A stretch of DNA of 64,000 bases, taken from assembly GCF_003584015.1 (NCBI RefSeq), contig NZ_QXFM01000100.1, positions 1 through 64,000 on the forward strand, given 5' to 3'. The position numbers and the translations under genes are program-made. The notes beneath the pieces are model-generated. The model was given only the letters and a program-made list of their open reading frames with translations, had not been told where the DNA came from and did no database searches. The DNA is from Aurantiacibacter xanthus. Lineage in GTDB: Bacteria > Pseudomonadota > Alphaproteobacteria > Sphingomonadales > Sphingomonadaceae. Of this stretch, positions 1 through 64,000 are shown in pieces (within the stretch, counting starts at the first letter, position 1; every line of letters begins with the position of its first letter).

Positions 1-2
1 CC

Positions 3-803
3 GCCGCGCGGGCCGAGAACGAGGAGAGCCGCCGCGAGGAAATGGCGCGCCAGTCGGGCGAGCGCTTCCAGTGCCCGCCGCCGCTGTTGACCGGCAAGTT
101 CGGTTTCGAGCCCGAGGCCGTGCGCAATGCCACGCTCGAAACCGAGGAGATGGAGCGACTGGTGGCCAGCCGCGAGCGGATCGGCCCGGTCAACCTCGTC
201 GCCGCCGACGAACTGGTGAGGATCGAGGCCGAGCACGGCACCAGCGCCGAGGAGCAGGCCGAACTCGCCGAGGCTGTGAACCGGTTGCGCGCCTCGATCG
301 GCAACCTCAACCGCGAGGGCCGCGAGCGCCTGCGCGCCGCTTTCGAAGAGGTGAACGAGCACTTCCAGCGCCTGTTCACCCGGCTGTTCGAGGGCGGCAA
401 AGCACACCTCGCGCTGATCGATTCGGACGACGTGCTGGAGGCGGGGCTGGAGATTTACGCCCAGCCGCCGGGCAAACGCCTGCAATCGCTCAGCCTGCTG
501 TCAGGCGGCGAACAGGCCCTAACCGCAACGGCACTTATCTTCGGGTTATTCCTAACCAATCCGGCACCAATCTGCGTGCTCGATGAGGTCGACGCACCCC
601 TGGACGATGCCAACATCGACCGCTTTTGCGACCTGCTCGTCTCGATGACGCAGGAAACCGCCACCCGCTATCTGATCGTGACCCACAATGCGGTGACGAT
701 GAGCCGGATGCACCGTCTGTTCGGCGTGACCATGGTGGAGCGCGGCGTGTCGCGGCTGGTCAGTGTCGATCTGGGCGAGGCGGAAAGGTTGGTGGCGGAG
801 TAA
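3..803 (+). CDS. smc: Chromosome segregation protein SMC, C-terminal part (5' end outside window)
   Basis: This is the C-terminal end of the SMC ATPase that organises and helps segregate the chromosome with ScpA/ScpB. The open frame runs in from the left edge, so the N-terminal ATP-binding half, the hinge and most of the coiled coil are missing. What is visible is Glu/Arg-rich coiled coil, then the ABC signature [13 protein letters not shown], the Walker B region [12 protein letters not shown] and the D-loop/H-loop segment ending in YLIVTHN. These identify the SMC/ABC head subdomain. RecN has a comparable head, but the [15 protein letters not shown] sequence is SMC-like. A short patch (about 519-572) encoding the signature region uses Leu codons (CTA, CTT, TTA, CTA) unlike the rest of the gene. 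Confidence 0.93.
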
Positions 804-873
804 GCGCCAGGCAATCGCCATGAGCGCGCAGATCGTCCTCGACCGCGCCCATCACCGACGTTACATTATCACA

Positions 874-1581
874 ATGCCCAAAGACAACGCTTCCTCGCCT
901 TCCACCTTCTTCACGCAGGAAATGGCCGAGGCCTACGATCAGCGCAACGCCGGGCTGACGCCGATTTCGGACTGCCTGCACTTCCTCACGCAGCTCACCC
1001 TTGCGCGGCTGCCCGATACCGCGCGCGTCCTGTGCGTGGGCGTGGGCACGGGGGCCGAAATGCTCTCGCTGGCCGGCAAGCGGCCCGGCTGGCAGTTCGT
1101 CGGTGTCGATCCCTCTGCCGAGATGCTCGCGGTGGCGCAGCAGCGGATCGAGCAAGCGGGTATCTCCGGGCGCTGTCAGCTCGTGCACGGCTATGTCGAC
1201 GATGTGACCGAAGAGCAGTTCGACGCGGTGCTCAGCATGCTGGTGGCGCACTTCATCGCGAGCCACGACCGCCCCGCCTTCTACCGCGCCATCCATGATC
1301 GCCTGAGACCCGGTGGCACCTTTGTCAGCGCCGAAATCAGCGCCGATCTGGCTGCTCCTGAGTTCCCCTCAATGCTGGAAGACTGGAAACAGGTTCAGCG
1401 GCTGATGGGAGCAACCGAGGACTCTCTTGCCAAGCTGGACACCATGCTACGCGAAGTGCTCAGCGTGGTGTCACCCGAGAAGACCACAGCCTTGTGGCAG
1501 GACGCGGGCCTGTCGCTACCTGTCCCGTTCTTTCAGGCTTTCATGATCCGGGGCCGGCACGCTGTGCGCCCTGCGTCCTGA
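874..1581 (+). CDS. Class I SAM-dependent methyltransferase
   Basis: A 235-residue soluble protein with the class I methyltransferase fold. The SAM-binding motif I, VLCVGVGTGAE, is at residues 52-62, followed by the acidic end of strand 2 (VGVDPSAEML) and a later post-motif (LRPGGTFVSAE). The closest family type is the general Methyltransf_12/25 group, whose substrates range from small molecules to proteins, so no substrate is proposed. I chose the ATG at 874 because homologous-looking sequence starts there. An in-frame ATG at 820 would add 18 residues rich in Arg/Ile and is possible. No strong SD precedes either start. It lies 70 bases after smc on the same strand. Confidence 0.8.
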   Translation: MPKDNASSPSTFFTQEMAEAYDQRNAGLTPISDCLHFLTQLTLARLPDTARVLCVGVGTGAEMLSLAGKRPGWQFVGVDPSAEMLAVAQQRIEQAGISGRCQLVHGYVDDVTEEQFDAVLSMLVAHFIASHDRPAFYRAIHDRLRPGGTFVSAEISADLAAPEFPSMLEDWKQVQRLMGATEDSLAKLDTMLREVLSVVSPEKTTALWQDAGLSLPVPFFQAFMIRGRHAVRPAS

Positions 1582-1586
1582 CCCGC

Positions 1587-2258
1587 TTACTTCGCCGCAA
1601 ACCAGATCACGTGCCGCGGCCCCTTGCCGTTGCTCCTTGCCCGCACGACCTGCTCCTCCACGTCAAACCGCGCCCGGCGCAGCCGCGCGGTGAAGGCCGG
1701 ATCGGGCGCGGCGGACCAGATCGCCAGCACCCCTCCCGGCTTCAGCGCGCGCTTGGCAATCTGCAATCCCTCGCGTGAATAGAGCCGCTCATTCGCCTCG
1801 CGCACCAGCCCGTCGGGCCCATTGTCGACATCGAGCAGGATCGCATCGCAGCTCCCTGGACGAATGCCCGCGATGGCGTCGGCCACGTCGGCCATGTGCA
1901 GCACAACGCGCGGGTCGTCGAGACAGCCGGCGGTCAGCTCGGCCATCGGGCCTTTTGCCCAGGCGATGATCTCGGGCACCAGCTCGGCCACGGCCACCCG
2001 CGCATCCTTGCCCAGCACCTTCAGCGCCGCGCGCAAGGTAAAGCCCATGCCATAGCCGCCGATCAGCCACTGCTGGTTTGGCCGGCCCTTAAGCCGCTCG
2101 GCGGTGACGGTCGACAGCGCCTCTTCCGATCCCGACATGCGGCTGTTCATCAGCTCGTTGCGTTCGAGCTGGATCATGAAATCGGTGCCACGGCGCATCA
2201 GGCGCAGTTCGGCGCCGCCGGGGACTTGCGCGGTATCGAGGTGTTCGAGCGGGATCAT
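1587..2258 (-). CDS. Spermidine synthase-like methyltransferase-fold protein
   Basis: A 223-residue protein with a Rossmann methyltransferase fold of the spermidine synthase type. The nucleotide-binding loop WLIGGYGMGFTL is near residue 65, strand 2 ends in VAELVPEI, and CDAILLDVDNGPDGLV gives the acidic DVDNG motif. It resembles the short spermidine synthase-like proteins of alphaproteobacteria. These lack parts of the polyamine pocket, so true aminopropyl transfer is unproven. The last segment (ARSNGKGPRHVIWFA) is typical of this subgroup. It is convergent with the upstream methyltransferase, with only five bases between the stop codons. Confidence 0.78.
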   Translation of the reverse strand: MIPLEHLDTAQVPGGAELRLMRRGTDFMIQLERNELMNSRMSGSEEALSTVTAERLKGRPNQQWLIGGYGMGFTLRAALKVLGKDARVAVAELVPEIIAWAKGPMAELTAGCLDDPRVVLHMADVADAIAGIRPGSCDAILLDVDNGPDGLVREANERLYSREGLQIAKRALKPGGVLAIWSAAPDPAFTARLRRARFDVEEQVVRARSNGKGPRHVIWFAAK

Positions 2259-2333
2259 CGCCCCGCCCTAGCCGCGCAACACGGCCTTTGGCCAGCAATT
2301 TGCCGGGGCGGAGGGCGCCCGAGCAGCGCAGCA

Positions 2334-3122
2334 TCAGTCCTCGTCCGGCGGTGTCCAGTCGGGCAGCGGATCGATCACCGCGTAGGTCTCCACACTCGGC
2401 TTGCGGTCGAGCGCGGGCAGGTCGATCACCGGGCGCGGCACCCTGGATTCGGGAACACGGTCGATCAGATTGCGGATCAGCGTCAGGCGGCCCTGCTTCT
2501 GGTCGTTGAAATCGACCAGCGTCCACGGCGCGTTCGGACGATGCGTCGCCCGCAGCATGGCCTCGCGCGCCTCGGTATAGGCATCGTATTGCTCGCGGCT
2601 GGCGACGTCGATCGGCGACAGCTTCCAGCCCTTGAGCGGATCGTCGCGCCGCTCTGCAAAACGCTCCTCCTGCTTGGCCTGATCCGTCGTCAGCCAGTAT
2701 TTGATGAGGATGATGCCATCGTCGGTCAGCAGCTTCTCGAAAGTCGGCGTGGCATGGAGGAAGGCCTCAACCTCGCCCTTGTCGGCAAAGCCCATTACCT
2801 GCTCGACCCCGGCGCGGTTGTACCACGAGCGGTCGAACAGAACGATCTCGCCCTTGGTCGGCAGATGCTCGATATAGCGCTGGAAATACCACTGCCCGGC
2901 CTCGCGCTCGGTCGGCTTGCCGAGCGCCACGGTGCGGACCTGCCGCGGGTTCAGGTGATGGCGAATGGCAGCAATCGCCCCGCCCTTGCCGGCGCTGTCG
3001 CGCCCCTCGAACACGACCACGATCCGCGCGCCGCTGTCGGCCACCCAGCGGGCCAGATCGACCAGCTCACGGCTCATCGCGTCAAGCGCTCGCTTGTAAA
3101 CCTTCTTGTCCAGTTTGCTCAA
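2334..3122 (-). CDS. ppk2: Polyphosphate kinase 2 (PPK2)
   Basis: PPK2 enzymes transfer phosphate between polyphosphate and nucleotides. The 262-residue protein has Walker A GRDSAGKGG at residues 40-48 and the Walker B/lid sequence LFDRSWYNRAG at about residues 95-105, both hallmarks of one-domain PPK2. The frame is open much further upstream, but that stretch overlaps soxR in another frame. The better start is TTG at 3122, preceded by AAGG (3131-3134) with an 8-base spacer, giving the N-terminus MSKLDKKVYKRAL. The soxR stop codon is only 11 bases upstream, so the two genes are almost certainly co-transcribed and probably translationally coupled. Whether it makes polyphosphate or uses it to charge GDP/ADP cannot be read from the sequence. 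Confidence 0.92.
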   Translation of the reverse strand: MSKLDKKVYKRALDAMSRELVDLARWVADSGARIVVVFEGRDSAGKGGAIAAIRHHLNPRQVRTVALGKPTEREAGQWYFQRYIEHLPTKGEIVLFDRSWYNRAGVEQVMGFADKGEVEAFLHATPTFEKLLTDDGIILIKYWLTTDQAKQEERFAERRDDPLKGWKLSPIDVASREQYDAYTEAREAMLRATHRPNAPWTLVDFNDQKQGRLTLIRNLIDRVPESRVPRPVIDLPALDRKPSVETYAVIDPLPDWTPPDED

Positions 3123-3132
3123 ACGAATGACC

Positions 3133-3624
3133 TTAATCGAGCACCATGCGCGGGCCTGCACCGGCCCGGCCCATCCGGTCACCCTTATTGATGAGCTGGC
3201 ATTTGTCGAGGCTGAGGCAGCCGCAGCCGATGCAGTCATCGAGCTTGGCGCGGGTGCGGGTCAGCAGCCTGATCTTCTCGTCGATAGCGATACGCATCCG
3301 CTGCGACACTTGCCGCCAGTCAAGCGCGGAGGGGGTACGCCCCTTCGGCAGCGCGGCGAGTTGCTCCTCGATCTCGGTGAGCGAAAGGCCCAGTCTTTGG
3401 GCAAGAAGCACGAAACTGACGCGGCGGATATCCGAGCGCAAAAAGCGACGCTGGTTGCCATTGGTGCGGACCGAGCGGATCAGGCCCTTGTCCTCGTAAA
3501 AGCGCAGGGCCGAGACGGCGATCCCGGTGCGCGCGGCCAACTGGCCAATGGAGATGACGTCATCCTTGGTGACGCCTCTGTCCAGCCGCAAAGCCGGGGT
3601 CGGATCTCGTGCTGCAGTCGCCAC
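3133..3624 (-). CDS. soxR: Redox-sensitive MerR-family activator SoxR
   Basis: A 163-residue MerR-type regulator. The winged-helix domain begins at residue about 24 (ISIGQLAARTGIAVSALRFY) and is followed by the dimerisation helix. The [2Fe-2S] ligand motif CX2CXCX5C is complete (CIGCGC...C, Cys 131, 134, 136, 142), which separates SoxR from other MerR proteins. The start is GTG at 3624 with AAGGAG at 3634-3639 and a 9-base spacer. A SoxR-type palindrome lies 31-50 bases upstream, so autoregulation is likely. In non-enteric bacteria SoxR usually responds directly to redox-active compounds and controls a few nearby genes. Here the tightly linked gene is ppk2. Confidence 0.94.
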   Translation of the reverse strand: MATAARDPTPALRLDRGVTKDDVISIGQLAARTGIAVSALRFYEDKGLIRSVRTNGNQRRFLRSDIRRVSFVLLAQRLGLSLTEIEEQLAALPKGRTPSALDWRQVSQRMRIAIDEKIRLLTRTRAKLDDCIGCGCLSLDKCQLINKGDRMGRAGAGPRMVLD

Positions 3625-3655
3625 CTGTGAAGGCTCCTTGCTTCAATCGCTATGC

Positions 3656-3675
3656 AGATGAGGTTAACTTCATCT
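3656..3675. promoter_or_regulatory. Putative SoxR operator upstream of soxR-ppk2
   Basis: A 20-base near-perfect palindrome centred on GTTAAC (3663-3668), reading AGATGAGGTTAACTTCATCT, with only one mismatched pair between the arms. Known SoxR boxes are 18-base palindromes centred on the same GTTAAC core, so this is assigned to SoxR by similarity and by position 31 bases upstream of the soxR start. No convincing -35/-10 pair with the stretched SoxR-type spacer could be fixed by eye. Confidence 0.75.
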
Positions 3676-3855
3676 ACGAATCACAGCAAGGATCGTTTCT
3701 AAAGGTTATAAATCACTGAATATTATAATCTTAACACCCTTATACAGGATTTGACGCGCACAAGCGCGAATTTCCAAAGTGCGCGCCAGTCAACCGGACA
3801 GGGCGTGATATCCACCACTTTGATTCGGTCTTCGGCGGCGTTGCAGCGCAAACGA

Positions 3856-5244
3856 TCAGAAGCTCTTGGCCTCATAGAGCCGGTTGATATCGCCGCCCCA
3901 TTCGCCCGCGAATTTCTCCAGCAGCACTTCGGCCGGCACCTTCCCGCGCTTGACGATCTCGTGCAGCGGATCGAGGAAGCCGCTCTCGTTGTCGCCCATC
4001 GAGTTGCTGCGCCCACGCGCAACGAGGCCTGCATGGGCGATCTCAAGCACTTCGCCCGCCAGCTCGCGCAGGGTGCGTCCGCCTGGAACCGGAGCTGCCA
4101 GCCCCTGCGCCGGGACTGCGTCGCGCAGCGCCTCACGCTCTTCCATGGTCCAATGCTTGACCAGATCCCACGCCGCATCGAGCGCGGTCTGATCGTACAG
4201 CAAGCCGACCCACAGCGCAGGCAAGGCGCAGATCCGGTTCCACGGACCGCCATCGGCCCCGCGCATTTCGAGGAAGCTCTTGAGGCGCACCTCGGGGAAG
4301 GCCGTGCTGAGGTGATCCTGCCAGTCTGCCTCGGTCGGCAGTTCACCGGGAAGCGCGGGCAGTTCGCCCTTGAGGAAGTCGCGGAACGATTGCCCTGCCG
4401 CGTCGATATAGCGGCCATCGCGGAAGACGAAATACATCGGCACGTCGAGCATGTAGTCGACATAGCGTTCGTAGCCGAAGCCCTCGTCGAACACGAAGGG
4501 CAGCATGCCGGTGCGCTGCGGGTCGGTGTCGGTCCAGATGTGGCTGCGGTAGGAGAGGAAGCCGTTGGGCTTGCCCTCGGTGAAGGGCGAATTGGCGAAC
4601 AGCGCGGTCGCGACCGGCTGCAAGGCAAGACCGGTGCGGAACTTCTGCACCATGTCGGCCTCGCTGGCATAGTCGAGGTTCACCTGAATGGTGCAGGTCC
4701 GCAGCATCATGTCGAGCCCGAGACTGCCCACGCGCGGCATGTGCCGCATCATGATCTCGTAGCGCTGCTTGGGCATGATCGGCAGTTCGGCGCGGGTCTT
4801 GTCGGGCCACATGCCGAGGCCGAGGAAACCGACCCCGAACTTCTCGCCCACCGCGCGGCACTGGTCGAGATGGCGACCGGTTTCGGCGCAGGTCTGGTGC
4901 AGGCTTTCGAGCGGTGCGCCCGACAGTTCGAGCTGGCCTGCCGGTTCGAGGCTGATCGTGCCGTCGGAGCCCGACATGGCGATGACATCGGGAGTGCCGT
5001 CGGGGCCTTCCTCGATCACCGGCTCCCAGCCGAATTCCTGCATGGCGAGGAGGATATCGCGGATACCGCCCGGCTCGTGATAGCTTGGGGCGGCCTTGTC
5101 GCTGCGGCGATAGACAAGCTTTTCATGCTCGGTCCCGATCCGCCATCGCGCGGCGGGCTTCTCGCCTGCCTGCATCGGCGCAATCAACTGAGCGCGGCTT
5201 TCGATCCGCGGCTCTTCCCCTCCAGAGGCCTTTCGCGTGCTCAT
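3856..5244 (-). CDS. gshA: Glutamate-cysteine ligase (plant/alphaproteobacterial type)
   Basis: Catalyses ATP-dependent joining of glutamate and cysteine, the first and committed step of glutathione synthesis. The 462-residue length and sequence match the GCS2-related class of plants and alphaproteobacteria rather than the E. coli class. Characteristic segments are WRIGTEHEKLVY near residue 34, MSGSDGTISLEPAGQLELSG near residue 90, and the FANSPFTEGKPNG segment near 218. The start ATG at 5244 gives a short basic/acidic leader before the domain. It is monocistronic by spacing: rsmE starts about 820 bases upstream on the same strand and ends 57 bases before this start. gshB is not in the window. 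Confidence 0.95.
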   Translation of the reverse strand: MSTRKASGGEEPRIESRAQLIAPMQAGEKPAARWRIGTEHEKLVYRRSDKAAPSYHEPGGIRDILLAMQEFGWEPVIEEGPDGTPDVIAMSGSDGTISLEPAGQLELSGAPLESLHQTCAETGRHLDQCRAVGEKFGVGFLGLGMWPDKTRAELPIMPKQRYEIMMRHMPRVGSLGLDMMLRTCTIQVNLDYASEADMVQKFRTGLALQPVATALFANSPFTEGKPNGFLSYRSHIWTDTDPQRTGMLPFVFDEGFGYERYVDYMLDVPMYFVFRDGRYIDAAGQSFRDFLKGELPALPGELPTEADWQDHLSTAFPEVRLKSFLEMRGADGGPWNRICALPALWVGLLYDQTALDAAWDLVKHWTMEEREALRDAVPAQGLAAPVPGGRTLRELAGEVLEIAHAGLVARGRSNSMGDNESGFLDPLHEIVKRGKVPAEVLLEKFAGEWGGDINRLYEAKSF

Positions 5245-5301
5245 GATCCGGCCCCTAGCGCAAAAGTCGCGCTGTGCCAGCGCTCAATTCAGTCCGCCCC
5301 A

Positions 5302-6063
5302 TTATGTCCAATCCCCCGCAAGCCCCATGAACAGGGCACTGGCCGCAATCGCGGCGGTTTCGCCCCGCAGGATGCGCGGCCCGAGCGAGATGGGGCGTGT
5401 TTGCGACAAGGCAAGGACTGCCGCGCGTTCGGCATCGTCAAATCCGCCTTCGGGGCCGATCAGCAAGGCGGCGGGGCCTTTGTGCTGTGCGAAGGCGTCA
5501 GCGGCAGGCGGGCCGCCCGTTTCGTCGGCGAAGAACAGCGTGCGATCGCCGGGCCAGTCGCGCAGCAGCGCCTCGAGCTTCACCGGCGCGGCGAGTTCCG
5601 GCAGCGCGGTGCGCGCGCATTGCTCTGCGGCCTCGACGAGGATCGTGCGGGCGCGCTCGGGGTTGAGTTTATCGGCAACGCAGCGGCGCATCAGCACCGG
5701 CTGCACCCGCGCCGCGCCCAGCTCGCTGGCCTTTTCGAGCACCGTGTCGAACCGGTCCTTCTTGAGCAGCGCGGGGCAGAGCCAGAAGTCGGGCACCTGT
5801 TCGCGCGGGCGCAGCATTTGCTCGGCCACCAGCGTGACCTCGCGCTTGCCCGCTGCTTCGACCCGCGTGGCCCATTCGCCGGTTAGGTCGTCGCACAGGA
5901 TCACGGCGTCACCCACATTCACGCGCATCACGCGCCCGAGATAGTGCGCCTGCGGTCCTTCGATTGTCACCTGCGCGCCCTCGCCCAGTTCCTGCGTGAC
6001 GAACAGGCGGGGCGCGCTCTTGGGCGGCCATGCCGGGGTCTTGGGAGAATGCTGATCGGCCAT
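5302..6063 (-). CDS. rsmE: 16S rRNA (uracil(1498)-N(3))-methyltransferase RsmE
   Basis: Methylates N3 of U1498 in 16S rRNA in the assembled 30S subunit. The 253-residue protein has the N-terminal PUA-like part (APRLFVTQELGEG...AHYLGRVMRV) and a C-terminal SPOUT knot with the diagnostic LIGPEGGF at residues 201-208 and SLGPRILRGETA near the end. The N-terminus carries about 18 extra residues (ADQHSPKTPAWPPK), common in sphingomonads. It is divergent from ubiA, with 36 bases between starts, so the two promoters must overlap or lie within the genes. Confidence 0.94.
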   Translation of the reverse strand: MADQHSPKTPAWPPKSAPRLFVTQELGEGAQVTIEGPQAHYLGRVMRVNVGDAVILCDDLTGEWATRVEAAGKREVTLVAEQMLRPREQVPDFWLCPALLKKDRFDTVLEKASELGAARVQPVLMRRCVADKLNPERARTILVEAAEQCARTALPELAAPVKLEALLRDWPGDRTLFFADETGGPPAADAFAQHKGPAALLIGPEGGFDDAERAAVLALSQTRPISLGPRILRGETAAIAASALFMGLAGDWT

Positions 6064-6099
6064 TGTCTCTCCCTATAGGAAGGGTGTAGCGCGAGCGCC

Positions 6100-7026
6100 A
6101 TGGCCGATGAAACCGTGACTGGCGACACCATCACCCCCGACAGCGAGCATCGCGGCCTTGTCGCGCTGCTGCCCGCCGCCGCGCGCGACTATGCGCTGCT
6201 GGCGCGGTTTGATCGGCCGATCGGCTGGTGGCTGCTCTACTGGCCCTGCGCCTGGGGCCTGCTGCTAACCGGCGCGCCGTGGCGGCTGCAATGGCCGCTG
6301 TTGCTGTGGACCCTGCTGGGCGCGATCGCGATGCGCGGGGCGGGCTGCGTCTACAACGACATCGTCGATGCCGACCTTGACCGACAAGTGGCGCGCACGG
6401 CCAGCCGCCCGGTGGCCTCGGGCCGGGTGAGCAAACGTGCGGCATGGGTGTGGTTGCTGACGCTGTGCGCGGCCGGTCTGGTGGTGCTGTTGCAACTGCG
6501 CTGGCAGGCGCAGCTCGTGGCGCTGGGCAGCCTGGCGCTGGTGGCGGCCTATCCGTTCATGAAGCGGATCACCGGCTGGCCGCAGGCGTGGCTGGGCCTT
6601 GTGTTCACCTGGGGCGCACCGACCGGCTGGGTCGCGCTGCGCAGCGACGGGCTGGAGGTGTTGGCCGCGCTCTATGCCGGGGCGATGCTGTGGTGCATCG
6701 GCTATGACACGATCTACGCCCTGCAAGACCGCGAGGACGACGCGCTGGTCGGCATTCGCAGCTCGGCGCTGACGCTGGGGAGCAAGGTCAAGGCGGGGGT
6801 GATCGGGTTCTATGCTGGCGCGGTGGCCTTGTGGGGCCTCGCCTTCTGGTTGCTGCGGCCCGACTGGGTGGCGCTGCTCGCGCTGGTGCCGGTGGCCGCG
6901 CATCTGGGCTGGCAGGCACTGAGCCTCGATCCGAAGGATGGCGCCAATCCGCTGGCGCGGTTTCGCTCGAACCGGTTTGCAGGGCTGCTCTTGGCGCTCG
7001 CCTGTTTTGTGGTGGGCAACGCTTAA
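6100..7026 (+). CDS. ubiA: 4-hydroxybenzoate polyprenyltransferase UbiA
   Basis: Integral membrane prenyltransferase that attaches the polyprenyl tail to 4-hydroxybenzoate in ubiquinone synthesis. The 308 residues hold eight or nine hydrophobic segments. The first Asp-rich motif NDIVDADLD is at 86-94 and the second, in LQDREDDALVGIRS, is near residue 208; both bind Mg-diphosphate. The start ATG at 6100 lies 36 bases from the divergent rsmE start. Other UbiA-family members (protohaem farnesyltransferase, chlorophyll synthase) are less likely because the motif RTASRPVASGRVS and overall length fit UbiA; ctaB is present separately in this window. Confidence 0.92.
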   Translation: MADETVTGDTITPDSEHRGLVALLPAAARDYALLARFDRPIGWWLLYWPCAWGLLLTGAPWRLQWPLLLWTLLGAIAMRGAGCVYNDIVDADLDRQVARTASRPVASGRVSKRAAWVWLLTLCAAGLVVLLQLRWQAQLVALGSLALVAAYPFMKRITGWPQAWLGLVFTWGAPTGWVALRSDGLEVLAALYAGAMLWCIGYDTIYALQDREDDALVGIRSSALTLGSKVKAGVIGFYAGAVALWGLAFWLLRPDWVALLALVPVAAHLGWQALSLDPKDGANPLARFRSNRFAGLLLALACFVVGNA

Positions 7027-7054
7027 GCACACCCGAACCCCACCACCCGTTCGC

Positions 7055-7137
7055 CCTGAGCTTGTCGAAGGGCTGATTTTTCTTGCTGAGTTGCGCAACG
7101 CTCAAAAGAACGAGGGCAATCCTTCGACAAGCTCAGG
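7055..7137. repeat. Intergenic inverted repeat, family A (copy 1)
   Basis: Two 17-base arms, CCTGAGCTTGTCGAAGG (7055-7071) and CCTTCGACAAGCTCAGG (7121-7137), are exact reverse complements separated by a 49-base loop. The element fills the space between the stop codons of the convergent ubiA and membrane methyltransferase genes. Further copies flank hisZ and serA near 49.63-49.71 and 51.35-51.43 kb. It resembles small dispersed palindromic elements common in sphingomonad genomes. Confidence 0.85.
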
Positions 7138-7154
7138 ATGATCGGAGGTTTTGC

Positions 7155-8498
7155 TTACTCAGCCACACGCCGCGTCGGATTGAGCCGCCGGAACAGCCGC
7201 GTCAGCGCCGCAGTAATCAGGCCATGTTCGCTCATCCACGCATGGTATTCGCGATACTTCGCATCTTCGCCCAGCAAATGCGCCTCTTCGGTCTTCGCGC
7301 GCCAATAGTAAATCGCGCTCACCAGCCCGAGAAACACCGTGTTGCGCACCGCATCGACCAGCGAATTGCTCGTCACCAGAAACGGCAGCACCGACAACCA
7401 CCAGAACGCATTTTTCGAAATGTACGCCGGATGGCGCGTGAAGCGGTAAGGCCCGTGAGTCAGCACGCCGCGATAGGTCAGGTTCGAGAAGCGAATGCCG
7501 AAAGCCACCGTCGCCCAGGCATAAACCGCTGTCAGGACAATCAGCCCGCAGGCCCAGACCCACAGCAGCGCCGTGTGCCCGGCAAACCAATGCCCCCAAC
7601 CCGCCGTGTTGTACTCATACTGGATCGCGCCGCCCGCGCCCATGAAGCCATAGACGAACGGCGGATAGCACAGCAGCGCGGCGAGCCAGCCCGCCAGAAA
7701 CGGATTGCCCGAACGGATATGCGCATCGAGCGGGCGCATCGTCAGCAGATAGCCCACGGTGCCGATCTGCACGTCGATCACGAACAGGAATTCGAACATC
7801 ACGAGCCCGAAGGCCACCGGATCGCGCACGGCCTCGCCGAGATTGGCCTCGACCACGTGGGCAAAGCCGAACGGCAGGATCGAGATCATGAAAGCCGAGA
7901 AGAACCCCTTGATCGCCCAGGCGCGCCAGTGCTTCTTCACCTCGGCCATGTCGCAGGCCTCGCGCCCGATCAGCAGCGCGCCGAAGTGCCAGGAATGGTC
8001 CCGCGGATTGACCATCACCCGATCCAGCATCACCACATAGGGCACCGACAGGATAAACATCGGCACGATGGCGGCGCCGATCACCTCCATCGCGAAGACG
8101 TATTGCCCGTCCCAATACCAGCGGCCGAGAAAGTAGACGAAGCCGATCACCGCCCAGGTCGCCCACAAGCCAGCAAGCTTGGCGACCGAAATGTCGATGG
8201 TCTCTTCGAGCGGACGCTTGTTGGACCAGTCGATCCCGGTCGAGGGGCGGCGGTGAACCTTGTCGACCACGACCGACCATATGGCCATGGCAAGGCCCGT
8301 CAGCACCATCGTCAACAGCGCGGCGCTGGGGCCGGAAAGCGGGCCACGGTCCGCGCCAATGCCCACGATTGGCCCAATGGTGGGCCAAGCCCGCGCAATC
8401 AGGATACAGCCGACCAGCGTGACGAGGCCGACCAGCCCGACGCCTGTCGAGACATCACTGGCAGGCCGATGGGCGGGCGACGTGGCGACTGTGCTCAT
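7155..8498 (-). CDS. Multipass membrane methyltransferase of the isoprenylcysteine carboxyl methyltransferase (ICMT) type
   Basis: A 447-residue protein with about ten hydrophobic segments. The C-terminal part carries the ICMT/PEMT-type SAM-binding signature: GPYRFTRHPAY near residue 375, followed by a hydrophobic helix and RAKTEEAHLLGEDAKYREY. The N-terminal half (about 250 residues, several membrane segments, conserved-looking RDHSWHFGALLIGREACDM) is an extension not found in short ICMT proteins. The substrate cannot be deduced; members of this fold methylate lipids, prenylcysteine or other membrane compounds. It is downstream of bamB on the same strand with a 64-base gap holding a small GGCGC/GCGCC hairpin, so co-transcription is uncertain. 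Confidence 0.8.
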   Translation of the reverse strand: MSTVATSPAHRPASDVSTGVGLVGLVTLVGCILIARAWPTIGPIVGIGADRGPLSGPSAALLTMVLTGLAMAIWSVVVDKVHRRPSTGIDWSNKRPLEETIDISVAKLAGLWATWAVIGFVYFLGRWYWDGQYVFAMEVIGAAIVPMFILSVPYVVMLDRVMVNPRDHSWHFGALLIGREACDMAEVKKHWRAWAIKGFFSAFMISILPFGFAHVVEANLGEAVRDPVAFGLVMFEFLFVIDVQIGTVGYLLTMRPLDAHIRSGNPFLAGWLAALLCYPPFVYGFMGAGGAIQYEYNTAGWGHWFAGHTALLWVWACGLIVLTAVYAWATVAFGIRFSNLTYRGVLTHGPYRFTRHPAYISKNAFWWLSVLPFLVTSNSLVDAVRNTVFLGLVSAIYYWRAKTEEAHLLGEDAKYREYHAWMSEHGLITAALTRLFRRLNPTRRVAE

Positions 8499-8562
8499 GC
8501 CGCCGCCATAGGCACAGGAGGGTTAACGGCGCGATAAATGCGCCTGCTCCCACCGTGCCCGA

Positions 8563-9891
8563 TCAGCGGAAAGCGGTGATCCGGCCACTGTCGTCGAGGA
8601 TATAGAGCGTCTGGTTGGCCACCACCGGCGGCAACGAGACACCTTCCTTCAGCTCGGTGAACAGCGTGTCTTCACCGCTCATCAGGTCTACCGTGCGCAC
8701 TTCGCCCTGCGAACTGGCGATCCACAGCTTGTTGTTGGCGAGCACCGGACCGGTCCAGAAGATCGGGCCTTCGCGGTCCTTCGGCTTGCGCCAGCGGTCA
8801 AGCTGCTTGACCCAGCGGATGCGCCCGGTGTTGCGCTGAATGGCCAGAATGCGCGAGTCGTCGGTAAGGGTAAAGACCCATTCGCCGATCACACTGGGGG
8901 TGGAAATCCCCGCCAGTGTCAGTTCCCAGATGCGCTGGCCGGTGGTCAGTTCATAAGCCGCCATACGGCCGCCCTGTCCGAGCGCATAGACCCGGCCACT
9001 GTCAATGATCGGATCGGCATCGACGTCGGTCAGCGTGCCGACCTGGGTCGAGATCGAGGTGCGCGCCAGCGCGTCGGACCACAGGTTGCGGCCATTCTCA
9101 TAACGATAGGCGATCAGCTCGCCCGACGAATAGCCCGCCACGACCGTGCCCTGCCCGGCTGCGGGAGCCGCCACGCCGAACACGCCAGCCTGCCCGGTCG
9201 CCGCCGAATCCTGCCACTCGACCTCGCCATTGGCGGCGGAAAGGGCAAAAATCTGGTTGTCCTGCGTCATCACGAAGACGGAATTGAACGCTACGGTCGG
9301 CGCGCCGCGCAGCGGGCCCGAGGGCTTCACGCGCCAGATTTCGGTGCCGTCGGCAGCGTTGAGGGCGACCACATCGCCCACCCCGTTGGTGGCGTAGATG
9401 CGACCGTTGTCATAGGCAGCACCGCCGCCGAAAGTCGCGTCCTGAAGATCGCCCGAGACACGGATCTGGTGCTCCCAGCGGCGCGCGCCGGTTTCCGCAT
9501 CGAAGGCGTGAACCACGGCAGAGGTGTCGACGGCGAAGACCATGCCATTGGCCACCACTGGAGCAGCGGCAAGGCGGCGGGTCTTGGTGCTGCCGGCGAT
9601 GGCGGCTGTCCAAGCGCGGGCGGGATTGGCCGCCAGTGCGAGGTGGCCCGGCACCTTGGCCGCGTTGCCACCGGCCTGCGGCCAGCTGTCATTTACCCGT
9701 GCGGGCGGCACGATCACCGCGGTCGAGGCGAGGGTCGGATCGGCCTCAATCGTGGTGGCGATGCGCGAAAGGATCGGAGTGCGATCGCCGCGCGTGGGCG
9801 TGCGCGGCTCTTCCTTGCCGCTGAACATCCCGCATCCGGCCAGAGCCAGTGCGAACATCGGGGCGGCGATCAGTGCGACTTTACGGTTCAT
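8563..9891 (-). CDS. bamB: Outer membrane protein assembly factor BamB (PQQ-like beta-propeller lipoprotein)
   Basis: BamB is a lipoprotein of the beta-barrel assembly machinery. The 442-residue protein opens with a lipoprotein signal peptide ending in ALAGC (lipidated Cys20). Repeated PQQ-type blades follow, with segments such as TGARRWEHQI, DGTEIWRVKPS, NGEVEWQDSAA, TGQRIWELTLA and TGRIRWVKQLD. Its start overlaps the stop of the upstream TPR gene by four bases (ATGA), a pairing conserved in proteobacteria where YfgM-like TPR protein precedes BamB. In many bacteria der follows; here it does not. Confidence 0.93.
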   Translation of the reverse strand: MNRKVALIAAPMFALALAGCGMFSGKEEPRTPTRGDRTPILSRIATTIEADPTLASTAVIVPPARVNDSWPQAGGNAAKVPGHLALAANPARAWTAAIAGSTKTRRLAAAPVVANGMVFAVDTSAVVHAFDAETGARRWEHQIRVSGDLQDATFGGGAAYDNGRIYATNGVGDVVALNAADGTEIWRVKPSGPLRGAPTVAFNSVFVMTQDNQIFALSAANGEVEWQDSAATGQAGVFGVAAPAAGQGTVVAGYSSGELIAYRYENGRNLWSDALARTSISTQVGTLTDVDADPIIDSGRVYALGQGGRMAAYELTTGQRIWELTLAGISTPSVIGEWVFTLTDDSRILAIQRNTGRIRWVKQLDRWRKPKDREGPIFWTGPVLANNKLWIASSQGEVRTVDLMSGEDTLFTELKEGVSLPPVVANQTLYILDDSGRITAFR

Positions 9892-10664
9892 TGGGCACCT
9901 CCGGCCTGCGCGCCCTGCGGCGTGCCGAGTTCCTCCAGCATCGCATCCACATCATCAACCGCATCGTGGCCAAGCAGGCCGGCAAGCTGACGGGTGCGCG
10001 AGCGCAGGCTTTCGGGCACGTCCTCGTTCTTGGCGATGGCGACGAGCAGCGGCCCGGCCTGATCCGGCTTGTTCTGCGCGAGGTAGGCAAAGGCGACCAG
10101 TTCTCCGGCGCTACCGAACCACGGGCTTTCCGCCGTGGCGAGCGGGCCGAGCTGGTCAATCACCGCCTGCGACTCCATATTGTCGAAGTTCGCCGACACC
10201 ATCCGCACCTTGGCCAGATCGCGCACTTCCTGCGGCAGCGAGCTATCGTTGGCGACCTGACCATACAGCCCGACGGCCTCCTCGGTCTTGTTCTGGCCGA
10301 GCGCGATCCCGGCCTGCAACAGCCGCGCCATGCCCGCGCTGCCCTTGCCACCAGCGGCGGCAATCGCGGCGAGCTTCTCGTTGGCGGCATCGGCGTTGCC
10401 CGCTTCCAGCTCGTCGAGCGCGGTAATCAGCTGCTCGGAGCTTTCCTCCAGCTTGCTTTCCTGCTGGCCCGACCAGATCAGCCAGCCGCCGAAAGCGGCC
10501 AGCACCAGCACCACGGCCACGCCGATCGGCAGGCCGAACCTTTTCACGAAAGTGGCGACTTCGTCCTGCCGGACGGCCTCGTCCACTTCACGCATGAAGA
10601 CATCGTCGCTCGCGCTCTTGCGGTCGTTGGGCGAACGGGGTGTATCGGTCGGAGTGCTGGCCAC
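9888..10664 (-). CDS. Inner-membrane TPR protein, YfgM-like
   Basis: A 258-residue protein with a cytoplasmic N-terminus (residues 1-45), one membrane segment (GLPIGVAVVLVLAAFGGWLIW, about 45-65) and a periplasmic helical region of TPR-like repeats (residues 70-230). This architecture and its place directly before bamB match YfgM, which links the Sec translocon to periplasmic chaperones in E. coli. The tail is Ala/Gly/Gln-rich. It is translationally coupled to bamB by an ATGA overlap. Function by analogy only. Confidence 0.82.
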   Translation of the reverse strand: MASTPTDTPRSPNDRKSASDDVFMREVDEAVRQDEVATFVKRFGLPIGVAVVLVLAAFGGWLIWSGQQESKLEESSEQLITALDELEAGNADAANEKLAAIAAAGGKGSAGMARLLQAGIALGQNKTEEAVGLYGQVANDSSLPQEVRDLAKVRMVSANFDNMESQAVIDQLGPLATAESPWFGSAGELVAFAYLAQNKPDQAGPLLVAIAKNEDVPESLRSRTRQLAGLLGHDAVDDVDAMLEELGTPQGAQAGGAQ

Positions 10665-10792
10665 GGGTCTGTTCGATCTGTCCTGGTTCAGGCGGATAAG
10701 CCGCGCTCTTTAGGGGGGCAGCCGGGAACTGGCAATAACTGTGTCGGTGCTGTGCCCAGCTGGCCACCTGCGGGTGAACCGCCGATGAAGAC

Positions 10793-11950
10793 CTAATCCG
10801 CCGCCGCGTCCGGGCGCGCGAAAGCGTTGCGGTCCATCAGCCCCCAGTACAGCGCGCGGTATCGCTCGATCATGCGCATCTCGTCGAACTCGGCACGGGC
10901 CTTGTCGCGGTTGGCCTGCCCGATCCGCTTGCGCGCGGCGGGATCGCGGGCAAGGCTGTCGAGCGTCTTGGTCAGCGCCTCCTGATCGCCCGCCTCGACC
11001 AGCAGCGGGCCATTGTCCGACGCCACCATCGCGCCGATATCGCCCACGCGCGGCGCGACGGCGGGCAAGCCTGCCGCCATCGCCTCGATCAGCGAGATCG
11101 GCTGCTGCTCCGACTGCGAGGACAGCGCGAAAATATCGAACAGCCCGACCAGCTTCTGCGGCTCGGCAACGAAGCCGGGCAGGTGCACGCGGTCTTCCAC
11201 GCCAAGGCTTTCGGCGAGCGCCAGCAGGCTCTCACGCTCCGGCCCCTCACCCGCGATCACCAGCTGCCACTCGGGAGGAACATAGGTCATCGCACGGATC
11301 AGCATGTCGAGCTGCTTGACCTTGCGCAGGCCCGCAAGGGTGCCGATCCAGAACTCATCCTTGTGCTTGACCAGCCGGGGCAGGATGTCGCGCTTGGGGG
11401 GCGCGGCAAATGCGCGGGTGTCGATGCCGTTGGCGATCCGCTGCACGCGGCTGCGCGGCTGTTGCCACACGTCGAGCGCAATCGCCTCCAGCGTGTTGGA
11501 GGGCACCACCAGCGCCGCCGTGCGCCCCAGCGCGATGCGGCGGTAGAAGTTGCGCCGCCACTTGAGGCCGCCCGCTTCGTCTTCGTTGAAGCCGTCCTCG
11601 TGGTGGACCAGCGGAGGCAGCTTGAACATGTCGGCAAACAGCGTGTGCGCCATCACCGCGTCGATCGCGCCCCAGTTGTAGGTGCAGATGAGATCGTAGC
11701 CGGCCATGGCCTCGGCGATCTTCTTGAACCGTCCGGGCGTCGGTTTGCCGGTGAGCGAGGGGAACTTCGGCCAGCTGACCTTCGCCGCCTTGCCCAGCAG
11801 CGATGCCGCCCCGCGCCGTGCGGGATCGCCCGAGACCACGGCGTGCTCGGCGGCCTTGCCCCAATGGTTGATGAGGCGCACGCAGCGCACTTCCTTGCCC
11901 CCGGCGTCGAAGGTGGAGTGCAGGTGCAGAATGCGCGGAGCCTTGCTCAT
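10793..11950 (-). CDS. Family 4-type glycosyltransferase
   Basis: A 385-residue GT-B fold glycosyltransferase with no signal peptide. The N-terminal domain begins ILHLHSTFDAGGKEVR; the C-terminal nucleotide-sugar domain shows IGTLAGLRKVKQLDMLI, LVIAGEGPERESLLALA and the EX7E-type motif within SEQQPISLIEAMAAGLP. It is a GT4-like retaining enzyme; acceptor and sugar are unknown. Start ATG at 11950 overlaps the stop of the upstream alpha/beta hydrolase gene by four bases, so the pair is one operon. No lipopolysaccharide or capsule genes are nearby to suggest a pathway. Confidence 0.85.
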   Translation of the reverse strand: MSKAPRILHLHSTFDAGGKEVRCVRLINHWGKAAEHAVVSGDPARRGAASLLGKAAKVSWPKFPSLTGKPTPGRFKKIAEAMAGYDLICTYNWGAIDAVMAHTLFADMFKLPPLVHHEDGFNEDEAGGLKWRRNFYRRIALGRTAALVVPSNTLEAIALDVWQQPRSRVQRIANGIDTRAFAAPPKRDILPRLVKHKDEFWIGTLAGLRKVKQLDMLIRAMTYVPPEWQLVIAGEGPERESLLALAESLGVEDRVHLPGFVAEPQKLVGLFDIFALSSQSEQQPISLIEAMAAGLPAVAPRVGDIGAMVASDNGPLLVEAGDQEALTKTLDSLARDPAARKRIGQANRDKARAEFDEMRMIERYRALYWGLMDRNAFARPDAAAD

Positions 11951-12816
11951 GCCGCCAGCACCCGACCCAGCAGGCGCGCGATGGCAGCCTGCGCTTCAGG
12001 CTCGGCCAGCGTCGGGGCATGCCCCACGCGCGGCACGGTCACGCAGTCGAACCCGGCCAGCCGCGTGCCCATCGCGGCAAAGGTCACGGGCGAGAACAGG
12101 TCCGACAGCTCGCCGCGCAACACCAGCCCTGGCCTGCCGCCCAGCGCCTCGAAGGCGGGCCACAGATCCACCGCCTCAGCCGCCGCAGGATCGGAGAATG
12201 GCTCGGCGATCTTCATGTCGTAATCATAGGCGATGCGGCCGTTGTTGCCGACGCACATCAGCCGCTTGGCCAGCGCCAGCCAGTCCTCGATCGCATAGTC
12301 GGGATAGATCGCCTGCGAGCTGTCGCGCAGCGCGCGGGCGGCGTGCATCCAGGTCGGGAAACTGCGCCCGTGCCCCACGTGGTCGCGGATACGCTCCAGC
12401 CCCTCGCTCTCGATCACCGGGCCGATATCGTTGAGCACCACGCCCGCGAACAGATCGGGGCGTTGCAGCGCGATCAGCGTGGTCACGATCCCGCCGAGTG
12501 AGGTGCCGATGGCGACCACCTTGTCGAGCTTCAGCTCATCGACCAGCGCCAGCACATCGGCCACGTAAGTGAGCGGGACATAGCTGTCCGATTCCTTGGC
12601 ATAGTCGCTCTCGCCGCGCCCGCGAAAATCGAGCGCCAGCACACGCCACTGGCCCGCGAAGGCCTCGGCCACCGGTTCGAAATCGCGCGCATTGCGGGTG
12701 AGGCCGGGCAGGCACAGGATCGCCGGACGGTCCGCTGCGCCCGCATAGTCGCGCGCGTGGAGCTTCAGCCCCTCGCTGCTCTCCCAAAAGAAGTCCGCAT
12801 ATTCGCTGGTCGCCAT
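11947..12816 (-). CDS. Alpha/beta hydrolase
   Basis: A 289-residue alpha/beta hydrolase. The oxyanion-region motif ILCLPGLTRNARDFEP is near residue 33, the nucleophile elbow GTSLGG has Ser106, the acid is probably the Asp in RGELSDLFSP, and the His is in PRVGHAPTL near the end. The open frame extends 68 codons upstream, but that part overlaps selO. ATG at 12816 gives MATSEYADFF, which leads straight into the domain. The substrate is unknown. It is first gene of a two-gene operon with the glycosyltransferase and divergent from selO. Confidence 0.85.
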   Translation of the reverse strand: MATSEYADFFWESSEGLKLHARDYAGAADRPAILCLPGLTRNARDFEPVAEAFAGQWRVLALDFRGRGESDYAKESDSYVPLTYVADVLALVDELKLDKVVAIGTSLGGIVTTLIALQRPDLFAGVVLNDIGPVIESEGLERIRDHVGHGRSFPTWMHAARALRDSSQAIYPDYAIEDWLALAKRLMCVGNNGRIAYDYDMKIAEPFSDPAAAEAVDLWPAFEALGGRPGLVLRGELSDLFSPVTFAAMGTRLAGFDCVTVPRVGHAPTLAEPEAQAAIARLLGRVLAA

Positions 12817-12870
12817 GGCGCGCGCTGCCACCCTTGTCTTTACGTGGGCCGGTTGCGCCACGGCGCTTCG

Positions 12871-14301
12871 ATGGCCACTTATGCGCATATGCGTCAAGCC
12901 CTTGCAGCAGCCCCCTATCGCCCCGACCCGCAGATCGACGGAGTCGCCGACTTCCTCGCCGACCCGGTGGAGGCGGCAAAGTTCCCCACCGCGACCCTGC
13001 GCTTCCGCAACCATCGGCACGAGAGCACGGTGGGCCTCGACAGCCTCTCAGACGACCAGTGGATCGCCCATTTCGGCCATTTCGAGCCGTTGCCCGATAA
13101 CCTCCCCCAGCCGCTCGCGCTGCGCTATCACGGCCACCAGTTCCGCACCTACAACCCCGAGATCGGCGACGGACGCGGGTTCCTGTTCGCCCAGTTGCGC
13201 GACGGCGCGGGCCGCCTGCTTGACCTTGGCACCAAAGGCAGCGGGCAGACCCCGTGGAGCCGCTCGGGCGACGGACGCCTGACACTGAAGGGCGCCTTGC
13301 GCGAAATCCTCGCCACCGAAATGCTCGAAGCGCTGGGCGTCAACACCAGCAAGACCTTTTCGGTGATCGAAACCGGCGAGAGCCTGTGGCGTGGCGACGA
13401 GCCCAGCCCCACCCGCTCGGCGGTGATGGTGCGATTGTCGCACTCGCATATCCGCATCGGCAGCTTCCAGCGGTTGCTGGTGCTGGAGGAGCACGCGCAC
13501 CTCGCGCGGCTGGTCGACTATTGCCTGGCGCAGTTTCCCGGCCCGCTTCCGCCTGAGGATGCGCCCGGCCGCGACAATCCGGCGGTAATCCTCGTCCATC
13601 AGGCCGCCGAGCGCCTCGCCGATCTTGCCGCCAGCTACATGGTCGCAGGCTTCGTCCACGGCGTGCTCAACACCGACAATATCAACCTCACAGGCGAGAG
13701 CTTCGACTACGGCCCCTGGCGCTTCCTGCCCAAGTGGGAGCCGCAGTTCACCGCCGCCTATTTCGATCATCAGGGGCTCTATGCCTTCGGTCGCCAACCC
13801 GAGGCGATCCGCTGGAACCTCGCGCAGCTCGCCATCGCGCTGCGCCCGCTGGCCGACAGCGATGCGCTGCTCGCCGCGCTCAACCGCTTCGGCCCGCTCT
13901 ACGAGACAGCGATGCTGCGCCGGTTCTGCTGGCGGCTGGGCGTCGAGAGTATCGACCCGGCATCCGACGGCGCGCTCGTCGGCGCGGCGGAAGTGACGAT
14001 GCGCGAAGGCGAGATCGGACCGGATCTGTTTTTCCACCGCCATCGCGGCGGGCGCGACGCCGAAGGCCCACTGGCTCAGGCGCTGGGCAACCGCCCCGCC
14101 CTGCCCGGCGCATCCGACTACTGGGACCGCCCCGACCCCGAATCGATGCTGATCGAGGAAGTCGAGGCGATCTGGGACGCCATCGCCCAAAACGACGACT
14201 GGCAGCCGCTGGCCGACAAGCTGGCGCGGGTGCGGGCCCTGGGCGATGCCCTCGGCGATGCGCCCTCTCCGCAAGGCCATTTGCCGAGCCAGCCCGCGTG
14301 A
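12871..14301 (+). CDS. selO: Protein adenylyltransferase SelO/YdiU family (short form)
   Basis: SelO is a pseudokinase that transfers AMP to proteins and protects against oxidative stress. In this 476-residue protein the inverted-ATP kinase core is present: LGTKGSGQTPWSRSGDGRLT (residues 120-139) and the metal/catalytic segment HGVLNTDN with DYGPW after it, near residue 265. The usual C-terminal NP-x-RN segment and the terminal Sec/Cys motif of longer members were not seen, so this is a shortened version. The chosen ATG at 12871 is 54 bases from the divergent hydrolase start; an ATG at 12889 is an alternative. No clear SD. Confidence 0.88.
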   Translation: MATYAHMRQALAAAPYRPDPQIDGVADFLADPVEAAKFPTATLRFRNHRHESTVGLDSLSDDQWIAHFGHFEPLPDNLPQPLALRYHGHQFRTYNPEIGDGRGFLFAQLRDGAGRLLDLGTKGSGQTPWSRSGDGRLTLKGALREILATEMLEALGVNTSKTFSVIETGESLWRGDEPSPTRSAVMVRLSHSHIRIGSFQRLLVLEEHAHLARLVDYCLAQFPGPLPPEDAPGRDNPAVILVHQAAERLADLAASYMVAGFVHGVLNTDNINLTGESFDYGPWRFLPKWEPQFTAAYFDHQGLYAFGRQPEAIRWNLAQLAIALRPLADSDALLAALNRFGPLYETAMLRRFCWRLGVESIDPASDGALVGAAEVTMREGEIGPDLFFHRHRGGRDAEGPLAQALGNRPALPGASDYWDRPDPESMLIEEVEAIWDAIAQNDDWQPLADKLARVRALGDALGDAPSPQGHLPSQPA

Positions 14302-14365
14302 CTTTGCGTGTTGGCACATGAGGCCTTAAGGAACAGATGAAACCAAGCCCGAAGGAACCGAAACC

Positions 14366-15784
14366 TTGTCCGACGCGCCGCACCTGATTTCCTATGAACC
14401 GGCCACCGGGGCCGAACTGTGGCGCGGTGCGCACGGCAATGTCGACGAACTTGTCGCCCGCGCGCGCAAGGCCTGGCCGGAATGGGCCGCACAGCCGCTC
14501 GCCACCCGGATCGAGCGGATACGCCGCTTCGCCAACGAGGTGCGCAAGGAGCAGGAAGAGTTCGCCGAGCTGATCGCGCGCGAAACCGGCAAGCCGCTGT
14601 GGGAAGCGCGCACCGAGGTCGAGGCGGTGATCGGCAAGGTCGAAATCTCGGTCCGCGCCTATGCCGAGCGGACCGGCCAGCGCAAACTCGACAGCGCGCT
14701 GCAAGGCTCGGCTGCGCTGCGCCACAAGCCGCATGGGGTGATGGCCGTGCTCGGGCCCTACAACTTCCCCGCGCACTTGCCCAATGGCCATATCATCCCC
14801 GCGCTGATCGCGGGCAATGCGGTGATCCTCAAGCCGAGCGAGAAGACGCCCGCCGTCGGCGAGAAACTGCTGTCGTTCTTCGTGCGCGCGGGCGTGCCGC
14901 AGGATCTGGTGCAGCTGCTGATCGGCGGGCCGGAAGAAGGCAAGGCGCTGGTCGCCCATCCCGATGTCGATGGCGTGCTGTTCACCGGCTCGGCGCAGGT
15001 CGGCATCGCCATCAACCGCAAGCTGGCGACCGAGCCGGGCAAGATCGTCGCACTCGAAATGGGCGGCAACAATCCGCTGGTGGTGTGGGACACGCCCAAG
15101 ATCGACGACGTCGCCGCGCTGATCGTGCAGAGCGCCTTCACCACCGCCGGCCAGCGCTGCACCGCCGCGCGGCGGCTGATCGTGAAAAGCTCGATGTACG
15201 ACGACGTGATCGGCGCGGTGAAGGCCCTGACCGACCGGATCGTGATCGGCGCCCCGTTCGACGATCCGCAGCCGTTCATGGGCCCGGTGATCGACATGCA
15301 CACCGCCGACCAGCTGACCGAGAGCTTCCTCTACCTGATTTCGAACGGCGGCAAGGCGATCTCGCATATGCGCCGCCCGCGCGAAGGCCTGCCCTTCGTG
15401 ACCCCGGCGCTGGTCGACGTGACCGGCATGGCCGAGCGCCCCGATGTCGAGCTGTTCGGTCCGCTGCTTCAGGTGGTGCGGGTCGACGATTTCGACGCCG
15501 CGATTGCCGAGGCGAACAACACGCGGTTCGGCCTTTCCGCCTCGCTGGTGGGCGGCGATCCGGCGCAGTACAACCGCTTCTGGGCCAATATTCGCGCAGG
15601 GATCGTTAACTGGAACCGGCCCACCAACGGGGCCTCGTCCGCCGCACCGTTCGGCGGGGTCGGCTTTTCGGGCAATCACCGCCCGGCCGCCTTCTATGCC
15701 GCCGACTATTGCGCCTACCCCGTCACCAGCACCGAGATGGAGCAGCCGCGCGCGAGCGTGGGCGTGGGGTTTCGCGAAAGCTGA
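14366..15784 (+). CDS. astD: Succinylglutamate-semialdehyde dehydrogenase
   Basis: NAD-dependent aldehyde dehydrogenase that oxidises N-succinylglutamate semialdehyde in the arginine succinyltransferase pathway. The 472-residue enzyme shows VLGPYNFPAHLPNGH near residue 128, catalytic Cys265 in TAGQRCTAAR and the general base Glu231 in ALEMGGNNP. These and the length match AstD better than other ALDH classes. The start codon is TTG at 14366, with AAGGA at 14352-14356 about 9 bases upstream. No astA, astB, astC or astE is adjacent, so its role here may differ or the pathway is scattered. A strong hairpin follows the stop. Confidence 0.9.
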   Translation: MSDAPHLISYEPATGAELWRGAHGNVDELVARARKAWPEWAAQPLATRIERIRRFANEVRKEQEEFAELIARETGKPLWEARTEVEAVIGKVEISVRAYAERTGQRKLDSALQGSAALRHKPHGVMAVLGPYNFPAHLPNGHIIPALIAGNAVILKPSEKTPAVGEKLLSFFVRAGVPQDLVQLLIGGPEEGKALVAHPDVDGVLFTGSAQVGIAINRKLATEPGKIVALEMGGNNPLVVWDTPKIDDVAALIVQSAFTTAGQRCTAARRLIVKSSMYDDVIGAVKALTDRIVIGAPFDDPQPFMGPVIDMHTADQLTESFLYLISNGGKAISHMRRPREGLPFVTPALVDVTGMAERPDVELFGPLLQVVRVDDFDAAIAEANNTRFGLSASLVGGDPAQYNRFWANIRAGIVNWNRPTNGASSAAPFGGVGFSGNHRPAAFYAADYCAYPVTSTEMEQPRASVGVGFRES

Positions 15785-15800
15785 GCAAGCGAGGCTATCA

Positions 15801-15835
15801 GGGCGCTCGCGGGCATTCCTGAGCTGCGAGCGCCC
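15801..15835 (+). terminator. Hairpin after astD
   Basis: A perfect 10-base inverted repeat, GGGCGCTCGC (15801-15810) and GCGAGCGCCC (15826-15835), with a 15-base loop, 16 bases after the astD stop. There is no T-run, so it could be a Rho-assisted end or an mRNA 3' stabiliser. The following stretch to 16029 holds no supported gene. Confidence 0.5.
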
Positions 15836-16029
15836 CGGCGATGCCTTCCGCAGTCCGACCTGGAAGGCCCGCTGGCGCACCGCGAGACAGGGGAACACGC
15901 GGCGCGCCATAAGCAATCGAGGCAAGGTTGCATCTCGATTCGCAACTCATCTAGCTCAGTCTGGCTGAACCGGCGGCAACGGCCTCGCAAGCTTGCCGGA
16001 AGCCAGCCTTGAGCCTACCGCCTTGGCCA

Positions 16030-16935
16030 ATGACCCAGGCTACCCTCAGCAGCAGACGCGCCCTCGCCTTCGCCCTTGGCGCTCACGTGATCTGGGGCTC
16101 GATGCCGGTCTACCTGCTGCTCGTCCACGAGGTGCCGGTATTCGAATATGTCGCCTGGCGCACGCTGTTCACGCTGCCGCTGTGCCTGGCGGTGATCGTC
16201 TTTCGTGGCAGCATGGGCGAACTGGGTGCGGTGCTGCGCAATCGGCGCGCCATATTGACGCTGGCGGCGAGCGCCGGGCTGATCGCGGTCAACTGGTGCC
16301 TCTATGTCTGGGCGATCAAGACCGACCACGTCTATGCCGCCAGCCTTGGCTACTACATCCTGCCGCTGACCATGATGCTGCTGGGGCTGGTGTTCCTCGG
16401 CGAGAGGCTGACCCGGCGGCAATGGGCCGCAGTGGCGCTGGCAGGGGTCGGGGTCGCGGCGCTGGCTGCGGGCGCGATGACCACGCTGTGGGTGAGCCTT
16501 ACCCTCGCCCTCAGCTTCGGCACCTATGGCCTGCTACGCAAGACCGTGGCGGCAGGCCCCTTGGTGGGGCTCGCCGTCGAATCGATGGTGCTGGCGCCAT
16601 TCGCCATCGGCTTTCTCGGCTGGAGCGCGAACATGGGTCCGGGCCTCGCGATCGGCCGCGACGCGCTGGAAACCTTCGGCATCGTGATGGGCGGCCCGAT
16701 GACTGCCGTGCCGCTGCTGATGTTCGCCGCCGCCGCGCGGGCCATGCCCTTCACGGTGATGGGCTTCCTGCAATTCCTCTCGCCGACCGTGGTGTTCCTG
16801 ATCGGCCTGCTGGTGTTCGGTGAAGACCTGCACCCGGCGCAACTGGCGAGCTTCGTGGCGATCTGGGCGGCAGCGGCGGTGTTCACCTGGGATCTGGTCC
16901 GCTCCTCGCACCGCGCCGCGGTGCGCCCGCTTTAG
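16030..16935 (+). CDS. rarD: EamA-family transporter, RarD-like
   Basis: A 301-residue membrane protein with about ten transmembrane segments, two EamA repeats, and RarD-type features: [51 protein letters not shown] and [17 protein letters not shown]. RarD proteins resemble drug/metabolite exporters; the substrate here is unknown. The ATG at 16030 gives a short cytoplasmic start; a TTG at 16009 would add seven residues. The 3' end overlaps the 3' end of pyrC by four bases on the opposite strand. Confidence 0.85.
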
Positions 16936-17969
16936 TCGGCGAGCTTCCAGCCGAGCGTCTCGCCCGCATGGAATGGCACATAGTGCGTGCCCGCGAGTTC
17001 GAGCGTGTCGGGCACCTGCTGCTCTTCGCGAACCAGCGTCACCGTCTCCTCGCTTACCGGCAGGCCATAGAAGGCTGGGCCGTTGCGGCTGGCGAAGCCC
17101 TCGAACGCATCGAGCGCATCTTCCTCGTCGAACACCGTGACATAGCTTTCGAGCGCATAGGGCGCGTTGAAGATGCCCGCGCAGCCGCAAGCACTTTCCT
17201 TCGCCTCGCGCGCATGCGGCGCACTGTCGGTGCCGAGGAAGACCCGCGCGTTGCCCGATGTGGCAAGACGGCGCAGGCTCAGCCGATGATGCTCGCGCTT
17301 GGCGACGGGCAGGCAATAGGCGTGCGGCCTGATCCCGCCCACCAGCATGGCATTGCGGTTAATGTGCAGATGCTGCGGCGTGATCGTGGCGGCGACATTG
17401 GGGCCTGATTCGGCGACAAAGTCGGCGGCCTCCTCGGTGGTGATATGCTCGAACACCACCTTCAGCTCGGGCAGATCGCGCACCAGCGGCGCGAGCGTGC
17501 GCTCGATGAACACCGCCTCGCGGTCAAAGATGTCGATCTCGGCATGGGTCACCTCGCCATGAACGCAGAACACCATCCCGATCTCGGCCATGGTTTCGAG
17601 CACCTTGCGGACATTGGCGAGGTCGGTCACGCCAGAGGCCGAGTTGGTGGTCGCCCCGGCGGGATAGAGCTTCGCGGCGGTGAACACCCCGGCTTCGAAC
17701 CCGGCGCGGATATCGGCGGGGTCGGTCGCGTCGGTGAGGTAGGCGGTCATCAGCGGGGTGAACGCCGAGCCCTCAGGCAGAGCCGCGACAATCCGGTCGC
17801 GATAGGCGGCGGCGGCGGCGCTGGTCGTCACCGGGGGCACGAGGTTGGGCATGACGATCGCCCGGCCGAACTGGCGCGCGGTGTAGGGCAGCACGCCCTC
17901 CATCACCGCGCCATCGCGCAGGTGCAGGTGCCAATCGTCGGGACGGGGGATCGTGAGCGTGTCGGTCAT
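16932..17969 (-). CDS. pyrC: Dihydroorotase (class II, PyrC)
   Basis: Cyclises carbamoyl aspartate to dihydroorotate in de novo pyrimidine synthesis. The 345-residue enzyme shows the metal ligands in [10 protein letters not shown] (residues 11-20), the carbamylated lysine in [12 protein letters not shown] near residue 99, His ligands in VHGEVTH and VFEHITT, and the catalytic Asp in GTDSAPH near residue 245. These fit the class II (E. coli-type) enzyme. It stands alone; pyrE lies 17 kb away. It is divergent from ygfZ with an 80-base gap. Confidence 0.96.
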
Positions 17970-18049
17970 GCGCGCGCTCTGCCACAGGGCGGACCGGACG
18001 AACAGCCCTCCCGCTTGCGCGGGCGCACGCTTGCTCCCACCTTAGGGCC

Positions 18050-18790
18050 ATGACTGAGCTTCCCCTTGCCCGCCGCGCCGTGATCCGCCTCTCCCCGCAA
18101 GACGGCGAGGAGGACGTGGCGAAGTTCCTACAAGGCCTCGTGACCAACGACGTGACCGGCGACCTGCCCGTATATGCCGCGCTGCTTTCGGCGCAGGGCA
18201 AGACGCTGTTCGACTTCCTCGTCTGGCGCGAGGGCGACGATTTACTGCTCGATTGTGAAGATAAGCACGCCGACGAACTGGTAAAACGTCTGTCGCTCTA
18301 CCGCCTGCGGCGCAAGATCGCGATTGCGCGCGATTCGGCGCTGGCCGTCTGGTGGTCACCCGATTCGCCAGAAGGCGCGGCAACGACACCCGACCCCCGC
18401 CTCGCCGCACTGGGCTGGCGCGGGCTTGGCCCGGCGGGCTCCGATGGCGGCGACACAGCCGATGCCGCATGGCTCGCCCACCGCCTTGCCTGCGGCGTGC
18501 CCGAAGGACGTGCCGAACTGGGCGACATTCTGTGGCTCGAAACCAATGCGGTAGAACTCAACGGCGTGAGCTTCACCAAGGGTTGCTATGTCGGACAGGA
18601 AAACACCGCGCGGATGAACTGGCGGCAGAAGGTCAACCGGCGGCTGGTGGTGGTCCCGCACGACCGGTCCGAGGAAAAGCGCCGCAAGGCGGACCATGCC
18701 GAACTGGGCCATGCTGTCGACCACCTGCGGATCGACGATATTCCCGCCGACCTGGTGCCCGCCTGGCTCCCGCTCGGCTCTGACGTCTAG
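18050..18790 (+). CDS. ygfZ: Folate-binding Fe-S protein YgfZ/GcvT-like
   Basis: A 246-residue member of the YgfZ/Iba57 family, which uses folate to help assemble or repair certain iron-sulfur proteins. The diagnostic motif KGCYVGQE is at residues 177-184, preceded by LGDILWLETNAVELNGVSF. The N-terminal domain begins with RRAVIRLSPQDGEEDVAKFLQGLVTNDV. The length is a little short for the family but typical of alphaproteobacteria. Its stop overlaps the convergent TetR gene by four bases. Confidence 0.92.
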   Translation: MTELPLARRAVIRLSPQDGEEDVAKFLQGLVTNDVTGDLPVYAALLSAQGKTLFDFLVWREGDDLLLDCEDKHADELVKRLSLYRLRRKIAIARDSALAVWWSPDSPEGAATTPDPRLAALGWRGLGPAGSDGGDTADAAWLAHRLACGVPEGRAELGDILWLETNAVELNGVSFTKGCYVGQENTARMNWRQKVNRRLVVVPHDRSEEKRRKADHAELGHAVDHLRIDDIPADLVPAWLPLGSDV

Positions 18791-19386
18791 GTCGTCGCTT
18801 CGAGACGTTCGCGGGCAATGACGAGCAGATCTTGCCCGTGCCGGCGCGCGGTGTCATCGTCGACCGCCAGCGATCCGGCCAGGTCGTCACCAATGATCGC
18901 CATGCCCAGCGCCATCAGCACCAGCGAATAGGTCAGTTCACGCCGCGTCACCGTTTCGGCGCTGGACGCCGCTGGCGGCAGCGTCTCGTCGATGAGTTCC
19001 TGCATTGCCTCCAGAATCGGATCGAGCGCCTTCTTGTGCCCGGTATTGAGCATCCACGCTGCCAGCGCCGCGCCCCCGCCCGAACCGAAGGTATCGAACA
19101 CCAGATCAACCAACCGGCGCGGATCGCCATCGCTCACCCGGATGAAATGCGCCGCCTGGGCGATATCGTCGCAGATCGTGGCCGCAAGATGATCGGCCAG
19201 AGCGAGTTGCAACCCCGCAGCAGAACCAAAGTGGTGCAACAGATTGGCATGGGTGCGGTTCACCCTTTCCGCCACCGCCTTCAAGGTCACCGCCTGCGGT
19301 CCCTGCTCGACAAGCAGGACGCGCGCCGCTTCCAAAGCGGCTGCACGACTTTCCTGAGCACTCAAGCGCCGACGGCCTACACTCAC
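18787..19386 (-). CDS. TetR-family transcriptional regulator
   Basis: A 199-residue regulator. The N-terminal helix-turn-helix is ALEAARVLLVEQGPQAVTLK followed by AVAERVNRTHANLLHHFGS (residues 16-55), a typical TetR/AcrR DNA-binding domain. The remainder is a helical ligand/dimerisation domain without recognisable subtype. The start is GTG at 19386. The 156 bases upstream are AT-rich and probably contain its promoter and perhaps its own operator. No efflux pump or enzyme is adjacent, so the target genes are not evident. Confidence 0.85.
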   Translation of the reverse strand: MSVGRRRLSAQESRAAALEAARVLLVEQGPQAVTLKAVAERVNRTHANLLHHFGSAAGLQLALADHLAATICDDIAQAAHFIRVSDGDPRRLVDLVFDTFGSGGGAALAAWMLNTGHKKALDPILEAMQELIDETLPPAASSAETVTRRELTYSLVLMALGMAIIGDDLAGSLAVDDDTARRHGQDLLVIARERLEATT

Positions 19387-19542
19387 TCGAATCCCCGACT
19401 TCTCAAAGCCCGTTACGCGACCATCTACAATTATCGTTCTGCATCACCGAGCGGCTTAAAGTAAGCAATATCCTATCAACTCAGGTATTCAAAGTGGAAA
19501 GTAAGCATAAGTATACACTGACAATTCCGTAAGTTCAGTTTA

Positions 19543-20079
19543 TCAATACAGATCAGTGGCCTTCGCCAATGACAAGCGGTAGCGACGGGCTGGAACCCTC
19601 TCGCCGCCACGCCCTGCACTTGCCGTCGGCTCAAGTCGATCCTCGGGCAAAAAGCCCCACTTTTGCAGAACCTTACCCGAAGCTGGATTGTCGAGGAAAT
19701 GCCCCGCGCGGGCTTCATGAATGCCAAGCGCCCGCGCCGTGCGCAGCACCGCGCCGACCGCCTCGCTGCCATAGCCCTGGCGCTGGCGGTTACTGGCAAT
19801 CCAATAGCCGAGTTCGTATGCCGGACCGGGACCAGCGGGCGCGAGCCCGATCGTTCCGATCAGAGGCGCACCGTCATCTCCCGGCAGGGTGATCGCGAAC
19901 AGCATCTCATCAGCGCCGCGCGGCTTGTCGCAGAAAGCGTGTGCATCTTCGGTGGTGTATGGCCAGGGCGCGCTCGCAAGCATGCGCACGACGCTTTCGT
20001 CGGAAAGCCCGGCGAACAGTTCGCGCCAGTCTTCGGGAAAGATCGGCCGCAACATCAGCCGTTCGCTTCGTATGAACAT
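19543..20079 (-). CDS. GNAT-family N-acetyltransferase (RimJ/RimL type)
   Basis: A 178-residue acetyltransferase. The start MFIRSERLMLRPIFPEDW is typical of the RimJ/RimL subgroup. The acetyl-CoA binding loop appears in ASNRQRQGYGSEAVGAVLRTA near residue 105, followed by FLDNPASGKVLQKWGF, another family hallmark. I chose ATG at 20079 because AAGGGA lies just upstream; the open frame runs ten codons further. The substrate could be a ribosomal protein or a small amine. It lies on the same strand as rplU-rpmA but after a strong terminator, so it is probably transcribed separately. Confidence 0.86.
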   Translation of the reverse strand: MFIRSERLMLRPIFPEDWRELFAGLSDESVVRMLASAPWPYTTEDAHAFCDKPRGADEMLFAITLPGDDGAPLIGTIGLAPAGPGPAYELGYWIASNRQRQGYGSEAVGAVLRTARALGIHEARAGHFLDNPASGKVLQKWGFLPEDRLEPTASAGRGGERVPARRYRLSLAKATDLY

Positions 20080-20145
20080 CGCATTTCCCTTCCAAGGGCC
20101 CACGGTCACAGACCTCCGCAGGCGGCGGATGGAAGGAGAAAACGC

Positions 20146-20174
20146 AAAAAAGGAGACGGGTCGGCCCCATCTCC
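20146..20174 (-). terminator. Intrinsic terminator of rplU-rpmA
   Basis: Read on the minus strand, GGAGATGGG (20174-20166), loop GCCGA and CCCGTCTCC (20160-20152) form a 9-base stem with one G-T pair, followed directly by TTTTTT (20151-20146). It is 68 bases past the rpmA stop codon and separates the ribosomal operon from the acetyltransferase gene. Confidence 0.88.
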
Positions 20175-20180
20175 TTCCAG

Positions 20181-20204
20181 TGTCGGGCTATTTGCCGCCC
20201 GACA
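20181..20204 (-). other. Stem-loop in rpmA trailer (second hairpin)
   Basis: The 8-base arms TGTCGGGC (20181-20188) and GCCCGACA (20197-20204) are perfectly complementary with an 8-base loop. It sits between the rpmA stop and the terminator, adjacent to another hairpin at 20206-20227. Confidence 0.6.
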
Positions 20205-20205
20205 G

Positions 20206-20227
20206 GGGCCATCCCGGTGGATGGCCC
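20206..20227 (-). other. Stem-loop in rpmA trailer (first hairpin)
   Basis: The 9-base arms GGGCCATCC (20206-20214) and GGATGGCCC (20219-20227) are perfectly complementary around a 4-base loop, 14 bases after the rpmA stop codon on the minus strand. No T-run follows. Confidence 0.6.
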
Positions 20228-20241
20228 GCTATCGCCATCCG

Positions 20242-20511
20242 TTATTCGGCAGCTTCTGCCATAACGTCGACCGATACGTATTTGCGGCCGAGCTTGCCGT
20301 CGTGAAAGCGCACGACGCCTTCAGCGGTGGCAAACAGGGTGTGGTCCTTGCCGAGGCCGACATTGGTGCCCGGGTAGAACTTGGTGCCGCGCTGACGCAC
20401 GAGAATGTTGCCGCCGAGCACCTGCTGCCCGCCGAACTTCTTGACGCCAAGACGCTTGCTTTCCGAATCGCGACCGTTGCGCGACGAGCCGCCAGCTTTC
20501 TTATGTGCCAT
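20242..20511 (-). CDS. rpmA: 50S ribosomal protein L27
   Basis: The 89-residue L27 protein sits near the peptidyl transferase centre of the 50S subunit. It starts [20 protein letters not shown], the conserved N-terminus, and continues with [24 protein letters not shown] and [12 protein letters not shown]-type sequence. Length is standard. It follows rplU with a 39-base gap and is the last gene of the operon, ending in three consecutive hairpins, the last an intrinsic terminator. Confidence 0.98.
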
Positions 20512-20550
20512 TGTGTCTTACTCCGTAATCCTGAGCCGGGCGTGCCGGAC

Positions 20551-20895
20551 TTATTCCTTGTCAGCCTTGGCAGCAGCCTTCTTGGCAGCCGGCTTGCTGT
20601 CGCCCACGCCGAGGATGCGCAGCAGGGTCATCTGCTGGCGGTGGCCGTTCTTGCGGCGATAGTTGTGACGGCGACGCTTCTTGAAGACGATCACCTTCTC
20701 GCTCTTGGCCTGAGCGATGATCTCGGCCGAAACCGTGACCTTCGCCGCGTCGGCAAGGCTCTCGCCCTCACCGGCGAGCAGGATATCGTCCAGCACGATC
20801 TTGTCGCCGGCTTCACCTGCCAGCTTCTCAACCGCGATCTTGTCTCCTTCGGCGACGCGATACTGCTTGCCGCCCGTGCGCACTACTGCGAACAT
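20551..20895 (-). CDS. rplU: 50S ribosomal protein L21
   Basis: The 114-residue L21 protein binds 23S r[23 protein letters not shown] is the conserved start; the RNA-binding stretch [19 protein letters not shown] is near residue 70. The C-terminus ends in a short Lys/Ala-rich tail. The frame is open 20 codons upstream, but the conserved Met at 20895 is the true start. The leader on the minus strand contains a hairpin followed by six T residues at 20971-20994, suggesting an attenuator or an upstream terminator. Confidence 0.98.
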
Positions 20896-20970
20896 GGTGC
20901 TATAATCCGTTTCATCTAGCGTCGTCCTCGTCAGGATCGGGCCTGCATGACCCATCCCCGCGCAAACAAC

Positions 20971-20994
20971 AAAAAAGGGCGCCTCGGGGGCACC
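20971..20994 (-). terminator. Terminator-like hairpin in the rplU leader
   Basis: On the minus strand, GGTGCC (20994-20989), a 5-base loop and GGCGCC (20983-20978) form a 6-base stem with one T-G pair, then C and TTTTTT (20976-20971). It lies 76-100 bases upstream of the rplU start. The next gene upstream is on the opposite strand, so no obvious gene needs a terminator here. A TTGACT (21035-21030) that could be a -35 element lies upstream. Confidence 0.6.
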
Positions 20995-21109
20995 GCAAGA
21001 GCGCTGCCGTTAGGCGATGCCCCACAACGAGTCAATGCCGAGAACGTCGAGGACACCAAAAATTGCCGGGCTGGAAAGCCGTCGCGGCTCCGGCTAGTGC
21101 CATAGTCCC

Positions 21110-21619
21110 ATGACAGCCAGAATCGCCATATTGTTCGTCGCGGCCGGGCCGCTTGCGCTGGGTGCCTGCGCCACGCCTTCAGGCGAATATCCCTCGCTCG
21201 CCCAGCGCGAGATCGAGCGGACCGGCCTGGTGATGACCCCGCCGCAGACGATTCCCTCCCCGCCGCAAAGCCCGGCCGCACCGGTGCTGACTGAGGCGAG
21301 CGAACTGGTCGATTCCGTGCGCACGGTGCATGCGGCATTCCTCGCCGGGGAAGCTGCCGTTCGCTCGCGAGTTGCCGCAGCGCGCGGGGCCACGTCCGGT
21401 AGCGAGGCCTGGGCGCTGGCAGAGGTGGCGCTGGCAGGACTGAGTTCGCAGCGCAGCCGCGCGATGGTGGCGCTGGCCGATCTCGACCGACTCTACATCG
21501 CTGCCAGCACCTCGGGCGAATCGACCGAGACCATCGGCGCCGCTCGCAGCGAGGCCGCAAGCATGGTGGCTGCCGAAGACGCCGTACTATCCGAACTCAC
21601 CGCGCAGCTTCGCTCGTAG
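21110..21619 (+). CDS. Hypothetical lipoprotein
   Basis: A 169-residue protein of unknown function. The N-terminus is a lipoprotein signal peptide, hydrophobic and ending in ALGAC with Cys20 as the lipidated residue. Residues 40-60 are Pro-rich (PPQTIPSPPQSPAAP) and the rest is Ala-rich and helical, possibly coiled. No recognised domain. It is divergent from rplU (214 bases between starts). The predicted location is the periplasmic face of a membrane. Confidence 0.7.
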   Translation: MTARIAILFVAAGPLALGACATPSGEYPSLAQREIERTGLVMTPPQTIPSPPQSPAAPVLTEASELVDSVRTVHAAFLAGEAAVRSRVAAARGATSGSEAWALAEVALAGLSSQRSRAMVALADLDRLYIAASTSGESTETIGAARSEAASMVAAEDAVLSELTAQLRS

Positions 21620-21631
21620 CGCTATCGCACG

Positions 21632-21665
21632 AAAAATGCGCGGGGCCGCCCTCGTGGCCCCGCGC
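21632..21665 (-). terminator. Intrinsic terminator of the 60-aa membrane protein gene
   Basis: A perfect 10-base inverted repeat, GCGCGGGGCC (21638-21647) and GGCCCCGCGC (21656-21665), with an 8-base loop. On the minus strand it is followed by ATTTTT (21637-21632), so it terminates leftward transcription, 46 bases past the stop of the small gene at 21712-21894. It may also act on the convergent lipoprotein mRNA as a hairpin. Confidence 0.85.
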
Positions 21666-21711
21666 AACTCTGAAGACTGTGCCCATATGGCAGCCGCTGA
21701 TGGCAATGCCC

Positions 21712-21894
21712 CTAAGCCAGAGCAGCTATCGCCGCCGAACCCAGCGCCCAGAGAATTATCAGGACCGGGAGAAAATAGTCCTGAACTCGTGAAGCCCGAT
21801 CGCGTGCGCGATCCGGCGTGAATGCTGAGGTGCCGATAGAATTGGCGGCAGCACTGGTGGCCAGTACTGCGGTCGTTTCGCCTGCTTTCGCCAT
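21712..21894 (-). CDS. Small membrane protein with C-terminal anchor (60 aa)
   Basis: A 60-residue protein with a Ser/Ala/Thr-rich N-terminal half, a basic stretch (PDRARDRASRVQDY) and one C-terminal hydrophobic segment, FLPVLIILWALGSAAIAALA, that reaches the last residue. It looks tail-anchored. Support for it being real: a strong SD-like GGGAG (21903-21907) 8 bases upstream of ATG, and a dedicated intrinsic terminator just downstream. Its position beside the moa operon may be chance. Family and function are not recognised. Confidence 0.65.
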   Translation of the reverse strand: MAKAGETTAVLATSAAANSIGTSAFTPDRARDRASRVQDYFLPVLIILWALGSAAIAALA

Positions 21895-21972
21895 CTGCCC
21901 GGCTCCCTCGTTACGAAACCGATTTGGCGTTATTGCGGGCAGCCATCCTTGATCGCGGTCAAATCGACGCGA

Positions 21973-22467
21973 TCATTTGCTCCAGCGGGCAAGATCGGAA
22001 TGATCCTGCTCGCGCGGTTCGATCCAGTGCCAGCCGTCGCCGCGCAACTCGCGCTTCCAGAACCAGCTGTCGGACTTCAGATGGTCCATGCAGTAGTCGA
22101 CCGCGGCGATAGCCCCGCGCCGATGCTGCGCGCAGGCCGCGACCATCACGATCGGCTCGCCCGGCTCCATCACACCGTGACGGTGCATCACCAGCAGCCC
22201 GAGCAGCTCGAACCGGTGCGCAGCCTCCTCGGCCCGCGCCTCCATGCCGGGGCGGGTCATTTTCTCGTAGTGCAGCAGTTCGAGCGCGCGCACGTCGTCA
22301 TCGGCGCGCACGGCCCCGATGAAGCTCGCAAGGCCACCATAGCCCGGATGGGCATTCGTGAACGGCCCGAGCAAGGCACCGGGATTGAACGGCTGATCGA
22401 CCAGATGGACGTGGATAGCTATGTCAGCCCCCGGAAACGGGTGGGAGCAGCGCGATCTCGCTGCCAT
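21973..22467 (-). CDS. moaE: Molybdopterin synthase catalytic subunit MoaE
   Basis: Large subunit of molybdopterin synthase, which inserts two sulfurs into cyclic pyranopterin. Conserved MoaE features are GYGGLASFIGAVR, LELLHYEKMTRPG, HRHGVMEPGEPIV and the active-site lysines in MDHLKSDSWFWKRE. The family domain begins around the second half of the overlap with moaD, but no ATG, GTG or TTG lies close to it. The ATG at 22467 (164 aa) overlaps moaD by 44 bases and is the best conventional start; a rarer start nearer 22428 cannot be excluded. It is last of the folB-SDR-like-moaA-moaD-moaE operon. Confidence 0.85.
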   Translation of the reverse strand: MAARSRCSHPFPGADIAIHVHLVDQPFNPGALLGPFTNAHPGYGGLASFIGAVRADDDVRALELLHYEKMTRPGMEARAEEAAHRFELLGLLVMHRHGVMEPGEPIVMVAACAQHRRGAIAAVDYCMDHLKSDSWFWKRELRGDGWHWIEPREQDHSDLARWSK

Positions 22468-22666
22468 CGGGCGCGGCGAGCGCAGCTTTGTCGGCCACCA
22501 GCGCACCATCGAGCGCGAGCTTGACCTTTTCGCCCTGCACCTGAGCCGCAAGCTGCGGGCCAAGCGCGGCGAGCAGCCCGTCCCAGTCGAGCGGACCGGC
22601 GACATCGCGCTCGGGCGCGCCGGCAAGGTCGGCCAGCTTGCCGAGGAAAACGAGCTTGACCGCCAT
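22424..22666 (-). CDS. moaD: Molybdopterin synthase sulfur carrier subunit MoaD
   Basis: An 80-residue ubiquitin-fold sulfur carrier. It begins AVKLVFLGKLADLAG and ends in SGG, the C-terminal Gly-Gly that is activated and thiocarboxylated. The acidic loop and IALLPPVSGG terminus are characteristic. The start ATG overlaps the moaA stop codon (TGATG) and the 3' end overlaps moaE, so the three genes are tightly coupled. Confidence 0.93.
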   Translation of the reverse strand: MAVKLVFLGKLADLAGAPERDVAGPLDWDGLLAALGPQLAAQVQGEKVKLALDGALVADKAALAAPDGSEIALLPPVSGG

Positions 22667-23667
22667 CAGCCGCCCGTCACCGACATGTGCCGCGGCTGCG
22701 CGGGGCCGCTGCCCTGCTCGATGCGGAAGTGGTGCTTTTCAGGCTTGATGCGCATGGCTTCGTCAAGCGCCTCGGCCAGCCGCGCATCGGGCGTGTCGGA
22801 GCGCAGGGCCGCGCGCAGGTCGACCATTTCGGCGCCGCCAAGGCAGGCATAGAGCTGGCCGGTGGCGGTGATGCGGATACGGTTGCACGAGGCGCAGAAA
22901 TTGTTGGTCAGCGGAGTGATGAAACCGAGCCTGCCGCCGGTTTCCTCCACCCGCACATAGCGCGCCGGACCGCCGGTCGAATCGGCAATGTCGGTCAGCG
23001 TCCAGCGCTGTTCGAGCCGGTCGCGCACCGCGGGCAGCGGCAGGTAGTGATCGGAGCGCTCGCCCTCGATCTCGCCCAGCGGCATGATCTCGATCAGCGT
23101 CATGTCGGCCCCGCGCGCGTGGGCCCATTCGACGAGGAAGGGAATCTCCTCCTCGTTGAGCCCCTTCAGCGCCACGGTGTTGAGCTTGACCTTGAGCCCC
23201 GCCGCCTGCGCTGCCGCGATCCCGCGCAGCACCTGAACCAGCCGGTCACGCCGCGAGAGCTGCTCGAACAGCGCGCTGTCCATCGTATCGAGGCTGACGT
23301 TGATGCGGCGGATACCGGCGGCGAACAGATCCTCGGCGAACTCTTCGAGCCGGGTGCCGTTGGTGGTCAGCGTGAGTTCGTCGAGCCCATCGCCGATCTT
23401 GCGGCCGAGCGCGCGAATCAGATCGATCACGTCGCGCCGCACCAGCGGTTCACCCCCGGTGAGGCGGATCTTGGTGATCCCGCGTTCGATCATGGCGAGC
23501 GAGAGCTTGTGCAGCTCTTCGAGGCTCAGCACGTCCTTCTTGGGCAGGAACTGCATCGCCTCGGGCATGCAATAGGTGCAGCGCAGATCGCACCGGTCCG
23601 TCACCGACAGGCGCAGATAGGAGATGCGGCGCTGGAAGGCGTCGACCAGAGGCTGGCTACAGGACAT
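22666..23667 (-). CDS. moaA: GTP 3',8-cyclase MoaA
   Basis: Radical SAM enzyme that converts GTP to 3',8-cyclo-dihydro-GTP in molybdenum cofactor synthesis. The 333-residue protein has the SAM cluster motif CDLRCTYC (Cys26, 30, 33), the GGEPLVRRD motif, and the second cluster motif with FCASCNRIRITATGQLYAC near residue 255. It ends in the conserved Gly-Gly (MSVTGG). It is 22 bases after the SDR-like gene and overlaps moaD by one base, in one operon with folB. Confidence 0.97.
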   Translation of the reverse strand: MSCSQPLVDAFQRRISYLRLSVTDRCDLRCTYCMPEAMQFLPKKDVLSLEELHKLSLAMIERGITKIRLTGGEPLVRRDVIDLIRALGRKIGDGLDELTLTTNGTRLEEFAEDLFAAGIRRINVSLDTMDSALFEQLSRRDRLVQVLRGIAAAQAAGLKVKLNTVALKGLNEEEIPFLVEWAHARGADMTLIEIMPLGEIEGERSDHYLPLPAVRDRLEQRWTLTDIADSTGGPARYVRVEETGGRLGFITPLTNNFCASCNRIRITATGQLYACLGGAEMVDLRAALRSDTPDARLAEALDEAMRIKPEKHHFRIEQGSGPAQPRHMSVTGG

Positions 23668-23689
23668 TGCCCCCTACTTAGCCATTTTC

Positions 23690-24031
23690 TCAGCGATTGC
23701 CATCCAAGCAGAGCACTTGGCCCGTCACCCCCGGCGCGCGGGCCAGATAGGCGAGCGCCTGCCCCCTCGCCTCCTGCGCCTCGGCAACGCTGGCGATGGC
23801 GTTCACCCGCACCGGCGCAAGTTCGCGCGCAAGTTGGCCCACCACGGCTTGGCGCCAGCTGGCATGGGTGTGATCGGCGGCGGCAAAGTCGATCACCACC
23901 AGCGGGTACTTCTGCGCTTGCTCGCGCACCAGCGGAACGAGGCTAGCATGGAACTGGGCGGCGGCATCGAGCGCGCTTTCGGGCAAATCCCGCGCGTCAA
24001 CAATCGCCGGTCCGCTTGGCGTTAAGGTCAT
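23690..24031 (-). CDS. Short SDR-like (Rossmann fragment) protein
   Basis: A 113-residue protein that resembles the C-terminal half of short-chain dehydrogenases: WRQAVVGQLARELAPVRVNAIA followed by QALAYLARAPGVTGQVLCLDG, where full-length SDR proteins have the post-catalytic helix and substrate loop. The Gly-rich NAD(P) motif and the YxxxK catalytic pair are absent. The N-terminal 60 residues contain PLVVIDFAAADH, possibly strand 4-5. ATG at 24031 overlaps the folB stop by four bases. Given its place between folB and moaA it may be a degenerate or repurposed pteridine reductase-like protein; that is inference. Confidence 0.6.
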   Translation of the reverse strand: MTLTPSGPAIVDARDLPESALDAAAQFHASLVPLVREQAQKYPLVVIDFAAADHTHASWRQAVVGQLARELAPVRVNAIASVAEAQEARGQALAYLARAPGVTGQVLCLDGNR

Positions 24032-24399
24032 CGCCGGTCGCGGTGGAGCGTGATGCCGATCTTCTCGTCCGCTTCGGAAAGCGCCAGCTTCACGATCTTG
24101 ACCGTCACCGCCTCTACGCGCTCGTCCTGCAGGAACAGCGTCTCGCACACGTGATCGGCCACGGCCTCGATCAACTGGTAATGCGTGTCGCCCAGCGCTT
24201 CGGAGCAGGCGAACTTCAAATCCATGTAGTTCTTGCTCGCGCTCAGCGGCGTTTCGGGGACAAAGCGTTCGGGCGGGCACCGGAAACGCACCTGCACCGT
24301 AAAGCGCAGCGGCTGCGGGCGGCCTGTCTCCTCCGAGTAGATGCCCGTGAAGACATCGTGTTCGAAGTCGGCCAGTTCGAGAATGAGGCTGTCTGCCAT
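24028..24399 (-). CDS. folB: Dihydroneopterin aldolase FolB
   Basis: Converts dihydroneopterin to 6-hydroxymethyl-dihydropterin and glycolaldehyde in folate synthesis. The roughly 123-residue protein has the FolB start LILELADFEHDVFTGIYSEE, then a pterin-binding Tyr/Lys region and VAVKIVKLALSEAD-like C-terminal strand (VTVKIVKLALSEADEKIGI). ATG at 24399 is used; ATG at 24411 would add four residues and is equally possible. It heads an operon of pterin genes: the next gene overlaps by four bases and moaA, moaD, moaE follow. Confidence 0.88.
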   Translation of the reverse strand: MADSLILELADFEHDVFTGIYSEETGRPQPLRFTVQVRFRCPPERFVPETPLSASKNYMDLKFACSEALGDTHYQLIEAVADHVCETLFLQDERVEAVTVKIVKLALSEADEKIGITLHRDRR

Positions 24400-24516
24400 G
24401 GCGCGCCGCATGGCACCGCCGTGGAACCTTGGCAAGCGCCCCGGTGTTAGTATCGTTGACGCAGCAGGGCGAATGTGCGCTTTTTCGCGCTCAGGCCAAT
24501 CGAGGGGACCACAGCG

Positions 24517-25302
24517 ATGACCGAGACAACCGCATACGAGACCGACACGAGGACTGACCAGCTCTCGACGGGTGCCAGGATCGCGCGCGGCCTGGGTGCC
24601 TTCGCGCTTGGCGGCGCGCTGCTGGCCATTGCCATCGCCTTCGTCGGGCTGACGCTGGCGCGCTACGACCTGATCGACAAGCTTTCGGGTTTCCGCACCT
24701 TCATGACGATGATGTGGCCCGCGGGCGTGCTCGCCATTGCGGCGCTGCTGGCGCTGGTTATCGGCTTCGTGGTGAAAGGCGGCGGCAAGCGCTGGCAGGC
24801 TGGCCTCGCGCTGGTGCTAAGCGCCGGGCTGGTGCTGGTGATGTATACGCAGGTGGTGATGCCCGCGAGCAAGGCCCCGCCGATTCACGACGTGACCACC
24901 GACCTCAACAATATGCCCCAGTTCGTCGCGCTCGAGGTTCCGCAGGTCAGCACCGGGCCGTTCTCGACCGAGGAATGGCGCGCGTTTCACACCGGAGCCT
25001 ATTCCGATGTGCAGCCGATCCTCATCAACCGCAGCCCGTCCGAAGTGCTGGCCGCCGCGCGCGTGCTGATGGAGCAGCGCGGTTGGGAAGTTTCGCCCAC
25101 GCAGCCGCTCAAGGAGCAGCTCGAAGCCACGGCCTTTGCCGGCTATCTGCGCTTCCGCGACGACGTTGTTGTGCGCGTGACGCCGGTGATGGACGGCTCG
25201 ACCCGCGTCGATATGCGCTCGGTCAGCCGCGTGGGGGTGAGCGATCTTGGGTACAACGCGCAGCGTATCCGCGATTTCCTGAAAGACCTTTCGGCGGCCT
25301 AG
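24517..25302 (+). CDS. DUF1499 membrane protein
   Basis: A 261-residue protein with a Thr-rich cytoplasmic N-terminus, three hydrophobic segments (about residues 20-45, 60-85 and 92-112) and a C-terminal DUF1499 domain starting near PIHDVTTDLNNMPQF. DUF1499 is a domain of unknown function common in alphaproteobacteria and plants. ATG at 24517 has GAGGGG (24502-24507) 9 bases upstream, better than the ATG-less extension before it. It is divergent from folB; 117 bases separate the starts. Confidence 0.82.
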   Translation: MTETTAYETDTRTDQLSTGARIARGLGAFALGGALLAIAIAFVGLTLARYDLIDKLSGFRTFMTMMWPAGVLAIAALLALVIGFVVKGGGKRWQAGLALVLSAGLVLVMYTQVVMPASKAPPIHDVTTDLNNMPQFVALEVPQVSTGPFSTEEWRAFHTGAYSDVQPILINRSPSEVLAAARVLMEQRGWEVSPTQPLKEQLEATAFAGYLRFRDDVVVRVTPVMDGSTRVDMRSVSRVGVSDLGYNAQRIRDFLKDLSAA

Positions 25303-25311
25303 AAAGCGACA

Positions 25312-25339
25312 CCGTTCGTCTCCTCCTCACCACGAACGG
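25312..25339 (+). terminator. Hairpin after the DUF1499 gene
   Basis: Perfect 8-base arms CCGTTCGT (25312-25319) and ACGAACGG (25332-25339), 9 bases after the stop codon, without a T-run. It lies between convergent genes, so it may serve both. Confidence 0.45.
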
Positions 25340-25368
25340 AAGGGAGTTCAGGCGAACGCCGAACGAGG

Positions 25369-26256
25369 CTAATCGTTCGCCCAGCGGGCGAAAATGGCGG
25401 TGGGCAGCAGACGGCCATCGGGCCCATCTTCGCGCACCGCCAGTTCGCCATATTCGATCCGCCCCGGCAAGCTGGCAAAGGCCTCGGCGAGCAGACCCGC
25501 CAGCGCCAGCGAACTCATCCGCACCGCATAGACGGTGAGGAACAGGAACCGGCTGTCCGCATCGAGCAACTGACGGCAATCGCCGATCAGGCCTGGTAGC
25601 CCCTCTTCCAGCCGCCAGGTCTCGTTCTTGGGGCCGCGACCGAACTTCGGCGGATCGAGGATGATCCCGTCATAGCGGTTTTCGCGGCGCACCTCGCGCG
25701 CGACGAACTTCGCGCAATCGTCGATCAGCCAGCGTACCGGGCGATCCTCCATCCCCGACAGCGCCGCATTCTCACGCGCCTGCGCGACCGACTTCTTGCT
25801 CGCATCGACATGCGTCACCGGGCCGCACTGGCTCAGCGCGAGACTGCCGACGCCGGTATAGCCGAACAGGTTGAGCGCGCTGGCATCGGCCTTGTCCGCC
25901 AGCATCCCGCGCATCCAGTGCCACACCGGGGCCATGTCGGGAAAGAAGCCGAGGTGGCGGAACGGGGTGCACTGCGCGGTGAAGCGGACCTCTTCCCAGC
26001 CGAGCGGCCAGCCCTCCTCGGGCACCTGCCTGGCGAATTGCCAACGCCCGCCGCCGTCCTCGTCCGAGCCGGGGACGAATTCGCCGTGCGCGTCCCACTC
26101 GGCGAGACGCGGGGCCCACATGGCTTGCGGCTCGGGGCGGATGAAGCGGAACGCGCCGTAGCGCTCAAGCTTACGCCCGTGGCCCGAGTCGACGAGGCCA
26201 TAATCGGCCCATCCCTCGCCCGCCATCACCTGCGGCTCTGCGGCAAGCTCAGCCAT
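25369..26256 (-). CDS. Class I SAM-dependent RNA methyltransferase (RlmI/K-like)
   Basis: A 295-residue methyltransferase with SAM motif ALNLFGYTGVGSLALS near residue 125 and the catalytic motif ILDPPKFGRGP near residue 195, the DPPK/NPPY pattern used for nucleobase N- or C5-methylation of rRNA. N-terminal residues 1-90 carry RKLERYGAFRFIRPEPQAMW, typical of the alphaproteobacterial group related to RlmI. The open frame extends 41 codons upstream into a repeat; ATG at 26256 (MAELAAEPQVM) is chosen as domain start. It follows thrC after a 186-base gap filled with repeat. Confidence 0.82.
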   Translation of the reverse strand: MAELAAEPQVMAGEGWADYGLVDSGHGRKLERYGAFRFIRPEPQAMWAPRLAEWDAHGEFVPGSDEDGGGRWQFARQVPEEGWPLGWEEVRFTAQCTPFRHLGFFPDMAPVWHWMRGMLADKADASALNLFGYTGVGSLALSQCGPVTHVDASKKSVAQARENAALSGMEDRPVRWLIDDCAKFVAREVRRENRYDGIILDPPKFGRGPKNETWRLEEGLPGLIGDCRQLLDADSRFLFLTVYAVRMSSLALAGLLAEAFASLPGRIEYGELAVREDGPDGRLLPTAIFARWAND

Positions 26257-26300
26257 GTTCACGCCCCACAGCCAAGCGCCGCAGGCATTCAAGACTACTA

Positions 26301-26429
26301 CGCTCGCAGAGGCGCAGAGGCGCAGAGAACCTGTGCTGACCTCCTCTGCACCTCTGCGCCTCTGCGAGCGCAAAAACAAACAAGCGCCTGCGGCGCGGAA
26401 CGCTATCTCCGCGTCTCCGCGTCTCCGCG
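26301..26429. repeat. Intergenic inverted plus tandem repeat (GCAGAGGC family)
   Basis: Arms of 27 bases, 26301-26327 and 26344-26370, built from GGCGCAGA units, are reverse complements with one mismatch. About 35 bases later three tandem copies of TCTCCGCG occur (26406-26429). The element fills the gap between the RNA methyltransferase start and the thrC stop. Confidence 0.8.
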
Positions 26430-26442
26430 TGAACCCGAATCA

Positions 26443-27843
26443 TCACGAGCTTGGCGTCGCGTGCGCCTCGATGAAATCGCGCACGGAATCGTAATCACCC
26501 GGCAGGCGTTCGTATTGCTCGGCCCGCTCGAACAGGTCGCCCATCCGACCCGGCAACGAGGGACGGTTGCCAGTCGCGCGCTCGACCGCATCGCGGAACT
26601 TGGCCGGATGCGCAGTCGCCAGCGTGACCACGGGGACCGCCGGGTCGATGTCCGCCGCGCGCGCGGCATGCAGGCCGATCGCGGTGTGCGGATCGATGAT
26701 CTGCCCGCACTTCTCGTGCGCCCAGGCCATCGCCTGCCCCATGTCGTCGGCATCGGCGCGCGCGCTGCTGAACAGCGCCGCCGCGCCCTCGCGCTGGGCA
26801 TTGGTGAGCTGCATCGCCTTCGTCGCCTCGAAGCCCGCCATCTGCTCGGCCAGCGCCTTGCCGTCGCGCCCGCCGACATCGAACAGCAGCCGCTCGAAGT
26901 TCGACGAGACCTGAATGTCCATGCTCGGCGCGGCGGTGGGGGTGACGGTGCCCGCAGAATAGTCGCCGCTCGACAACGCGCGGTGGAGAATATCGTTCAC
27001 ATTGGTGGCGACGATCAGCCGCTCGACCGGCAGGCCCATCTGCGCCGCGACATAGCCCGCGAACACATCGCCGAAGTTGCCCGTCGGCACCGAGAAGGCG
27101 ACCTTGCGCTGCGGCGCGCCAAGCTGGAGCGCGGCGGCGAAATAATAGACCACCTGCGCCATCAACCGCGCCCAGTTGATCGAGTTCACCGCACTGATGC
27201 GGAAGCGCGCGGTCATGTGGCTGTCGACGAACATGCGCTTCACCATCGCCTGCGCATCGTCGAAGCTGCCGTCGATGGCGATGTTGTGGACGTTGGGGGC
27301 GAGCACCGTGGTCATCTGGCGGCGCTGCACGTCGCTCACCCGGCCATCGGGGTGGAGCATGAAGATATCGACCCGCTCGCGCCCGGCCACCGCATCGATG
27401 GCGGCAGAACCGGTATCCCCACTGGTCGCGCCGACGATGGTGAGGTGATCCTCGCGCTTCGCAAGGAAGTGCTCGAACAGGCGGCCGAGCAATTGCAGCG
27501 CCACATCCTTGAACGCCAGCGTGGGCCCGTGGAACAGTTCAAGCAGCCAGTGCTGCTGGTCGAACTGGACGAGCGGCGTCACCGCCTGATGCGCGAAGCG
27601 GCCATAGGCGCGGGTGCACAGGTCGCGCAGTTCGTCTTCGCTGAGGCTCGGCGTGACGAAGGGCAGCATGACCTTCACCGCCAGTTCGACGTAAGACAGG
27701 CCAGCCATATCGGCGATCTCCGCCTCACTGAAGCGCGGCCAGGCCTCGGGCACGTAAAGACCGCCATCGGACGCGAGGCCAGCGAGGGTCACGCCCTCGA
27801 AATCGAGCGACGGCGCATTGCCGCGGGTGGAGACGTATTTCAT
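26443..27843 (-). CDS. thrC: Threonine synthase
   Basis: PLP enzyme converting O-phosphohomoserine to threonine. The 466-residue protein starts MKYVSTRGNAPSLDFEGV, has the PLP lysine in HGPTLAFKDVALQ near residue 110 and the substrate-binding GATSGDTGSAAI near 139, and retains the N-terminal threonine synthase domain typical of class I (bacterial/fungal) enzymes. It is the penultimate gene of the long ctaC-onwards gene string, 46 bases after SURF1, an arrangement shared by many alphaproteobacteria. Its last codons abut a repeat element. Confidence 0.96.
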   Translation of the reverse strand: MKYVSTRGNAPSLDFEGVTLAGLASDGGLYVPEAWPRFSEAEIADMAGLSYVELAVKVMLPFVTPSLSEDELRDLCTRAYGRFAHQAVTPLVQFDQQHWLLELFHGPTLAFKDVALQLLGRLFEHFLAKREDHLTIVGATSGDTGSAAIDAVAGRERVDIFMLHPDGRVSDVQRRQMTTVLAPNVHNIAIDGSFDDAQAMVKRMFVDSHMTARFRISAVNSINWARLMAQVVYYFAAALQLGAPQRKVAFSVPTGNFGDVFAGYVAAQMGLPVERLIVATNVNDILHRALSSGDYSAGTVTPTAAPSMDIQVSSNFERLLFDVGGRDGKALAEQMAGFEATKAMQLTNAQREGAAALFSSARADADDMGQAMAWAHEKCGQIIDPHTAIGLHAARAADIDPAVPVVTLATAHPAKFRDAVERATGNRPSLPGRMGDLFERAEQYERLPGDYDSVRDFIEAHATPSS

Positions 27844-27889
27844 CGGGAAAAGCGGTTAGCGGCGAGGAGCGCCGCCCGCAAGCTATGCC

Positions 27890-28495
27890 TTAGGCCCCGG
27901 TGCGATCCCGTTGCCGGCGTCGCAAGGCGAGCACATAGATCACCAGCGCGGTGAGCGCGAAGGCGAACCACTGCACGGCATAGGACAGGTTCTTCGCCGG
28001 CTGATCGTCTGAAGGCGTCGGCAAGGCATTCGCCTCCAGCCCTGCCAGCGGCGGATCGGCCACGAGCACCATCGAACCGTCGCGGTTCGGCGCGATTATA
28101 CCCTGCACCGTGCCGCCATTCCAGTCAGGCGCGGCGAGATCGCCGGACCAGCCCGCCTGCACCTCGACCGCCTCACCGCCCGAACGCAGACATTCGACGA
28201 TCTGGACATAGCCCGCCCGGTCCTGCGAGTTGCGCCCGGCGGTGGTGCGCCATTCGCCCGCCCCCGCGCACTCGACGGTGGAGCGGCGATAGGCCGCCTG
28301 CTCGCGGTCGGGCGCATCGGAGGCCGGGAAGGCAATCGGAGCGTCAAGCTCTGCTGCCTGTTCGAAGCGGGCCAGCTTGCCCTGCTCTTCGTGCATCCGG
28401 CCAAGTTGCCAGAACCCGAGCTTCACCATGATGGCCGCCGCCACCAGCACCACCAGTGTCGGGACGATCGGCCAGCGGCGGATGCCGAAGATCAT
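27890..28495 (-). CDS. SURF1 family cytochrome oxidase assembly protein
   Basis: A 201-residue protein with a transmembrane segment near each end (about residues 9-28 and 172-192) and a periplasmic domain between, the SURF1/Shy1 plan. Recognisable pieces are VKLGFWQLGRMHEEQ near the first helix and the AVQWFAFALTALVIYV C-terminal helix. SURF1 helps insert haem a into cytochrome oxidase subunit I. It is shorter than most SURF1 proteins. It overlaps the DUF983 gene by four bases. Confidence 0.88.
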   Translation of the reverse strand: MIFGIRRWPIVPTLVVLVAAAIMVKLGFWQLGRMHEEQGKLARFEQAAELDAPIAFPASDAPDREQAAYRRSTVECAGAGEWRTTAGRNSQDRAGYVQIVECLRSGGEAVEVQAGWSGDLAAPDWNGGTVQGIIAPNRDGSMVLVADPPLAGLEANALPTPSDDQPAKNLSYAVQWFAFALTALVIYVLALRRRQRDRTGA

Positions 28496-28887
28496 TTGGA
28501 GCTCTTGTCCTCATGGCGGTGTTCTTCCGCCCGGCGGGTATATTCGCTCGCCAGCAGCCACGACTTGCACAGCCGCAGGCCGAGAATCACGCCCCCGGTC
28601 GTCAGTGGCACCCACAGGATCACGTGCACCCACCAGGGCGGCTCGAACGAAAGCTGGAGCCACAAGGCGCCGACCACCACCAGCGCGCCCACGATCATGG
28701 TGAGAAAGGCCGCTGGCCCATCGCCCACGTTGAAGCGCTGGAAATCGAGCCCGCACGAGGGGCACTTGTCGGCAAAGCGGGTGAGGCCCCCGAACAGGCT
28801 CTTTGCGCCGCATCGCGGACACAAACCGAAAAGGGCAGCCTCACCGATGGTGGGCTGCCCCTTCGCGTTATCGTGGGCGTCGCTCAC
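28492..28887 (-). CDS. DUF983 zinc-ribbon membrane protein
   Basis: A 131-residue protein with an N-terminal zinc ribbon (CPRCG at 23-27 and CPSCG near 42) and two hydrophobic segments (about 60-80 and 86-105). DUF983 genes regularly follow ctaE in alphaproteobacteria, which suggests a role in oxidase assembly that is not proven. Starts 9 bases after ctaE and overlaps SURF1 by an ATGA. Confidence 0.88.
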   Translation of the reverse strand: MSDAHDNAKGQPTIGEAALFGLCPRCGAKSLFGGLTRFADKCPSCGLDFQRFNVGDGPAAFLTMIVGALVVVGALWLQLSFEPPWWVHVILWVPLTTGGVILGLRLCKSWLLASEYTRRAEEHRHEDKSSK

Positions 28888-28896
28888 GATTGGGCC

Positions 28897-29724
28897 TTAG
28901 TGATACTCGGCACCCCAGCCGCCCCACACGTACACGACGATGAAGAGGAACAGCCAGACCACGTCCACGAAGTGCCAGTACCAGGCGGCAGCTTCGAAAC
29001 CGAAGTGCTGCTTGGGCGTGAAGTGGCCCTTGTAGGTACGCACCAGGCACACGGTCAGGAAGATCGTACCGACCAGCACGTGGAAACCGTGGAAGCCGGT
29101 GGCCATGTAGAAGGCCGAGCTGTAGGTGTTGCCACCGAAGCCGAACGGGGCATGGCCATATTCGTAGACCTGCACGCCCGAGAACAGCACGCCGAGCAGG
29201 ATGGTCAGCCACAGGCCCTTCTTCAGGCCATCGCGATCACCATGGATCAGGCAGTGGTGCGCCCAGGTAACGGTGGTGCCCGAGCACAGCAGGATCAGCG
29301 TGTTAAGCAGCGGCAGATCGAACGGGTTCATCACCGCTTCGATGCCCTTGGGCGGCCAGACGCCGCCGATCACTTCGGCCATGGTCGAAGGGAACAGCGC
29401 GAAGTCGAACCACGACCAGAACCAGCCGACGAAGAACATCACCTCTGAGGCGATGAACAGGATCATGCCGTAACGCATGTGCAACTGCACCACCGGCGTG
29501 TGATCGCCAGCCTGCGCCTCGCTCACGATCTTCGAGAACCAGCAAAAGAAGGTGGCGATCAGGCCAGCGATGCCGAGACCCAGCACCAGCTGCCAGTTCG
29601 TGAAGAAGTCCGAGTGCATGTACATGACCATGCCGCTGGTGAAGACCAGCGCGGACATTGCCCCGGCGAACGGCCAGATGTCGGGCGGCAGGATATGATA
29701 GTCGTGGTTCTTGGCACCGGCCAT
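28897..29724 (-). CDS. ctaE: Cytochrome c oxidase subunit III
   Basis: The 275-residue subunit III of the aa3-type oxidase. About seven hydrophobic segments; typical sequences include HDYHILPPDIWPFAGA at the start, SEVMFFVGWFWSWFDFALFP, WAHHCLIHGD, FYMATGFHGFHVLVGTIFL and the C-terminal HFVDVVWLFLFIVVYVWG. It is 68 bases downstream of ctaG. It stabilises subunit I and has a role in proton uptake. Confidence 0.97.
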   Translation of the reverse strand: MAGAKNHDYHILPPDIWPFAGAMSALVFTSGMVMYMHSDFFTNWQLVLGLGIAGLIATFFCWFSKIVSEAQAGDHTPVVQLHMRYGMILFIASEVMFFVGWFWSWFDFALFPSTMAEVIGGVWPPKGIEAVMNPFDLPLLNTLILLCSGTTVTWAHHCLIHGDRDGLKKGLWLTILLGVLFSGVQVYEYGHAPFGFGGNTYSSAFYMATGFHGFHVLVGTIFLTVCLVRTYKGHFTPKQHFGFEAAAWYWHFVDVVWLFLFIVVYVWGGWGAEYH

Positions 29725-29792
29725 TTGTCTGTCTTCCCTGATAGGCAGATTTTCACTCGCCCTTAGAACGCGCTTGCGGCGCGGTCCAGAGC

Positions 29793-30392
29793 CTAACTCT
29801 CGGCTTCCCCCTCGCTCGCCGACGACTGATCGGGAGCGCGGTGGAAGGTATAGGACAGGGTGATTTGTTCCACCCCTTCCATATTCGGATCATCCAGCGC
29901 CTTCGGGTCCACGAAGTAGAGCACCGGCATGCGCACTTCCTCGCCCGGCTGAAGCACCTGCTCGGTGAAGCAGAAGCACTGGATCTTGTTGAAATAGGCC
30001 CCGGCCTGCTCGGGTGAGACGTTGAAGGTCGCGGTGCCGGTGATCGGCTCCGACGAATTGTTGCGCGCGACGAAAATCGCCATGTCGCGCTGACCGACGG
30101 CCACGGTGTCGGTGCGCTGAAGCGGCTTGAAATCCCACGGCATGTTCCGGTCGGTGTTCGAGTCGAACCGGATCGAATAGGTCACACCGCCGGCGCTGGC
30201 GGCAAAGCGCTCGGCAATATCCGCGTCAGCCTCGGTCGCACGCTGGGTGGTTCCGCCGAAGCCGGTCACCTGACAGAACAGCCGGTAAAGCGGCACCGAG
30301 GCATAGCCCAGACCGAGCATTCCCAGCGCCGCAAGAAATGCGAACAGCATGGTGCGCCGGTTGCGCGCGTCGAGGGTGGCTGTTTGCGACAT
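29793..30392 (-). CDS. ctaG: Cytochrome c oxidase assembly protein CtaG (Cox11)
   Basis: Copper chaperone that delivers Cu to the CuB site of subunit I. The 199-residue protein has one N-terminal membrane segment (about residues 12-32) then a periplasmic beta domain with GYASVPLYRLFCQVTGFGGTTQ and the copper-binding CFCF motif in IQCFCFTEQVLQPGE. The start ATG overlaps the stop of the 42-aa gene (TGATG). The C-terminus ends in a Ser/Glu-rich tail. Confidence 0.95.
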   Translation of the reverse strand: MSQTATLDARNRRTMLFAFLAALGMLGLGYASVPLYRLFCQVTGFGGTTQRATEADADIAERFAASAGGVTYSIRFDSNTDRNMPWDFKPLQRTDTVAVGQRDMAIFVARNNSSEPITGTATFNVSPEQAGAYFNKIQCFCFTEQVLQPGEEVRMPVLYFVDPKALDDPNMEGVEQITLSYTFHRAPDQSSASEGEAES

Positions 30393-30520
30393 CAGTTACC
30401 TCCGATCCGAACGATGGTGATGAAATAGAACAGCACCACGAAGCCGAACAGCCCGAGCGCGATCACCACGTTGCGTGCCTTGCGGCGGCGGATGAACTCT
30501 TCCTGCTCTTCGGGCGTCAT
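30392..30520 (-). CDS. Small membrane protein between ctaB and ctaG (CoxF-like, 42 aa)
   Basis: An open frame too short for usual ORF cut-offs: 42 residues starting [19 protein letters not shown] and continuing with one hydrophobic segment, [18 protein letters not shown], then RIGGN. Its ATG overlaps the ctaB stop by four bases and its TGA overlaps the ctaG start by one, the tightest possible packing. A gene of this size, plan and position (often called CoxF) is found in alphaproteobacterial cta operons. The role is unknown, presumably oxidase assembly. Confidence 0.88.
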
Positions 30521-31428
30521 GCCAGCACCATCCTATCGACTACCAGCGCTGCGAACAGCGCAAAGAGGTAAAACACCGAGAAGGCAAACAACTGCTTCTC
30601 GGGCTTCAGCGTATCGCCCGGCGGCGCGCGCCGGAAGGTGACGCGCGCGGTCAACACCAGGAACGCCAGCGACAGAACCAGCGCGGACACCCCGTAGATC
30701 GCGCCCGTCCCGCCAATCGCCCAGGGCGCCAGCGTCACACCCAGCAGCACCACCGCATAGGCCAGCATCTGCTGCCGCGTCGAGCGTTCGCCGGCGACCA
30801 CCGGCATCATCGGAATGCCGGCCTTGGCGTAGTCGGTCTTCACGAACAGCGCGAGCGCCCAGAAGTGCGGCGGCGTCCAGATGAAGATGATCACGAACAG
30901 CAGCACCGGCATCAGCGTGATCTCACCGGTCACCGCGATCCAGCCGATCAGCGGCGGGAAGGCCCCCGCCCCGCCGCCGATCACGATGTTCTGCGGCGTG
31001 CGCGGCTTCAGCCACATGGTGTAGATCACCGAATAATAGACGATCGACAGCGCCAGCACGCCAGCGGCGAGCGGATGCACCGCCAGCCCCATCACGATTA
31101 CCGAGGCAAAGCACAGGAACAGGCCGAAGTCGCGCGCATCCTCGCGCCGCATCCGTCCACCGGGAAGCGGGCGACTGGCCGTGCGCTTCATCAGCGCATC
31201 GATATCGGCTTCCCACCACTGGTTGATCACGGCTGCCCCGCCCGCGCCAATGGCGATGCACAGGATCGCGGTAAAGCCGAGCACCGGGTGAATATGACCG
31301 GGCGCCGCCAGCAGGCCGCACAGCCCGGTGAACACCACAAGGCTCATCACCCGCGGCTTGGTCAGCGCGAGGAAGTCGCGCCAATCCGCCGGGAGCGTGG
31401 GAGCAAAGGTGGCAGTCGTCGTGTTCAC
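30517..31428 (-). CDS. ctaB: Protohaem IX farnesyltransferase (haem o synthase)
   Basis: Farnesylates protohaem to haem o, precursor of the haem a of the oxidase. The 303-residue membrane protein belongs to the UbiA superfamily: [17 protein letters not shown] near the start, the first Asp-rich motif [21 protein letters not shown] near residue 90, and the [28 protein letters not shown] region near residue 180. Seven to nine hydrophobic segments. It follows ctaD after 73 bases that contain a weak GC-rich hairpin. Confidence 0.95.
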
Positions 31429-31501
31429 ATCGGTTCCTAGACGAAAGGGCGCCCCGTTTCCGGCGCGCCCCTTCTGTTTGTCATCAGGCAGAGGGCGCGG
31501 C

Positions 31502-33217
<1,716 letters not shown>

Positions 33218-33253
33218 TTCGATGCTACCCTAGCTTGCTATTCGTTGTTCTGT

Positions 33254-34276
33254 TCAGGCGGTCGGCGCGGCGGCGTCAGCAGCTTCGCTGTCAGCGGCAG
33301 CAGCCTCGGCAGCGGCAGCAGCCGCCTTGAGTTCCGGCGTGGTGCCGCCCGGCTGGGTCATCACCCAGGCGTTGAATTCATCCAGCGGACGCGCCTCGAT
33401 CGCGATCGGCATATAGCCATGACGCGCACCGCACAGCTCCATGCACTGACCATAATAGATGCCGGGCTCCTGAATGGTCAGCACGCGCTCGTTGATGCGG
33501 CCGGGCACAGCGTCGATCTTGAACCACAGCGACGGGATGCCGAACGAGTGGATCACGTCGGCACCGAAGGTCTGCAGGCGAATCGGTACGCCCACGGGCA
33601 CGACCATGCGCTTGTCGACAGCAAGGTGCGACGGCTCGCCGGCAGCCTTGGCCTCTTCTTCCGGCATCATGTTCGAGATCACCTCGAAACCGCCGTTGTC
33701 GACATATTCATAGCCCCAGTACCACTGGTAGCCATTGGCCTTGATCGTGATCGCGTTTTCCGGCGGGCTCTTGTACTGGCGCGAGATCAGCGTGATCGAC
33801 GGCACCGCGATGACCACAAGGATCAGCACCGGAATAACGGTCCAGATGATCTCGATCAGCGTGTTGTGGCTGGTCTTCGAAGGCACCGTGTTGGCGCGAC
33901 GGTTGTAACGCGCGATCACCCACAGCAGCAGACCCAGCACGAACAGGCAGATCACCACGATGATCGGCAGCAGGATCGCATCGTGCATCCACAAGGCGTA
34001 GCTGCCATCAGCGGTGTACTGGTCCTGGAAGCCAATGCCACCCGGCGTCGGCTGACCCTTGATCATTTCCGGCCCGTAGTGCTCGAAAGCAGGCGCAGCC
34101 TCGGCAGCGGCAGGCGCCGCAGCATCAGCCGGAGCCGCTTCGACAGCAGCCTCGACCGGTGCGGTGACAGCTTGATCCTGCGCAAAGACAGCTTGCGGAG
34201 CAGCAGTAAAGGTCAGGGCCGCGACCGCCATGGTCAGGAAGGTAAGCGGCTTGCGGGCGATGTCGCCGAAAGTCAT
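33254..34276 (-). CDS. ctaC: Cytochrome c oxidase subunit II
   Basis: Carries the CuA centre that receives electrons from cytochrome c. The roughly 340-residue protein has a signal peptide (ending near TAAPQAVFA), an Ala/Pro/Glu-rich linker, two membrane helices (about 100-125 and 145-165), the aromatic WYWGYEYVDNGG strip and the CuA motif CMELCGARHGYM. An Ala/Glu-rich C-terminal tail of about 35 residues is unusual. ATG at 34276 has GGAAAG about 9 bases upstream; ATG at 34294 is an alternative. It leads the cta operon. Confidence 0.95.
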   Translation of the reverse strand: MTFGDIARKPLTFLTMAVAALTFTAAPQAVFAQDQAVTAPVEAAVEAAPADAAAPAAAEAAPAFEHYGPEMIKGQPTPGGIGFQDQYTADGSYALWMHDAILLPIIVVICLFVLGLLLWVIARYNRRANTVPSKTSHNTLIEIIWTVIPVLILVVIAVPSITLISRQYKSPPENAITIKANGYQWYWGYEYVDNGGFEVISNMMPEEEAKAAGEPSHLAVDKRMVVPVGVPIRLQTFGADVIHSFGIPSLWFKIDAVPGRINERVLTIQEPGIYYGQCMELCGARHGYMPIAIEARPLDEFNAWVMTQPGGTTPELKAAAAAAEAAAADSEAADAAAPTA

Positions 34277-34488
34277 TGCGTCGAAGCTTTCCATTCTTTT
34301 GTAGCGCACGACCCCCGATTCCAGGGCCCGGCGCACAGGCCTTCTTGCCCCTCAAAGGGGCCTGTATGGCGGGCCTATACGCCCGCTTGCCCCATGCCTC
34401 AAGCGCTTCTAGGGAATTTTTCCGGCCCCGGTGGAAACACCGCGCTAGTTGCAAATCGTTCGCACAAGAAACAGGAAACGTCCCCATC

Positions 34489-35067
34489 ATGACACAAGAC
34501 GAGGTCCTCGCCGAGTTCCGCGCCAGCGGCGCCCTGCTGGAGGGGCACTTTCGCCTCTCGTCGGGCCGCCACTCGGCGCACTATCTGCAATGTGCGCGCG
34601 TGCTGATGAACCCCGACCGCGCCGCGCGCCTGGCCATAGCGGTGGCTCAGCAGATTCCCCGCGATCTGCGCGCCAGCATCGATGCCGTGGTCTCGCCTGC
34701 GATGGGCGGCATTATAATAGGGCACGAAATGGGCCGCGCCTTGCAGAAGGACGCGATGTTCCTTGAGCGTCCCGAAGGCAAGTTCCACCTGCGCCGCGGA
34801 TTCGCGCTCGAAAAGGGCGCCAGGGTGCTGATGGTCGAAGACGTGGTGACCACGGGCCTCTCCAGCCGCGAAGCGATTGCGGCGGTCGGCGAGGAAGGCG
34901 GCAAGGTCGTCGCCGAAGTGGCGCTGGTCGACCGCTCGAACGGCGAGGCCGATCTTGGCGTGCCGTTCTTCCCGCTCGTGGCCTTGAACTTCCCGACCTA
35001 CGCCGAGGACGAACTCCCCGCAGAGCTGGCGGCGATTCCCGTGACCAAGCCCGGAAGCCGGGCCTGA
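34489..35067 (+). CDS. pyrE: Orotate phosphoribosyltransferase
   Basis: Forms OMP from orotate and PRPP. The 192-residue protein starts MTQDEVLAEFRASGALLEGH, has HYLQCARVLMNP, the conserved FLERPEGKFHLRRGF lysine/arginine loop and the PRPP-binding motif VLMVEDVVTTGLSS near residue 115. The open frame extends 71 codons upstream with no homology; ATG at 34489 with AGGAAA before it is right. It begins a seven-gene string running through ruvX. Confidence 0.95.
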   Translation: MTQDEVLAEFRASGALLEGHFRLSSGRHSAHYLQCARVLMNPDRAARLAIAVAQQIPRDLRASIDAVVSPAMGGIIIGHEMGRALQKDAMFLERPEGKFHLRRGFALEKGARVLMVEDVVTTGLSSREAIAAVGEEGGKVVAEVALVDRSNGEADLGVPFFPLVALNFPTYAEDELPAELAAIPVTKPGSRA

Positions 35068-35069
35068 CC

Positions 35070-35831
35070 ATGGCCGGGCCGAACGTCCTCGATCCAGGCA
35101 AGCTGCGGCTTGGTGTGAATATCGACCACGTCGCGACGATCCGCAACGCGCGCGGTGGCGATCATCCCGATCCGGTTCGCGCCGCCGAGATCGTCGCCCG
35201 AGTCGGCGGCGATGGCATCACCGCCCACCTGCGCGAGGATCGCCGCCATATCCGCGACGAGGACATTCGCCGCATTCAGGACGCGACCGACCTGCCGCTC
35301 AACTTCGAGATGGCAGGAACCGAGGAGATGCTCGCCATTGCCCTCGCCCACAAGCCGCACGCCGCCTGCATCGTGCCGGAAAAGCGCGAGGAGCGGACCA
35401 CCGAGGGCGGGCTTGATGCGGCGGGCCTGCACAACCAGCTCGCGCCCATCGTCGGCAAGCTGAGCGATGCGGGCATCCGCGTGTCGCTGTTCATCGAGGC
35501 GAGCGAGCGGCAGATCGAGGCTGCCTTGCGTCTTGGCGCACCGGTGGTGGAGTTTCACACGGGCGAATATGCCCATGCCGGGCTCGACGGAGACAACGAA
35601 AGGGTCGCCAGGGAGTTGAAAAGGCTCACAGACATGGCCGCGCTCGCCGCCAAGAACGGCATCGAGCCGCATGCGGGCCATGGCCTGACCTACGACAACG
35701 TGCAGCCGGTGGCGGCGATTCCCCAGCTCGCGGAGCTGAACATCGGGCACTATCTTATTGGTGAGGCGATCTTCTGCGGGCTCGAAGCAGCGGTGCTGCG
35801 GATGCGCGAGCTGATGGACGACGCGCGGTGA
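35070..35831 (+). CDS. pdxJ: Pyridoxine 5'-phosphate synthase
   Basis: Makes pyridoxine 5'-phosphate from 3-amino-1-hydroxyacetone phosphate and deoxyxylulose 5-phosphate. The 253-residue TIM barrel has LGVNIDHVATIRNARGGDHPDP near the start, the active-site HLREDRRHI and the C-terminal ELNIGHYLIGEAIF phosphate loop. It starts two bases after the pyrE stop, so the two are coupled. Confidence 0.96.
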   Translation: MAGPNVLDPGKLRLGVNIDHVATIRNARGGDHPDPVRAAEIVARVGGDGITAHLREDRRHIRDEDIRRIQDATDLPLNFEMAGTEEMLAIALAHKPHAACIVPEKREERTTEGGLDAAGLHNQLAPIVGKLSDAGIRVSLFIEASERQIEAALRLGAPVVEFHTGEYAHAGLDGDNERVARELKRLTDMAALAAKNGIEPHAGHGLTYDNVQPVAAIPQLAELNIGHYLIGEAIFCGLEAAVLRMRELMDDAR

Positions 35832-35850
35832 GGTTACTTGCACCCTCCAC

Positions 35851-36009
35851 CTCTCCCCGGTCGGGGAGAGGATACGCAGGCTTGGCGACTTGTCGCCTGG
35901 CCGAAGTTGGTGAGGGGCGAACTGCCGCAGCGACCTTGCAACCCCCTCTCCAAGCTTCGCTAGCGCCTATGGGCGCAAGCTGCGCTATCCTCTCCCCGAA
36001 CGGGGAGAG
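35851..36009. repeat. Intergenic double-palindrome repeat between pdxJ and acpS
   Basis: Two 20-base palindromes, CTCTCCCCG-gt-CGGGGAGAG (35851-35870) and CTCTCCCCG-aa-CGGGGAGAG (35990-36009), are separated by 119 bases that include further short inverted stretches. The right palindrome ends directly in front of acpS, and its GGGGAGAGGGAGG run supplies the SD of that gene. Confidence 0.8.
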
Positions 36010-36021
36010 GGAGGTATGCCC

Positions 36022-36423
36022 GTGATCATCGGCCTCGGCTCCGACCTGTGCAACATCGAGCGTATCCAGAACTCGCTCGACCGCTATGGCGAGCGCTTCA
36101 CCAATCGCGTGTTCACCGATGTCGAGAACGCCAAGGCCGCGCGCCGTCCGCACACGCAGGCCGGCACCTACGCCAAGCGCTTCGCCGCCAAGGAGGCTTT
36201 TTCGAAGGCCGTCGGGACCGGGTTCAAGGCTGGCGTGTTCATGAAGGATATCGGGGTGGTCAATGCCCCCTCGGGCGCGCCCACCCTCGCCCTTACCGGC
36301 GGCGCGGCGTCGCGGCTTGCACAGCTGACCCCGGATGGGCACCTAGTAAAGATACACTTGACCCTGACCGACGATCATCCATGGGCGCAAGCCTTCGTCA
36401 TACTTGAGGCCCTTCCTGCATGA
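36022..36423 (+). CDS. acpS: Holo-[acyl-carrier-protein] synthase
   Basis: Transfers 4'-phosphopantetheine from CoA to ACP. The roughly 133-residue protein has the AcpS hallmarks [14 protein letters not shown] at the N-terminus and [14 protein letters not shown] near residue 60. GTG at 36022 gives the family N-terminus MIIGLGSD and sits 7 bases after GAGG (36011-36014); ATG at 36016 is the alternative and would leave only one base after that SD. The SD comes from the right arm of the repeat. Its stop overlaps lepB by four bases. Confidence 0.92.
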
Positions 36424-37289
36424 GCGACGCCACCACCACTTCCTCTTCCGACAAGACCGGCGAGAAAGAGAAGATCAACTGGCTGGCCGAAATTCGCGGT
36501 CTGGCGCTGATGCTGCTGGCGGTGCTGGCCTTCCACACCTTCGTCGCCAAGCCGTTCTACATCCCCTCTGGCTCGATGATGCCCAACCTGCTGGTGGGCG
36601 ACCGGCTGGTGGTGAGCAAATGGCCCTATGGCTGGTCGTGGGTTTCGGCGAGCTTTCACCTGCTGCCGCGCTCCGACTGGCGAATCGCCCCCGGCACGCC
36701 CGAATATGGCGATATCGTCATCGCCGTGCCGCCGACCCATGCCGAGGACTATATCAAGCGCGTGGTCGCGCTGCCGGGTGACCGGATCGCCGTGGTGAAC
36801 GGGCAGATCATTCTCAACGGCAAACCCGTGCCGCAGAAGGTCGAACCGGCAGTGCGCCTGCCCGCCGACGACGATGGCCAGTGCGACGGCAGGGACTGCA
36901 TGGCCGCCTTCGCGCAGTATCGCGTGCAGCTGGAAGATGGCACCACGGTTTACGAACCGCCGACCTACCGCGAGACGCTGCCCAACGGCGCCAGCTACCT
37001 CATCATCGACCACGAGAACCAGTATCTCGACAACATGGCCGAAATCACCGTGCCCGATGGCCACGTGTTCCTGATGGGTGACAACCGCGACCATTCGGCC
37101 GACAGCCGCGCGCCGGTCGAGGCGAGCGGGCTTGGCGGGCCGGTGCCGCTGGCCAATGTCGGCGGGCGTGCCGAATTCATCACTTTCTCGCTCGATGGCA
37201 GCGCGACCTATAACCCGCTGACCTGGCTCTCTGCCCTACGGCCCGACCGCGCCTGGACCAGCCTGAGTCCGCAAAAGGACGACGACTAG
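36420..37289 (+). CDS. lepB: Signal peptidase I
   Basis: Cleaves signal peptides of exported proteins at the outer face of the inner membrane. The 289-residue protein has a cytoplasmic Ser/Thr/Lys-rich tail, one membrane helix (about 27-43), the catalytic Ser52 in [14 protein letters not shown], the catalytic Lys in [12 protein letters not shown] near residue 104, and the box [14 protein letters not shown]. It overlaps acpS by an ATGA. Confidence 0.96.
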
Positions 37290-37292
37290 ACC

Positions 37293-38399
37293 ATGGCCGA
37301 CCGCGACGCCGACGATCAGGACATGGGCGCCAGCCCGACCAGCATCACCAGCCCGGAACTGCGCTTCGAAGCCGCGCGTGCGCTGGTCTGGACCACCATC
37401 GTCGGGCTGGTCGTCCTTGCGATCTACATCTCGCAGAGCCTGCTGGTGATCTTCGGCGCGATGGTCTTCGCCTCGATGATCGACGGCGGGGTGCGCCTGC
37501 TGGGGCGTGTGCTGCCGATCGGGCGCGGATGGCGCCTCGCGATCGTGCTGCTGGGGGCGGTCGCCTTCTTCGTCTGGCTCACAACCTATGCCGGATCGAA
37601 GATATCGAGTGAGGCGGCGGAGCTGCCGGCAATTGTCGAGCAGCAGGCCCGCGAGCTGTTCCTGTGGGCGCGCGGGCAAGGCTTTGAAATCGCGCTCGAC
37701 GACATCAAGGGCATGATCGGGCGGGCGATGGACGGCGTCGGCACCGTCACCCGCGCGCTGGGCGGACTGGTTGGCGGCGCGACCTCGCTGCTGCTGATCG
37801 TGATCATCGGCATCTATGTCGCCATCGAGCCGCGCCTTTACGAACGCGGCGTGGCCTGGATCATGCCGCGCGACCGCCGCGCGGACTTCCACCTCACCGT
37901 CAGCCGCATGGCCTTCACGATGCGTAGGCTGATGTTCGGCCGCATCGTCGGCATGGTCGTCGAAGGCATTTTCACGTACATCATGCTGGTGCTTTACGGC
38001 ACCGTGACGGGCGACGACATCCCGATGCCCGCCCTGCTCGCGATCCTGACCGGCCTGCTCGCCTTCATTCCCAACATCGGCGCCGCCGTATCGGGCATCC
38101 TGATGGTTCTGGTGGGCTTTTCGGGCGGGACCGAGATGGGGATCTACACCATCTTCGTCTATTTCCTGGTGCAGAATGTCGACGGCTACATCGTGATCCC
38201 GATGATCGCGAAGAAGACGGTCGATCTCGCCCCGGCGCTGGTGCTGGGGATGCAGCTGATCATGGGCATTCTGTTCGGCATTCTCGGCCTGTTCCTGGCC
38301 GACCCGCTGCTGGCCATGATCAAGGTCGCGCTTGAACGCCGCAGCGAACAGAATGCCCGCGACGAAGCCGCCGCTTCGGGGGAGAGCAATCCTGCGTAA
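37293..38399 (+). CDS. AI-2E family transporter
   Basis: A 368-residue multipass membrane protein of the AI-2E/PerM family with about eight hydrophobic segments. Family-typical pieces are LVIFGAMVFASMIDGG, PMPALLAILTGLLAFIPNIGAAVSG and YFLVQNVDGYIVIPMIAKKTVDLAPALVL. Members export various solutes or ions; the name does not prove AI-2 transport. It starts three bases after lepB and overlaps the following DUF3089 gene. Confidence 0.9.
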   Translation: MADRDADDQDMGASPTSITSPELRFEAARALVWTTIVGLVVLAIYISQSLLVIFGAMVFASMIDGGVRLLGRVLPIGRGWRLAIVLLGAVAFFVWLTTYAGSKISSEAAELPAIVEQQARELFLWARGQGFEIALDDIKGMIGRAMDGVGTVTRALGGLVGGATSLLLIVIIGIYVAIEPRLYERGVAWIMPRDRRADFHLTVSRMAFTMRRLMFGRIVGMVVEGIFTYIMLVLYGTVTGDDIPMPALLAILTGLLAFIPNIGAAVSGILMVLVGFSGGTEMGIYTIFVYFLVQNVDGYIVIPMIAKKTVDLAPALVLGMQLIMGILFGILGLFLADPLLAMIKVALERRSEQNARDEAAASGESNPA

Positions 38400-39567
38400 G
38401 TTTCTCTATTTTATCGTTTTCGGTATCGTTCTGGTTGCTGGCGTACTGTTTGCGCTGCGGATCTATGCCGACGACGTGACGCGGATCGCCCTCGTGCCCA
38501 GCAGCGAGTTCGTGGCGCAGGCCCCGTTGGAGGAGGTCGCCTACAACGATCCCGACATGTGGTTCAGCCGCCCCGGCCTCGCGCCCGAGGACGATGCCGC
38601 GCGCTGGCAGCCCGCTGTGGCCTCCGCAAACGATGACGAGCCGCAAGACACCGCCGCACAGGTCGAGAGTCCTGCCGGAAACGCCGGGACCGGCACCCCG
38701 GCCTTCGCGGTGTTTTTCGTCCATCCGACCAGCTACCTTGATCGCTCGCACTGGAACGCTCCGCTCGACCACGAGGAATCGCAGTGGCGCGCGCGGCTGA
38801 TGGTGCGCGGCATGGCCAGCGCCTTCAACGATGCGAGCGAGATCTGGGCCCCGCGCTACCGGCAAGCGACCTTCGGCGCTTTCCTCACCGACGCGCCCGA
38901 AGCGCAGCAAGCGCTCGATGCAGCCTATGCCGATGTCAGTCAGGCCTTCGATGTCTTCCTCGAAAGCGTCGGTCCGGACATGCCGATCGTGCTCGCGGGG
39001 CACAGTCAGGGCGGCTACCATATCGCCCGCCTGTTACAGGAGCGCGTCGTCGGCACCCCGTTGCAGGAGCGAATCGCTGCCGTCTATCCGGTGGGCTGGC
39101 CGATTTCGCTGGAGCATGATCTGCCCGCGCTCGGCCTGCCCGCCTGCGCCAGCGCCGATCAGCCCGCCTGCATCAGCGACTGGGTCAGCTTTGCCGAACC
39201 GGCCGAGCCGGGCCTGCTGCTGACCCGTTACGAAACCACACCGGGGCTCGACGGGCAGAGCCGCGTGGGCAGCCCGATCCTCTGCGTAAACCCGCTGACC
39301 GGCGCGACCGGCGGCGAGGCGGCAGCGAGCGCGAACCTCGGCACGCTCGTGCCCAATGCCGACCTTTCGGACGGCGAACTGGTCCCCGCTGCCGTGGGCG
39401 CGCGGTGCGATGCGAACGGCCTGCTGCTGATCGGCGAGGCCATCGACATGGGGCAGTACGTGCTGCCCGGTAACAACTATCACGTCTACGACATCCCGTT
39501 GTTCTGGGCGAACCTCAAGGCCGACGTGGTGCGGCGGGTGACGGCATGGCAACAAGCGCGCTCGTAA
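38353..39567 (+). CDS. DUF3089 alpha/beta hydrolase-like membrane-anchored protein
   Basis: A roughly 404-residue protein with a single N-terminal membrane helix (FLYFIVFGIVLVAGVLFAL) and an extracytoplasmic DUF3089 domain: VFFVHPTSYLDRSHWNAP, the nucleophile elbow LAGHSQGGYH and a C-terminal GNNYHVYDIPLFWANL. Function unknown; the Ser-containing GHSQGG suggests esterase or lipase chemistry. The start is unsettled: ATG at 38353 overlaps the preceding gene by 47 bases without an SD, whereas CTG at 38392 (MRKFLYFIVFG) is preceded by GGGGGAG with a 7-base spacer. It overlaps ruvX by 22 bases. Confidence 0.83.
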   Translation: MPATKPPLRGRAILRKFLYFIVFGIVLVAGVLFALRIYADDVTRIALVPSSEFVAQAPLEEVAYNDPDMWFSRPGLAPEDDAARWQPAVASANDDEPQDTAAQVESPAGNAGTGTPAFAVFFVHPTSYLDRSHWNAPLDHEESQWRARLMVRGMASAFNDASEIWAPRYRQATFGAFLTDAPEAQQALDAAYADVSQAFDVFLESVGPDMPIVLAGHSQGGYHIARLLQERVVGTPLQERIAAVYPVGWPISLEHDLPALGLPACASADQPACISDWVSFAEPAEPGLLLTRYETTPGLDGQSRVGSPILCVNPLTGATGGEAAASANLGTLVPNADLSDGELVPAAVGARCDANGLLLIGEAIDMGQYVLPGNNYHVYDIPLFWANLKADVVRRVTAWQQARS

Positions 39568-40043
39568 CCGAACAGGCCCCCGCGTTCCGCGATGCGCTGG
39601 GCGATGGCGGGGTGCTGCTGGGGCTGGACCTCGGCACCAAGACCATCGGCACCGCGTTGTGCGACGCGCGCTGGACCTTCGCCACGGCGGGCAAGACCCT
39701 GCCCAAGGGCAAATATGGCCGCGACCGCGCGGCGCTGGCCGAACTGTGCAAGGCGCGGTCGGTGGTGGGCGTGGTGATCGGCCTGCCGCTCAACATGGAC
39801 GGCAGCGCGGGTCCGCGCGTGCAGGCGAGCCGTGCCTTTGCGCGCAATCTGGCGCAGATGTCCGAGCAGGGGCTCGGCTTGCCGGTATTGCTGTGGGACG
39901 AGCGCTGGTCGACCACCAGCGCCGAGCGGGCGATGATCGATCAGGACTTCAGCCGCGCCAAGCGCGCCGAACGGATCGACAGCCACGCCGCCGCGATCAT
40001 CCTGCAAGCCGCAATCGACCGGCTGGCGGGCGGGATGTTCTAG
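39546..40043 (+). CDS. ruvX: Putative pre-16S rRNA nuclease / Holliday junction resolvase RuvX (YqgF)
   Basis: A 165-residue RNase H-fold protein. It shows LLGLDLGTKTIGTALCD (first catalytic Asp), VGVVIGLPLNMDGSAGPR and VLLWDERWSTTSAERAM near residue 117, then the final DSHAAAIILQ with the last acid. E. coli YqgF is involved in 16S rRNA 5' end processing. It overlaps the DUF3089 gene and ends the pyrE-to-ruvX string; a repeat follows. Confidence 0.93.
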   Translation: MATSALVTEQAPAFRDALGDGGVLLGLDLGTKTIGTALCDARWTFATAGKTLPKGKYGRDRAALAELCKARSVVGVVIGLPLNMDGSAGPRVQASRAFARNLAQMSEQGLGLPVLLWDERWSTTSAERAMIDQDFSRAKRAERIDSHAAAIILQAAIDRLAGGMF

Positions 40044-40064
40044 AACGGGGCCTGATCCCCCTTG

Positions 40065-40160
40065 CTCCCCTCCCCTTGGGGAGGGGCTGGGGGTGGGGGC
40101 TCGACGCTGGTTAGCGCGGAACCCCCATCCCAACCCTTCCCCAAGGGGAAGGGCTTTGCG
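40065..40160. repeat. Intergenic inverted repeat, family B (copy 1)
   Basis: A roughly 96-base element: an imperfect palindrome CTCCCCTTGGGGAG with flanks, a GGGGGTGGGGG run, a core of about 20 bases, then CCCCCATCCCAACCCTTCC and a second palindrome CCCCTT/AAGGGG ending GGGCTTTGCG. The same element occurs in the opposite orientation at 48363-48460 with the arms conserved and the core different. Confidence 0.82.
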
Positions 40161-40183
40161 ATTGGATCCTATGCCACGCCGCG

Positions 40184-40963
40184 TCAGCCCCGGCGCACGA
40201 TCACGACGAGCCCGGCAGGCATGTCGCCCTCATATGGCAGAGCAAGCCGCACGGCATCGGCCCGCGCCCGCAACAACACCGTCTCGCTCACCTGCGGATC
40301 GGCAAGCACCGCATCGGCCATGCCGAGCAGCCTTGCCTGACGCAGCGTAAGGTCATCCGCGTCATCTCTGGTCACCACGATCTCGTGCACGGCAGGCGCT
40401 GCAGCCTTGCCGCCCGCTTCCAACCACGTGCCAAGCCGGTCCGCGCTTCCCGCATCGAGCGGATCGAGCGCCCCACCCTCGCCCAGCGCCGCATCCAGCG
40501 CGCGGCGCCGCTCCGCCGACTCGGGAAAGGTCTTGCGCAAGGCCCCGCGCGCCTCTGCCAAGCCCTGCGCCAGCTTCCCCAGCGACGGCGGCAACAAAGC
40601 CTCCAGCCGCAAGCGCAGATGCTTGGCGAGCCCCGCCGATGCGCCGGAAGTTCCGACAGCGATCAGCACCGGATCGCGCTCCAGCAGGCTCGGGGTGGTA
40701 AAATCGCACCAGTCGGGCTTGTCGACCACGTTGACCAGCAGCCCCGCCCCACGCAGGCGCAGAGCATCGGCCTCGCAGCGCGCCTCATCGTCGTGGGCGA
40801 TAAAGGCCAGCCGCGCGCCCTCGTCGATCCCGCGCTGAATCTCGGCAACGACCGTGCCGCCCGCCCGCTCGACCAAGCGGGCCTTGGCGGCGGCCGCGTC
40901 CCCCTCGCCCAGCACGATCACCGGCTGACCGGCGATACGATGGAAGAGCGGGAGCGAGCGCAC
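40184..40963 (-). CDS. cysG: Siroheme synthase N-terminal type (precorrin-2 dehydrogenase/ferrochelatase) with SUMT remnant
   Basis: A 259-residue protein. Residues 1-190 are the bifunctional precorrin-2 dehydrogenase/sirohydrochlorin ferrochelatase (CysG-B/Met8) domain with VIVLGEGDAAAAKARLVERAGG at the start, LLVNVVDKPDWCDFTTPSLL and AVGTSGASAGLAKHLR. Residues about 205-259 resemble only the first 55 residues of the uroporphyrinogen methyltransferase domain (DDLTLRQARLLGMADAVLAD), in which the Gly-Pro-Gly of the SAM loop is replaced and the rest is missing. So the methyltransferase half appears truncated. It lies 8 bases after lysA. Confidence 0.82.
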   Translation of the reverse strand: MRSLPLFHRIAGQPVIVLGEGDAAAAKARLVERAGGTVVAEIQRGIDEGARLAFIAHDDEARCEADALRLRGAGLLVNVVDKPDWCDFTTPSLLERDPVLIAVGTSGASAGLAKHLRLRLEALLPPSLGKLAQGLAEARGALRKTFPESAERRRALDAALGEGGALDPLDAGSADRLGTWLEAGGKAAAPAVHEIVVTRDDADDLTLRQARLLGMADAVLADPQVSETVLLRARADAVRLALPYEGDMPAGLVVIVRRG

Positions 40964-40971
40964 CAGCGGTC

Positions 40972-42240
40972 CTAGCGCTTCAGGAAGTCGGGTACGCGCT
41001 CGGCGGCGGTGATCGCCTCGGGCAGGATACGGTCGGCCACCACGGCGAATTCCTCGCCATCGACCATCACCTCGGCCACGAACCCGCGCGAGTTGTACGA
41101 ACTCGCCATGGTCGCGCCATAGGCCCCGGCGGTGCGGAACACCGCGAGATCGCCCGGCCCCACCGCATCGATCTCGCGCCCGGTGGCGAAGGTGTCACCG
41201 GTCTCGCAGATCGGCCCAACGATGTTGGCCACCATCCGCGCGCCGTTGGGCCGCACGGCGTCGAAATCGTGCCAGGCGCCATAGAGCGAGGGCCTTGCCA
41301 GATCGTTCATCGCCGCATCGACGATCACGAACGGATCGCGGTTGGCATTGCGCTTCACCCGGATCACGCGGGTCAGCAGCACCCCGGCATTGCCCGCGAT
41401 CACACGGCCCGGCTCGAACATCAGCGTCGCGTCCCAGCCCCTGGTGACGCGGGCGACCATCGCGCCATAGTCGGCGGGGCTCGGGAACACCTCGCCCTTC
41501 TTGTAGGGCACGCCCAGCCCGCCACCGAGGTCCATATGGGTGACGCTGTCGCCGCCCGCGCGAATGTCTCCGAGCAGTTCGCCGAGCCGCAGGAACGCCG
41601 CCTCAAGCGGGGCCAGCTCGGACAGCTGGCTGCCGATGTGAACCGCCAGCCCGCGCATATCGAGCCCCGGCAAAGCCGCAAGCCGCGCATAAATCTCGCC
41701 TGCGCGGTCAATCGGCACGCCGAACTTGTTGTCCTTCTTGCCGGTCGAGATCTTTTCGTGGGTGCCCGCGTCGATGTCGGGGTTCACCCGCAGCGCACAG
41801 GGCGCCTTGAGGCCCATCTCCGCCGCGATCTGCGCCAGTTCGACGCCCTCTTCCTCGCTCTCGATATTGAACTGGCCGATCCGCTCGTCGAGCCCGGCGG
41901 CCAGTTCGCGCGCGGTCTTGCCGACGCCCGAGAACACGATGTCCGCCGCCGGAATGCCCGCCGCGATGGCGCGCGCCATCTCGCCGCCCGACACCACGTC
42001 GGCACCGTAACCCTCGCGCCCGAGCAGGCTGAGCACGGCAAGGTTGGGGTTCGACTTCACTGCAAAGGCAATGTGCGGCTTGCGGTCGAGCCCGGCCAGC
42101 CCCTCGCGAAATACGCGGGCATGGCGCTCGAACGTGGCGCGCGAATAGACATAGACGGGCGTGCCCACTTCGTCCGCAATGCGGGCGAGCGGAACGTCCT
42201 CGGCGAACAGTTCGCCGTTACGAAGCTGAAAATGATCCAA
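40972..42240 (-). CDS. lysA: Diaminopimelate decarboxylase
   Basis: PLP enzyme that makes lysine from meso-diaminopimelate. The 422-residue protein has the PLP lysine in AFAVKSNPNLAVL near residue 63, the HIGSQ motif near residue 200, GGGLGVPY near 238, the FEPGRVIAGNAGVLL phosphate region near 280 and the C-terminal ICETGDTFATGREI with the active-site Cys. Starts six bases after the small lipoprotein gene. Confidence 0.97.
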   Translation of the reverse strand: MDHFQLRNGELFAEDVPLARIADEVGTPVYVYSRATFERHARVFREGLAGLDRKPHIAFAVKSNPNLAVLSLLGREGYGADVVSGGEMARAIAAGIPAADIVFSGVGKTARELAAGLDERIGQFNIESEEEGVELAQIAAEMGLKAPCALRVNPDIDAGTHEKISTGKKDNKFGVPIDRAGEIYARLAALPGLDMRGLAVHIGSQLSELAPLEAAFLRLGELLGDIRAGGDSVTHMDLGGGLGVPYKKGEVFPSPADYGAMVARVTRGWDATLMFEPGRVIAGNAGVLLTRVIRVKRNANRDPFVIVDAAMNDLARPSLYGAWHDFDAVRPNGARMVANIVGPICETGDTFATGREIDAVGPGDLAVFRTAGAYGATMASSYNSRGFVAEVMVDGEEFAVVADRILPEAITAAERVPDFLKR

Positions 42241-42246
42241 TGTATC

Positions 42247-42489
42247 TTACCCTTCGGGTGGGAGGTCGAACGGATCGTCCTCCCGTTCTTCGGATTCGCT
42301 GCGCAGCTCCACGCTGCGCTTCGGCGCAGCCTGCGGGTCCACTGCCAGCAACTGACTTGAGGTGAGCGGCTCGCTCACGCCATAGGGCGCGGGCGGCAGG
42401 GCACGGCCGGGCGCGGGCTCAAGCTCGTTGCGCTGACCGCAGGCGGCAAGCGCAAGCGAACCGGCAATCAGGAGTGCGGCGCGCCTCAC
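42247..42489 (-). CDS. Small lipoprotein between argH and lysA (LptM-like)
   Basis: An 80-residue protein with a lipoprotein signal ([14 protein letters not shown], Cys17). The mature part is Pro/Glu/Ser-rich and acidic with no domain. Genes of this size lie between argH and lysA in many proteobacteria and in some code for LptM, a small lipoprotein of LptD assembly. It overlaps argH by four bases. Confidence 0.82.
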
Positions 42490-43889
42490 GCGCCCAGTCC
42501 CAATGCCAATCGCGCCGCGGCCACGCGTTTTCGTACCTCGACCGGCGCGGTGCCGCCGTGCGAGCAGCGCGCGGCAACCGATGCCTCGACCGAAAGCGCC
42601 TTGTAGACACGCTCGTCCACCCGGCCATCGATGGCCTGCAACTCGTCGAGCGAAAGCTCATCGAGCGCGCAACCCTTGCTCTCGGCCAGCTTCACCGCCG
42701 CGCCGGTGACGTGGTGCGCCTCGCGGAACGGAATGTCGGCCTCGCGCACCAGCCAGTCGGCCAGATCGGTAGCCGTGGCATAGCCCAGCTCGGCGGCCTG
42801 CCGCATCCGCTCGGTCTTGAAGGTGGAGTCGGCGATCATGCCGACCATCGCCGCGATCGACAGGCGCAGCAGGCCGTGCGCCTCGAACACCGGCGGCTTG
42901 TCGTCCTGCATGTCCTTCGAATAGGCGAGCGGCAGGCCCTTCATCGTCACCATCAGGCTGGTGAAGCAGCCCATGATGCGGCCCGCATGCCCGCGCACCA
43001 GCTCGGCGGCGTCGGGGTTCTTCTTCTGCGGCATGATCGAGGAGCCGGTCGAAAGACTGTCCGCCATGCGCACGAAGCCGAAGGGCTGGCTGGCCCAGAT
43101 CACGAACTCCTCCGCCAGCCGCGACAGGTGCAGGCTGCACTGGGTGGCGGCGGAGAGATAGTCGAGCGCGAAGTCGCGGTCGGACACGGCATCGAGGCTG
43201 TTGTCGGTCGGGCTGTCGAAGCCGAGCGCCTTGGCGGTCATCTCGCGGTCGATCGGGAAGCCCGTGCCAGCGAGCGCCGCGCTGCCGAGCGGCGAGCGGT
43301 TAAGCCGCGCGCGCGCATCCTCGAAGCGCGAGACGTCGCGGCTGGTCATCTCGTAGTACGCCATGAGGTGGTGGCCGAGCGTGACCGGCTGCGCGGTTTG
43401 CAGGTGGGTGAAGCCAGGCATGATCGACTCGGCATGATTGCCCGCCTGCTCGACCAGCGCACGGCGCAGGGCATCGAGCCCGGCCAGCGTCTCGTCGATT
43501 GCGTCGCGCACCCAGAGGCGGAAGTCGGTCGCCACCTGATCGTTGCGGCTGCGCGCGGTGTGCAGGCGGCCGGCCACCGGGCCGATCAGCTCGGCAAGGC
43601 GGCTCTCGGTGGTCATGTGGATGTCTTCGAGGTCCCAGTTTTCGGGGACGCCGTTGGCTTCATATTCGCCTGCAACCTTGCCGAGCCCGGCGAGGATCGT
43701 CTCGGTATCGGCGGCGGAAACGATATTCCGTGCACCAAGCATGGTGACATGAGCCTTGCTTGCGGCGATATCCTGCCGCCAAAGAGCCTTGTCGAACGGA
43801 ATCGAGGCATTGATTTCGCGCATGATTGCCGAAGGTCCTTCGGCAAACCGTCCGCCCCACATGGCGTTGGAGGAACTATCCTTGGTCAA
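42486..43889 (-). CDS. argH: Argininosuccinate lyase
   Basis: Splits argininosuccinate to arginine and fumarate. The protein (458 or 467 residues) starts [20 protein letters not shown], has the conserved [35 protein letters not shown]-like ([17 protein letters not shown]) and the signature [12 protein letters not shown]. The ATG at 43862 leads the conserved sequence but has no SD; TTG at 43889 adds MTKDSSSNA with GGGGA about 10 bases upstream and would overlap the tlpA start on the other strand. The open frame further upstream is antisense to tlpA. Confidence 0.93.
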
Positions 43890-44499
43890 ACTGCGAAAAT
43901 CCCCGGAATTGCTGGTTGTTTGCGTGGCCTTGGGGCTCACGGTGCTGCTGGCCGGGTGCGATACCGGCGCAGAGCCCGACACGCAAGCTGCGAGCACCCC
44001 GGCTGGGAGTTCCGGGGCGCAGGACGCAACGCTCACCGGGACGCTCGACCGTTCGCTGGCGGGCGATGAGGTGCCCGAGGTGACCGTGCGCCAGCCCGAC
44101 GGGACCGAACTGGCGCTGAACGAGATGGACGGGCAACCGTTCCTGCTCAACCTGTGGGCGACATGGTGCGCGCCCTGCGTGGTCGAAATGCCGCTGCTCG
44201 ACGACATGGCGGGCGATCTGGGTGGCAAGGTGCGCGTGGTGACGGTGAGCGAAGACCTGCGCGGGGCCGACGCGGTCAAGCCGTTCTTCGCCGACCACAA
44301 GTTCGCCGCACTCGAACCGTGGATGGACCCCGACAACGCACTCGCCTTTGCCTACGGCGGCGGCGCGGTGCTGCCGCTCACCATCCTCTACGATGGCGCG
44401 GGCAAAGAGGTGTGGCGCGTGATCGGCGCTTACGACTGGTCGAGCGCCGAGGCGCATGAGGCGGTGCTCGAAGCGGCCGGGACGTCCAGGCCGGACTAG
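43882..44499 (+). CDS. TlpA-like thioredoxin-family lipoprotein
   Basis: A 205-residue periplasmic thiol-disulfide protein. The N-terminus is a lipoprotein signal ending in LLAGC (Cys26), then a Ser/Thr/Ala linker and a thioredoxin domain with [17 protein letters not shown] (Cys96, Cys99). TlpA/ResA proteins reduce apocytochromes or copper sites, a link to the respiratory genes nearby. The start is TTG at 43882 with a perfect GGAGG (43869-43873) and a 6-base spacer after GGAGGAA. It is head-to-head with argH. Confidence 0.9.
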
Positions 44500-44588
44500 C
44501 TGTCTAAAACACCGCATGTCCAAGTCCCCCCTTTTCACCGCATCAACCTTGGGCTAAGCGCCGCTCCTCCATGAGGCTCAGGCCCCGT

Positions 44589-44664
44589 GGGCGGTTAGCT
44601 CAGTTGGTAGAGCATCTCGTTTACACCGAGAGGGTCGGCGGTTCGAGCCCGTCACCGCCCACCA
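44589..44664 (+). tRNA. tRNA-Val (anticodon TAC)
   Basis: A 76-base tRNA: acceptor GGGCGGT (44589-44595) pairs with ACCGCCC (44654-44660), then A and encoded CCA. D arm TAGCTCAGTTGGTAGAGCA, anticodon stem TCTCG/CGAGA with loop TTTACAC (anticodon TAC, valine GUA), and T arm GTTCGAGCC (or GTTCGA). All arms fold. No intron. Confidence 0.95.
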
Positions 44665-44743
44665 GTTTTGGCCAGATGAGTTCATCCGGGGGATAAATTC
44701 ACGTCAGAACTCCCGAGCGAAGCGAAGGGGCGCCAGCCCCAGT

Positions 44744-45724
44744 TCACACCATCTGCGCCGCAGCCTGCCCCAGCTCATGGAAATAGCGCGCCATCGCGTC
44801 GGACGATTTCTCTGTCAGCTGGATGAAGGCGCGGCGGCGGTCGGTCTCGTCCTCGATCCGTTCCAGCAGGCCAGCCTCGGTCATCTGCGAAATCCATCGC
44901 AGCGCCGTGGTCGGCGGCACGCCCGAGGCAATGCACAGCGAAGTAACCGATACCCGTACATGTTCAGCACGCGCGGCGGTGAGGTCGAGCAGCATATCCC
45001 ACGCCGGATCGGCAAACAGGTCGCCATCGAAAAACCGCGCGCGCAACTGCCGCTGCTGGATAATCCCGCGCACCAGACGTGGATCGGGCAGCGGCGGACG
45101 GGTCGCCCGCGCCATCCGCTCGCCATGGCATGGGCGCGAGCAATCCCTCGGTGCGAACCGGAACGCGCTCCCCGCCGATGGCTTCGCCGCGTGATCGGGA
45201 GTGAGCAGATCGATCCGCTCCGCAATATGCGTGACCTGCTCGGTGATCCGCAGCAGGTTGCGCCGATCCTCCTCCGACAGTTCACGCACGCGCCGCCCTG
45301 ACAGCTCGGCCAGCATCCGGCCCAGTGCGATCACCCGGTCAGTCCGGCGGGGATTGACGAGGATCTGCGGATCGCTCGCCGAACAACAACCGTACACCGC
45401 ATCGAGCGTGTCGACCGTGGTTGCCACGATCAGCCGCGCCCCGGCCCGCGCCACCCGCTCATCAAGCCGGCTCAGCGCTGCGTAGCCCGCCCCGTCCAGC
45501 TCCGGGCAATCGAGAAACGCCAGCTCGCCCAACGGCGCTGCCTCACCATCAAGCAAGTCCGCCAGCGCACCGCAATCGCGCACGGCAAACCCTGCGATCC
45601 CGGCATCCTCGTGCAGTTCGTCGCGAAACTGCGCCCGGTCCGAGAAAACCGACAGCGCCAGCTTCATGCCGGCGCTGTCAGCGGCCATCTCATAGGCAAA
45701 ATCGATTACGGCTGCTTGACCCAT
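44744..45724 (-). CDS. Winged-helix transcriptional regulator with N-terminal receiver-like domain
   Basis: A 326-residue protein. The last 110 residues are a MarR-like winged helix: DPRLVRGIIQQRQLRARFF, DPAWDMLLDLTAARAEHV, VTSLCIASGVPPTTALRWIS and the wing MTEAGLLERIEDETDRRRAF. Residues 30-150 look like a receiver-like or Rossmann-type alpha/beta fold (LAFLDCPELDGAG, ARLIVATTVDTLDAVYG, PQILVNPRRTDRVIALGRML) but I see no phosphoacceptor pattern. ATG at 45724 has GGGGAG 8 bases upstream; the promoter TTGACA-N17-CATTGT lies at 45754-45782. Family seen mainly in sphingomonads; targets unknown. Confidence 0.78.
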   Translation of the reverse strand: MGQAAVIDFAYEMAADSAGMKLALSVFSDRAQFRDELHEDAGIAGFAVRDCGALADLLDGEAAPLGELAFLDCPELDGAGYAALSRLDERVARAGARLIVATTVDTLDAVYGCCSASDPQILVNPRRTDRVIALGRMLAELSGRRVRELSEEDRRNLLRITEQVTHIAERIDLLTPDHAAKPSAGSAFRFAPRDCSRPCHGERMARATRPPLPDPRLVRGIIQQRQLRARFFDGDLFADPAWDMLLDLTAARAEHVRVSVTSLCIASGVPPTTALRWISQMTEAGLLERIEDETDRRRAFIQLTEKSSDAMARYFHELGQAAAQMV

Positions 45725-45753
45725 CTGTCGCACTCCCCAAAGTGGATGCGAAC

Positions 45754-45782
45754 ACAATGAGAACAAACCAAGATCGTGTCAA
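45754..45782 (-). promoter_or_regulatory. Candidate promoter of the winged-helix regulator
   Basis: TTGACA (45782-45777), a 17-base spacer and CATTGT (45759-45754) on the minus strand, 30 bases upstream of the gene's start. A perfect -35 and good spacing make it one of the clearest promoters in the window. The -10 region contains a TGTTC direct repeat. Confidence 0.6.
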
Positions 45783-45814
45783 GAATTTCCTAAGGATAAC
45801 CCCTAAGGCCTTGA

Positions 45815-47104
45815 TCAGTCGGCAAATGGATCGCGCACCAGAATCGTGTCCTCACGCTCGGGGCTGGTCGAAACGCTTGCCACCGGGCACTCGATCAGTT
45901 CCTCGATCCGGCGAATATACTTGATCGCCTGCGCCGGAAGGTCCGCCCAGCTGCGCGCACCCACCGTGGTGCCTTCCCAGCCGTCGATTTCCTCGTAAAC
46001 CGGCTCCAGCCGCGCCTGCTCCTGTGCGTTGGCGGGCAGGTAGTCGATCAGTTCGCCGTCGAGCCTGTAGCCGGTGCAGATCCTGATCGTCTCGAACCCG
46101 TCGAGCACGTCGATCTTGGTCAGCGCAATGCCGGTGACGCCCGAGATGGCGCAGGTCTGCTTCACCAGCGCCGCGTCGAACCAGCCGCAACGACGCTTGC
46201 GCGCGGTGACGGTGCCGAACTCGTGGCCACGCTCGCCCAGCCGCTGACCCACTTCGTCTTCCAGCTCGGTCGGGAACGGGCCGGAGCCCACGCGCGTGGT
46301 ATAGGCCTTGACGATCCCGAGCACGAAGCCCGCCGCGCCCGGCCCCATGCCCGAGCCGCTCGCCACTGTGCCCGACACCGTGTTCGAGCTGGTCACGAAG
46401 GGATAGGTGCCATGATCGACATCGAGCAGCACGCCCTGCGCGCCCTCGAACAGGATTTTTGCCCCCGCCTTCTTCACCTCGTTCAGGCGCTTCCACACCG
46501 GCTGCGCATACTGGAGCACGAACGGCGCGATCTCGCGCAGCTTGGCCAGCAGTTCGGCACGGTCGATCGGCGGCTCGCCAAACCCGGCGCGCAGCGCATC
46601 GTGGTGCGCGCAGAGGCGATCAAGCTGCGGCTCAAGCTCGTCGAGGTGCGACAGATCGCACACGCGGATCGCGCGGCGGCCCACCTTGTCTTCGTAGGCC
46701 GGGCCAATGCCGCGCCCGGTGGTGCCGATCTTGCCCTTGCCCGCAGCGGCCTCGCGCATCACGTCCAGCTCGCCGTGGACCGGCAGGATCAGTGGACAAT
46801 TGTCGGCAATCCCGAAGTTCTCGGGCGTGATCGCGACGCCCTGGCCTTCGAGCCGCTCGATCTCACCCTTCAGCGCCCACGGATCGAGCACCACGCCGTT
46901 GCCAACGAGGCTGAGCGTGCCGGTGACGATGCCAGAAGGCAGCAGCGAGAGCTTGTAGGTCTTGTCGCCCACCACCAGCGTGTGGCCGGCATTGTGGCCG
47001 CCCTGAAAGCGCACCACCACATCGGCGCGGGTGGCCAGCCAGTCGACAATCTTGCCTTTGCCTTCGTCGCCCCACTGGGCGCCAATCACGGTTACGTTAG
47101 GCAT
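45815..47104 (-). CDS. purA: Adenylosuccinate synthase
   Basis: Forms adenylosuccinate from IMP, aspartate and GTP. The 429-residue protein begins [19 protein letters not shown] with the GDEGKGK phosphate loop, has the GHNAGHTL catalytic sequence near residue 40, [14 protein letters not shown] near 128 and the GTP-binding NTxDG-like region (TKIDVLDG) near 330. The frame opens eight codons earlier; Met at 47104 is the conserved start. A promoter candidate with a tandem GAAGTTGAC repeat lies upstream. Confidence 0.97.
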
Positions 47105-47208
47105 GGATAGAGTCCTCCACCCCGCCAAGGAAATCCGGGACGCCCTTCGACAGGACTCGGCGAACGGATTGGACCAGAAGGGAGCATGGCTCCCCGAATG
47201 CGGGGGCG

Positions 47209-47236
47209 TCTTTAGCCACGCTTACTGCCAAGTCAA
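47209..47236 (-). promoter_or_regulatory. Candidate purA promoter
   Basis: TTGACT (47236-47231), a 16-base spacer and TAAAGA (47214-47209) on the minus strand, about 105 bases before the purA start. Just upstream (47248-47265) two tandem copies of GAAGTTGAC occur, which may be an operator. The leader also holds a GGGAGC/GCTCCC hairpin. The rest of 47105-47464 shows no supported gene. Confidence 0.5.
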
Positions 47237-47464
47237 CAGCCGTGGGCGAAGTTGACGAAGTTGACAGCATGCGAGAGCTTGCCGTCAGGGAATTAAAATT
47301 AGCAATCAATGGCTTAATCCAGTTTAATGAACTTGACACTTGGCACGGGTTCGCCGCGCGAACGGCCGGACGCCAAGTCTGCTCAGCCTAGGCTAGCCAT
47401 GCACCGATGGCCACCCTGTAGGAAAGGGTTGCCATCCCCGGCGCGACCGGGCAGCCCACGCGCC

Positions 47465-48349
47465 ATGCCGAGCCTGCGCACCATCGCCGATGTCCTGCTG
47501 GGCTATGGCCGCAAGGCCGAGAACCGCGCTGGCCCGCGCTTTCGCCAGCCGAGCCTGACGCTCACCTATGGCGATCACCCGTTGCAGGCGCTCGATGTCT
47601 ATTCCGCCGGACCGGGCGAGCGCCTGCTGCTGGTGTTCGTCCACGGCGGGGCCTGGCAGTTCGGCGACAAGACCCGGCGCCTGAAAGACGCCAAGGTGCC
47701 CTTCGCGCATGACCATGGCTGGCACTTCGCCGCGCTCAACTTCCGCATGGTGCCGGAAGTGGACGTGCGGACGATGGCCGAGGACGTGGCGGCGGGGCTG
47801 GCGCTGCTGTTCGCGCGGGCCGATGAGCTGGGAATCGACCGACGGCGCATTGTCCTGATGGGCCATTCCTCGGGCGCACATCTGGCCGCGCTGGTGGCGA
47901 GCGATCCGGTGCTGCTCGGCGCGCATGGCCTTGCGCCGGGCGATCTGGCGGGCGTGATCGCGATTGACGGTGCGGCCTACGATCCGGGCGAACCGAGCAC
48001 CGGCTCGCGGCAGTTCCAGAAGCGGCTGCTCGATCCGGCCTTTGCCGGGGCCGACCTGGCTGCTCTGTCACCCGTGGCGCAGCTTGAGGCGCATGGCGCG
48101 GATGCCCCGCCCTTCCTGATCATGCACACCGCCAGTGGCTTTACCGGCGCGCAGGCGCGACTGCTCGAACGCGCGCTGATGGGTGCGGGCGGAAGGGTTG
48201 AGCGCCATGGCTTTCGCGGCACCAGCCCGCTTGCACATATGCGACTGAGCCGCTGGTTCGGCCGCGCGGGATTCGGACCGACTGAAGTAGCACGAAGCTG
48301 GATCGAGGAACTTGCGCCTCCTCCGCAAGGCGAGGCTAAAGGGGGATGA
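47465..48349 (+). CDS. Alpha/beta hydrolase (esterase, HSL-like)
   Basis: A 294-residue esterase-type hydrolase. The oxyanion motif VFVHGGAWQFG is near residue 60, the nucleophile elbow MGHSSGAHLAAL near residue 140, and the C-terminal His probably in the TSPLAHMRLSRWFG region. This is the BD-FAE/hormone-sensitive lipase group. ATG at 47465 is chosen as the domain start; the frame opens 46 codons further upstream with no recognisable sequence. It splits purA from hisZ in the serC-serA-hisZ-purA order. Confidence 0.82.
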   Translation: MPSLRTIADVLLGYGRKAENRAGPRFRQPSLTLTYGDHPLQALDVYSAGPGERLLLVFVHGGAWQFGDKTRRLKDAKVPFAHDHGWHFAALNFRMVPEVDVRTMAEDVAAGLALLFARADELGIDRRRIVLMGHSSGAHLAALVASDPVLLGAHGLAPGDLAGVIAIDGAAYDPGEPSTGSRQFQKRLLDPAFAGADLAALSPVAQLEAHGADAPPFLIMHTASGFTGAQARLLERALMGAGGRVERHGFRGTSPLAHMRLSRWFGRAGFGPTEVARSWIEELAPPPQGEAKGG

Positions 48350-48362
48350 TATCGTATTGCCC

Positions 48363-48460
48363 CGCAAAGCCCTTCCCCTTGGCGAAGGGTTGGGATGGGG
48401 GGTCCACCCCAGCCAGGTATCTAGCCCCCACCCCCAGCCCCTCCCCAAGGGGAGGGGAGG
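48363..48460. repeat. Intergenic inverted repeat, family B (copy 2, reverse orientation)
   Basis: Reverse complement of the element at 40065-40160: starts CGCAAAGCCCTTCCCCTTGG, with GGTTGGGATGGGGGG, a core of about 20 bases unlike copy 1, then CCCCCACCCCCAGCCCC and the palindrome TCCCCAAGGGGA. It lies between the convergent esterase and hisZ genes. Confidence 0.82.
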
Positions 48461-48489
48461 AAGCTCCATCAGAGTAGTGTCATCAGGGG

Positions 48490-49596
48490 CTAGAGCGGCG
48501 TGGCTTCGCTACCTTCAAGCCGGTGCGAACAGCCGAGCGCCACCGCATCATCCGCATCCGACAGCGCAGCCACAGTCCGCTTGCCCTCCGCACGCAGCTT
48601 TTCCGCAGCGGCCTCGTCGTGGCCGAGCGGCAGGAACACCTTTTCGCCGATGTTCTCCTGCGCCTTCACCGCATCGACCAGCTCCTCGGGGTACAGCGAG
48701 AACCCGGTCGCCACTTCGCCACTGCCGCCGATGCGATAGGTGCCGCCCCGGCCCAGCTCGCCGCGCACGCCTTGCGCGTAGAGCGTAAAGCCGAACCAGC
48801 TCTGGTATTCGAAGCCATGGCGCTCGGTCGGGTCCAGCGTGAGGCGCGCGCGCCCCTCGACCCGCGCGGCGATCTGCGAGATCGCGGCGATCCGGCTGTC
48901 GAGTACGCCATCCTTGTTCAGCGCCTCCAGCTCGGCCAGCGCCTCGGGCAGCGCGCCGGTGGCGAACAGCAGCGGCAGATAAGCCGCCCCGCCCGCTTCG
49001 GTCAGCGCGCCCGCGTCCTTCATGTCGAGTTCGCGCCGCACCGCCTCGCGGTCGGCCAGCGGCAGCGGGCCGTCGGCCAGCACGTCGACCAGATCGGGCA
49101 TGGTGAAATCGACCGAGATGCCAGTGGCCCCGGCAGCTTCGAGCGCGGCAATCGCCAGCTCGACGATCTCGCAGGCAGCGGCAACCGAATCGGTGCCGAT
49201 CAGCTCAGCGCCCAGTTGCAGGTTCTCGCGGCGCGGTTCGAGTGCGGTTCCGGCGATCTTCACCACCTGCCCGGCATAGGCCAGCCGCAGCGGACGCGGC
49301 GCCTCTACCAGCGAGGTGGCGGCGATGCGCCCGACCTGCACCGTGATGTCGCCGCGCAAGGCCAGCGTGCGCAGGCTCTTGGGATCGACGAAGCGGAACA
49401 TATGGTTGCGGCTGACCCCGTCCATGCGGGCAGCGAGCGAGCGTTCGAACTCGATCAGCGGCGGGCGCACCCGGTCATAGCCATGCGCGGTCAGCCTATC
49501 GAGCACGGCCCGCTCGATCCTGGTGGCCGCAGCGGCGCTCTGGATCAGACGGTCTTCGAGGCCCTCGGGCAGGAGGTCGGTGGTGCGATCAGTCAT
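48490..49596 (-). CDS. hisZ: ATP phosphoribosyltransferase regulatory subunit HisZ
   Basis: A 368-residue class II aminoacyl-tRNA synthetase-like protein that, with short HisG, forms the first enzyme of histidine synthesis. It starts MTDRTTDLLPEGLEDRL, has the class II motif region ERAVLDRLTAHGYDRVRPPLIEF and DPKSLRTLALRGDITVQVGR, and the C-terminal YQSWFGFTLYAQG and RGGTYRIGGSGEVATGFSLY. ATG at 49596 is used; the open frame further up overlaps the repeat. No hisG or other his gene is close. Confidence 0.92.
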   Translation of the reverse strand: MTDRTTDLLPEGLEDRLIQSAAAATRIERAVLDRLTAHGYDRVRPPLIEFERSLAARMDGVSRNHMFRFVDPKSLRTLALRGDITVQVGRIAATSLVEAPRPLRLAYAGQVVKIAGTALEPRRENLQLGAELIGTDSVAAACEIVELAIAALEAAGATGISVDFTMPDLVDVLADGPLPLADREAVRRELDMKDAGALTEAGGAAYLPLLFATGALPEALAELEALNKDGVLDSRIAAISQIAARVEGRARLTLDPTERHGFEYQSWFGFTLYAQGVRGELGRGGTYRIGGSGEVATGFSLYPEELVDAVKAQENIGEKVFLPLGHDEAAAEKLRAEGKRTVAALSDADDAVALGCSHRLEGSEATPL

Positions 49597-49629
49597 TATC
49601 TGGTGCTGGCCCTCATTAGTCCGCTCGTG

Positions 49630-49706
49630 CTGAGCTTGTCGAAGCACTGTTCTCCCCTTGGCAAGGCGGGCCGCAGAAAGAAAGGGCAAGCCTTCGACAA
49701 GCTCAG
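49630..49706. repeat. Intergenic inverted repeat, family A (copy 2)
   Basis: Arms CTGAGCTTGTCGAAG (49630-49644) and CTTCGACAAGCTCAG (49692-49706), exact reverse complements, in the gap between serA and hisZ. A third copy lies on the other side of serA, so two copies bracket that gene. Confidence 0.83.
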
Positions 49707-49738
49707 GCTGAGCGGTATTTTTCTGAAGGCAGCTGCAA

Positions 49739-51322
49739 TCAGAAATTGAGCGCCTTCACCAGCTTCACGCCCTGCAGCTTCTCGGCCGCAGTGATGACCT
49801 CGGCCGGGATCGGCGCATCGACGCTCAGCAGCACGATGGCCTCGCCGCCGGTCTCGCGACGACCAAGGTGGAAGGTACCGATGTTGATGCCATGCTCGCC
49901 CATCAGCGAGCCGACCCGGCCGATGAAGCCCGGGGCGTCCTCGTTGACGACATAGAGCATGTGGCCTTCCAGATCGGCCTCGACGCCGATGCCGAAGATC
50001 TCCACCAGACGCGCGGCCTTGTCGGCGAACAGCGTGCCCGCCACCGAACGCGGACCCGCGCTGGTCGCCACGGTCACGCGCAGCAGGGTGTTGAACACGC
50101 CCTCGCCCTCATAGCGCACCGAACGGACCTGCAGGCCGCGCTCCTTCGCGAGATAAGGCGCGTTGACCATGTTCACCGTGTCGGAATAGCGGCGCATGAA
50201 GCCCGCCAGCACCGCGCCCTCGATCGGCTTGCCGTTGAGTTCGGCAGCAGCGCCCGAACGCTCGATGCTGATCTCGGTGAGGTTGCCGTGGGCGAGCTGG
50301 CTGACCAGCGAACCCAGCTTTTCCGCCAGCGCCATGTAGGGGCGCAGCTTCGGAGCTTCCTCGGCGCTGAGCGAAGGCATATTGAGCGCGTTGGTGACAC
50401 CGCCGTTGACGAGATAGTCAGCCATCTGCTCGGCCACCTGCAGCGCCACGTTGACCTGCGCTTCGGTGGTCGAGGCGCCGAGGTGCGGGGTGCAGATGAA
50501 GTTCGGCGTGCCGAACAGCGGGTGCTCCTTGGCGGGCTCCTTGGCGAACACGTCGAGCGCGGCACCGGCGATGTGGCCGCTGTCGAGCAGGTCCTTGAGC
50601 CCCGCTTCGTCGATCAGGCCGCCGCGCGCGCAGTTCACGATCCGCACGCCCTTCTTGCACTGCTCAAGCCGCTCGCGGCTGAGGATGTTGCGGGTCTCGT
50701 CGGTGAGCGGGGTGTGCAGCGTGATGAAGTCGGCCTTCTCCAGCAGCGTTCCGAGATCCGCCTTCTCCACGCCCATCTCGATGGCGCGCTCGGGCGTCAG
50801 GAACGGATCGTAGGCGACGACCTTCATCCGCAGGCCCAGCGCACGGCTGGCGACGATCGAGCCGATGTTGCCCGCGCCGATCAGGCCGAGCGTCTTGCCG
50901 GTCAGCTCGACGCCCATGAAGTCGTTCTTCGGCCATTCGCCGTTCTGGGTGCGCGCGTTGGCTTCCGGGATCTGGCGGGCCACGGCGAACATCAGCGCAA
51001 TCGCGTGTTCGGCGGTGGTGATCGAGTTGCCGAACGGGGTGTTCATCACCACCACGCCCTGAGCGCTGGCCGCCGGAATATCGACGTTGTCGACACCGAT
51101 ACCGGCGCGGCCGATCACCTTGAGGTTGGGCGCGGCGGCGAGGATTTCGGGGGTGACCTTGGTCGAGCTGCGGATGGCGAGGCCGTCATACTGGCCGATC
51201 ATGGCCTTCAGCTCTTCGGGGGTCTTGCCGGTGATGACATCGACGTCGCAGCCGCGCTCTTCGAAGATCTTGGCGGCGTTGGGGTCCATCTTGTCGGAAA
51301 TGAGGACTTTGGGCTTGGTCAT
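49739..51322 (-). CDS. serA: D-3-phosphoglycerate dehydrogenase
   Basis: Oxidises 3-phosphoglycerate in the first step of serine synthesis. The 527-residue long form starts MTKPKVLISDKMDPNA, has the NAD motif GLIGAGNIGSIVA near residue 145, catalytic residues in NCARGGLIDEAGL and the His in CTPHLGASTTEAQ, then an intervening domain and a C-terminal ACT domain (EDAPGFIGRVGSLMGEHGIN). The ACT domain suggests allosteric feedback. SD GAGG precedes the ATG at 51322. Confidence 0.97.
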   Translation of the reverse strand: MTKPKVLISDKMDPNAAKIFEERGCDVDVITGKTPEELKAMIGQYDGLAIRSSTKVTPEILAAAPNLKVIGRAGIGVDNVDIPAASAQGVVVMNTPFGNSITTAEHAIALMFAVARQIPEANARTQNGEWPKNDFMGVELTGKTLGLIGAGNIGSIVASRALGLRMKVVAYDPFLTPERAIEMGVEKADLGTLLEKADFITLHTPLTDETRNILSRERLEQCKKGVRIVNCARGGLIDEAGLKDLLDSGHIAGAALDVFAKEPAKEHPLFGTPNFICTPHLGASTTEAQVNVALQVAEQMADYLVNGGVTNALNMPSLSAEEAPKLRPYMALAEKLGSLVSQLAHGNLTEISIERSGAAAELNGKPIEGAVLAGFMRRYSDTVNMVNAPYLAKERGLQVRSVRYEGEGVFNTLLRVTVATSAGPRSVAGTLFADKAARLVEIFGIGVEADLEGHMLYVVNEDAPGFIGRVGSLMGEHGINIGTFHLGRRETGGEAIVLLSVDAPIPAEVITAAEKLQGVKLVKALNF

Positions 51323-51350
51323 AATAAACCTCGAATACACATCCGCTCAC

Positions 51351-51428
51351 CCTGAGCCTGTCGAAGGGTTGTCCTTCTTTTCAGGGGCGGCACAGAAGGG
51401 GAAAGGACGGTCCTTCGACAAGCTCAGG
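51351..51428. repeat. Intergenic inverted repeat, family A (copy 3)
   Basis: Arms CCTGAGCCTGTCGAAGG (51351-51367) and CCTTCGACAAGCTCAGG (51412-51428), one mismatch between them, in the 142-base gap between serC and serA. Same family as at 7055 and 49630. Confidence 0.82.
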
Positions 51429-51464
51429 ACGAGCGGGAAGGACCGTCAAAAGCGGTGGCAACCG

Positions 51465-52625
51465 TTAGAGGTTGCCGGCCTTGAGCTCTTCGTAGGCCCA
51501 CTCGATCCACGGCAACAGGCGCGCGATGTCTTCGCTTTCGAGCGAACCGCCACACCAGATCCGCAGGCCCGGAGGCGCATCGCGGTAGCCGTTGAAGTCG
51601 AAACCGACCTCAAGCTCCTCGAGTTTCTTGGCAATCTTGCCCGGAACGGCGGCCTTGTCTTCATCGGACAGGCTGTCGATCCACTCGCCCTGGAAGACCA
51701 TGCACACGCCGGTGTTGGTCTGCTGGGCGGGGTCTGCCACCATGTTGCGCAGCCACGGGGTCGCCTCGATCCAGTCCTTGACGATCTTGGCATTGGCATT
51801 CGTACGCGCGAACATCGCCTCGCGCCCGCCAATTTCCTTCACCCATTCAAGCGCGGCGATATAGTCTTCCGTCGCCAGCATCGAGGGGGTGTTGATCGTC
51901 GCACCTTCGAAGATCGAGGTGTCGAGCTTGCCCTTCTTCTTGATGCGGAACAGCTTGGGCAGCGGCCACTCAGGGTCATAGCTGTTGATCCGCTCGACCG
52001 CCTTGGGCGACAGGATCATCATGCCGTGCTGCGCTTCGCCGCCCAGCACCTTCTGCCACGAGAAGGTGGTCACATCGAGCTTGGCCCAGTCCATCTCCAT
52101 CGCGAAGACAGCGCTGGTGGCATCGTTGATGGTGATGCCGGTGCGATCGGCCGCAAGCCAGTCGGTGTTGGGAATGCGTGCACCCGAGGTGGTGCCGTTC
52201 CAGGTGAAGACAACGTCGTTGTCCTGCGGGATCTGGGTCAGATCGGGAATTTCGCCATAGCCGGCTTCCAGAACCTGCAGGTCCTTCAGCTTCAGCTGCT
52301 TGGCCGCATCCTGAATCCACACATTGCCGAAGCTTTCCCACGCCGCGACAGTCGCGGGGCGAGCGCCGAGCATCGTCCACATCGCGCATTCGAGCGCACC
52401 GGTATCCGAGCCGGGCATGATGCCGACCAGATAGTCGTCAGGAACGCCGAGCAGTTCCTTGGTGAGATCGATGGCATATTTCAGCCGCCCCTTGGCATAC
52501 TTGCCGCGGTGCGAGCGGCCGAGCGAGCGGGTGTCGAGCTTGTCGACAGACCAGCCGGGCGGCTTGCAGGTGGGTCCGGATGAGAAGAAGGGGCGCTCAG
52601 GCTTGAGCGTCGGTTGTGCAGTCAT
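51465..52625 (-). CDS. serC: Phosphoserine aminotransferase
   Basis: PLP aminotransferase producing phosphoserine. The 386-residue protein (the alphaproteobacterial/Methanosarcina-type SerC) starts MTAQPTLKPERPFFSSGPTC, with GIMPGSDTGALECAMW, and the PLP lysine in TFSWQKVLGGEAQHGMM near residue 185. ATG at 52625 follows the strong SD AAAGGAGAG. That SD sits in a 6-base hairpin with a GAAA loop (52631-52646). Heads the serC-serA-hisZ string. Confidence 0.95.
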   Translation of the reverse strand: MTAQPTLKPERPFFSSGPTCKPPGWSVDKLDTRSLGRSHRGKYAKGRLKYAIDLTKELLGVPDDYLVGIMPGSDTGALECAMWTMLGARPATVAAWESFGNVWIQDAAKQLKLKDLQVLEAGYGEIPDLTQIPQDNDVVFTWNGTTSGARIPNTDWLAADRTGITINDATSAVFAMEMDWAKLDVTTFSWQKVLGGEAQHGMMILSPKAVERINSYDPEWPLPKLFRIKKKGKLDTSIFEGATINTPSMLATEDYIAALEWVKEIGGREAMFARTNANAKIVKDWIEATPWLRNMVADPAQQTNTGVCMVFQGEWIDSLSDEDKAAVPGKIAKKLEELEVGFDFNGYRDAPPGLRIWCGGSLESEDIARLLPWIEWAYEELKAGNL

Positions 52626-52630
52626 GTATT

Positions 52631-52646
52631 CTCTCCTTTCAGAGAG
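52631..52646 (-). promoter_or_regulatory. SD-containing hairpin in the serC leader
   Basis: On the minus strand CTCTCT-GAAA-GGAGAG (52646-52631) folds into a 6-base stem (one T-G pair) closed by a GNRA-type tetraloop. The 3' arm contains the SD GGAG, 5 bases before the ATG at 52625, so folding could limit ribosome access. Confidence 0.5.
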
Positions 52647-52681
52647 CTCGCGCGGCGTTGGGACCGCGTGGCCCGGCGCCG

Positions 52682-52709
52682 CACCTAGCCACCCCCTGTC
52701 GAATGTCAA
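52682..52709 (-). promoter_or_regulatory. Candidate serC promoter
   Basis: TTGACA (52709-52704), a 16-base spacer and TAGGTG (52687-52682) on the minus strand, about 60 bases before the serC start. The -35 element is perfect; the -10 is weak. Confidence 0.5.
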
Positions 52710-52811
52710 TCGCAGATCGTTGGCCTGCCCCCGCTCAGGGATCGCTTACGGATGGCGGGCGGGCCAATTTTCCAGGGCTGGCAAGGTTCCCTTAAGCATA
52801 GGTGCGACAGG

Positions 52812-53501
52812 ATGGCCCGCATGCGACAATGGCCCGCCCTGCTGATTCTCGCTTCCGCGCTGGCGGGCTGTTCGATGCTGCCAGACCGCTCTGGCCGCGA
52901 GACGAGCACGCCGCGCACCGCCGATTCGCGCGCCGTGGCTGCTCCCACCCGCACCGTCGACCGTGTCTGCATGGCAGATCTTGGCGGCAGCGGCGCACGC
53001 TTCACCCCCCTGCCCGACCGTTATGACGGCAATGGCTGCAGCAACCTCGGCACGGTTCAGCTGATTGCGCTGAGCAGCGACGATGGCGAACTGGCCCTCA
53101 GCAATCTCGGCGCGGTCACCTGCCCGGTCAGCCAGGCCTTTGCCGGCTGGGCACGTTTTGGCGTGGACCGCGCCGCGCGGCAGATCCTCGGCGCGAAGCT
53201 GGCGCGGATCGAAACCTACGGCAGCTACAATTGCCGCAATGTGGCCGGAAGCTCGCGCCGCAGCGCCCATGCCACGGCCTCCGCCATCGATATTTCAGGC
53301 TTCGTGCTTTCCGATGGACGGCGCATCTCGGTGCTTGACGACTGGGACGGCGGGTCAGCCGCCTATCGCCAGTTCCTGCGCACGGTTCAGGCCTCGGCCT
53401 GCCGCCGGTTCGGCACAGTACTCGGCCCCGACTACAACGCCGCGCACCGCAACCATTTCCACCTGGAAGGTGTCGCAGAAGGCAAGAGCTTCTGCCGCTA
53501 G
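52812..53501 (+). CDS. Extensin-like family lipoprotein
   Basis: A 229-residue protein with a lipoprotein signal (ALLILASALAGC, Cys about 15), a variable linker, then the extensin-like C-terminal domain: ETYGSYNCRNV, SAHATASAIDISGF and AHRNHFHLE. The His/Asp pattern in the last two is like that of zinc DD-peptidase-type folds, so a wall-related hydrolase is possible, but that is inference. ATG at 52812 is preceded by GGTGCGACAGG. It is divergent from serC, with about 185 bases between the starts. Confidence 0.83.
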   Translation: MARMRQWPALLILASALAGCSMLPDRSGRETSTPRTADSRAVAAPTRTVDRVCMADLGGSGARFTPLPDRYDGNGCSNLGTVQLIALSSDDGELALSNLGAVTCPVSQAFAGWARFGVDRAARQILGAKLARIETYGSYNCRNVAGSSRRSAHATASAIDISGFVLSDGRRISVLDDWDGGSAAYRQFLRTVQASACRRFGTVLGPDYNAAHRNHFHLEGVAEGKSFCR

Positions 53502-53593
53502 AGTTGGCCACGGGCGGCCCAGCCTTTGCCGGCAGCCACGCTACCCCTGCACGTCAGACGCTGGCCCGCCCCTCAGGCTCAGTTCCCTCAATC

Positions 53594-54301
53594 CTAGCCG
53601 GTGCGCCTTTCAAGCGGCATACGAAGCTGCGCCTCATGGTCATCGTGAGCGTCCCGCTGCCCATGTCCGCTGGCCGCAACGATATCGTTCTGCACGGCCT
53701 CCAGCCCTGCATCGAGCCGCATCCGCACGGCTTCGGCCGCATGGTGGGCTCCTAATTTGTCCATCATGTTGGCACGGTGAATTTCCACCGTGCGCGGGCT
53801 GATCTCCAGTTCCCGCGCGATCGCCTTGTTCGAGCAGCCTTCCGATAGCCAGTCGAGCACTTCGCGTTCGCGCCTGGACAGCATGCCGATCCGCCGCCGG
53901 GCGTCGATCAGCCGGCGGCGCGCCTCGGCATGGCGGCCCGCATCAGATTCGAGATGGGCGACCATCCGCGCCAGTTCTTCCGCAGTGAGCGGCAGCTCCA
54001 TGTAATCGAGAGCGCCGGCCTGGATCGCGGTGACGACTTCATCAACTTCCGGGTTCGGCTTGGCGGCGATAAGCGGCACGCAGATGCCCTGTTCCCCCAA
54101 CCGGTCGAGCAGGACTGTAACCCCAAAGTCCAGAATATCGTCGCAGGCGACGATGACCCCTCTCCTTGGCGGTCGGTCAAACATCTCGTCGAGGTCGGCA
54201 TAGACCTCTGCATGGAGCCCCAGCGAAAACGCCAGCCGCGCCTGTTCTGCCCTGGTGCGGCTTGAGCCGCCGACGATATGAAGTGTGATGCGCTGTTCCA
54301 T
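53594..54301 (-). CDS. LuxR/FixJ-type regulator with degenerate receiver domain
   Basis: A 235-residue protein. Residues 1-120 have the receiver-domain rhythm (ITLHIVGGSSRTRAEQAR, RGVIVACDDILDFG, VPLIAAKPNPEVDE, AGALDYMELPLTAEEL), but the residues needed for phosphorylation are replaced: the acidic pair is GG, the phospho-Asp position is Ala, Thr is Ala, Lys is Leu. Residues 150-215 are a LuxR helix-turn-helix (SRREREVLDWLSEGCSNKAIAREL). The start is ATG at 54301. It lies 189 bases downstream of the Anbu gene on the same strand and may control that cluster. Confidence 0.82.
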   Translation of the reverse strand: MEQRITLHIVGGSSRTRAEQARLAFSLGLHAEVYADLDEMFDRPPRRGVIVACDDILDFGVTVLLDRLGEQGICVPLIAAKPNPEVDEVVTAIQAGALDYMELPLTAEELARMVAHLESDAGRHAEARRRLIDARRRIGMLSRREREVLDWLSEGCSNKAIARELEISPRTVEIHRANMMDKLGAHHAAEAVRMRLDAGLEAVQNDIVAASGHGQRDAHDDHEAQLRMPLERRTG

Positions 54302-54490
54302 AACCAAGACGTAGCCCGTAACTTCGGCATCGCGCACTTCGTATTGCTACGGAATCAGTTAGATAGAAACCAATATTCACCCAAATTTCGCAGTTTTAGG
54401 TGGTTAATTTCCCCCCAAACCGGAGCTAAATAGGCCCGCTATCTAGCAACAATCCCCTAAGCACTTTGGCGAAGCGGGGCACAACTCAGG

Positions 54491-55246
54491 TCACGGGATA
54501 ATGCTTGGGCTATCCATTGAGTAGTCGGGCAGCGAATGAAACGCGCTCTTCAGCGCATCGCCCCAGCTGGACGAGATCGCCTCGAAGAACGGATCGCCCG
54601 CCTCGATACGGCGCTCCTGCAGCGGTTCGAACACGTCGCGTTCCAGCACCTGCAGATCGAGCGGCAGGCCGACCGAAAGATTCGCCTTGAGGGTGGAGTC
54701 CATGCTCACCATCAACAGCTTGACCGCGTCCTCGAAGCTCATCGTGCGGTCGTAGGCGCGCAGCAGGATCGGGCGGCCATACTTGGTCTCGCCGATCTGG
54801 AAGAACGGGGTATCGAAGCTGGCTTCGATGAAGTTGCCCTCGGGGTAGATCATGAACAGGCGCGGTTCCATGCCCTTGATCTGGCCCGCCAGGATCAGCG
54901 AGGCGGTGAACCGGCTCCCGCCGCTCGCGCCGTTCTGCTTCTGGGTGTCGCCGATGGTTTCGCGCAGCAGGTTGCCCAGCTCGATCGCGACCTGGAACAT
55001 GGTCGGCAGTTCGAGCAGGCTGTTCGAACGCTCCTCCGGCGCTTTCGAGCGTTCCTCCAGCTTGGAGATCACCGCCTGCGTGGTGGCCAGATTGCCCGCC
55101 GTCATGATCGAGATGATCCGCTCGCCCGGCACCGACCAGCTGTGCATCTTGCGAAACACCGAAATATTGTCGACGCCCGAGTTGGTGCGCGTGTCGCTCA
55201 TCAGGACCAGGCCCTTGTCGAGCACCATGCCAACGCAATATGTCAT
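54491..55246 (-). CDS. Anbu-type proteasome-like peptidase
   Basis: A 251-residue member of the Ntn-hydrolase family Anbu (ancestral beta subunit), a bacterial relative of HslV and the proteasome. It starts MTYCVGMVLDKGLVLMSDTR: the N-terminal Thr after Met removal would be the nucleophile, Asp and Lys of SDTRTNSG and SVFRKMHSW are the usual partners. The mid-section SRFTASLILAGQIKGMEPRLFMIYPEGN is typical. Start ATG with SD AAGGAAG. It is the last gene of the transglutaminase-ATP-grasp cluster. Proteolytic activity in this family is still debated. Confidence 0.92.
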   Translation of the reverse strand: MTYCVGMVLDKGLVLMSDTRTNSGVDNISVFRKMHSWSVPGERIISIMTAGNLATTQAVISKLEERSKAPEERSNSLLELPTMFQVAIELGNLLRETIGDTQKQNGASGGSRFTASLILAGQIKGMEPRLFMIYPEGNFIEASFDTPFFQIGETKYGRPILLRAYDRTMSFEDAVKLLMVSMDSTLKANLSVGLPLDLQVLERDVFEPLQERRIEAGDPFFEAISSSWGDALKSAFHSLPDYSMDSPSIIP

Positions 55247-55311
55247 CGATCGATCTTCCTTTGCCGGCGAGCCCGTTTGCGGGTCAGGCCGCGTTCCTCG
55301 TCCCTACGCCT

Positions 55312-56127
55312 CTATTGCTCGGCGCTGCGCTGTTCAACCGCGAGTTCGACATGGAAGTCTTCGGTCACGGCATCGAAGCTGACCCCGGTGACCGGCGCGG
55401 CATCGCGATAATCACGTCCCGTGGCCACGCGGACATAGCGCGGATCGGGGCTGATCCCGTTGGAAACGTCGAACCCGACCCAGCCGAGCGAGGGCACCCA
55501 GGCCTCGGCCCAGGCGTGCGTCGCCTCTTGCTCGATGCGGTCGTCCATCATCAGATAACCGCTGACATAGCGCGCCGGAATGTCGATCGCGCGCGCGGCC
55601 GCGATGAAGATATGCGCATGGTCCTGACACACCCCCTTGCCCGCCGCCGCCGCGGCTTCGGCCGTAGTGGCCGAATTGGTTGCGCCCGGCACATATTCCA
55701 CCGTTTCGAGGATGGCGGCGGAAAGGTTGTGCAGGGTGTCGACCATGCCCTCCTCGCTGCGTTCCACCCTGGCGATGATCTGCCGGATTTTCGGGCCGGG
55801 CCGCGTCAGGTCGGTGTACGAGAGGAAAGACCACAGCGGCAGGTGCCCGCAATGCAGGCCGACCACGCCCGCATGGTCCTGCGTCTCCACCGTCCCGCTG
55901 CATCCGACCACGACCTCGCGCGCGCCCTCGTCGACCGTGATCAGCGTGACGTGATTGTGGTTCTGGTCGTCGTAGACCAGCTCCTCGTGCGCGTTTTCAT
56001 AAACCATCTGCCAGTCGATGATCTTCTGGCCCTGCGTTTCCTTGGGCGTCAGCCGCAGGCGCTGGATCGCATAGCCCACTTCCTGAGCGAACCGGTAACG
56101 GGTGGTATGGCGGATCTGTAGTCGCAT
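55312..56127 (-). CDS. Transglutaminase-like protein
   Basis: A 271-residue transglutaminase/protease-fold protein with an N-terminal beta domain (MRLQIRHTTRYRFAQEVGYA) and the catalytic triad: Cys in GKGVCQDHAHIF near residue 166, His in EATHAWAEAWV, and the Asp of WVGFDVSNG. This bacterial transglutaminase subgroup is routinely co-encoded with alpha-E and ATP-grasp proteins. It likely cleaves or forms amide bonds in peptides. It lies 65 bases upstream of the Anbu gene and 20 downstream of the alpha-E gene. Confidence 0.9.
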   Translation of the reverse strand: MRLQIRHTTRYRFAQEVGYAIQRLRLTPKETQGQKIIDWQMVYENAHEELVYDDQNHNHVTLITVDEGAREVVVGCSGTVETQDHAGVVGLHCGHLPLWSFLSYTDLTRPGPKIRQIIARVERSEEGMVDTLHNLSAAILETVEYVPGATNSATTAEAAAAAGKGVCQDHAHIFIAAARAIDIPARYVSGYLMMDDRIEQEATHAWAEAWVPSLGWVGFDVSNGISPDPRYVRVATGRDYRDAAPVTGVSFDAVTEDFHVELAVEQRSAEQ

Positions 56128-56147
56128 GGTGGGCTTGCTCCGCTGGC

Positions 56148-57110
56148 TCAGGCGATGAAGCGGTAATCCTCCGCAATCGCGCTCGCGAGCCGGTTGTTGT
56201 CGGCGATGAAACCGAGCAGGAATTCGTGCAGGCCCTGATCGAAAATCGCCTCGACGGTGATTTCGGAAAGCTTCATGTCGGCCTCGCGCATGGTCTCGTG
56301 GACCTTGCCTTCGCGGCCGTGGAATTGCGCCAGATGGAACAGGTTTTCGCGCATGGCGTGATAGCAGAAGATCAGGCTGCGCGGGAACCGGTCGTCGAGG
56401 ATCAGGAAGTCGGCGATCGAGCGGATATCGCTCTTGCCCGCGTTAAGCCAGCGATAGGCCCGCTCCGCCGAGAGCGAGCGCAGCACATTGTCCCACTGCC
56501 CGGCATCGAGCGGGGTGCCGACATAGGACAGCGACGGCAGCAGCAGATAGTATTTCACATCGAGAATACGCGCGGTGTTGTCGGCGCGTTCGAGGAAGGT
56601 GCCGGCGCGGGCGAAGCTGTAGATCTCGTTGCGCAGCATCGAGCCGTGGGTGGAGCCGCGCACAATCGCGCTCTCGCGCCGGATCGCCATCAGCACCTGA
56701 TGCAGGCTGCCCGATTTCACCTGCTTCGAGAGCAGCTCGCGCAGGGTCATCCAGGCCTCGTTGATCGCCTCCCACACCTCGGCCGTGATCGCCGAGCGGC
56801 ACATCCGCGCATTCGAGCGCGCACGTTCGATCATCGACAGCACGCTTTCGGGGTTGTTCTTCGAGCGCAGCACGAAATCGCACACATGCGATCCCGAATA
56901 GTCCTCATGCTGGGCGAGATAGGCATCCTTCAGGCCCAGCGTGGTGAGCACCGAAGCCCATTCCTGGCTCGCCATCGCGGCCCCGCGGGTAAGCGCCATG
57001 CGCTGCCCCGCCGCCAGCAGACGCGCGATGTTCTCCGCGCGTTCGAGATAGCGATACATCCAGAAGATGCCGTTGGCCGTGCGGCCGAGGATATGCGCTC
57101 TGCCCGTCAT
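56148..57110 (-). CDS. Alpha-E domain protein (DUF403)
   Basis: A 320-residue all-helical protein of the alpha-E family. Recognisable sequences are ILGRTANGIFWMYRYLERAENIAR at the start (RYLERAEN), repeated RAGTFLERADNTARILD further along and LRSLSAERAYRW near residue 215. The two ER[AG][ED]N-like repeats are the family signature. Function is unknown; it is thought to work with the ATP-grasp enzyme. The start ATG at 57110 overlaps the ATP-grasp stop (TGATG). The frame upstream of 57110 is not used. Confidence 0.9.
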   Translation of the reverse strand: MTGRAHILGRTANGIFWMYRYLERAENIARLLAAGQRMALTRGAAMASQEWASVLTTLGLKDAYLAQHEDYSGSHVCDFVLRSKNNPESVLSMIERARSNARMCRSAITAEVWEAINEAWMTLRELLSKQVKSGSLHQVLMAIRRESAIVRGSTHGSMLRNEIYSFARAGTFLERADNTARILDVKYYLLLPSLSYVGTPLDAGQWDNVLRSLSAERAYRWLNAGKSDIRSIADFLILDDRFPRSLIFCYHAMRENLFHLAQFHGREGKVHETMREADMKLSEITVEAIFDQGLHEFLLGFIADNNRLASAIAEDYRFIA

Positions 57111-58534
57111 CAGTCGTCCAGCACCCAGCTGTCCTTGGTGCCGCCGCCCTGGCTGGAATTGACCACCAGCGATCCTTTCTTGAGCGCCACGCGGGTCAGC
57201 CCGCCCGGCGTGATATCGACCCCCGAAGGCGAGCACAGCACGAAGGGGCGCAGATCGACATGGCGCGGCGCCAGACCCTTGCGGGTGAGGATCGGGCAGG
57301 TCGACAGCGACAGCGTCGGCTGCGCGATATAGTTTTCCGGCTTGGCTTCGAGCTTGTGGCGGAAGGCGGCGATCTCCTTCTTCGAGGAGGTCGGGCCGAT
57401 CAGCATGCCATAGCCGCCCGAGCCGTGGACCTCCTTCACCACCAGCTCGGCGAGGTTATCCAGCACATATTTGAGCGCATCGGGATCGGCGCAGCGCCAT
57501 GTCTCGACATTGGGCAGCAGCGGCTTTTCCCCGGTGTAGAACTCGACGATCTCGGGCATGAACGAGTAGATCGCCTTGTCGTCGGCCACCCCGGTGCCCG
57601 GTGCATTGGCGATGGTGATATTGCCCGCGCGATAGACATCCATGATGCCCGGCACGCCCAGTACCGAATCCGGGTTGAAGGTAAGCGGATCGAGGAAATC
57701 GTCATCGACCCGGCGATAGAGCACGTCGACCGGCTGGAAGCCCGCCGTAGTGCGCATCTGCACCTTGCCGTCGACCACGCGCAGGTCGCTGCCCTCGACC
57801 AGCTCGGCCCCCATCTGGTCGGCGAGGAAGGCATGTTCGAAATAGGCCGAGTTGTAGATGCCCGGTGTCAGCACCGCGATCGAGGGTTTCCGGCCAGCCC
57901 CTTGCGGCGCGCAGGCCGCAAGGCTGGCCGCCAGCCGCGCCGGATAGTCCGACACCGGACGCACCGCGACCTGGCTGAACAGCTCGGGGAACATCGCCAT
58001 CATCGTTTCGCGGTTTTCGAGCATGTAGGAGACGCCCGAGGGCGTGCGCGCGTTGTCCTCCAGCACCATGAACTCATCCGGCCCGGTGCGGACCAGATCG
58101 ATGCCGACGATATGGGTATAGACCCCGCCCGGCGGGGTGAAGCCGACCATCTGCGGCAGCCAGGCATCGTTGTTGCGGAACAGACGCTCGGGCAGGCGGC
58201 CCGAGCGGATGATCTCCTGCCGGTGATAGAGATCGTGCATGAAGGCATTCAATGCCCGTACCCGCTGCTCGATCCCGCGCGAGAGCCGCCGCCATTCGCC
58301 GCCGGTGATGATGCGCGGCACCATGTCGAAGGGGATCAGCCGCTCCTCAGCCGCGTCCTCGCCATAGACGTTGAAGGTGATCCCGGTCTTGCGGAAGAAA
58401 GTCTCGGCCTCGAAGTTCTTCGAGTGGACCCAGCGCTCGTCCTGCTGCGAAAGCCATTCGTGATATCCGGCATAGGCCGGGCGCACCGTGCCGTCGGGTG
58501 CGAGCATCTCGTCAAAGCCGGTTTCGCTAGTCAT
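57110..58534 (-). CDS. Circularly permuted ATP-grasp protein
   Basis: A 474-residue enzyme of the circularly permuted ATP-grasp type 2 group (DUF404/DUF407). Features: EERLIPFDMVPRIITGGEW near residue 65, VLEDNARTPSGVSYMLENR near 165 (metal/substrate-binding Glu-Asn pattern), NAPGTGVADDKAIYSF near 285 and the C-terminal LVVKEVHGSGGYGMLIG (nucleotide-binding) near 365. Such enzymes are predicted amide or peptide-bond ligases with unknown substrates. ATG at 58534 with AAGGAG 4 bases upstream. Overlaps the alpha-E gene. Confidence 0.9.
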   Translation of the reverse strand: MTSETGFDEMLAPDGTVRPAYAGYHEWLSQQDERWVHSKNFEAETFFRKTGITFNVYGEDAAEERLIPFDMVPRIITGGEWRRLSRGIEQRVRALNAFMHDLYHRQEIIRSGRLPERLFRNNDAWLPQMVGFTPPGGVYTHIVGIDLVRTGPDEFMVLEDNARTPSGVSYMLENRETMMAMFPELFSQVAVRPVSDYPARLAASLAACAPQGAGRKPSIAVLTPGIYNSAYFEHAFLADQMGAELVEGSDLRVVDGKVQMRTTAGFQPVDVLYRRVDDDFLDPLTFNPDSVLGVPGIMDVYRAGNITIANAPGTGVADDKAIYSFMPEIVEFYTGEKPLLPNVETWRCADPDALKYVLDNLAELVVKEVHGSGGYGMLIGPTSSKKEIAAFRHKLEAKPENYIAQPTLSLSTCPILTRKGLAPRHVDLRPFVLCSPSGVDITPGGLTRVALKKGSLVVNSSQGGGTKDSWVLDD

Positions 58535-58615
58535 GAAACTCCTTTGTGCAATGCAGCATGACAGGAACTTTGCCTTCCGCCAAGAGGGCTTGCGACAGTT
58601 TTTTTGCAAGACCCG

Positions 58616-59404
58616 TCAGGCAAGTTCACGCCCCACGGCAAGGATCGCTTCGTTCGAATCGGCAAAGCCGAGATGGGTGCAGCGAACCGCCACCGCGCGG
58701 TCGCGTTCACCGGGGAGTCCGCGCGCCGCGCGCGGCGAGATCACCGCATCGCACGGGCTCCACAGCGCCACCGTTTCGACCGGCGGCTTGGCACGCACAT
58801 CGCAGGCAATCGGCGGCTCGTTGACCGGGTAGCCGGTGACCGCCTGATAGGTCCGCCACATGTGATTGGACCACGGCGTGTGGCTGAACGGCGAGCCCAT
58901 GGTGATGACCTTGGCCACCCGCTCGGGATGGAGCTTGGCCATCTCGCGGGCATAGATCCCGCCAAGGCTCCAGCCGACGAGATAGACCGGCTGACCATAG
59001 CGTTCGTGCACCTCGACGATGCGATCGGACAGCTGGCGGAAACGGTCTTCGCTTGGGCCCAGATTATAGCCGAGCTTCCAGCGCTTCACCGTGTGCCCGG
59101 CCCGCTCCAGCTCGCGCGCCATCCGGGCCATGCGGCGCGCATCGGCACCGAAGCCGGGAAACAGGATCACCACCCTGGGATGCTCGGCCTCGGGCAAGGT
59201 GCAGGGCTGGAACGCCCGCCCCGCCAGCCAGCGGGCGTAATAGGCCAGCTCGCCGGGAAGCAGTTTCAGCGGCGGGGTATGCGCGCCCTGCGGCTGCGGC
59301 GCGGTAAGCAATGCGAACCGGCGACGGGCGGCATCGAGCGGAGCCGCTGCGCTTTCGCGCAGACGGGTCAGATCGAACCGGGACCGTGGCAGCAATTCGA
59401 ACAT
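58616..59404 (-). CDS. Alpha/beta hydrolase upstream of the Anbu cluster
   Basis: A 262-residue alpha/beta hydrolase: FPGFGADARRMARM near residue 80 and the nucleophile elbow VGWSLGGIYAREM near residue 145, later TMGSPFSH and the His in CTHLGFADSNEA. It ends 81 bases before the ATP-grasp start and reads in the same direction, so it may be the first gene of the cluster or a neighbour. The gap has no clear terminator on this strand. Substrate unknown. Confidence 0.83.
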   Translation of the reverse strand: MFELLPRSRFDLTRLRESAAAPLDAARRRFALLTAPQPQGAHTPPLKLLPGELAYYARWLAGRAFQPCTLPEAEHPRVVILFPGFGADARRMARMARELERAGHTVKRWKLGYNLGPSEDRFRQLSDRIVEVHERYGQPVYLVGWSLGGIYAREMAKLHPERVAKVITMGSPFSHTPWSNHMWRTYQAVTGYPVNEPPIACDVRAKPPVETVALWSPCDAVISPRAARGLPGERDRAVAVRCTHLGFADSNEAILAVGRELA

Positions 59405-59470
59405 TCACCCCCGCCTGGCATCGTTTCCTTGAATAAAAAGAAAATGCACGGGAGGCGCAATGTATCCCGC

Positions 59471-59998
59471 CTAGCTGCAGTCGCCCACGCGCGTGCCGGT
59501 TACGCGCATATGCATCTTGGCGGTGCCAACCTGTGGGATCGCCTGCTCGAAGCGCGCTTCCATCTGCACATTGTCGCCGCCCACGGTGCCTTCGAAATTC
59601 ACCGTGCCATTCAGCCCCTCGGCGTCCTTGCACTGCATCGTGGCCGTGAAGCTGTTGCCCGACTGCTTGAAATCGCTGGCGGTGCAGTTGCTTTGGTTCA
59701 TCTCGCTGATCCACTCCTCGGGAGTGGAATCCTTGGTCACACAGGTCAGCGAGGGCTCCTTCGCGCCATCGGCAAAGGCGCGTTCGGCCATGGATTTCAC
59801 ATCGGCCGGCAGCCCCGGCAGATCGAATTCCACCAGCTCTACCGTGGAGCTGTATTGCCCGGCGGTCAGCGTGAGGTCGCCCGCACCCACATCATCCGCC
59901 GACAGCGCCGCGTCCTTCGCGTCCTCGTCTTTCGAGCTGCCACAGGCGGCGAGCGTGAGCGCAGCAGCGGCAACAGAGAGGATCAGGCGAACTTTCAT
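59471..59998 (-). CDS. DUF3617 lipoprotein
   Basis: A 175-residue lipoprotein with the signal LSVAAAALTLAAC (Cys near 18), an acidic linker (SSKDEDAKDAAL) and a DUF3617 domain with paired Cys residues (LTCVTKDSTPEEW, QSNCTASDF, ATMQCKDAEG). The domain is common and uncharacterised in sphingomonads. ATG at 59998 has AAGGAAC upstream; the frame opens 15 codons further. Confidence 0.84.
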   Translation of the reverse strand: MKVRLILSVAAAALTLAACGSSKDEDAKDAALSADDVGAGDLTLTAGQYSSTVELVEFDLPGLPADVKSMAERAFADGAKEPSLTCVTKDSTPEEWISEMNQSNCTASDFKQSGNSFTATMQCKDAEGLNGTVNFEGTVGGDNVQMEARFEQAIPQVGTAKMHMRVTGTRVGDCS

Positions 59999-60160
59999 CA
60001 GGCGGGTTCCTTCGCAAAGAGGCAGCGGGCAAAAACGTAACAAGACAGGCGCTTAGAAACCGCCTGTGAATGTGCTCGAGCCTAACAGCCCCGTGCCACA
60101 CTGCCAATCGCCACTTTCGCCAGCGTTGCGCGAAACCGGCGCAGGTCCCATATCGGTGCA

Positions 60161-62350
60161 ATGGCAGAACTGGTGATCCGCAGGGGGCTGGAAGAGCCCG
60201 ACACGTCCGGTGCATTCGTGCCCCACAGGCCCGCACGGCCCGAGAAGATGGCGGACAGCAAACCGTTCAAGCTGGTGTCGGAATACGAGCCCGCCGGCGA
60301 CCAGCCGACCGCCATCGCCGACCTCGTGGCCGCCGCCGAGGACGGCGATCAGACGCAGGTGCTGCTCGGCGTCACCGGCTCGGGAAAAACCTTCACCATG
60401 GCCAAGGTGATCGAGACCCTGCAGCGCCCCGCCCTGATCCTCGCGCCGAACAAGATCCTCGCCGCGCAGCTCTATGGCGAATTCAAGAGCTTCTTTCCCG
60501 ACAACGCGGTCGAGTACTTTGTGTCGTATTACGACTATTACCAGCCCGAGGCCTATGTCCCGCGCTCGGATACCTATATCGAGAAGGAAAGCTCGGTGAA
60601 CGAGGCAATCGACCGGATGCGCCACTCGGCCACCCGATGCTTGCTCGAACGCGACGACGTGCTGATCGTGGCCTCGGTGAGCTGCCTTTACGGTATCGGC
60701 TCGGTCGAGACCTATTCGGCGATGATCTTCGACCTCAAGCAAGGCGACAGCGTCGACCAGCGCGAACTGATCCGCAAGCTGGTCGCCCTGCAATACAAGC
60801 GCAACGATGCCGCCTTCGCGCGCGGCAACTTCCGGGTGCGCGGCGACAATCTCGAACTGCACCCGAGCCACCTTGAGGACACCGCCTGGCGCATCAGCTT
60901 CTTCGGCGACGAGATCGAGGAAATCGCCGAGTTCGACCCGCTCACCGGCAAGAAGGGCGCGGCGCTCGACAAGGTGCGGGTCTATGCCAACAGCCACTAT
61001 GTGACGCCCGGCCCGACGATGAAGCAGGCCGCAGCGGCCATCAAATTCGAGCTGGCACACCGGCTGGAGGAACTGAACGCCGAGGGCAAATTGCTGGAAG
61101 CCCAACGGCTTGAGCAGCGCACCAACTTCGATCTCGAGATGATCGCGGCGACCGGCAGCTGCGCTGGGATCGAGAACTACAGCCGCTTCCTCACCGGCCG
61201 CCTGCCGGGTGAGCCGCCGCCGACCTTGTTCGAATATCTGCCTGAGAACGCGCTGCTGTTCGTCGACGAAAGCCACCAGACGATCCCGCAGATCGGCGCG
61301 ATGGCGCGCGGCGACCACCGCCGCAAGCTGACATTGGCCGAATACGGCTTTCGCCTGCCGAGCTGCATCGACAACCGCCCCTTGCGCTTCAACGAATGGG
61401 ACGCGATGCGCCCGCAGACGGTCGCCGTCTCCGCCACGCCCGGCAACTGGGAGATGGAGGCGACCGGCGGTGTCTTCGCCGAACAGGTGATCCGCCCCAC
61501 CGGCCTGATCGACCCGCCGGTGGAAATCCGCCCGACCGAGGATCAGGTGCAGGACTGCATCGCCGAGGCCAAGGACGCCGCCGCGCGCGGCTACCGCACG
61601 CTGGTCACCACGCTGACCAAGCGCATGGCCGAAGACCTCACCGAGTTCATGCACGAACAGGGCGTGCGCGTGCGCTACATGCATTCGGATGTGGAGACGC
61701 TCGAACGCATCGAGCTGATCCGCGACCTGCGCATGGGGGTCTACGATGTGTTGATCGGCATCAACCTGCTGCGCGAGGGGCTTGATATCCCCGAGTGCGG
61801 CCTGGTGTGCATTCTCGATGCCGACAAGGAGGGGTTCCTGCGCAGCGAGACCTCGCTGATCCAGACCATCGGCCGCGCCGCGCGCAACGTGGATGGCAAG
61901 GTGATCCTCTATGCCGACCGCGTGACCGGCAGCATGGAGCGCGCGATGGCGGAGACCGACCGCCGCCGCGAAAAGCAGCGCGCCTACAACGAGGAGCACG
62001 GCATCACCCCGCAGACGATCAAGCGCGAGATCGCCGACATCGTCGCGCATACCGCGGCGAAGGACGGGGTGCTGGTCGAGATCGAGGCCGAGGACGGTCG
62101 CAACAACCTCGTGGGCCACAACCTGCGCGCCTATATCGGCGAGCTGGAAAAGAAGATGCGCGACGCGGCGGCGAACCTCGAATTCGAGGAAGCCGGGAGA
62201 TTGCGCGACGAAATCCGGCGGCTGGAGGCGGACGAGCTGGGCCTGCCTGACGATCAGAAGAAAGCGCCGATGGTGGGCCGTTCGAACGAAGGCCGACCGG
62301 GGACGCGCAAGACGCGGTATGGGAAGGTGCAGAAGAAGTGGGGGAAGTGA
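60161..62350 (+). CDS. uvrB: Excinuclease ABC subunit B
   Basis: The damage-verification helicase of nucleotide excision repair. The 729-residue protein has Walker [15 protein letters not shown] near residue 70, the beta-hairpin sequence [22 protein letters not shown] near residue 125, Walker B VDESHQT, helicase motifs [13 protein letters not shown] and [13 protein letters not shown], and the C-terminal UVR motif [18 protein letters not shown]-like ([18 protein letters not shown]). The N-terminus has about 30 residues ([18 protein letters not shown]) before the domain. A 9-base hairpin follows the stop. Confidence 0.97.
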
Positions 62351-62353
62351 GGA

Positions 62354-62374
62354 TTGTAGCAGCGCCTGCTACAA
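62354..62374 (+). terminator. Hairpin after uvrB
   Basis: Perfect 9-base arms TTGTAGCAG (62354-62362) and CTGCTACAA (62366-62374) with a 3-base loop, starting four bases after the uvrB stop. No T-run follows. Confidence 0.5.
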
Positions 62375-62384
62375 CAGATTGATG

Positions 62385-62413
62385 CTGACACGGTTTCGAA
62401 AGGCGTATCAATA
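62385..62413 (+). promoter_or_regulatory. Candidate promoter of the 35-aa protein gene
   Basis: CTGACA (62385-62390), a 17-base spacer and TCAATA (62408-62413), 27 bases before the ATG at 62440. Confidence 0.5.
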
Positions 62414-62439
62414 GGTCGCTCCTAAATTTGGAGTGAGCC

Positions 62440-62547
62440 ATGACACCCTTCGAAATCACCTCTGTTATCATCCTCATTCTCGGTATCGCTGGCGGTGCCG
62501 GCTTCGCTGGCATTCAGATCGGCATGTGGATCGAGAAAAAGAAATGA
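62440..62547 (+). CDS. Small membrane protein (35 aa)
   Basis: A 35-residue protein missed by length cut-offs: MTPFEITSVIILILGIAGGA then GFAGIQIGMWIEKKK. One hydrophobic segment with Gly-rich middle and a Lys tail, so N-out/C-in insertion is likely. Support: GGAG 6 bases before the ATG, a candidate promoter upstream, and separation from uvrB by a hairpin. No family recognised. Confidence 0.65.
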   Translation: MTPFEITSVIILILGIAGGAGFAGIQIGMWIEKKK

Positions 62548-62557
62548 GGCCCCACCA

Positions 62558-62651
62558 TCGTCATGCTGAACTCGCTTCAGCATCCATCCCGCCACTCAGC
62601 CCGCTGGTCGAAACCGAAGGATGGACCCTGAAACAAGTTCAAGGGTGACGA
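62558..62651. repeat. Intergenic imperfect inverted repeat (TGAAC/TTCAG family)
   Basis: Arms 62558-62589 and 62619-62651 share TCGTCA, TGAACT, TTCAG and TCCATCC in order on opposite strands with short mismatched joints. It lies between the 35-aa gene and a lipoprotein gene. Confidence 0.72.
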
Positions 62652-62683
62652 AATCCGTGCGAAGCGATAATATCCCTACGCCG

Positions 62684-63271
62684 ATGAAACGCCTCCTCCC
62701 GATCCTCCTCCTCGCCCTCCCCCTCGCCGCCTGTGGGCAGGCCAATGGCGCGACCACCGACGAGCCCGTCGACCTCGCCGAGGCCGTCGCTGCCGCGCCG
62801 CGCGAGCTGGTGATGGAATCGCCCGAAACGCAGTTCGCCACCTGGACCGTCGCCGATAGCGGCCACGCCATTCACTTCGCCAACCCCGGCCAGCCGCCGC
62901 TGCTCACGCTCGACTGCCGCCTCGATGCCAAGCCGATCACCATGGCGATCATCCGCCACGCCCCCGCCCTACCGGGGCAGAGCGCGCTGTTCGCGGTGAT
63001 GGGCAATGGCCACGTCAGCCGCCTGCCCGCCGAGCCTACCCTCAAGGATAATGAATGGCGCTGGGAAGCCAGCCTGCCCGCTAGCGACGAAGGGCTCGAC
63101 CTGTTCATCGGCCCCGGCGACATGCGCGCGACCCTGCCCGGCAAGGGCGCCATCGCCATGCAGCCAAGCCGCATTCCCGGCGAGTTCGTCGAATGGTGCC
63201 GCGCGGGCGGCGAGACGGTGAACGCCCCGGTCGAGAAGACGAAGCCCGGTGAGACCTCGGAAAAAGCCTAA
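62684..63271 (+). CDS. Hypothetical lipoprotein
   Basis: A 195-residue protein with a lipoprotein signal (LPILLLALPLAAC, Cys17), an acidic linker and a beta-rich domain with LLTLDCRLDAKPITMAI and FVEWCRAGGE Cys residues. No recognised family. ATG at 62684 follows the repeat; the frame upstream (from 62621) lies in the repeat and is not convincing. Confidence 0.7.
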   Translation: MKRLLPILLLALPLAACGQANGATTDEPVDLAEAVAAAPRELVMESPETQFATWTVADSGHAIHFANPGQPPLLTLDCRLDAKPITMAIIRHAPALPGQSALFAVMGNGHVSRLPAEPTLKDNEWRWEASLPASDEGLDLFIGPGDMRATLPGKGAIAMQPSRIPGEFVEWCRAGGETVNAPVEKTKPGETSEKA

Positions 63272-63290
63272 GCACCGCTCGTGCCGAGGC

Positions 63291-63467
63291 CTTGTCTCGA
63301 AGCACTCAGGCAACAGCACTTTGGCCCTTCGAGACGCCTTCTGCCTGCGGCTTCAGGCTCCTCTGGACGAACGGGCATTGGCGGGCGGAAAGACCACCAC
63401 CAACCAAGCCTTCCGTTCGTGCTGAGGAAAGAGCGAAGCCGCAGGCTGAGGGCTTGTCTCGAAGCAC
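63291..63467. repeat. Intergenic repeat (CTTGTCTCGAAGCAC)
   Basis: A 15-base direct repeat CTTGTCTCGAAGCAC at 63291-63305 and 63453-63467, with the inverted pieces CTTCGAGACG (63328-63337) and a GCCTGCGGCTTCAGG / GAAGCCGCAGGC pair (about 63343-63357 and 63435-63446) between. It occupies the gap between the lipoprotein and the DsbD-like gene. Confidence 0.7.
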
Positions 63468-63483
63468 CCGACCGCAGAGCCGG

Positions 63484-64000
63484 CTATCGCGCCTTCGCCC
63501 GCTCGATCAGCATTTCGGGCGTCAGCACCTGCGGTAGCTTCTCGGGCTGCTGGTTCGGCACATACCATAGATAGAGCGGCACCCCCGCCGCGCCCTGCTG
63601 CTCAAGGAACTTCGTGATCGCAGGGTCGGCGCGCGTCCAGTCGCCGCGCATAGCCACCACCCCACCCGCTTCAAAGGCTTTGCGAACCTCGTCGCGCTCG
63701 ATCGCGACGCGCTCGTTGACCTTGCAGGTCAGGCACCAGTCGGCGGTGAACCATAGAAACACCGGCTTGCCCTGCGACTGCACCGTATCGTTGAGCACCA
63801 GTTCGTCGAAGGCGACGGGATGGTGAATGCTCTCTTCCGCGCCCGCGCTGGCCGGGTCGTAGGCGGCGGGCAGCGCGAAGGCGGCGAAGACCACAAACGG
63901 CGCGGCGATCAGGCCGAAGGCGGGCCAGGCGAGCTTGCCCCGACGTTGCAGCAGGCCCGTCACCAGCAGCCCCATCAACAGCCCCGCCACCAGCAGCAGC
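63484..64000 (-). CDS. dsbD: Thiol:disulfide interchange protein DsbD-like, C-terminal part (5' end outside window)
   Basis: The last about 172 residues of a protein that transfers electrons across the inner membrane. Membrane segments (LLMGLLVTGLL, WPAFGLIAAPFVVFAAFALP) are followed by a C-terminal thioredoxin domain with WFTADWCLTCKVNE, the CxxC active site, and VPLYLWYVPNQQPEKLPQVL. The N-terminal and most transmembrane parts lie beyond the right edge. Partner for the TlpA-like protein is possible. Confidence 0.88.
   Translation of the reverse strand, partial: LLLVAGLLMGLLVTGLLQRRGKLAWPAFGLIAAPFVVFAAFALPAAYDPASAGAEESIHHPVAFDELVLNDTVQSQGKPVFLWFTADWCLTCKVNERVAIERDEVRKAFEAGGVVAMRGDWTRADPAITKFLEQQGAAGVPLYLWYVPNQQPEKLPQVLTPEMLIERAKAR

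Follow-up and report, generated by a model that had tools for sequence, protein, structure and literature searches.

Two published views of Anbu, a proteasome relative, conflict: one makes it part of a peptide-synthesis pathway and the other a protein-degrading particle. Iyer et al. in 2009 reportedly proposed the Anbu gene set as a peptide-synthesis system. A stretch of 64,000 nucleotides from Aurantiacibacter xanthus (contig NZ_QXFM01000100.1; hereafter the window) contains this gene set between an alpha/beta hydrolase gene and a regulator gene, raising the question of whether the products form one obligatory unit or separable parts. What is new here is the natural dissection of the known gene set across relatives of this bacterium.

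Gene content of the locus

Six genes on the minus strand encode, in order of transcription, a hydrolase, an ATP-grasp ligase, an Alpha-E protein, a transglutaminase, Anbu and a FixJ-like regulator. The identities and single strand given in a preliminary description of the window were borne out by coordinates and Pfam for all six. The features of the locus and its flanks were as follows.

52752..53501, plus strand: extensin-like C-terminal domain protein, convergent syntenic flank (Pfam Extensin-like_C, 2e-54; conserved position)
53594..54301, minus strand: FixJ-like regulator, degenerate receiver and GerE/LuxR DNA-binding domain (GerE, 6e-23)
54337..54354, unstranded: palindrome upstream of the regulator ATG, candidate self-regulatory site
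54491..55246, minus strand: Anbu, Anbu-1 type (Pfam Proteasome, 8e-11; Anbu crystal structures)
55312..56127, minus strand: transglutaminase-like protein (Pfam Transglut_core, 1e-23; Bact_transglu_N, 1e-18)
56148..57110, minus strand: Alpha-E protein (Pfam Alpha-E, 3e-83)
57110..58534, minus strand: circularly permuted ATP-grasp ligase, AG (Pfam CP_ATPgrasp_2, 1e-166)
58616..59404, minus strand: alpha/beta hydrolase (Pfam Abhydrolase_1, 3.4e-10; S146, D219 and H244 present)
59471..59998, minus strand: DUF3617 gene, syntenic flank outside the system (Pfam DUF3617, 6e-16; start set at ATG 59998 from the reading frame)
60161..62350, plus strand: uvrB, divergent syntenic flank (Pfam; conserved position)

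The hydrolase and ATP-grasp genes are separated by 81 bp, the ATP-grasp and Alpha-E genes overlap by one base (TGATG), and gaps of 20, 65 and 189 bp follow between Alpha-E and transglutaminase, transglutaminase and Anbu, and Anbu and the regulator. The regulator is likely to start at ATG 54301 rather than at the listed GTG 54337. Scans for sigma70 promoters (0 against 1.5 expected) and terminators (1 terminator-like site against 4.0 expected) gave none above shuffled sequences. The same gene order was found in many species, indicating that the arrangement in the window is not due to chance.

The ATP-grasp, Alpha-E, transglutaminase and Anbu genes lie together on one strand, and positions 54491-58534 constitute the standard Anbu operon, the published four-gene set; the preliminary description had this core and its published co-occurrence right. 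The ATP-grasp protein has a solved relative, 3N6X (E 2e-193), titled 'putative glutathionylspermidine synthase', and no solved relative of Alpha-E was obtained at E<=0.1. Residues C167, H204 and D220 of the transglutaminase are present in the window and invariant across 139 aligned sequences.

The Anbu protein matched the Anbu crystal structures 5LOY, 5NYJ, 5NYF, 5NYW and 5LOX with E values down to 4e-82. Its nucleophilic threonine immediately follows the initiator methionine (MTYCVG...), the propeptide being absent. The catalytic residues named in the available text of PMC6376114, Thr1, Asp17 and Lys32(33), are all present in the window protein; in an alignment of 150 Anbu sequences T1 and D17 were found in every one and K32 in 147, with gaps in the other 3. 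The S1 pocket of Anbu-1 is given as T20, F30, T48, L52 and S55 (PMC5666114, available portion), and the corresponding residues T, F, T, L and T place the window protein in this type, the Ser-to-Thr change at the last position being shared by 145 of the 150 sequences. A further hallmark of this class is an open-ring dodecamer.

The hydrolase and the regulator

The hydrolase had been described as an extension of the core set, and as a functional member of the pathway it would act as an esterase or amidase. Its catalytic triad is intact and invariant in 106 sequences, it lies upstream of Anbu in 130 of the 150 rows listed, and in locus L083, which has lost the ATP-grasp, Alpha-E and transglutaminase genes, its stop codon touches the Anbu start. 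Pathway membership is nevertheless very unlikely. The synteny of the flanking genes is just as strong: uvrB on the divergent side and the extensin-like gene on the convergent side were each detected in 23 of the 24 fetched loci that carry the hydrolase beside the core. Of the 47 Anbu loci fetched, 23 do not have the hydrolase next to the core. Its gain and loss did not follow those of the core: it is retained where the core is gone (L081, L095, L086, L087) and where one core gene sits elsewhere (L091/L092), and was undetected in L158 and L159 despite the presence of the core. Because it outlives deletion of the core, and the core persists where it is undetected, the hydrolase is probably a syntenic neighbour and a bystander to the system. 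The description of it as an extension of the core set holds for clade-wide synteny, but probably not for functional membership.

The regulator matched the FixJ model at 5e-34, yet its score of 118 bits falls short of the cut-off, which is set at 255. Its AlphaFold model shows a receiver fold, giving, together with the GerE/LuxR domain, the receiver and LuxR-type DNA-binding architecture of FixJ from Bradyrhizobium (5XSO/5XT2), with which a whole-chain Foldseek match was obtained (E 1e-12, TM-score 0.45-0.53 by query length). It differs from FixJ in three respects. None of the 31 regulators aligned has the conserved receiver lysine: 30 carry Leu in its place and one carries Thr. The pair of acidic residues expected behind the first strand is incomplete, column 13 never being acidic and column 14 containing Asp in 9 of the 31 (Ser in the window). 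The phospho-acceptor aspartate is variable: column 55, at or near this position, is Asp in 25 regulators, including that of the window, while the remaining 6 have Glu, Gln, Gly or Ser there. The modelled third receiver strand (50-53) ends at Ala53, and HMMER aligns D56 with the Asp of FixJ. From the alignment and the model the pseudo-receiver label used in the preliminary description is likely to be appropriate; the missing lysine and incomplete acidic pair agree with it, but the aspartate near the phospho-acceptor site in most sequences does not. The regulator would probably lie outside ordinary phosphorylation control.

Of 397 genomes, 136 carry a regulator orthologue; Anbu is also present in 133 of these carriers, and in 128 the regulator gene directly follows Anbu. 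Core and regulator are jointly missing in L081, L095, L091 and L092. This tight linkage is what a dedicated controller of the operon would produce, but we consider such a role unlikely, as the regulator is present where the core is gone (L086, L087, L088), the core is present where the regulator is gone (L037, L097-L101), and in genome G176 the regulator lies 500 kb away from Anbu. The regulator is a clade-specific companion of Anbu, separable in both directions. It too had been described as extending the core set; its linkage to Anbu is tighter than that of the hydrolase and its synteny is clade-wide, but each partner has been lost alone. The comparison of neighbourhoods proposed earlier as a check thus found that linkage of both genes recurs in relatives, and that both can be separated from the core.

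Upstream sequences also argue against a dedicated controller. The window carries a copy of the palindrome TTCCGTA-N4-TACGGAA, with 2 mismatches, that lies 36-53 bp ahead of the regulator ATG. Scores of at least 11 were obtained for 33 of 112 regions upstream of the regulator, against 2 of 101 upstream of AG, and the other 79 regulator regions scored below 11. In part of the clade this candidate site therefore precedes the regulator's own gene and not the operon. The consensus was picked by eye from the alignment, so that the aligned genomes provide no independent test of it. A pattern scan of 17 genomes yielded 4 hits in 4 genomes, each immediately upstream of the regulator gene; since the control, the same pattern reversed, was hit 11 times in 7 genomes, only the location of the 4 hits carries weight. 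With up to 3 mismatches allowed, the window contains 2 sites where 0.55 would be expected, a count reached or exceeded in 9 of 100 shuffled sequences. Regions upstream of the AG gene share a different recurrent word, TGCAGCA (present in 32 of 101, against 6.1 expected), and are also enriched in ribosome-binding-like words. Upstream of the regulator the word ATCCGGA (35 of 112 regions, 4.2 expected) ranks ahead of the palindrome's own words. For part of the clade the regulator would control its own promoter; it might act on the operon as well, or leave it untouched.

Separation of the ligase block from Anbu

The preliminary description had proposed a closed tag-and-remove or peptide cycle. On this view, which also covers the peptide-synthesis proposal, ATP-grasp and Alpha-E would add a group, the transglutaminase would transfer it and Anbu would remove it, the four forming an obligatory unit. 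The fixed gene order is consistent with this, as is the presence of all four core genes in 41 of 47 fetched Anbu loci. AG was found in 72 of 80 genomes with Anbu (E<=1e-20), leaving 8 without a match, and in 24 of 79 genomes lacking Anbu (E<=1e-100). This co-occurrence is strong (Fisher 3e-15, uncorrected for kinship), and a shared pathway is still likely.

The same survey revealed losses of either half. In L083, L084 and L085 the ATP-grasp, Alpha-E and transglutaminase genes (the ligase block) are gone while Anbu and the regulator are kept, and the genomes concerned gave no AG match at E<=0.001. Anbu without AG was found in three genera with sister species that keep AG (g107, g4 and g24) and in two further genomes (g98 and g112), giving five genera in all; Alpha-E and transglutaminase were searched for at the locus in the AG-less genomes, and assembly G363 is 73% complete. 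A tRNA-protein transferase gene adjoins Anbu without the block in L073, L111 and L112, the block without Anbu in L113 and L121 (3.4 kb off in L118), and the complete four-gene set in L074. In the deletions seen at the locus the ligase block moved as one unit. In the bacterial family studied the operon thus splits in two, into the ligase block and an Anbu able to stand without it. Anbu matches of 26-35% identity in L077-L080, around which no core genes were detected, may be other proteasome-like proteins and were set aside as evidence.

Thr1, Asp17 and Lys32 are intact in all 8 Anbu proteins from AG-less genomes. The two Anbu genes from AG-less genomes of genus g107 gave a dN/dS of 0.11. The leftover spacers differ between L083 and L084, however, which makes it uncertain how long these loci have been without the block and what their dN/dS means. 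Retention of Anbu without AG and of AG without Anbu weakens the case for Anbu as the obligatory remover in a ligase cycle, and the closed cycle is now regarded as improbable.

The occurrence of Anbu without AG in five sampled genera would also suit a general protein-degradation particle that merely shares an operon with the block, the stance of PMC5666114 in its available portion, which also reports binding of proteasome inhibitors. Anbu with AG is far commoner than Anbu without it, however, and the assays in the available text of PMC6376114 showed no peptidase activity on standard peptide substrates, making this a doubtful alternative.

We favour, at a little better than even confidence, a two-part explanation: a standard Anbu operon made up of a separable ligase block and Anbu, with a bystander hydrolase and a companion regulator. 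The ATP-grasp ligase, with Alpha-E as partner, would activate a carboxylate as an acyl phosphate and join it to an amine, and the transglutaminase-like enzyme would open or transfer gamma-glutamyl or amide bonds of that sort. When nitrogen is limiting, the block would serve nitrogen or amide economy. Anbu would be a peptidase with a threonine nucleophile that acts on peptide substrates of its own, accompanying the block often but not obligatorily. A broader reading, to which we give slightly less than even weight, regards the 'Anbu operon' as a loose association between an autonomous Anbu peptidase and a separate nitrogen-economy block, to which one clade has joined a FixJ-like regulator that controls itself and is probably freed from ordinary phosphorylation. 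The loss of either half within one family, even beside the same neighbour gene, suggests that neither depends on its partner to work. Species in which one half has been lost and the other retained are natural test cases for Anbu function; they point to the half to examine in isolation, and encourage a search for Anbu substrates that are not made by the linked ligase.

Relation to known systems

Anbu is presumably the family COG3484. The proteasome-type protease COG3484 is listed among predicted sigma54 regulons (PMC12316311, available portion). In the available portion of PMC7801951, Pseudomonas putida PP_2686-2688 are up 11-15-fold under nitrogen limitation, and the proteasome-beta-like PP_2685 has values of 1.12 in the first data column, taken as wild type, and 4.81 and 1.45 in the other two; studies cited there found PP_2685 induced under nitrogen limitation. 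The first-column contrast between PP_2685 and PP_2686-2688 agrees with separable parts; the other two columns, the cited induction and the predicted sigma54 regulons suggest that Anbu may follow the block. PP_2685-2688 resembles the window operon as a four-gene cluster with proteasome-beta-like and transglutaminase genes, the other two being called hypothetical, and is probably under NtrB/NtrC control (PMC7801951). The available part of PMC8665760 does not mention the operon, and PMC10274813 and PMC9100107 concern other subjects.

The published Anbu operons, from Yersinia bercovieri and other bacteria (PMC6376114 and PMC5666114, available portions), contain the same four families with intact catalytic residues; the window adds the downstream clade-specific regulator and the upstream syntenic hydrolase. 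RloABC and RimBK (PMC12239564, available portion) likewise couple a peptidase with an ATP-grasp protein, and RloABC also has a transglutaminase-like protein, but the peptidase is retropepsin-like, the ATP-grasp is of another kind and the transglutaminase is membrane-bound and inactive. The system of a DUF2126-transglutaminase, a fused ATP-grasp-Alpha-E protein and a transglutaminase shares the ligase, Alpha-E and transglutaminase families with the window operon, but has no Anbu in the row and has its ATP-grasp and Alpha-E fused. The genome from which the window comes has one set of this type itself, on contig C9.

Organization of the locus

The cluster occupies positions 53594–59404 of the window with all six genes on the minus strand, and the gene names of the preliminary description agreed with the Pfam assignments. 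The circularly permuted ATP-grasp and Alpha-E genes overlap by one base, and are followed by the transglutaminase after 20 bp, Anbu after a further 65 bp and, 189 bp downstream of Anbu, the gene of a FixJ-like regulator; an alpha/beta hydrolase precedes the ATP-grasp start at a distance of 81 bp. Upstream lie a DUF3617 gene and then the divergent uvrB, and downstream a convergent extensin-like gene. In relatives the DUF3617 gene diverges fast (median identity 30%), and more than one match to it was obtained in L033, L054, L055, L087, L099 and L102.

The Anbu of the window matched five solved Anbu sequences, one of these designed, and contains Thr1, Asp17 and Lys32 with an Anbu-1-like S1 pocket. 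The ATP-grasp matched the solved structure 3N6X, and the transglutaminase Cys, His and Asp were invariant across 139 sequences. The four genes from ATP-grasp to Anbu (the core) are an already known operon, of which the window holds a further member.

Several papers link such genes to nitrogen. In PMC7801951 the first data column gives an 11–15-fold rise of PP_2686–2688 under nitrogen limitation, the proteasome-beta-like PP_2685 has values of 1.12, 4.81 and 1.45 across three columns, and other studies are cited for PP_2685 induction. A Burkholderia transglutaminase-like cluster is described as NtrC/sigma54-dependent (PMC5491218), predicted sigma54 regulons include the proteasome-type protease COG3484 (PMC12316311), and urea-metabolism domains associate with Alpha-E and CP-ATP-grasp domains in marine metagenomes (PMC3597751).

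Separation of Anbu from the ligase block

Anbu was detected in 51 of 147 genomes sampled across the order (E≤0.001). Fifty stretches were fetched, 47 of which surround Anbu matches; of these 47, all four core genes were present in 41, three in one that is cut by a contig end, and Anbu alone in five, four of which were weak matches. In the family sample Anbu was found in 318 of 397 genomes (E≤1e-40). When 80 of these 318 were searched for the ATP-grasp, 72 gave a match (E≤1e-20), and the eight that did not were G135, G245 and G330 (genus g24), G299 and G363 (g107), G339 (g4), G188 (g98) and G202 (g112). Seven of these genomes are 97–100% complete and G363 is 73% complete, and G299, G363 and G339 gave no ATP-grasp match at E≤0.001. 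Genera g24, g107 and g4 had been deliberately sampled (21 genomes); among the other 59, taken one per genus, the ATP-grasp was missing in two.

A stand-alone ATP-grasp (E≤1e-100) was present in 24 of 79 Anbu-negative genomes, six of the 24 being less than 95% complete. Ten such loci were inspected, and contained the whole ligase block (ATP-grasp, Alpha-E, transglutaminase) in nine cases and ATP-grasp with Alpha-E in one, with no Anbu at E≤0.001. Co-occurrence of ATP-grasp and Anbu gave a Fisher value of 3e-15, uncorrected for kinship. Beside a tRNA-protein transferase gene, assigned by ATE_N/ATE_C in L073 and by similarity elsewhere, the full set was found in L074, Anbu alone in L073, L111 and L112, and the ligase block alone in L113 and L121, with that of L118 lying 3.4 kb off. 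That Anbu and the ligase block can each occur without the other is the useful new point; no statement of it was found in the limited set of journals searched.

The transferase gene (10330–11088 in L073; also L074, L111, L112, L113 and L121) is convergent with Anbu where both occur. The window's own genome carries a second system without Anbu (L072, contig C9, 11210–17975), consisting of consecutive genes for a transglutaminase-DUF2126 protein, a fused ATP-grasp/Alpha-E and a transglutaminase.

Thr1, Asp17 and Lys32 were kept in all eight Anbu proteins from genomes lacking the ATP-grasp. Pairwise dN/dS was 0.11 between two ligase-less g107 genes and 0.14–0.30 among three from g24, compared with 0.02–0.20 for pairs with the ligase and 0.10–0.26 for mixed pairs. 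Judged from these sequences, Anbu probably still works in the ligase-less genomes. The spacers of L083 and L084 are of unequal length, so separate block losses or erosion of the junction are possible, which tempers the reading of their dN/dS.

Hydrolase and regulator beside the core

Natural deletions at the locus of the window
ATP-grasp, Alpha-E and transglutaminase lost, Anbu and regulator retained: L083, L084 (genus g107), L085 (g4)
Entire core lost, hydrolase and regulator retained: L086, L087 (short contigs, incomplete genomes)
Core and hydrolase lost, regulator retained: L088
Core and regulator lost, hydrolase retained: L081, L095, L091, L092 (ATP-grasp and Anbu present elsewhere in the L091 and L092 genomes)
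Regulator lost, core and hydrolase retained: L037, L097–L101
Hydrolase not detected, core and regulator retained: L158, L159

The ligase block travels as a single unit in these deletions. At L083 (near 8323–8336) the hydrolase stop contacts the Anbu start codon after loss of the block.

The core was adjoined by the hydrolase in 24 and by the regulator in 23 of the 47 Anbu loci, in each case within a single family. In the loci with the hydrolase uvrB and the extensin-like gene were each detected in 23 of 24, and since these are equally syntenic, adjacency by itself is no proof of shared function. Hydrolase matches (E≤1e-55) were found in 161 of the 397 family genomes, with the gene upstream of Anbu in 130 of 150 among the matches listed. 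Regulator orthologues (E≤1.2e-44) occurred, among the matches listed, in 136 genomes, 133 of which also had Anbu and 128 of which had the regulator immediately after it. The other five with Anbu divide as follows: in G225 and G411 the Anbu position is outside the matches listed, in G234 and G369 the two genes are on separate contigs, and in G176 they are 500 kb apart. G241 has six regulator matches, spread over several contigs.

The deletion patterns therefore make the hydrolase independent of the core and the regulator partly so. The suggestion that both genes extend the core set is borne out as synteny within the clade: the hydrolase is probably a bystander, and the regulator, which is more closely tied to Anbu, is a clade-specific addition to the known operon.

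Properties of the regulator and upstream sequences

Among named organisms, the regulator has its closest relatives in Erythrobacter sp. (one assembly, 83%) and in Aurantiacibacter suaedae (81%), which suggests that the window comes from the Erythrobacter group of the Sphingomonadales. Its AlphaFold model (mean pLDDT 81.7) predicts receiver-type alternation of strands and helices followed by a DNA-binding domain, and the best Foldseek matches were FixJ. Residues are numbered from the codon that precedes ATG 54301. On this count Ala53 is the last residue of the third strand in the model, and HMMER pairs D56 with the FixJ phospho-Asp. Across 31 aligned orthologues the Lys column contained Leu (30) or Thr (1), column 13 of the acidic pair was never acidic and column 14 was Asp in nine. 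At column 55, 25 sequences had Asp and the other six had Glu, Gln, Gly or Ser; a separate alignment of 33 orthologues gave Asp in 27. As the Lys is absent and the acidic pair incomplete, ordinary phospho-switching is unlikely; the Asp kept in most orthologues speaks in its favour. Of the ten paralogues L215–L224, fetched from the same and related genomes, all except L219 were likewise missing the Lys, mostly with Trp in its place. They may point to a broader FixJ-like family in this group whose members lack the residues of the normal phospho-switch.

A palindrome, TTCCGTA-N4-TACGGAA, lies near −50 of the regulator gene. Scores of at least 11 of 14 were obtained in 33 of 112 distinct regulator upstream regions, 27 of them at 50–59 bp, versus 1.2% of resampled sequence. 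The same score was reached before the ATP-grasp in 2/101, the hydrolase in 0/99, Anbu in 1/107, uvrB in 0/93 and the extensin-like gene in 1/97 regions. Allowing one mismatch, the pattern was found at four places in 17 genomes, every one just before the regulator, and the reversed control at 11. The palindrome was absent from the deletion loci L083–L089 (scores 8–9). Its placement before the regulator's own gene makes self-regulation through this candidate site likely in part of the clade, and the regulator is a possible controller of the operon as well.

Other words were also enriched. Upstream of the ATP-grasp (58535–58615 in the window, and relatives) TGCAGCA/TGCTGCA occurred in 32 of 101 regions against an expectation of 6.1. 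Several relatives have it in the form of TGCA...TGCA repeats, and it is a possible site for some regulator of the operon. The regulator upstream regions of relatives also contain TCCGGA-like words (ATCCGGA in 35 of 112, 4.2 expected), and TACCTAG-like words follow Anbu in relatives.
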